Source of the DNA: a virus
Virus record (IMG/VR): IMGVR_UViG_3300025141_000805
Span: 1 to 22,958 of that record
Direction: 5' to 3' (one strand)
DNA: 22,958 nt
The position numbers and the translations under genes were made by a program. Of this stretch, positions 1 through 22,958 are shown one piece after another. Position 1 is the stretch's first letter. Every line of letters begins with the position of its first letter. The notes beneath the pieces were generated by a model. It ran no database searches. It had not been told where the DNA came from and saw only the letters and a program-made list of their open reading frames with translations.

Positions 1-99
1 AAAACTATCATGGGTATTAGTTAATCAATTAATAAGGGAATTTTATAAACAAAGAAACTACTTATTGTGATGAGATGCCTCTAACAAAGGAGAAAGTTT
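1..99 (+). other. Leader region upstream of the scaffold gene
   Basis: No complete gene is present here. One forward frame is open from the edge to a TAA at 22-24 and another to a TGA at 68-70, so the tail of an upstream gene may be present. By T4 gene order that would be the prohead protease gp21, but the residues are too few to identify it. A CTACTTATT element (58-66) and an AAAGGAG ribosome binding site (about 87-93) serve the following gene. TATAAACA at 44-51 differs by one base from the T4 late promoter consensus. Confidence 0.4.
58..66 (+). promoter_or_regulatory. Late-gene element copy 1 (CTACTTATT)
   Basis: This is a one-mismatch copy of the CTATTTATT element found before structural genes, preceded by AAA, 33 nt before the scaffold ATG. 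The proposed role is late promoter core or mRNA processing site. Confidence 0.4.
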
Positions 100-1467
100 A
101 TGTCTAGTATGCTCGAAGAAGCCATTATCGATGCCCAGGCTTTAAAAGAAGCGGCCAAAAAAAGCGCTGAAGAAAAAATTATTGAACACTTTTCTGATGA
201 TATTAAAGAAGCTGTTAATATTATTTTAGAACAGGATATTATGGATCCTGCCGCAACATTGGTACCCGGCTTAGGAACCACAATGGCCCCCACGGCGCCA
301 TTCATGCCGCAAGCAACACCATTGGCCCCCGACACAATTGATCAGAGCTTGGTTGATATGGAGGCAGAAGGCACCGACACCCACGCAGGCGAATCTGTAG
401 TCAAGCAGACCCCGTATTCGGCAACGACTTCCGATAGAGATGTTGTTAGCATCGATTTGGACAAACTGGAAGAATCGATTAGACAAGAAATGAAAGACTA
501 TGATGAGGACGGTAATCTTATGGAAGAAGAATATGAATTAGATGATGATATGCTAGAAGAAGGGGATTATAAATCTGCTTGCTATAAAAATTGTGTGGAA
601 AGAGGCGGCGATAACAACACGTGCGCGGACGTATGTGCAGACGAAGAAGAAAAACAATCATTCGACGTTGTAGAAGAAGATGCTATTCCTTATAACCGTG
701 ATTGGCGCGAAGACGCCCACAACAGAGACGACTGTAAACCAGGCGAAATATACAATGAACTCGATGGCACGTGCGGCCCCGCCGCAAGCGAAGAAATTAC
801 CATGGAGGAAAACCTGGAAGATATGATTCGTAATATTTTAGCGGAAGAATCCGCCGATCTTTTTGAAGGTGACAGCGATGACGATGATGAAACCTCCGGC
901 TCCGGAACTGAGGACGTCTTGACCCCAGGAAAAAAGATGAAACAAAAATGCAAAAAACTTGAGACTTGGAATGCAAAAACTAAAAAATGCGAACCAACAA
1001 TTAAAGACAAGAAGGTACAGATGGCGCCGACAAATGAAAGCCACGCCTCTACCAAGAAGGCACTTAAAGAACACAAACAATTAAATAACAAAGTAAAACT
1101 TTTAGAAGAAAAATTAAATAAATATCAAGAAGTTTTCCCTCAATTAAAACAACAATTGGAGGAAAGTAATCTGCAAAATGCAAGATTACATTATCAAAAT
1201 CGCGTTTTAAGTAGCGCCTCGTTGAATGAGCGGCAAAAAGATAGACTTGTCGAGACTATTTCAAAAGCGAATACTGTTGAAGAAGCAAAAATTATATATG
1301 AAACACTTCAAAGTGCAGTGGGAGCCAACGCCACTAGTGGCCGGCCCAAATCACTGAACGAAGTCGTGACAAAAAGCTCTTCAGCCTTTATGCCTCGTAC
1401 AGAGGAAAAGAGGGTTGACCCCCTTGCAGCGAGAATGAAAGCTCTCGCTGGAATAACTGATAAATAA
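100..1467 (+). CDS. gp22: Prohead core scaffolding protein, gp22-like
   Basis: Probable internal scaffold around which the capsid shell assembles and which is then degraded by the prohead protease. It lies directly upstream of the major capsid gene, as gp22 does in T4. The 455-aa product (T4 gp22 is clearly shorter) is very acidic. It has a helical N-terminus (1-50), a Pro/Ala/Thr-rich linker (50-110), an acidic centre with a poly-Asp patch near 258-263, and a predicted coiled coil at about 318-405 with the NARLxYQNRVL and LNERQK patches that suit phage scaffold C-termini. Several LxE tripeptides could be protease sites. Unusual for a scaffold, the middle is cysteine-rich: CX3C pairs at 161/165 and 175/179, then two CK-x2-E-x-[YW]-N...C units (212-225 and 284-297). 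The start is fixed by AAAGGAG upstream. The scaffold call rests on position and architecture. Confidence 0.75.
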   Translation: MSSMLEEAIIDAQALKEAAKKSAEEKIIEHFSDDIKEAVNIILEQDIMDPAATLVPGLGTTMAPTAPFMPQATPLAPDTIDQSLVDMEAEGTDTHAGESVVKQTPYSATTSDRDVVSIDLDKLEESIRQEMKDYDEDGNLMEEEYELDDDMLEEGDYKSACYKNCVERGGDNNTCADVCADEEEKQSFDVVEEDAIPYNRDWREDAHNRDDCKPGEIYNELDGTCGPAASEEITMEENLEDMIRNILAEESADLFEGDSDDDDETSGSGTEDVLTPGKKMKQKCKKLETWNAKTKKCEPTIKDKKVQMAPTNESHASTKKALKEHKQLNNKVKLLEEKLNKYQEVFPQLKQQLEESNLQNARLHYQNRVLSSASLNERQKDRLVETISKANTVEEAKIIYETLQSAVGANATSGRPKSLNEVVTKSSSAFMPRTEEKRVDPLAARMKALAGITDK

Positions 1468-1483
1468 AGGAGGAAAAGAAAAA

Positions 1484-3202
1484 ATGTCAGTACTTCAAAA
1501 ACTAACAGAAGGGATCGTTAATCGCGATCTCAAAGCCGAAGGCGCTGCGCTGCTCGATAAATGGGGCAAAACAGGTCTTCTTGAAGGTCTCGGCGGAGAA
1601 CACGGCAAGCACAATATGGCTCGCCTACTCGAAAACCAGGCCTCGGAACTTCTTCGCGAAGCTTCCACCATGGCGCAGGGTGATGTCGAAGGTTTTGCAG
1701 CCGTCGCGTTCCCCATTGTTCGCCGTGTTTTCGGCGGTCTTGTCGCAAATGAATTGGTTTCTGTACAGCCAATGAGCCTCCCATCTGGACTCATTTTCTT
1801 TATGGACTTTCAATTTACCGACACGAGATTGAACGCGGCGACGGGGAATTCATTGTATGGCGGTGGTGTGGTTGGTCAACAACTCACCGGCGGTGTCGAT
1901 TTGTCTGGTCCCGGCGGAAACGCTGAACGAAGCTTTTATTCATTGAATAATGGCTACAGTTCGCCGACCGCGTCTTCCGACATGTCGATTTCGTTGTTTG
2001 CTTCTGTGGCGTCCTTTCCGGGCGACGCTCAAGTTGGTAAACTTTGCCGATTTGATCCAGGTATTACTTCTGGATCCGCCGTTGTTATCGGCAAGGCCAC
2101 AGTAAGTTCCCTTTCGCAGCTTAATAAAGATGACCTCGTTGCTATTAACTGGAATCTCACCGCAGGTTCTGGCTCGGGAGATGGTCTGACCGGTAATCAA
2201 GTGCGTCGCTTGACACAATACAGTGGCTCTGCAAAGGATCACCTTCTTGTTGTCGTCGCCGCGACCGGTTCCGAAACCGTTGCAAACTTGTCCAAGAACC
2301 TTACGGGCTCTACCCATAGCGTTAAGTACACAATGGCGGACGCTTTTGATGGTACCGCAGCTGCTGGGTCTTCCGGTGCAATTGGTGCAGTTGTTGGCGC
2401 AGATAATTGGGGCTTGGAAAACGATGAGGGAATTCCCGAAATCGACCTGAAGGTCGACTCGGTATCCGTCACCGCAATCACCAAAAAGCTGAAAGCGAAG
2501 TGGACACCAGAACTTGGTCAGGATCTTAATGCCTACCATAACTTGGATGCCGAAGTTGAGCTTACGTCAATTCTTTCTGAGCAAATTGCTCTTGAAATTG
2601 ATCGCGAGATTATGGAAGATCTCATTAAAGGCGCAACGGCCGGTACGTACTACTGGTCTCGCTCTCCTGGCTTGTTCTTGGATCGAACAACCGGCGCAGA
2701 GGTCGGTGCATCCGCGAAAGCTCCGGATTTCACCGGTACCGTTTCTGAATGGTATGAAACTTTGATCGAAACGGTCAATGATGTGTCAGCGCAAATTCAC
2801 CGTAAGACGCTTCGAGGTGGTGCAAACTTCCTTGTTACGTCTCCGGAGGTTGCTAATGTTCTTGAGTTTACGGCCGGTTTCCGCGCAAGCATAACCGCCG
2901 ATGACAACAAGGGTATTGCTGGTGCGCAAAAAGTTGGTAGCGTAAGTAAGAAATTCGACGTATTCGTCGATCCTTATTTCCCGCGCAACCTTATCCTGGT
3001 TGGTCGTAAGGGCAATAGCTTCCTTGAAAGTGGCTATGTATATGCACCTTATGTGCCGTTGCAGGTTACTCCCACAATCTTTGGTGTGGAAGACTTCGTG
3101 CCCCGTAAGGGTGTCATGACTCGATACGCCAAGAAAATGGTACGTCCCGATATGTACGGCTTAGTCGTCGTTCGTGGACTGCTTGGTGAGAGTGGCTCCT
3201 AA
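1484..3202 (+). CDS. gp23: Major capsid protein, gp23-like
   Basis: Shell-forming HK97-fold capsid subunit of the T4 gp23 family. The 572-aa length is close to T4 gp23 (about 520 aa). The N-terminal part contains the MARLLENQ patch characteristic of gp23 proteins, followed by VFPIVRR-like and LPSGLIFFMDFQF-like segments. A [LI]-x-E processing site for the prohead protease is plausible at LRE59|A60, which would remove a roughly 59-aa propeptide; LLE50 is an alternative. It starts 16 nt after the scaffold stop, with a very strong AAGGAGGAAAAG ribosome binding site, and is followed by a strong terminator, as expected for the most abundant virion protein. Base composition is visibly more GC-rich than the tail genes, with many CGC/CGT arginine codons. 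Confidence 0.95.
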   Translation: MSVLQKLTEGIVNRDLKAEGAALLDKWGKTGLLEGLGGEHGKHNMARLLENQASELLREASTMAQGDVEGFAAVAFPIVRRVFGGLVANELVSVQPMSLPSGLIFFMDFQFTDTRLNAATGNSLYGGGVVGQQLTGGVDLSGPGGNAERSFYSLNNGYSSPTASSDMSISLFASVASFPGDAQVGKLCRFDPGITSGSAVVIGKATVSSLSQLNKDDLVAINWNLTAGSGSGDGLTGNQVRRLTQYSGSAKDHLLVVVAATGSETVANLSKNLTGSTHSVKYTMADAFDGTAAAGSSGAIGAVVGADNWGLENDEGIPEIDLKVDSVSVTAITKKLKAKWTPELGQDLNAYHNLDAEVELTSILSEQIALEIDREIMEDLIKGATAGTYYWSRSPGLFLDRTTGAEVGASAKAPDFTGTVSEWYETLIETVNDVSAQIHRKTLRGGANFLVTSPEVANVLEFTAGFRASITADDNKGIAGAQKVGSVSKKFDVFVDPYFPRNLILVGRKGNSFLESGYVYAPYVPLQVTPTIFGVEDFVPRKGVMTRYAKKMVRPDMYGLVVVRGLLGESGS

Positions 3203-3230
3203 ACCATAAAATAGATTTTTAATCTAACTT

Positions 3231-3264
3231 AAAGCCTCCACCCCCGGGTGGAGGCTTTTTTATT
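3231..3264 (+). terminator. Rho-independent terminator after the capsid gene
   Basis: An inverted repeat AAAGCCTCCACC / GGTGGAGGCTTT (arms about 3231-3242 and 3247-3258) with a 4-nt loop is followed directly by a T-rich tract. It lies 28 nt after the capsid stop codon and would end the scaffold-capsid transcript. It is the strongest hairpin seen in the structural region. Confidence 0.93.
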
Positions 3265-3327
3265 TTAAAAAAGTGAATATGTCAAATTTTTACGCAGCCA
3301 ATTTTTTGAGATTTTGGATTGTAGGAA

Positions 3328-3336
3328 CTATTTATT
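3328..3336 (+). promoter_or_regulatory. Late-gene element copy 2 (CTATTTATT)
   Basis: Exact copy, preceded by GAA, 16 nt before the ATG of the lysine-rich protein and just after the capsid terminator. If it is a -10-like core, the transcript would begin at or just before the GGAG ribosome binding site. Confidence 0.5.
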
Positions 3337-3352
3337 AGAAAGGAGACTTATT

Positions 3353-3505
3353 ATGGGCAAATCATGGAAAAAGCTTTGGCTAACAAAAAAAGTAAACGCC
3401 GCTAAGAAAGCAGCACAGGAAGTGGCAGAAATTATAGAAGAAGCCGTACAAGAGACAAAGAAGACCAAGACAAAATCTATCTGGAAAAGAAAGAAAGGTA
3501 AGTAA
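3353..3505 (+). CDS. Lysine-rich 50-aa protein of unknown function
   Basis: A small basic protein encoded between the major capsid gene and the neck genes. About 15 of 50 residues are lysine and 3 are tryptophan. The centre (about 13-37) can form one amphipathic helix (NAAKKAAQEVAEIIEEAV) flanked by basic ends, and the protein finishes WKRKKGK. I choose the ATG at 3353 because AAAGGAG (3339-3345) lies 7 nt upstream; an upstream in-frame TTG at 3314 would place this ribosome binding site inside the gene. A CTATTTATT element at 3328-3336 precedes it. Position and charge suggest a DNA-contacting head or internal protein, but no family is recognised. It could also be a capsid-associated peptide. 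Confidence 0.72.
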   Translation: MGKSWKKLWLTKKVNAAKKAAQEVAEIIEEAVQETKKTKTKSIWKRKKGK

Positions 3506-3541
3506 TACTCCTTAAACGTCTAGCTTTTCTAATTTCTCCAA

Positions 3542-3550
3542 CTATTTATA
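3542..3550 (+). promoter_or_regulatory. Late-gene element copy 3 (CTATTTATA)
   Basis: One-mismatch copy preceded by CAA and abutting the GGGAGGAG ribosome binding site of the gp13-like gene. Its last 8 bases, TATTTATA, are the exact reverse complement of the T4 late consensus. Confidence 0.45.
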
Positions 3551-3567
3551 GGGAGGAGATCTAATGA

Positions 3568-4866
3568 ATGGCACAACCTACCTTAAGACCCGTATCCCAA
3601 ACGAGCGCCGTTACGCTCAATTCTAGCAGCGTACCTAGCGATGTAATAGACAACACGGCATTGCCATTTCAAATGTATTCTGACTCTACGTCGGCACTAT
3701 TTTCTCAATACTTTTGTTCAGGCGCCGCAGAACAGGTTGCTTACACGTATAAAAAGCTTGGCGGCGATGTATTAGACATAGAGTTGACTAGCGGAAGTGT
3801 TTTTTCGGCATATGAAGAATCTGTCTTAGAATATTCTTATATTCTCAACATCCACCAAGCGAAAAATACACTATCAGACCTGCTGGGAGCAACGACGGGC
3901 ACTTTCGATCAGGATGGGCAAATACAGAGTGATGATTCTCTGTATGGGAAGAACATCAATCTTAAATATCCTCGTTTTGAATTTGCATACGCTCGCCGCG
4001 TCGGATATGGCACCTCGACGGAAATCGGCCTTGGCGGAGAGGTTACGATATATTCTGCGTCCTTTACGGGGTCGACCGGTATACAAAGCTACGATTTACA
4101 GAAAATTATTTCTTCATCTGCGGCCAACACCGCATCTTTAGATTTTTATGGAAAAGTTGGCGATAAAAGAATCAACATAACAAAAGTTTACTATAAAACA
4201 CCACAGGCTATGTGGAGGTTTTATGGATATTACGGTGGATTAAACACCGTTGGTGATTTATCGAGCTACGGTCAATGGACAGATGACTCTACCTTTCAAG
4301 TGATACCGGTATGGCAAAACAAAGCACAATCCATGGCTTTTGAGGACGCAATATATACAAGGAATTCACAGTATTCATATGAAATAAAAAATAATAGATT
4401 AAAAATATTCCCAAGCCCGGTGGAAACGAGCCCAAAGACGTATTGGTTAGAATTTTTCGTAGATCCAGATCCGTGGGACGAGGGCGACACCGAGGGCCGC
4501 GGCGGCGGCACACAAACGAACGGCATTAACAACTTAAATACGCTTCCTTTTGAAAATTTACCGTATGAAAATATTAACGCAATTGGAAAACAGTGGATTA
4601 GGCGCTTTGCGTTGTCTGTGTCTAAAGAAACTTTAGGTACCGTTAGAAGTAAGTTCGCCACCATACCAATTCCTGGCGATAGTGTAACTTTGGACGGCAA
4701 AGATCTTATTAGCCAAGCCCAAACGGAACAAAAAGATTTAAGAGAAGAGTTGAAGACCATTTTAGATGAGTTGACGTACACAAAATTAATGGAAGACGAT
4801 GCAAAATTGATGGAAGCAGTCAACACACTCGATAAACATATCCCATTAAAGGTGTATGTGGGGTAA
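3568..4866 (+). CDS. gp13: Neck protein, gp13-like head completion protein
   Basis: Probable neck protein joining portal and tail. It is the first of three consecutive genes that parallel T4 13-14-15. The 432-aa product is longer than T4 gp13 (about 309 aa). The C-terminal third carries the family pattern: a KQWIRRFALSVSKETLG helix, a PIPGDSVTLDG stretch like the LPGGVxLNG block of gp13 proteins, then a charged helix (DLREELKTILDEL) and a final PLKVYVG. The N-terminal part (about 60-120) contains YEESVLEYSYILNIHQAKN, a helical segment I associate with head-tail adaptors of uncultured T4-like phages. The start at 3568 follows GGGAGGAG (3551-3558). An ATG at 3564 in another frame gives only 20 codons. 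Residues 305-320 are a Gly/Asp-rich loop. Confidence 0.72.
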   Translation: MAQPTLRPVSQTSAVTLNSSSVPSDVIDNTALPFQMYSDSTSALFSQYFCSGAAEQVAYTYKKLGGDVLDIELTSGSVFSAYEESVLEYSYILNIHQAKNTLSDLLGATTGTFDQDGQIQSDDSLYGKNINLKYPRFEFAYARRVGYGTSTEIGLGGEVTIYSASFTGSTGIQSYDLQKIISSSAANTASLDFYGKVGDKRINITKVYYKTPQAMWRFYGYYGGLNTVGDLSSYGQWTDDSTFQVIPVWQNKAQSMAFEDAIYTRNSQYSYEIKNNRLKIFPSPVETSPKTYWLEFFVDPDPWDEGDTEGRGGGTQTNGINNLNTLPFENLPYENINAIGKQWIRRFALSVSKETLGTVRSKFATIPIPGDSVTLDGKDLISQAQTEQKDLREELKTILDELTYTKLMEDDAKLMEAVNTLDKHIPLKVYVG

Positions 4867-4872
4867 AATGAG

Positions 4873-5379
4873 ATGCCTTTAGATAAAGACAAATGGTCCC
4901 AGCCTGCATCCCCGCCGCCTCCGTTGTTTTTGGGCAAAAAAGAGCGCGATCTTGTAAAGCAGGTAAATGATGAATTAATAGAGCGAGTAATTGGGCAGGA
5001 AATTATTTATTATCCAATTAGCGTAGAAAATACTAATTTTCACTCTTTATATGGCGAGGCCATTGAAAAGAATTTTTTAGCACCGGTAAGAGTTCACGCG
5101 CTTGTAACTTGGGAAGGTTATGCCACCACTGTATCGAACCTAGGGATAGATAAAAGGCTATCAATCACCGTAAAATTCCACCGGCGCCGCCTAACCGAGG
5201 ACCAGGATTTATATGTGAGAGAAGGTGACTATGTTTTATATGGACAGGATTATTTTGAAATTTTTAATCTAGATTATCCAAAACAAATATTTGGCCAAGC
5301 CTGGGCCGGCTGGGACCGCGTCTTTGAGATTGAGGCAAAATGCGTAAAAGCAAGGGAGGGCACTTTCGATGCCAGTTGA
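4873..5379 (+). CDS. gp14: Neck protein, gp14-like
   Basis: Probable neck protein that with gp13 completes the filled head for tail joining. At 168 aa it corresponds to the central part of T4 gp14 (256 aa). The order of features matches: an early YYPISVENTNFHSLYGE segment (YYVPRE...FGED in T4), a central WEGYATTVSNLGI stretch (FEGYEGAKSFFSNFGM in T4), an LSITVKFHRRR strand, a GDYVLYGQDYFEIFN turn (GDLIYFPMDNSLFEIN in T4) and PKQIFGQAWAG. T4-style N- and C-terminal extensions are absent. It begins 6 nt after the gp13-like stop with no strong ribosome binding site, so translation is probably coupled. Its end overlaps the gp15-like gene by 11 nt. Confidence 0.8.
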   Translation: MPLDKDKWSQPASPPPPLFLGKKERDLVKQVNDELIERVIGQEIIYYPISVENTNFHSLYGEAIEKNFLAPVRVHALVTWEGYATTVSNLGIDKRLSITVKFHRRRLTEDQDLYVREGDYVLYGQDYFEIFNLDYPKQIFGQAWAGWDRVFEIEAKCVKAREGTFDAS

Positions 5380-6268
5380 TTATTCTTATACAGGCATAGA
5401 CAACGCAAATGATATTTTAGATGAAGTCGCAGTAGAGCCATCAAATTTAGAAACAATAGATCTTGCTTTTTATGATTTTATGAACGAAGAGATGAATATT
5501 CACGCGGAGACGAATAAAGGTTGGAAAAAAACGCCTATTATTTGGGCGTCCCCCGAGCGCGTATATTTCTCAAAAGAGAAAAAAGAGCTATATGATGTAG
5601 ATGGAACTTTAATATATCCGCTTATAAGCGTCGAGAGAAGCTCCCTTAATAAAAATTTATCTAAAAAAGGTAAGTATTCAGGCGCCCCGCCTTTTATGAT
5701 AGGTCCATATCACGGGGGAAGAATTATGGTTGGGAGAAGAATTGTACAAGATAAAACCAACAACTATTCCATCGCAGACAATCGGAAAAAACTTAACAAC
5801 ACAACAAGAACGCCCGGGCGCCAATCGTACTATCCAAGAAAGGAGAACAAGAAAGTTGTCGTGGAAACCTTATACATACCGCAACCAACATATGTTAGTA
5901 TTGATTACACCGTTACTCTTAAGAGCAATTTTCAGCAGCAAATGAATGAAATGGTACAACCGTTTACAACGCTAGGTGGCCACATAAATTCGTTTTTAAT
6001 TACGCGCGCTGGCCACTCCTACGAGGCTTTCATGAGTGGCGACCTAACACAAGAGAACAACATTGGATCCTACAAGGATGAAGAGAGGACATACCAAACA
6101 CAAATCAAATTTAATGTGCTTGGCTATTTGATTGGAGAGGGCAAAAACCAAGAGCGCCCTCGTATCATTAGAAGAGAAAATGCAGTCGAAGTTAAGATTC
6201 CGCGCGAGCGAGTTATTGTAGGAGATTTGCAAGAGTTTGACCCCCGTAGTGATTTTTATAGAGAATAA
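5369..6268 (+). CDS. gp15: Tail terminator / sheath stabiliser, gp15-like
   Basis: Homologue of T4 gp15, which forms the hexameric ring closing the head-proximal end of tube and sheath. The product is 299 aa (T4 gp15 272 aa). Shared order with T4: TPIIWASPERVYF (T4 VPITYASKEHFMM), TLIYPLISVERSSL (T4 ILPRINLHLVDFSY), a TYVSIDYTVTLKSNF strand followed by QQQMNEMVQPFTT (T4 IYELSIFTRYEDDM then IVEQILPYFQP), and a late RTYQTQIKFNVLGYLIG strand (T4 IEWSLTFEVNGWMYP). The segment after residue 105, GGRIMVGRR plus an Asn/Arg-rich loop of about 40 aa, looks like an insertion. The start overlaps the previous gene and follows GGAGGG. Confidence 0.83.
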   Translation: MPVDYSYTGIDNANDILDEVAVEPSNLETIDLAFYDFMNEEMNIHAETNKGWKKTPIIWASPERVYFSKEKKELYDVDGTLIYPLISVERSSLNKNLSKKGKYSGAPPFMIGPYHGGRIMVGRRIVQDKTNNYSIADNRKKLNNTTRTPGRQSYYPRKENKKVVVETLYIPQPTYVSIDYTVTLKSNFQQQMNEMVQPFTTLGGHINSFLITRAGHSYEAFMSGDLTQENNIGSYKDEERTYQTQIKFNVLGYLIGEGKNQERPRIIRRENAVEVKIPRERVIVGDLQEFDPRSDFYRE

Positions 6269-6300
6269 AGACTTAAAAAGGTTTTTGCATAAATCTACTA

Positions 6301-6309
6301 CTATTTATT
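6301..6309 (+). promoter_or_regulatory. Late-gene element copy 4 (CTATTTATT)
   Basis: Exact copy, preceded by CTA, 37 nt before the sheath ATG in a 78-nt gap that otherwise holds only the ribosome binding site. Confidence 0.5.
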
Positions 6310-6346
6310 AAAGAAAAAGCATGTCCGCAAGAGGAGAAATTAGACC

Positions 6347-9300
6347 ATGTCTTATAGAAAATTTAAGTTTGTATCCCCGGGGATTTTTATCACCGAGATT
6401 GATAATTCACAATTGCCAAAACAGCCCACCGCGATGGGCCCGGCGATTATCGGAAGAACGGCGAGAGGCCCAGCTTTAAAACCCATTCAAGTTAATTCTT
6501 TTGAAGAGTTTCTCGACATCTTTGGAAAACCGATTCCTGGCGGCCAAGGCGGCGACGTTTGGCGATACGGAAACTTCACGGCTCCTACTTATGCGGCATA
6601 TGCAGCCCAAGCGTGGCTTCGAAACAACTCCCCAGTTACGATGGTTAGGTTGCTGGGCCAAACGAACAAAGACGCTACCAGCGACGGCTACGCCGGCTGG
6701 AAAACAGACAACACTGGAAATACGGATACCGCTAGTACCAACGGCGGAGCTTTCGGCTTGTTCATTTGCGAAGCAGACGCTGCAACGGCCATCGGTCCGG
6801 TTTCCGCGTCCATGGACAGTCCTATTGAAGGCACCCTCGCTGCAATTTGGTACCTTAACAAGGGCGCCATTGCACTCTCCGGACAGACAATCTTAACGGG
6901 GTCTTCCACTTACGACAAAGCGTGTGCAACGTGGATGCGAGCTGTCGATACTGGCCCAGCTTTCAAAGTCGTTGTACAAGATAGCGATGGTAACACGGTT
7001 GTTGACAGTTCATTTGATTTTGATTCTAAGTCACCACGGTTTATTAGAAAGGTGTTTAACACTAACCCAACTTTGACTAATAGCACCTTAAACTCGACTG
7101 GCACTCTTGATTATTGGCTTGGAGAGAGCTTTGAAGGCCATGTTAATACATTTGTCGCCAACGATCCAGGCGGCGCCTCCGGCATTAGCGGCAGCGCGGC
7201 CGGCTCTACTTATGGCATCATACTACCATTGGCAAGCCCCAACGGCGACATTAAAGGCGGCGACTTCACAATGAGCACCTCGAAAAGCCCAAGTGGCCAG
7301 TTCGCTAAAACGGGCTGGTTTATTACTCAGGACATAGGCGGTGACACCGCCTCTTACAACCCAGAAGCCCAACAGAAACTATTCCGCCTTTGTGCAAGAG
7401 AACTTGGCGAGGAGACGCAAAGAAAAATCAAGATATCACTTCAGGACATCAAAGTAAGTCCGGATCCAAGCAATCCGTACGGAAGCTTTACGGTTGCGAT
7501 TCGCAATATTAAAGATATCGATACCGCCCCGGACATATTAGAACAATATAACAATTGCAGTTTAAATCCGGCTTCTGATAACTATATTGCCAAAAAGATT
7601 GGTAATAAATATGAGGAGTGGAACGATACTGACCGCCGCTATCGCTATTATGGCGATTACGCTAATGTTTCTGATTATGTGTATGTTGAAATGAACGAAC
7701 AGGTCGACGCCGCGGCCACGACAGCGGAATATCTCCCATTTGGAGTTTTCGGACCACCACGTTATAAAGGATTTGCAGCATCTGGGTCTGCAATGTCGGT
7801 TTATAATCAGCCTGCCGAGCCCATCGGGGACGAGTCTAGTGGTTCGTTTATTAGATCTGGCAGCGCAAACCCAATCACTACACATTCTTTAAATGGTACG
7901 TTCTTTTCCTCAAGCGAAGGAACGACCGTAAAAGCACAATACAAGTTCCCTCTTTTGCGGCTTCGAGCAAGTTCTTCCGAGGGCAACCTCACGGACGCGA
8001 AAGATGCCTACTTTGGTGTTGACACCACATATAGCACCACGCACGCTAGGTTTGATGCAAGTGTTTACGAGCTTTTACGAACAAAAGCCGATGATATTAA
8101 TGGCCACGACGCGAATGGGAAGACAACAGAAGCTTCTTGGGTTTTCTCCCTCGATGATGTTAGAAACATTACAGTTAGTGCCTCTTCTTACACTGGAGAC
8201 TACAAGGATGGCGCCGTTTGGCAATCAGGATCCCGAGCTAATGGAATTTCTTTCACCGCTCACACCGGATCTGGCAATGGCGTCGTCGGAAGCACCGCAA
8301 CCACTAAAGGACCGGCCACCGCCTCTTACCAAAATGTTATTGATGATGATAAAGGCGGCGTAAAGGCCGGCTGGAACCGGTTCACAACATGTTTGCACGG
8401 CGGTGCAGATGGAGTGGACATTACAGAAATGGACCCCTTTAATAATGCAATTATAGAGGGCAAGACAGAATTAAACAGTTCTGCATACAATGCCTTTAAT
8501 GTGGTCATCGATTCAATCAGAGATTCTGAAATTGTCGAATACAATTTGGTGACCGCGCCCGGCATGACCAACAATACGCTTAACTCGAAGCTTGTACAGA
8601 TGTGTGAGAACAGAGCGGATGCGTTGGCAATTATTGACCTTAAAAATGGCTATACGCCAAGGGCAGAGTCGGACAAGACGAGATCTCAAAGAAAAGGTAA
8701 TTTGACAAATGTTGTTAGCAACAAGAAAAATAATTTGCTAATTGACAGCAGTTATGGTTGCGCTTACTACCCGTGGGTCCAAATTCGAGATACGGTCAAC
8801 GGCGCCACTTTGTGGGCGCCCCCATCAATCGCTGCTTTGGGCGCAATGTCTTATGGCGAAGCGACTGCGCAGCTTTGGTTTGCTCCCGCGGGATTTACTC
8901 GTGGCGGTCTAAGCGCTAACCGCGCCGCCGGCGTCCCAGTTGTTGGCGTAGAGCAACGTCTCACCTCCAAGGAGAGAGATAAACTTTACGAAGCAAATAT
9001 TAACCCAATCGCAGCGTTCCCGGCTGAAGGTATTGTAATATTCGGACAAAAGACGTTGCAATTAACGCCTTCTGCGCTCGATAGAATTAATGTGCGTCGA
9101 CTCGTGATATATCTGAAAAAACAAATATCAAGATTTGCGGCCACGGTGCTGTTTGATCAAAACGTCCAGACTACCTGGAATAGGTTTAAATCAAAAGTCG
9201 AGCCATTCCTTAGCGACGTAAAGGCTGGATTGGGTATCACGGAGTATAGACTGATACTGGACGAGACAACCACGACACCAGACCTCATTGATAGGAACAT

Positions 9301-9397
9301 CATGTATGCTAAAATATATGTGAAACCGGCCCGGGCCATAGAATTTATTGCAATTGATTTCATTATTACGGATTCAGGAGCATCTTTTGAAGACTAA
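6347..9397 (+). CDS. gp18: Tail sheath protein, gp18-like, very large
   Basis: Contractile sheath subunit. The 1016-aa length far exceeds T4 gp18 (659 aa). The N-terminus has the sheath signature: KFVSPGIFITEID, then GPAIIGRTARGPALKPIQVNS and FEEFLDIFG, and AWLRNNSPVTMVRLLG near 90. The C-terminal core is equally clear: YYPWVQIRDTVNG and WAPPSIAALGA (about 803-825), NPIAAFPAEGIVIFGQKTL (about 885), LDRINVRRLVIYLKKQI (about 907) and a terminal NIMYAKIYVKPARAIEFIAIDF strand pair. About 600 residues in between (roughly 110-740) are rich in Gly/Ser/Thr/Asn/Asp and probably form extra domains on the sheath surface. It starts after GAGGAGAAAT, 37 nt downstream of a CTATTTATT element. Confidence 0.93.
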   Translation: MSYRKFKFVSPGIFITEIDNSQLPKQPTAMGPAIIGRTARGPALKPIQVNSFEEFLDIFGKPIPGGQGGDVWRYGNFTAPTYAAYAAQAWLRNNSPVTMVRLLGQTNKDATSDGYAGWKTDNTGNTDTASTNGGAFGLFICEADAATAIGPVSASMDSPIEGTLAAIWYLNKGAIALSGQTILTGSSTYDKACATWMRAVDTGPAFKVVVQDSDGNTVVDSSFDFDSKSPRFIRKVFNTNPTLTNSTLNSTGTLDYWLGESFEGHVNTFVANDPGGASGISGSAAGSTYGIILPLASPNGDIKGGDFTMSTSKSPSGQFAKTGWFITQDIGGDTASYNPEAQQKLFRLCARELGEETQRKIKISLQDIKVSPDPSNPYGSFTVAIRNIKDIDTAPDILEQYNNCSLNPASDNYIAKKIGNKYEEWNDTDRRYRYYGDYANVSDYVYVEMNEQVDAAATTAEYLPFGVFGPPRYKGFAASGSAMSVYNQPAEPIGDESSGSFIRSGSANPITTHSLNGTFFSSSEGTTVKAQYKFPLLRLRASSSEGNLTDAKDAYFGVDTTYSTTHARFDASVYELLRTKADDINGHDANGKTTEASWVFSLDDVRNITVSASSYTGDYKDGAVWQSGSRANGISFTAHTGSGNGVVGSTATTKGPATASYQNVIDDDKGGVKAGWNRFTTCLHGGADGVDITEMDPFNNAIIEGKTELNSSAYNAFNVVIDSIRDSEIVEYNLVTAPGMTNNTLNSKLVQMCENRADALAIIDLKNGYTPRAESDKTRSQRKGNLTNVVSNKKNNLLIDSSYGCAYYPWVQIRDTVNGATLWAPPSIAALGAMSYGEATAQLWFAPAGFTRGGLSANRAAGVPVVGVEQRLTSKERDKLYEANINPIAAFPAEGIVIFGQKTLQLTPSALDRINVRRLVIYLKKQISRFAATVLFDQNVQTTWNRFKSKVEPFLSDVKAGLGITEYRLILDETTTTPDLIDRNIMYAKIYVKPARAIEFIAIDFIITDSGASFED

Positions 9398-9412
9398 AAA
9401 TTTAATTTAATT

Positions 9413-9421
9413 CTATTTATT
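9413..9421 (+). promoter_or_regulatory. Late-gene element copy 5 (CTATTTATT)
   Basis: Exact copy, 29 nt before the tail tube ATG. With the following AATAG it forms a weak 5-bp inverted repeat (CTATT-TATT-AATAG), which is probably incidental. Confidence 0.5.
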
Positions 9422-9450
9422 AATAGAGAGATAAAAGGAGAAACTAAAAA

Positions 9451-10083
9451 ATGGCTGGAAATCAATTCTGGAGTTCTACAACGATCGACCCCAAACGAAA
9501 TTTTCGATGGGTGTTAGTCTTTGATCAGATTCCCACTTTTGTGATCACCAAGGCCGCGAAACCAAGCTTTGAAGTGTCGAGTGTCGGGCATCAATATGTT
9601 GCTCATAAGTTTAATTACCCTGGCAGAGTAACATGGTCGCCTGTTGAAGTCACTCTTGTCGACCCCGTGTTTCCAGACGCGTCAGCTAAAATAGTTAAAA
9701 TCTTGGCTGCCTCTGGCTATGCAATTCCGGGCACAGAAGCAGATGGTACCATTTCTATGGGTAAGCGAGACGCTGTTGCGGCCGTTGGAGTACCAGCGAT
9801 ATTACAGCTAGATGGCAAAGGCCGCACGGTTGACAGATGGACACTCCACAACGCTTGGATATCCAAGGCTAGCTTTGGCAGTTTAGATTACACCTCAGAA
9901 GATATGATCAATGTCACATTAACTTTCACGTACGACTGGGCAGAATATTCAGGCGCCCCCGCTTCGGTTGACAATCCGACACCGAATTTGATTTTGGGCA
10001 ATGGCCCCGATCAATTGGGAACTATTGAAAAATATCAAGAAGAAATGGGGCAAATTGTAAACACATCTGGCCTCAATCTTTAG
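9451..10083 (+). CDS. gp19: Tail tube protein, gp19-like
   Basis: Subunit of the rigid inner tube that the sheath drives through the envelope. The 210-aa product (T4 gp19 163 aa) opens with FRWVLVFDQIPTFVITKAAKPSF, the tube-fold start in which a first strand presents the protein to the ring. It continues with PGRVTWSPVEVTLVDP and closes with WTLHNAWISKASFGSLDYTS and DMINVTLTFTYDWAEY, the long strand pair typical of this family. It follows the sheath gene as in T4 (18-19). The start has AAAAGGAG upstream and a CTATTTATT element 29 nt before it. The C-terminal 35 residues past the fold form an extension. Confidence 0.9.
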   Translation: MAGNQFWSSTTIDPKRNFRWVLVFDQIPTFVITKAAKPSFEVSSVGHQYVAHKFNYPGRVTWSPVEVTLVDPVFPDASAKIVKILAASGYAIPGTEADGTISMGKRDAVAAVGVPAILQLDGKGRTVDRWTLHNAWISKASFGSLDYTSEDMINVTLTFTYDWAEYSGAPASVDNPTPNLILGNGPDQLGTIEKYQEEMGQIVNTSGLNL

Positions 10084-10099
10084 TTAAAGAGACAGGACA

Positions 10100-10837
10100 A
10101 TGACTAATCCAAACTTTTTTTCCCCCGGTTCTTGGCAATTCTGGAGCAACCCTTCGGTAAGGCCTAAAAGAACCTTTGAGGGGATGCTTTTGTTCGGGGA
10201 TGTAATATTCGGCGGCGCGGGCGCAAATAGTTTTCCTCCTTTTATGGTTAAAAGTTTCAGCAGACCAGGGTATACTGAAATAAGCACACAAGCTGGAGAG
10301 TATCAATTACGAACTGGTGACTTTGCTCGCATAGATTATCCGACGCAAGGGTTTGCTACAAAAGATTTGAATATTACTTTAGCAGATGTGAATATTCTTG
10401 GCCCAGAGGGAGCCGATACAGCTGGGCATGTGAACACTTCATTGACAATGATGCAAAAAACATGGACATACGAAGAAGTAGCCATGGGCACGGAAGAGGG
10501 ATCCGAAAACGACGCATATCAACGTTTTATAGATGGGTATATTGCTGGAAACCCTCAAATTATCACCATTCTTGAATTAGATGGGAATGGCGGCGTCAAT
10601 GGAGAGTGGAGCATATACAAACCCGTACTAAGTGCGGTCAAATTTTCAGATTTTAATTACGAAACCGAGCAACTTGCTAGCATAGATTTGACATTTAAAT
10701 ATAAAAATTTTAAATTCACACAAGGCTGGAGCGAAAAAGAGCTTGATATGAGACTAAATGCAGCTTCTAAAGAGCGGCAACAAGTGATTAGTAATTGGAT
10801 TGAACGCGGTTCAAAATGGTTGGCTAGTACTTATTAA
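10100..10837 (+). CDS. Second tube-fold protein, gp19/gp54-like paralogue
   Basis: A 245-aa protein with the same layout as the preceding tube protein. It has an N-terminal SxRPKRTFEGMLLF strand, FPPFMVKSFSRPGYTE matching the tube protein's TKAAKPSFEVSSVG region, TKDLNITLADV matching WSPVEVTLVDP, GEWSIYKPVLSAVKFSDFNYE matching TLHNAWISKASFGSLDY, and LASIDLTFKYKNFKFTQG matching INVTLTFTYDWAEY. A longer helix-rich centre (about 115-150) differs. In T4 the tube protein has relatives at the baseplate end (gp54, gp48), so this may be the tube initiator or a specialised ring; an ordinary second tube protein is also possible. It starts 16 nt after the tube gene with a weak AGGACA site. Confidence 0.7.
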   Translation: MTNPNFFSPGSWQFWSNPSVRPKRTFEGMLLFGDVIFGGAGANSFPPFMVKSFSRPGYTEISTQAGEYQLRTGDFARIDYPTQGFATKDLNITLADVNILGPEGADTAGHVNTSLTMMQKTWTYEEVAMGTEEGSENDAYQRFIDGYIAGNPQIITILELDGNGGVNGEWSIYKPVLSAVKFSDFNYETEQLASIDLTFKYKNFKFTQGWSEKELDMRLNAASKERQQVISNWIERGSKWLASTY

Positions 10838-10867
10838 AATTTAATAAAAAAACAATATGAGGTAAAA

Positions 10868-11734
10868 ATGAGCGCAAGATCAAACGAAGATAGACTTGGC
10901 ATCGCTGCAGGCCAGTCGGAAGAAAATAGTTTACAGCAGCCCACCCTGGAGGGTGGCACTTTAAAGTTTATAACTCCGACTGAGTTTGTAGATCTACCAA
11001 GCAAGGGGGAGTTTTATCCACCGAACCACCCCCTTCACAAACAAGAGGTCGCGGAAATTAGACATATGACCACGAAGGAAGAGGACATTTTAACATCTAT
11101 AACACTGTTAAAGAAAGGTCTCGCACTTGATAGAATGCTGGAAAGTATTTTAGTGGATAAAAGAATAAAAATAGACGATTTGCTGATGGGGGATAAAAAC
11201 GCGCTCATCATCGCGGCCCGGACTCATGGCTATGGTCCAATATACGATACACACGTTGAATGTCCCAACTGTTCAAACAGGCAAGAATATTCATTTGATA
11301 TGGGCGCTTTGGAATGTCAAAGCGCGCCAAGCGAACTTATGTCTAAGCGCGCCATTCAAAAAACTGAGGTTGGGACATTTTTAGTGCCAATTCCACAAAC
11401 TGATTATGTCGTCGAAACACGCCTTTTAACGGGGCATCACGAAAAGAAAATCCTTGAGATTCAAGAACATAAAAAACAAAGAAATTTTCATGAAACAACC
11501 GCGACCGATTTTCTTAGGGCAATAATCGTTTCAGTCAATAATATAGGTGATGAAAAATCTATAAATGAGTTTATTAATAGTTTGCCGGCATTACACGGTC
11601 GCTATTTAAGAAGAACATATGAAAAGGTCGTTCCAGCTCTCGACATGAAACATTCATTTATTTGCGCATCTTGCAACCACGAGGGGGTTTTGGAGGTCCC
11701 CCTCAATACAGACTTTTTTTGGTTTAACGCATGA
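10868..11734 (+). CDS. Baseplate hub factor, gp26-like (T4 baseplate protein family)
   Basis: Member of the T4 baseplate protein family that includes gp26, an assembly factor of the central hub. The 288-aa product shows the family start FITPTEFVDLPSKGEFYPPNHPL, then IRHMTTKEEDILTS, a helix ending VDKRIKIDDLLMGDKNALIIAARTHGYG, a CPNC knuckle (about 137-140) and a second CASC knuckle near the C-terminus. Together the four cysteines could bind one zinc. The frame ends in DFFWFNA at a run of seven T, just where a start-less ORF in the +1 frame continues, so a longer fusion product is likely made by frameshifting. It lies directly upstream of the tape measure gene. GAGG 6-9 nt before the ATG sets the start. 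Confidence 0.8.
   Translation: MSARSNEDRLGIAAGQSEENSLQQPTLEGGTLKFITPTEFVDLPSKGEFYPPNHPLHKQEVAEIRHMTTKEEDILTSITLLKKGLALDRMLESILVDKRIKIDDLLMGDKNALIIAARTHGYGPIYDTHVECPNCSNRQEYSFDMGALECQSAPSELMSKRAIQKTEVGTFLVPIPQTDYVVETRLLTGHHEKKILEIQEHKKQRNFHETTATDFLRAIIVSVNNIGDEKSINEFINSLPALHGRYLRRTYEKVVPALDMKHSFICASCNHEGVLEVPLNTDFFWFNA
11681..11722 (+). promoter_or_regulatory. Putative programmed frameshift site
   Basis: Seven T residues (11714-11720) are read as TTT TTT TGG in the gp26-like frame. A peptidyl tRNA-Phe on TTT 11717-11719 can move +1 to TTT 11718-11720, or -2 to TTT 11715-11717, with full re-pairing; both lead to GGT at 11721. A perfect 7-bp stem GAGGGGG/CCCCCTC (11681-11687 with 11698-11704) ends 9 nt before the run, and its loop carries GGAGG, a Shine-Dalgarno-like sequence. 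I infer recoding because the downstream conserved ORF has no start codon. A one-base homopolymer sequencing error would look the same. Confidence 0.6.
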
Positions 11735-11900
11735 ATACATACAACAAGTTTATGAGCAATTTTTTCTGTTAAAGTATTATGGAAATTGGACACTTCTAGA
11801 ACTTTATAATTTACCAGTAGGTTTGCGCAAGTGGTTTTTCGAAAGATTTGTTAAACAGAAAGAAGACGAAGCAGAAGCGCGCAAACAAACCAAGCGATAA
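11721..11900 (+). CDS. gp51-like ORF without a start codon, frameshift-fused extension
   Basis: A 59-codon coding stretch in the +1 frame relative to the gp26-like gene. The product reads EYIQQVYEQFFLLKYYGNW, then LLELYNLPVGLRKWFFERF and a charged tail KQKEDEAEARKQTKR. The YGNW...YNLPV-LR-WF-ER pattern is one I associate with the small gp51-like baseplate hub assembly proteins of T4-like marine phages. The frame is open from 11649 but holds no ATG or GTG and no TTG before the conserved block, so independent initiation is unlikely. A translational frameshift at the T7 run is the simplest route. A two-form protein ahead of the tape measure also fits the tail assembly chaperone arrangement of many tailed phages (lambda G/GT, P2 E/E', and the -2 shift of Mu). 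Confidence 0.68.
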   Translation, partial: GLTHEYIQQVYEQFFLLKYYGNWTLLELYNLPVGLRKWFFERFVKQKEDEAEARKQTKR

Positions 11901-11915
11901 AAACAAAACCCTAAA

Positions 11916-11924
11916 CTATTTACA
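11916..11924 (+). promoter_or_regulatory. Late-gene element copy 6 (CTATTTACA)
   Basis: Two-mismatch copy preceded by AAA, 31 nt before the tape measure ATG, in the short gap after the start-less gp51-like ORF. Confidence 0.4.
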
Positions 11925-11955
11925 GTAGAGCATTTTCACACAAGAAGGGTTTTAT

Positions 11956-14001
11956 ATGACCAAGGAACAAGCAGCCCAACTTAATGCGATACTGGAACAA
12001 GTTAAAGCATCCGGAATCGAATTAAACACATCAATCAAAGAAGCGAATAAAGCGCTTCAGGCGCAGGGCACTCAGCTAAATCAAAATCGACAAGCGGCGC
12101 TTGATATGGCGCAAGCCTTGGTTGATGGCCGCGACGCCATCGAGGCAGCTGCCGAAATAAATCAGAAAGTATACTCCACGCTGCAAGAAGAAAACACCCT
12201 TAGCGAGCAAAAACTACTCCTGCAGCAAACTCTCCTGGCCGGCCACCAAGAAATATCTCAAATAGTAGAATCCAACGCAGACGTATCTGCTGACGAGTTA
12301 GAAAAACTCAGCGAAGAGTTAACAGGCCTTCAGCAAAAAGTTAAACTTCAACAACAAGTTAAAACAGAGACGGAAAAAACAGCTCAGCAAACACTTCTTG
12401 CTTCGAACTATGTAAATATACAAGAAAAGGCTGTTGCGAAAGTCAAGCAAGGTGTAGAAGCAACGGGCGGTATTCTAACCGGCATTTATGACAAAATCAA
12501 AGGCGGTGCGCAGTACGGTGCGCAGTTCGTCGCCGGCACATATATGGGCGCAAAAACATTGATCGATGCCACCGGCCAAGCGAAAGCAGCATATACCGCA
12601 CTCGATCAGTTAGGAGCTTCCTTTAGGAGAAACACAGGCCTCGTACTTGATAGCGATTTGGCGATGAAAAAATTTACAGATCGTATAATTGAGAGCGCGC
12701 GGAACCAAGTGGCATTGGGCGTCACAACAAAAGATATGGGTACCGCATATGCCAAAATGATGGAAGACTCTCGCACCTTTGGGCTCCTTATGGCCGACAA
12801 CACAGAGGCGAGCGAAATGCAAGTAAAAATACTTGCGGAACATGCCGCCAAAGCTGAAAAAATGGGGATTTCGCTTAAAACCACAGCTTCCGTGGTAGAG
12901 CTGGTTGGCAAAGCGTACAGAGAACAGGATTTGGCCATGGAAACCTCGCGCATTAGCGAAGAAATGATAAATCTTGCGCGCGCCACCGGCCAAACGGTGG
13001 ATAAAGTCGGTCAAGACGCGGTGAAGGCATTTGATAAATTAGCGGTGTATTCACTTCCGCAGGCGACTAAAATATTTAAAGAACTAAGTGTTACCGCTTC
13101 TCAAACAGGTATCTCGGTCGACGAATTGCTGAAAGGGGTAGCGAAATTTGATGATATGGAAAAGGCGGCGGAATCAGTTGGTGATTTGAACGCAATGCTA
13201 GGAGGTCCGTATTTAAACACTTTGGACTTGGTGAATGCGACTGAAGAAGAAAGAATCGCAATGATACGGGAGGCCGTCGAAGCTAGTGGTGAAAGTTTTG
13301 ATGAGATGGACCGCTTTAAACAAAAAGCTATAGCTGCAGAAATGGGCCTAAGCGCACAACAGGCAAAAGCATATTTCGGTGTATCGCAAGCAGCTATCGA
13401 CACAGCCACGGCCGGAGTCGACCAAAATAAGTCGACAATGAAGGATCTTCAAGATGCAGCGGAAAAAAATGCAGTAAGCATGAAGGATCGTTGGGGTGCA
13501 GCCCAAGAAAGTGTAGTTATGGTCGAGGGCGCCCTGCAAAATGTCCAGAGCGCCTCTAACGCGGCTTCTGAGGCGGTTGCCAAAGCCGGCGGTAAGATCC
13601 GAGAAGCGCTGGCGCCGACGATTGCGAAAATGTCGAAAGAAATGTCGACGGCGATAACGGAACAGGCTGGAAAGCTAAAAAACGCTAAAAACCTCGCCGA
13701 TATGATTCAAATTATTGGTGAATTGGGAACCAAGGCGCTTGGAATATCATGGGACCAAGTGACGAAGATGGGGACCGAAGGTGCGCCAAGTATTGCAACC
13801 GCCCAAGAAGGCCCGGGCCTAGAAGAAAGATTTATGAAAGAGTTCACCGGCGCGCCCGGTCAGCCCGCAGCCGTTGGGCCTGGCGGCGGAGGCGGCCGCA
13901 TTGTAATTGAGAATAAGATGTATCTAGATAAAGATATCTTATGGCAGAAGATCGACGAAAAGGTTAGTTTTGAAATCCAAAGAGCTTTGGAGAGTCAATA
14001 G
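11956..14001 (+). CDS. Tape measure protein (gp29-like role)
   Basis: A 681-aa, mostly helical protein whose extended length would set the tail tube length; T4 gp29 in this role has about 590 aa. Residues 1-150 are Gln/Glu/Ala-rich heptad-like helices. A small Gly/Ala-rich segment (about 170-195, with GAQYGAQFVAGTYMGAKTL) could contact membrane. The middle (200-480) contains repeated helix-turn units such as FGLLMADNTEASE and KTTASVVELVGKAYRE. The C-terminus has a GPGGGGGRIVIENKMYLDKD hinge followed by a short amphipathic helix. Position after the hub factor/chaperone-like pair and before baseplate genes is the classical tape-measure location. The start is 31 nt after a CTATTTACA element, with AAGAAGGG upstream. 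Sequence identity to T4 gp29 is not evident. Confidence 0.78.
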   Translation: MTKEQAAQLNAILEQVKASGIELNTSIKEANKALQAQGTQLNQNRQAALDMAQALVDGRDAIEAAAEINQKVYSTLQEENTLSEQKLLLQQTLLAGHQEISQIVESNADVSADELEKLSEELTGLQQKVKLQQQVKTETEKTAQQTLLASNYVNIQEKAVAKVKQGVEATGGILTGIYDKIKGGAQYGAQFVAGTYMGAKTLIDATGQAKAAYTALDQLGASFRRNTGLVLDSDLAMKKFTDRIIESARNQVALGVTTKDMGTAYAKMMEDSRTFGLLMADNTEASEMQVKILAEHAAKAEKMGISLKTTASVVELVGKAYREQDLAMETSRISEEMINLARATGQTVDKVGQDAVKAFDKLAVYSLPQATKIFKELSVTASQTGISVDELLKGVAKFDDMEKAAESVGDLNAMLGGPYLNTLDLVNATEEERIAMIREAVEASGESFDEMDRFKQKAIAAEMGLSAQQAKAYFGVSQAAIDTATAGVDQNKSTMKDLQDAAEKNAVSMKDRWGAAQESVVMVEGALQNVQSASNAASEAVAKAGGKIREALAPTIAKMSKEMSTAITEQAGKLKNAKNLADMIQIIGELGTKALGISWDQVTKMGTEGAPSIATAQEGPGLEERFMKEFTGAPGQPAAVGPGGGGGRIVIENKMYLDKDILWQKIDEKVSFEIQRALESQ

Positions 14002-14009
14002 GAGAAAGA

Positions 14010-14948
14010 ATGAGCGCACCAGTATCAAATTTTAAATCATCTTACAAGACATTCTCATTTGAGCCTCTTCACGTTACGTTAAATCGTACGCCGGTGGGCG
14101 GTACTGAGATTTCGATTCCTGTTGAAGACCTGGATTTAAATCAAACGTTTACCTCAAATTGGAACCCACAAGATGCATATGGCAGAATGGATCCAATTGC
14201 AACATTCAAAAACACTCGCAGATCAATACAAGTTAAATTTTCCTGTCGTGCACACCATATAATAGACGGCGCCGGCGGCGTCGTTAATAATGTTCGGAAC
14301 ATTAATGTCCTTACGCAACTTTTATATCCATCTTATTACGAAACTGGGTGGACTTTGGGTGGAGATCCGCTAGCAGTCCTCGGCGCCCCCCCGTTTTTTA
14401 GAATACGGTACGGAAATTATGTTGGAAGCTACAATCCGACCGGCGAAATAGAGGGGATGCTTATGAGTGGCCTTACTGGCTATATCACTAATTTTACTCA
14501 CGGTCTCGGGAAGGTAGCAAGAAATGTTGCTTTTGGCAAACAGGGGAAGGATAAAGCTTATCGCGCTTTGCCGCGGCAAATTGATGTCGGGTTCACCTTT
14601 CAGGTTGTACATGACAAACTGGTCGGATGGTATCAAAATAGATTTAGCCCCAATGGATATGGCAGCAATTTTCCATACAATGCTGGAGGCTTTGGGTATG
14701 CCACAACAGACGCGCGCTCAGAGGACACCCCTGCTGCAGTAACTATTGGCACCACCACTTCGACAGCCGGGGGCCCCCAAAACGCAGAACAACGGGCGGC
14801 CGACCCGTACAGCCCCCAGCAACAGGTTAAAGCGGCGCAAACAGGGACAAATCTTTCCCAGATTCCGACATCGATGGACTCAACAGAACCGACCACAACC
14901 GTGGCCCCGGCGCAGACAGCGGATGCGTGGGTACCAAAGGAGAAATGA
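14010..14948 (+). CDS. Baseplate tube-cap-like protein (gp48-like)
   Basis: A 312-aa structural protein, probably at the tube-baseplate junction. The order of elements resembles T4 gp48: a strand RRSIQVKFSCRAHHI followed by a helix NVLTQLLYPSYYE; then GAPPFFRIRYGNYV (gp48 has NPTVWMVKNFG); then GLTGYITNFTHGLG; then LPRQIDVGFTFQVVHDKLVGW (gp48 LPSTFTLEITMREI). The last 75 residues are a low-complexity Thr/Ala/Pro/Gln tail that looks disordered. It starts 8 nt after the tape measure stop with TAGGAGAA, and its own stop overlaps the AAGGAGAAATGA used by the next gene. A tail-tip or LysM-type baseplate protein of another lineage is an alternative. Confidence 0.55.
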   Translation: MSAPVSNFKSSYKTFSFEPLHVTLNRTPVGGTEISIPVEDLDLNQTFTSNWNPQDAYGRMDPIATFKNTRRSIQVKFSCRAHHIIDGAGGVVNNVRNINVLTQLLYPSYYETGWTLGGDPLAVLGAPPFFRIRYGNYVGSYNPTGEIEGMLMSGLTGYITNFTHGLGKVARNVAFGKQGKDKAYRALPRQIDVGFTFQVVHDKLVGWYQNRFSPNGYGSNFPYNAGGFGYATTDARSEDTPAAVTIGTTTSTAGGPQNAEQRAADPYSPQQQVKAAQTGTNLSQIPTSMDSTEPTTTVAPAQTADAWVPKEK

Positions 14949-14954
14949 ACATAA

Positions 14955-15299
14955 ATGGCTTTTAATTTTTCACGGTATAGTAAAAGAGCAGTTTTGAGGA
15001 ATTCGTCCCCGAAGTACATGAAACAGCTTGATAGCAGAAACGTTCCTTACATAAACCACTTTGACACCGCAGCTCTTGCATACCCTTCAGAAAAGCTCTT
15101 GGGAAGTTTAGAGATCGTAAATGAAGTGTGGGGAGTTGGGAGTCGTTTTTACAAACTAGCAGATAAACACTATGGGGATCCGGCACTTTGGTGGATCATT
15201 CCTTGGTTCAATAAGTTACCACTAGAGTCAGATTTTGAAACTGGAGAGGTGGTTCTTATTCCTAAACCATTAAATATTATATTAAACTTTTTTGATTAA
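14955..15299 (+). CDS. Baseplate wedge protein, gp53-like
   Basis: A 114-aa protein resembling the N-terminal part of T4 gp53 (196 aa), a wedge component. The diagnostic stretch is FYKLADKHYGDPALWWIIPWFNKLP (T4 ELANAIYGNPQLYWVLLMCND), followed by GEVVLIPKPLNIIL, which resembles the closing strand of LysM-like tail proteins. The first 30 residues, FSRYSKRAVLRNSSPKYMKQL, are basic. The start at 14955 is preferred to the ATG at 14945 because AAAGGAG (14937-14943) leaves 11 nt to it, against 1 nt to 14945. It lies between the gp48-like and hub-like genes, consistent with a baseplate block. Confidence 0.68.
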   Translation: MAFNFSRYSKRAVLRNSSPKYMKQLDSRNVPYINHFDTAALAYPSEKLLGSLEIVNEVWGVGSRFYKLADKHYGDPALWWIIPWFNKLPLESDFETGEVVLIPKPLNIILNFFD

Positions 15300-15312
15300 T
15301 GAGTGAAGACTA

Positions 15313-18225
15313 ATGACAGAAGAAAAAAAAGACTTTAGTGCCGAAAAACGCCTAATAGATATAAAACTAAAGAGACCCTGGTTTAAACAGGCTTTTTTGG
15401 TGAATTATATGTATCCAATTGTACAGCCGCTTCATGAAACTGTAAACCCTAGCAAGTATATTAAACTAATAAAGCCAAACAACAACTCTGAATCTGTTGT
15501 TAATCGCCTAACAGTCTCACCAGAAGTTATGACATTTTTTGAAGGGTCATCTGTTGAATATAGTCAATTAGTTCCTCGCATTGAAATATATAAAATCTAC
15601 ATTAAAAACAAAAAAAAAGTGGAAGAAGTGCTCCTCCCATTTGAGGCGTATACAAACTTTCAAAAAGATTGGTCTATAATGAACTTGTTAAATGGCCCTT
15701 TTCGAGGCCGCGAAGCGGGCATACAAAGCGTCGCTGTAAAAATGGGCGGAAAGGGAAAAGGCCCTTTTCGAGCAAATTTGCAAGTTATTACGCTAAAAAT
15801 ACTCTTTAACGACATAAAAACCTTATTTAGAGAGTGGGAGCACTCTCCGGGCCTCAAGGTTTCGTTCGCCGATTTAATAAAATATCCTACCGCACTGAAA
15901 GGGAAGGATACTGACCCGAAAAGCCTTCCCGCAGCCTATCGTATAAAGCTGTCTTTAGGGTGGAACGTGGATGTTAAAAACCCCATTCTTAACGAATCGA
16001 CACCGGGCAAAAATTTTGCTAAGGCGGCTCAACAGTCATCAACAAATTTTATTGGCGATTTACACACTTATGATATGGACTTTCGAGAAGATGGCTCAGT
16101 TTTGGTGACAGCCACATACAATGGAGCCATCGAGGGCGCCTTCAGCAGCGCCAATGCCGACATAATGAATTCTTACAATGCCAGTGGTGCCGAAATCAGC
16201 AAATTAAAATTACAGCTAGCTCAACTTGATGAGCTGTGGGCCGAAGCCGGCATGAACAATGAGGCGCGAAATAAAAAAGTAGCCTATTTAACAAAAATTA
16301 AAAAAATGGTTAAACAGCTCGTGGACTCTCGCAAAAAGCTGAATGGCCTAATAAAAAACGCTAAGGGTGACGACGCCACATTTCCAGATGTTGAAGAACA
16401 AGTAGGAAAAGACTTTAATGTGCTAAAGTCAAGCGCGGCTGGCCTTTCATCAAAGAGTAAAGAATTGTTAAATGCAGTCGGTGTGGCCAAGGGCGCCAAT
16501 AAAATTGAATACTATGATAAAGCTACCAAGGCTATTGATACGGCCATAGCCAAAGAAGGAGCCGAAGTGCAAAAACAAATAGATAAGGAGAAAGAAAATC
16601 TAACAAAAGCAAAAGCGGCCATAAAAGCCAGCATTGTAGCACTTGAATCGAGCATGCGCGCAAAACATTTATTTTCACACGTTGAGCGATTAATAGACCA
16701 AAACAAGGTAGGTTGGATTTCCACGGGCAAAAAAAGTGTCTTTAACGACTGGGTATCATATCGCGAAGAGCTTGATGCGATTTATAAACTGCCTGATATC
16801 ATCAAGAAGGAAGCGCTGGAGGTCACCGGCGTAACTAAGGACGCTTTTAACAAAAGCGCCGCCTTACAAAACGAAATGTCCTCGGGCACCCCCCCACCCA
16901 AAAACGCCGCCAAGTCCGCCGCAAAGACCGTCCAACAGGCTTTTAGTCTGACAACAGAAACTGAAAAAATTCCACTACCAGACGGGTCTTGCGCTATGAT
17001 CGAAAAGTATAAAAAAATTGGTGCGGCCGCCAAACTGTTCTTGTCGGATGAATATGAAAAAGGTGAAAAAATTATGTTTTTTACTTTTGGAGATTTGATA
17101 TCTACAATTCTTGATAGTGGCGGCTTAGGCGACAGCGTCGCCGCAGCAACACCAGACTTTAGATTGATCTTTGGGAATATGGAAATGCAACGACCGGGCA
17201 GTTCAATTAGGTCTGAGGTTAATTTATATTTTTTACCGATCTCTCTCGAAATCTTTGTAGATTTTATGACTCATAAAATTGTAGGTAGAAGTAAAAAAAG
17301 CTATCAATTAATGTCTTTTATTAATGATCTGATTCAATTTATAATGAATAAGATTTCTAAACCATTTGGTTCGGCCGCAGATGGGAAGTTGTTGGTTAGC
17401 GGAGGCGCCACCGGTGGCTTTAATCTAGACATTACCTCAATCAATGTACCAAAGAACCTCTTAGAGAGCAAAATGAAAGGAGACTATCACACGAATGCCG
17501 CCTTAGATTTAGCGCGCATGTTTAACTTTGGAAAACAGCGGTTTAAAAACAGCGTCGCCACAAAGTTGCCCTTCAATAAAATTTCTAACACACTCTTAAT
17601 ACAAGCAAAAGCGCCCAGCCCGTTCGAGGCTCGCGTTAAAGACACACTTAAGGCCCACCCAGTACTTGATAAAGAAGAAGGTATACCTCATTTCATGGTG
17701 GGTGGTGAAAATCGTGGGCTACTGAAGAGCATCAAGTTCACTCAATCGACAAAGCCCGGCATGGCCATGGCCTACTACCGTCAGGCCACGGGCGCCGAAG
17801 ACAATGATCGAATAAGCAAGGCTGAAATCAAGCCGGCAAAATTTGTGTGCGAGATGAGACTCATTGGGAATCCTTATTTCTATATCGGTCAACTTTTTTA
17901 TGTCAACACAGAACTTATCAGCGCCGGCAATTTTGAAAAAAACAATATTATGAACGGGGGTTATTATTTTTGTAGCAGCGTTGACACTAGTATTAAAGAT
18001 GGACAGTGGGAAACTGTTGTGAAAGGGGTTCTCACTAAAGCAGACTCTGCCATTCATCAGTCTAAGAAAAGCAAGGGCAAAAAGAACGACTCAGTCAAGA
18101 CAACAAAAGAAATGACCGCGACTGAAAAAGCGCAGTTAGATCAAAAGAAAGCTTTGGCCGAGCTGTCAACTTCCTCCGCAATTTCTTCGACGCCAAAACC
18201 AAAAACTCCGGGAGCATGTAGTTAA
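15313..18225 (+). CDS. Large baseplate hub-like structural protein
   Basis: A 970-aa protein, probably the central baseplate hub or a hub-tape fusion. The N-terminal domain (1-285) has two GPFRG/GPFRA turns around VAVKMGGKGKG and strand-rich blocks. Residues about 290-470 are long charged helices (KLKLQLAQLDELW, then EKENLTKAKAAIKASI) with coiled-coil character. A Pro/Ala/Lys-rich linker lies near 520. The C-terminal part (about 575-920) holds MFFTFGDLISTILD, PHFMVGGENRGLLKSIKFTQS and FVCEMRLIGNPYFYIGQLFYVN, then GGYYFCSSVDTSIKDGQWETVVKGVL, a pattern common to tail hub proteins of gp27/gpD type. The tail end is Lys/Thr/Ser-rich. It follows the gp53-like gene by 13 nt with only a weak GAGTGAAG site. 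The exact T4 counterpart is uncertain. Confidence 0.6.
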   Translation: MTEEKKDFSAEKRLIDIKLKRPWFKQAFLVNYMYPIVQPLHETVNPSKYIKLIKPNNNSESVVNRLTVSPEVMTFFEGSSVEYSQLVPRIEIYKIYIKNKKKVEEVLLPFEAYTNFQKDWSIMNLLNGPFRGREAGIQSVAVKMGGKGKGPFRANLQVITLKILFNDIKTLFREWEHSPGLKVSFADLIKYPTALKGKDTDPKSLPAAYRIKLSLGWNVDVKNPILNESTPGKNFAKAAQQSSTNFIGDLHTYDMDFREDGSVLVTATYNGAIEGAFSSANADIMNSYNASGAEISKLKLQLAQLDELWAEAGMNNEARNKKVAYLTKIKKMVKQLVDSRKKLNGLIKNAKGDDATFPDVEEQVGKDFNVLKSSAAGLSSKSKELLNAVGVAKGANKIEYYDKATKAIDTAIAKEGAEVQKQIDKEKENLTKAKAAIKASIVALESSMRAKHLFSHVERLIDQNKVGWISTGKKSVFNDWVSYREELDAIYKLPDIIKKEALEVTGVTKDAFNKSAALQNEMSSGTPPPKNAAKSAAKTVQQAFSLTTETEKIPLPDGSCAMIEKYKKIGAAAKLFLSDEYEKGEKIMFFTFGDLISTILDSGGLGDSVAAATPDFRLIFGNMEMQRPGSSIRSEVNLYFLPISLEIFVDFMTHKIVGRSKKSYQLMSFINDLIQFIMNKISKPFGSAADGKLLVSGGATGGFNLDITSINVPKNLLESKMKGDYHTNAALDLARMFNFGKQRFKNSVATKLPFNKISNTLLIQAKAPSPFEARVKDTLKAHPVLDKEEGIPHFMVGGENRGLLKSIKFTQSTKPGMAMAYYRQATGAEDNDRISKAEIKPAKFVCEMRLIGNPYFYIGQLFYVNTELISAGNFEKNNIMNGGYYFCSSVDTSIKDGQWETVVKGVLTKADSAIHQSKKSKGKKNDSVKTTKEMTATEKAQLDQKKALAELSTSSAISSTPKPKTPGACS

Positions 18226-18276
18226 CAAAAATAAAGGAGATAAAACTAATTATCTTAGAAGAGGAAAATCACGATA

Positions 18277-19665
18277 ATGGCCGATATTAACATACCCCCC
18301 TTTGGTACTAACTCCCTAGAAGCATCTGCACTATTTGAGCAAAGGCTGCGCTATCGAGAAGAATCCTTTTCTAGACTTTTCGATCCCACTCCCTTGGACA
18401 TTCTATATGAAAAGCCTTTTTATGGTAAAGTAGATATATATGGGACCCCAATATATCCTTCTGAAATAAACATGGTACAACTTCCAGGTCCGGGACTAAT
18501 TCTGGCTTTGGATTTTGTTGCCGCGGCCTTCCGGGACTTTAAACATTTTATAGACAAGTGCGCGGTGGTCAAAGGAAGGAGTTTTGCAGATTTGTTTCCC
18601 TCGTTTACGCCAAAGTCTGCGACTCAGAATTTTCATCAAATGTATAATGATCATTTTGTTAAAAATGTCTTTAACGTTTTTTCGAATTCGTACATCCAGG
18701 TACCAAAAATCAACAGAAAAATCAAAAACTTTGACGATCTGACGAGAGAGTTTCTGCAATTCGCTAAAATGATGGTAGGAGAGTTTCCGATTACAAAGAC
18801 TGGTTTTATTGTATCTCCGCACTGCACAAACGCAATTAGCGGTCTTTTTATTGAATTGTCGGGCCCGTCTTACGATAACGATCTCGTTAAATTTGAGCGA
18901 TTTATTTCAAAACCCTCTTTCAACGATTATATTAAAGCTGCATCCGGGTTCGGATTCTATGTAGACAAAAATATTCCATGGAGAATCGCAGTTAATATGG
19001 ACTCGCCAGTGACCAAAGATTATATGACGGCCTTTGGTGTAAGCCTTGACGATAACAGTGTTTTTTCTAGCTATTTCTATGAAAGTGAATATTTTTCGTA
19101 CGAAAGTATGAAGGCACGCCTTTTTAATCTGTATTCTATCTTGATGGCCAACCCACGCAGCAGAACTTACGGCTCAGTGTACGAAACTAAAAATTGCCCC
19201 ATAGCGACGTGGGATAGCGTTCTTAATGGCAATTACAAAATAATAACAAAAGAAACCCAAAGAGAACCAATCCCCGTTTATTATGACCAAAAGGAAATAC
19301 CCGTAAATTTTGAAGGCCCACCGCCAGAAACTTTTGATAAGAAATATAATGATGAGTATTTTTTACCTATTTATTTTCAATTAAGGCTAGCCGAGAGCAA
19401 AATCAGGTACAGGCAGCGCGAATATAAATCGCACATGAGAAAAATATTAAATTTTTATAAAGTTTTTGGTGCTGAGTCCGCGGTGTCATATATAGGGCAT
19501 TTGACAAAACAAACAAAGATATATGAAAAAATACCAGACGACAGAAAGCCACCCTACAATATAAAATATTTTGGCGATTCCACAAGTTCTGGCTTGTATT
19601 CTTACGCAGAACCTGCTATAATAAAAAAAGAAAAAATTAGTGACCCTGACGCCACTGAATATTGA
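18277..19665 (+). CDS. Unrecognised 462-aa protein, probably virion-associated
   Basis: I do not recognise this family. The protein is soluble-looking, rich in Phe/Tyr (for example SVFSSYFYESEYFSYES near 265-281) and has no signal peptide or transmembrane helix. Its N-terminus, NIPPFGTNSLEASALFEQRLRYREESFSRLFDP, is followed by a segment with GPGLILALDFVAAAFRDFKHF. The C-terminal half has a long basic helix, LAESKIRYRQREYKSHMRKILNFYKVFG. Being last of the baseplate block, it may be a baseplate or neck structural protein. The start uses GAGGAAA (18261-18267). Its last 70 bases contain a sigma70-type promoter for the polymerase, and its stop codon overlaps an alternative TTG of that gene. Confidence 0.75.
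   Translation: MADINIPPFGTNSLEASALFEQRLRYREESFSRLFDPTPLDILYEKPFYGKVDIYGTPIYPSEINMVQLPGPGLILALDFVAAAFRDFKHFIDKCAVVKGRSFADLFPSFTPKSATQNFHQMYNDHFVKNVFNVFSNSYIQVPKINRKIKNFDDLTREFLQFAKMMVGEFPITKTGFIVSPHCTNAISGLFIELSGPSYDNDLVKFERFISKPSFNDYIKAASGFGFYVDKNIPWRIAVNMDSPVTKDYMTAFGVSLDDNSVFSSYFYESEYFSYESMKARLFNLYSILMANPRSRTYGSVYETKNCPIATWDSVLNGNYKIITKETQREPIPVYYDQKEIPVNFEGPPPETFDKKYNDEYFLPIYFQLRLAESKIRYRQREYKSHMRKILNFYKVFGAESAVSYIGHLTKQTKIYEKIPDDRKPPYNIKYFGDSTSSGLYSYAEPAIIKKEKISDPDATEY
19594..19622 (+). promoter_or_regulatory. Sigma70-type promoter for the polymerase gene, extended -10
   Basis: A perfect TATAAT at 19617-19622 is preceded by TGC, making an extended -10, with TTGTAT (19594-19599; 3 of 6 with TTGACA) exactly 17 bases upstream. 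Transcription would begin near 19629, about 40 nt before the polymerase ATG. It lies inside the 3' end of the preceding gene, so it would give early, host-polymerase transcription of replication genes from within the late cluster. Confidence 0.68.
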
Positions 19666-19670
19666 CCGGA

Positions 19671-20855
19671 ATGATTTTTCAAACCTTTGATGACAAAAGA
19701 GAATGTGTTGCCATCTATCAAGATGGAAAAATTTATAAGAAAAAGCCACGCCATCAATTAACAAAAACTTGGGATTACGCGGAGTCTCTCAAGGACAATC
19801 AGATTCAATACGCGAAATATTATTGTGGTGGGAAAAGTTTAGACGAAGCATGCCCCGAAAACCTAAGAGGAGAGTGGGAAGCGGTCAAGGAAAAACTAGA
19901 AGCTTTTAGGCGCTCCGTCGGCGAAGCGAAATTAAATCTGCGGGAACATTGCTTTTTTGATTTGATACCCCCCCATGTCTTATTAAACTATGGGCAGATT
20001 AAAAATAAGATCTGCAACCATGTTTTTGCAACCCAGGCCAAACCAGAAAACTATGATCATATGGTAGATCTTGTAAGGGTTTTGACGGAAATAAAAAATA
20101 CAAAATTAAATATTGATTTGACTCCTTTAGAAGGGCGACGACATGAATTCAAGGCACGCCAATTCCTCAAAAAAATAAGCAACATAGAGCCCTATATAAC
20201 ATATGATATGCGCGGCACCAAAACTGGAAGACTCACTTCAAAGGCCTTTCCAATATTAACGATGGACAAGGAATACAGAACGATTTTAAAACCCAACAAC
20301 GAGTGGTTTCTTGAATTAGATTACAATGCGGCTGAGTTGCGTGTTATGCTTGGACTCCTAGGTGGCGGACAACCAAACGAAGATTTGCACGATTGGAACC
20401 TGAAAAATGTTTTTAAAAATGGTGGCACAAGAGAAGAAGCAAAGAAAAGAGTGTTTGCGTGGCTGTACAATCCCGAGTCAAAAGACCGCCTCTTAAACAA
20501 AGAATATGATCGAGACTCTGTGTTACAAAAGTACTACAATGGAAGCCAAGTGACAACCCTTTGGAACAGGACAATTGATTCTGATGATCATCACGCTTTG
20601 AACTATATAATTCAGTCAACAGCGGCGGACCTCTTCCTTCGGCAGATGATTAAAGTTTGGGAACTACTTAAAGATAAGGAATCTCAAATCGCGTTTTGTT
20701 TGCATGACTCTTTGGTAATTGACCTAGCAGAAAAGGATCAGGTGCTGGTACATGAGATAAAAGAAGAGTTTGCCAACACAGAACTTGGCACCTTTAAGGT
20801 GAATGTCTTTGGTGGGAAAAACTTTGGCGAGATGAAAAGGATGAACGTAAGATAA
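19671..20855 (+). CDS. polA: Family A (Pol I-type) DNA polymerase, polymerase domain only
   Basis: Replicative or repair DNA polymerase of family A. In 394 aa it keeps the active-site set (E. coli Pol I numbers in brackets): R187 in TGRLTS (R668); motif A D217 and E222 in LDYNAAELR (D705, E710); O-helix R254, K258, F262, Y266 (R754, K758, F762, Y766); N311 and Q315 in NYIIQSTAAD (N845, Q849); and motif C H345-D346 (H881, D882). DLHDW matches the DIH motif. No 3'-5' or 5'-3' exonuclease domain is encoded; the first 130 residues are thumb-like at most. O-helix glycines G763 and G767 are replaced by Ala and Asn. I prefer the ATG at 19671 over an in-frame TTG at 19662 that overlaps the previous stop. 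The next gene overlaps by one base (TAATG). Confidence 0.92.
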   Translation: MIFQTFDDKRECVAIYQDGKIYKKKPRHQLTKTWDYAESLKDNQIQYAKYYCGGKSLDEACPENLRGEWEAVKEKLEAFRRSVGEAKLNLREHCFFDLIPPHVLLNYGQIKNKICNHVFATQAKPENYDHMVDLVRVLTEIKNTKLNIDLTPLEGRRHEFKARQFLKKISNIEPYITYDMRGTKTGRLTSKAFPILTMDKEYRTILKPNNEWFLELDYNAAELRVMLGLLGGGQPNEDLHDWNLKNVFKNGGTREEAKKRVFAWLYNPESKDRLLNKEYDRDSVLQKYYNGSQVTTLWNRTIDSDDHHALNYIIQSTAADLFLRQMIKVWELLKDKESQIAFCLHDSLVIDLAEKDQVLVHEIKEEFANTELGTFKVNVFGGKNFGEMKRMNVR

Positions 20856-21721
20856 TGCAGACCATAATTGGAATTGGAGAAGCCGGCTGCAACATCGCAG
20901 ATCAGTTTGCTAACTACCCTCAATATAAAATATATAAAATAGACACGGGCTTGCAAAAAGCGCCACGGTGCTACAATTTCCCGGAGTATGATCATCCTGA
21001 AAAGTATGAAGAGAATTGCCCCAGCCTGAAGCGTTTTTTTAAAAACGTAAAAGACGGCGTCCTGGTCGTCACAAGTTGCGGCCTTATTTCAGCCGCTATT
21101 CTTAGAATCTTAGAACAAATAAAGCACAAATGCCAAATAAGTATTTTATATATAAGGCCAGATCGTGCTTTATTGCCGGAATTGAAAACTCTGAATGATA
21201 ACGTCTTGTTTCACATCCTGCAAGAGTACACGCGCAGCGCGCTGTTTGAAAGAATATATTTAGTGGACAACGTGCAAGTATCTAAGATTGTTGGAGATGT
21301 CCCCATCCGCGAGCACTTCAACAAGCTGAATGAGTTGGTTGTGTACACAATTCACATGATGAACGTGTTTAATAACACGGAACCGGAGACCACTACATTT
21401 GCTCCATTTATAGAAACGGCCCGCATGACAACCTTCAGTCTGCTAAACTATGAAACTGGGGAAGAAAAACCATTTTTTGATCTTGACATTCCACGCGAAA
21501 AGAGATATTATTATGGAGTGCCTGAAAAGAGGCTTCAAACGGACGGTACTCTATTGAAAAAGATTGGGGAGCAATTAAAAGAACAGAAACAATATGATAA
21601 AATGATGATGAGCTACGCGGTTTTTTCAACAGACTACGAAGATGTATATGCGTTCAGTCTGTTGAATAGCTCAGTGGTTCAAAATAACAAGTTTAGGCTT
21701 GACAAAGATTTAAATTTATAG
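20855..21721 (+). CDS. Tubulin/FtsZ-fold protein lacking the GTPase glycine loop
   Basis: A 288-aa protein whose N-terminal 175 residues can be read along FtsZ. MQTIIGIGEAGCNIAD fits the T1 strand-loop (FtsZ VIGVGGGGGNAV), YKIYKIDTGLQ fits FFAVNTDAQ, and VKDGVLVVTSCGLISAAILRILEQIK (about 66-90) stands where FtsZ has DMVFI...GGGTGTGAAPVIAEIAK. ISILYIRPDRALLPELK, a helix and ERIYLVDNVQVSKI fit VAVVTKPF...ITIPNDKLLKV, followed by an H7-like helix (about 151-172). The GGGTGTG phosphate loop is degenerate (SCGLISA) and the NxDxxD T7 catalytic loop is not evident, so GTP hydrolysis is doubtful. It sits between polymerase and gp32, in one unit with the polymerase (1-nt overlap). A filament, scaffold or replication accessory role is possible but unproven. 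The assignment is by eye. Confidence 0.55.
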   Translation: MQTIIGIGEAGCNIADQFANYPQYKIYKIDTGLQKAPRCYNFPEYDHPEKYEENCPSLKRFFKNVKDGVLVVTSCGLISAAILRILEQIKHKCQISILYIRPDRALLPELKTLNDNVLFHILQEYTRSALFERIYLVDNVQVSKIVGDVPIREHFNKLNELVVYTIHMMNVFNNTEPETTTFAPFIETARMTTFSLLNYETGEEKPFFDLDIPREKRYYYGVPEKRLQTDGTLLKKIGEQLKEQKQYDKMMMSYAVFSTDYEDVYAFSLLNSSVVQNNKFRLDKDLNL

Positions 21722-21727
21722 TATTAT
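21699..21727 (+). promoter_or_regulatory. Sigma70-type promoter for the gp32-like gene
   Basis: A perfect TTGACA at 21699-21704 and TATTAT at 21722-21727 (5 of 6) are separated by exactly 17 bases. The -35 lies inside the last codons of the preceding gene and the -10 begins one base after its stop. Transcription would begin near 21734, giving a leader of about 55 nt. This would supply the SSB early and independently of the polymerase unit. Confidence 0.78.
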
Positions 21728-21737
21728 ATAAAAATAG

Positions 21738-21761
21738 CGGTACAAGAGAGTTATTGTACTG
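21738..21761 (+). promoter_or_regulatory. Leader hairpin, candidate gp32 autoregulatory site
   Basis: CGGTACAA (21738-21745) pairs with TTGTACTG (21754-21761) to make an 8-bp stem with one G-U pair and an 8-nt purine-rich loop (GAGAGTTA). It lies at the very start of the predicted transcript, 12 nt before the AAAGGAG site. T4 gp32 represses its own translation by binding a structured leader; a similar role here is inference only. Confidence 0.45.
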
Positions 21762-21788
21762 ACTTTAACAAAAAAGGAGACAAGAAAT

Positions 21789-22544
21789 ATGTCAATCAAT
21801 TTAGATAAAATGCGCGCACGCATGACCACCCTCAAAACTAAAGGGGGCGCGAATAACCGTTTTTGGCGCCCCCAAGATGGCGAATCAGTAATTCGCATTG
21901 TTCCCACAGCCGATGGAGATCCGTTCAAGGACTATTGGTTCCACTACAACGTTGGAGACAATCCTGGCTTTCTTAGCCCGAAGAGAAACTTTGGGGAAGA
22001 TTGTCCGCTGGACTCTTTTGTCCGCCAGCTTTGGCAAGAAGGAACAGAAGATAGTAAACGGATGGCCAAGAAGTTGTCTGCTCGTCAGCGTTTTTTCGCA
22101 CCGGTGCTTGTTCGCGGTGAAGAAGACCAAGGCGTTCGTGTCTGGGGCTTTGGGAAACTAGTTTACGAAAGCCTTCTTAACCTTGTTTTGAACCCTGAAT
22201 ACGGGGACATCACTGATCCTGAAAAGGGTATTGATTTGGCAATCGCGTATGGAAAGCCTGCAGGCGCAAGCTTCCCAGTCACACAGCTCACCCCGCGCCG
22301 ACGAAGTTCCCCGCTTTGTCCCGATGACCCTGAAAAGTGCCACGAACTTCTGGAAAACATTCCAGATTTTGAGGAGCTATTCGCCCCAAGTCGAAAGACT
22401 GCGGTCGAAGTTCAGGGCATGCTAGATGAATTTCTTTTGAGCGATTCAGACCCCGAAGAAAACTCTAGCGAGACCACCAAGTATAGCGCAAATAAAAAAG
22501 AAGGCACGTCTGTTGACAAAGCCTTCGCGGATTTGCTTGGTTAA
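21789..22544 (+). CDS. gp32: Single-stranded DNA-binding protein, gp32-like
   Basis: SSB of the T4 gp32 family, coating single strands during replication and recombination. The 251-aa product (T4 gp32 301 aa) opens with a short basic N-terminus and FWRPQDGESVIRIVPTADGDPF, the OB-fold start. It continues DYWFHYNVG, then FLSPKRNFGEDCPLD and a helix, RFFAPVLVRGEEDQGVRVWGFGKLVYESLLNLV, GDITDPEKGIDLAIAYGK and TQLTPRRRSSPL, the last being characteristic of marine gp32 relatives. The C-terminal 40 residues are Asp/Glu/Ser-rich, ending VDKAFADLLG, equivalent to the acidic protein-interaction tail. The T4 zinc site (one His, three Cys) is not preserved as a set: H52 and C72 are present, but no nearby cysteine pair follows. 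The gene has its own promoter and terminator; AAAGGAG lies 9 nt before the ATG. Confidence 0.9.
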   Translation: MSINLDKMRARMTTLKTKGGANNRFWRPQDGESVIRIVPTADGDPFKDYWFHYNVGDNPGFLSPKRNFGEDCPLDSFVRQLWQEGTEDSKRMAKKLSARQRFFAPVLVRGEEDQGVRVWGFGKLVYESLLNLVLNPEYGDITDPEKGIDLAIAYGKPAGASFPVTQLTPRRRSSPLCPDDPEKCHELLENIPDFEELFAPSRKTAVEVQGMLDEFLLSDSDPEENSSETTKYSANKKEGTSVDKAFADLLG

Positions 22545-22550
22545 GAATGT

Positions 22551-22578
22551 GGGGGCCTTCGGGCCCCCCTTCTTTTTT
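22551..22578 (+). terminator. Rho-independent terminator after gp32
   Basis: GGGGGCC (22551-22557), loop TTCG (22558-22561) and GGCCCCC (22562-22568) form a 7-bp all-GC stem capped by a stable UUCG tetraloop, followed by a T-rich tract. It starts 6 nt after the gp32 stop. Together with the upstream promoter it frames gp32 as a single-gene unit. Confidence 0.93.
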
Positions 22579-22603
22579 AATCTAACACCTTTAAGGGGAA
22601 AAC

Positions 22604-22958
22604 ATGGCGAGAGCTAAAACAAAAACAGGAAAACTTTCAATAGCAGACATGCGCCAGCTTATCAATAAAAAAGCTGGCATGAATGTTGCACACAATTTAA
22701 ATGAAGACAGCCCAACAATCGTAAAAGATTGGATCCCAACCGGATCACGCTGGCTCGATTCAATCATATGCCGAGGGCAACTAGCAGGAATCCCAGTAGG
22801 AAAAATTGCAGAGATCGCTGGCCTGGAGTCTACAGGCAAATCATTTTTAGGCGCACAGGTGGCAGCAAACGCGCAAGCGCAAGGGATAGATGTTGTTTAT
22901 TTCGATTCAGAATCTGCAATCGATCCAGGCTTTTTAGAAAAGGCTGGCTGCAATGTAG
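22604..22958 (+). CDS. uvsX: UvsX/RecA-like recombinase, 5' part, cut by the window end
   Basis: Strand-exchange recombinase for recombination-dependent replication and repair, partner of gp32 in T4. The first 118 residues are visible. Residues 43-51 (WIPTGSRWL) and VGKIAEIAG lead into the Walker A motif GLESTGKS (73-80), followed by VVYFDSESAIDP (98-108), where E103 corresponds to the catalytic glutamate E96 of E. coli RecA (DAEHALDP). The N-terminal 35 residues are basic. The ribosome binding site AAGGGGAA (22593-22600) lies close to the ATG. Only 25 nt separate the preceding terminator and the start and no promoter is seen there, so expression may depend on terminator read-through. The RecA-family call is firm; UvsX rather than RecA is inferred from the neighbourhood. 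Confidence 0.9.
   Translation, partial: MARAKTKTGKLSIADMRQLINKKAGMNVAHNLNEDSPTIVKDWIPTGSRWLDSIICRGQLAGIPVGKIAEIAGLESTGKSFLGAQVAANAQAQGIDVVYFDSESAIDPGFLEKAGCNV

What the first reader, a model, noticed from the sequence alone, without database searches (positions are those of the whole stretch)
11681..11900. Programmed +1/-2 frameshift fusing a gp26-like protein to a start-less gp51-like domain upstream of the tape measure
Seen: the gp26-like ORF ends 14 nt after a T7 run; a +1-frame ORF with a conserved-looking 59-aa product spans the site and has no ATG or GTG and no early TTG; tRNA-Phe can re-pair after either a +1 or a -2 move; a 7-bp GC stem with GGAGG in its loop lies just upstream. Known: two-form tail assembly chaperones made by frameshifting directly before the tape measure gene are widespread in tailed phages, including a -2 case in Mu. 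Inference: this T4-like lineage may use the same strategy for hub assembly factors. The SD-like GGAGG is 17 nt from the run, further than in dnaX or prfB.
Basis: partly seen in the sequence, partly recalled or inferred. Interest (0 to 1): 0.78.

Follow-up and report, generated by a model that had tools for sequence, protein, structure and literature searches.

The report
Phage tail chaperone made by frameshift
Marine T4-related phages appear to make ribosomes skip one base near the end of a tail-assembly gene, so one gene gives a short and a long chaperone; the kind of trick is known, but this forward version with its upstream RNA hairpin looks like an undescribed variant.

Summary
In the window, a gp26-family ORF (10868-11734) runs through TTTTTTTGG (11714-11722). 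A conserved C-terminal domain follows in the +1 frame (to 11900), directly before the probable tape measure gene. It is neither a sequencing error nor a lone oddity: all 226 junctions I could read in related IMG/VR contigs change frame by +1 at the same site (150 fetched without using the site). The slip is UUU UUU UGG, rarely UUC UUU UGG or UUU CUU UGG, which favours +1 over -2 and over RNA-polymerase slippage. Upstream, a GGAGG and a hairpin are conserved beyond what the protein requires; a stem is present in 110 of 126 unique sites versus 17% of control windows. The best reading is a tail assembly chaperone (TAC) with a short (gp26-like) and a long frameshifted form, like lambda gpG/gpGT. 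T4 carries the two forms as separate genes 26 and 51; cyanophages and others join them by -1. Frameshifting in T4-like TACs is already published (Vladimirov 2022, known to me only through citing papers). What looks new is the +1 class and its upstream SD-plus-hairpin signal.

The parts
10868..11734 (+). gp26-family ORF, 288 aa: short form of the tail assembly chaperone (TAC-N)
   Evidence: PF12322 T4_baseplate E 3e-12, 47 bits over a 24.5 cut-off; phrog_150 baseplate hub E 2e-15; AF2 model pLDDT 86 whose best solved match is HK97 tail assembly chaperone 2ob9, Z 5.8
11714..11722 (+). slip site UUU UUU UGG (0 frame); P-site tRNA-Phe UUU to UUU, +1
   Evidence: same 9 bases in 115/126 unique unbiased sites, TTCTTTTGG in 8, TTTCTTTGG in 3; second Phe codon TTT in 53/53 versus 84% elsewhere in the genes
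11715..11900 (+). +1-frame C-terminal domain (TAC-C, gp51-like), joined to TAC-N as a 343-aa product
   Evidence: 226/226 related junctions have it in the +1 frame; dN/dS 0.03-0.17; hhalign to the C-domains of other +1 phages prob 98, to cyanophage C-domains prob 79
11692..11696 (+). SD-like GGAGG, 20 nt before the P-site UUU
   Evidence: GGAGG at this offset in 95/126 unique sites and 6-8 nt further upstream in 19 more; Glu codon GAG in 50/50 versus 29% elsewhere, 101/103 in the wide set
11681..11687 (+). 5' arm of the 7-bp hairpin
   Evidence: all 98 cells paired over 14 distinct sequences, GC to AU double change in 4 and G-U in 3; MFE -14.3 versus mean -5.2 for synonymous recodings, fraction 0.004 as low
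11698..11704 (+). 3' arm of the 7-bp hairpin
   Evidence: as for the 5' arm
11956..14001 (+). probable tape measure protein gene, 681 aa
   Evidence: position; the homologous place in immuto, SP-15 and LIS04 is annotated tape measure; weak tblastn match to the Mel-JY01 gene at that place, E 0.002; no Pfam match above cut-off

Best explanation
This is the tail assembly chaperone (TAC) gene of a marine T4-related myophage. Most ribosomes stop at 11734 and give the short form. A minority slip forward by one base: with tRNA-Phe in the P site on the second UUU and UGG waiting in the A site, the tRNA re-pairs with the overlapping UUU, and GGU is read next. The product is a 343-aa long form with a helical C-terminal domain. 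By analogy with lambda gpG/gpGT, both forms would coat the tape measure protein and the extra domain would recruit tail tube subunits. A hairpin that refolds behind the ribosome, together with the GGAGG, is proposed to push or strain the mRNA forward and stimulate +1. Shown here: frame change, conservation, purifying selection, conserved GGAGG and hairpin, family membership of the N-domain. Inferred: actual slippage, its efficiency, the role of each RNA element, and the chaperone function.
For: All 226 readable junctions are +1. Slip-site variants keep a UUU or CUU that can re-pair +1. The last 10 codons have the lowest synonymous divergence of 279 windows in the gene, 0.59 against a median of 1.04. 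A stem is present in 110/126 sites versus 17% of control windows, and 79/126 beat 95% of synonymous recodings. Different stem sequences sit at the same place: CCGC/GCGG, CUGCCG/CGGCAG, UCGGCGUU/AACGCCGA. No structure is enriched downstream. Purifying selection acts on the +1 domain. Seven deposited phage genomes, including Microcystis Mel-JY01, Flavobacterium immuto, RM378, SP-15, LIS04 and GXN1, have the same +1 junction. N-domain: PF12322 and HK97 TAC as best solved match. Upstream hairpins and internal SDs stimulate +1 in a 70S system (PMC6321510).
Against: There is no experiment: no peptide across the junction, no measured efficiency. The GGAGG is 20 nt from the P site, far from the 3 nt of prfB, so its role is unclear; in the window's clade it sits in the hairpin loop. 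Sixteen of 126 sites have only a weak stem. The Z 5.8 match to HK97 gp13 is middling and covers residues 25-125 only. The A-site codon is UGG, not a stop, and its decoding rate in the unknown host is not known.
Confidence: 0.88

Rival explanations
1. The shift is -2, not +1: tRNA-Phe slips back two bases on the U run, giving FFFGL instead of FFGL, as reported for Mu.
For: On UUUUUUU both moves re-pair perfectly.
Against: TTCTTTTGG in 8 of 126 unique sites would need Phe-tRNA on UCU after -2; TTTCTTTGG and AACTTTCTA also fit +1 better. No downstream structure is enriched, and upstream duplexes favour +1 and attenuate backward slips (PMC6321510).
Confidence: 0.06
2. The C-terminal domain is a separate gene started internally, with GGAGG as its ribosome binding site.
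For: In 24 of 126 unique sites an ATG or GTG lies at -8 in the +1 frame, 9 nt after GGAGG.
Against: 98 of 126 sites lack any ATG/GTG with an SD-like 4-mer at suitable spacing, and 31 have no ATG/GTG/TTG at all from -41 to +28, the window included. The U run itself, which initiation would not need, is conserved.
Confidence: 0.06
3. RNA polymerase slips on the T run and makes mRNAs with one U fewer.
For: Seven Ts in a row in most genomes.
Against: TTCTTTTGG has a run of four and TTTCTTTGG two runs of three, yet the frame change is the same; conserved GGAGG and hairpin are not expected.
Confidence: 0.02
4. Sequencing error or decaying gene; the true sequence is one continuous ORF.
For: Homopolymers are error-prone (general knowledge).
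Against: 226 of 226 junctions in contigs of many metagenomes, deposited phage genomes with the same change, and dN/dS well below 1.
Confidence: 0.005

Closest known systems
TAC genes of T4-like phages (Vladimirov, Gautam and Davidson 2022, Virology 566:9; known to me only through PMC10885494 and PMC12846349)
   Same: Same gene family and place; short and long forms; poly-T slip signals reported in T4-like TAC-N genes; T4-type separate short and long genes
   Different: I could not read the paper. In the cyanophages, HTVC008M, Cr30, phiM12 and KVP40 that I examined the shift is -1, mostly on U UUU UUC; here it is +1 on UUU UUU UGG with an upstream hairpin
lambda gpG/gpGT
   Same: Short chaperone plus rare frameshifted long form, directly before the tape measure gene (PMC5009743)
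   Different: -1 shift on another slip site; sequence similarity not tested
Bacterial prfB +1 frameshift
   Same: +1 on a U-rich P-site codon with an SD-like sequence upstream
   Different: [quoted passage not shown] here UGG is in the A site, the SD is 20 nt from the P site, and a hairpin is conserved
Upstream refolding hairpin as +1 stimulator (PMC6321510)
   Same: Duplex close to the E site stimulates +1 in 70S translation
   Different: That was an engineered reporter; here the hairpin is a conserved natural element

Membership tests
Tail assembly chaperone pair (TAC-N / TAC-NC) | Gene directly upstream of the tape measure gene | tested here: met
   the window's own tape measure call rests on position and weak similarity
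[quoted passage not shown]
   226/226 junctions
Tail assembly chaperone pair (TAC-N / TAC-NC) | Fold of the short form like known TACs | tested here: inconclusive
   HK97 gp13 is the best of 852 solved chains compared, Z 5.8 over 87 residues, next 4.0; Foldseek E 1.7
Tail assembly chaperone pair (TAC-N / TAC-NC) | Both forms made at a fixed ratio, bind the tape measure, absent from virions | not testable with these tools
   Needs protein work
T4 gp26/gp51 family (PF12322, phrog_150) | N-domain profile match above the curated cut-off | tested here: met
   47.1 bits versus 24.5; T4 gp26 and gp51 both match the same profile
T4 gp26/gp51 family (PF12322, phrog_150) | C-domain homologous to the T4 gp51 C-terminus | tested here: inconclusive
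   hhalign to cyanophage C-domains prob 79, E 2e-5; to the T4 gp51 tail alone not significant; one of 9 fused members matches phrog_634 (gp51) at E 0.003
[quoted passage not shown]
   A site UGG; SD 20 nt away
Canonical -1 heptamer (X XXY YYZ) with 3' structure | Product in the -1 frame and stimulatory structure downstream | tested here: not met
   All junctions +1; downstream mean MFE -8.2 versus background -9.3

The most novel reading that the evidence does not exclude
A broad clade of T4-related phages, from hosts as different as Bacillus, Flavobacterium and cyanobacteria, uses a +1 programmed frameshift for its TAC. In the marine lineage it is driven only by upstream elements: an SD-like GGAGG and a co-translationally refolding hairpin next to the E site, a natural case of an effect so far shown with engineered hairpins. 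The direction of shift (+1 or -1) or gene duplication (T4) divides the family.
Probability: 0.5. Interest if true: 0.7.

Novelty: new variant of a known kind. Interest (0 to 1): 0.52.

Why it matters
It gives a large natural data set (over a hundred divergent sites) for +1 frameshifting at a sense codon, and for an upstream RNA duplex as stimulator, an effect that I found tested only with engineered hairpins. It shows one gene family apparently reaching the same two products by +1 slip, -1 slip or gene duplication. It corrects annotation: in many phage genomes the C-terminal domain is missed, or called a separate hypothetical gene or gp51.

Tried and rejected
hhalign of single T4 sequences against the marine N and C profiles gave nothing significant; the link to T4 rests on PF12322 and phrog_150. 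The Vladimirov 2022 paper is not held. Literature searches for a described +1 TAC shift on UUU UUU UGG with an upstream hairpin found none in the open library, which does not show absence. My first label of KVP40 as separate genes in the tree was wrong: it has the -1 arrangement. The C-domain fold search gave no match below E 0.001; cyanophage P-HM1 Gp51 appears at E 1.3. VIA-align listed no other TAC structure above Z 4.

Full report
Observation. The window carries a gp26-family ORF at 10868-11734 (288 aa) and, overlapping its end, an open +1 frame to 11900 that encodes FFGLTHEYIQQVYEQFF...LPVGLRKWFF. The record is an IMG/VR fragment of 22958 bases.

Conservation. A scan of IMG/VR with the gp26-like protein gave 75 loci. 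In all 71 with an intact junction the C-terminal domain lies in the +1 frame at the same place, with TTTTTTTGG in 65 and TTCTTTTGG in 6. A second scan with a wider alignment and a DNA-pattern scan raised this to 226 of 226 junctions, all +1. Leaving out the loci fetched by the DNA pattern, which itself contained the slip site, 150 junctions and 126 unique contexts remain: TTTTTTTGG 115, TTCTTTTGG 8, TTTCTTTGG 3. Six loci without the domain end at or before the junction. These sites are not independent events, since many share ancestry, but protein identity to the window falls to about 35%. The C-domain is under purifying selection (dN/dS 0.03-0.17 where it could be estimated) and is about as conserved as the N-domain (mean column identity 61% and 53%).

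Named phages. tblastn in the phage collection found 12 records, none a close relative. In Microcystis phage Mel-JY01, Flavobacterium phage immuto, Rhodothermus phage RM378, Bacillus phage SP-15, Listeria phage LIS04, Streptococcus phage GXN1 and the metagenomic phage LR756508 a C-domain follows in the +1 frame. The large phage LR756511 instead has it in the -1 frame. In immuto, SP-15 and LIS04 the next annotated large gene is the tape measure.

Direction and codons. In UUU UUU UGG both +1 and -2 give good re-pairing. UUC UUU UGG separates them: +1 moves tRNA-Phe from UUU to UUU, while -2 would place it on UCU. AAC UUU CUA in LR756508 and UUU CUU UGG also fit +1. The second Phe codon is TTT in 53 of 53 sequences, against 84% of Phe codons elsewhere in the genes. 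These variants also speak against transcriptional slippage.

RNA signals. Synonymous divergence in the last ten codons is the lowest of 279 windows in the gene, 0.59 of expectation against a median of 1.04. The Glu codon inside GGAGG is GAG in 50 of 50 cases although GAG makes up 29% of Glu codons elsewhere; in the wide set it is 101 of 103 against 35%. When GGAGG is not at -22 it lies at -28 to -30 in 19 of 126 sites. A hairpin accompanies it. In the window's clade a 7-bp stem encloses the GGAGG and ends 10 nt before the run: 14 distinct sequences, all cells paired, four G-C to A-U double changes. In most others a 4-8 bp stem lies between GGAGG and the slip site and ends within 4 nt of it, with quite different sequences such as CCGC/GCGG, CTGCCG/CGGCAG and TCGGCGTT/AACGCCGA. 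In the whole set a stem is present in 110 of 126 sites and in 17% of control windows of the same genes; 79 of 126 beat 95% of synonymous recodings. By minimum free energy of the last 36 nt the counts are 40 of 53 and 60 of 126. Within each clade few pairs vary, so covariation alone is modest; the strength lies in the recoding test and in unlike stems at one place. No structure is enriched downstream.

What it is. The N-domain belongs to PF12322 and phrog_150. T4 gp26 and gp51 both match PF12322, and gp51 alone spans phrog_150 to its end, so T4 gp51 looks like a gp26 paralogue with the extra C-terminal segment; in T4 the two genes are separate and divergent. In P-SSM2, S-PM2, HTVC008M, Cr30, phiM12 and KVP40 the two parts of the family are joined by a -1 change, mostly at U UUU UUC, with GGAGGG upstream in several. 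A tree of the N-domain separates the -1 phages and T4 from the +1 phages (support 90/89, not starred; LR756511 falls on the +1 side). The AlphaFold2 model of the N-domain (pLDDT 86) has HK97 tail assembly chaperone gp13 as best solved match, Z 5.8 with the next at 4.0; Foldseek alone ranks it fourth with E 1.7. The C-domain is predicted as three helices and resembles cyanophage P-HM1 Gp51 weakly (E 1.3).

Mechanism. The best reading is a two-form tail assembly chaperone. Most ribosomes end at 11734. Some, with Phe-tRNA on the second UUU and UGG in the A site, slip forward one base. An upstream duplex next to the E site is known to stimulate +1 and to oppose backward slippage in a 70S system, by SD pairing or by a hairpin (PMC6321510). 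In the sites where the hairpin lies between GGAGG and the run it ends next to the E-site codon; if it were looped out, the GGAGG would stand about 3-5 nt from the P site, near the prfB spacing. That last point is speculative. In the window's clade the hairpin ends 12 nt before the P site, and its action may differ.

Known or new. Frameshifted TACs in long-tailed phages are classical (PMC5009743). That some T4-like phages carry a separate short gene and a fused long gene is cited from Vladimirov et al. 2022 in PMC10885494, and poly-T slip signals in T4-like TAC-N genes in PMC12846349. I could not read the original, so it may already list some +1 groups. What I did not find described is the +1 class on UUU UUU UGG with a conserved upstream GGAGG and hairpin. 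I therefore file it as a new variant of a known kind.

Noticed in passing
L083 (LR756511.1, 595 kb phage), about 3690-3750: The same kind of C-terminal domain lies in the -1 frame at GGT TTT TTC, while its relatives on that side of the tree use +1: a possible second change of direction.
   Followed up: partly
L085 (T4), genes 26 and 51: T4 gp26 and gp51 match the same Pfam profile; gp51 looks like a gp26 paralogue plus the C-terminal domain that other phages reach by frameshifting. The two genes are divergent in T4.
   Followed up: partly
L078 2890-3970, L079 3833-3943, L080 3836-3955: Public annotations call the frameshifted domain a separate hypothetical protein or place a truncated small ORF there.
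   Followed up: partly
L091/L100/L102 (Campylobacter phage CP220): Two PF12322 copies about 8.5 kb apart, as in T4: another possible separate short and long gene pair.
   Followed up: no
window 9451-10083 and 10100-10837: Two adjacent ORFs both match tail tube phrog_4542 (E 1e-25 and 1e-5): a duplicated tube protein.
   Followed up: no
window 6347-9397: Tail sheath protein of 1016 aa, unusually long.
   Followed up: no
window 20855-21721: Starts MQTIIGIGEAGCNIADQF, by eye like a tubulin/FtsZ-type glycine-rich loop; no significant match in Pfam, PHROGs or PDB sequences.
   Followed up: partly
window 19662-20855: Family A DNA polymerase piece of 397 aa beginning with TTG, overlapping the upstream gene by 4 nt.
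   Followed up: no
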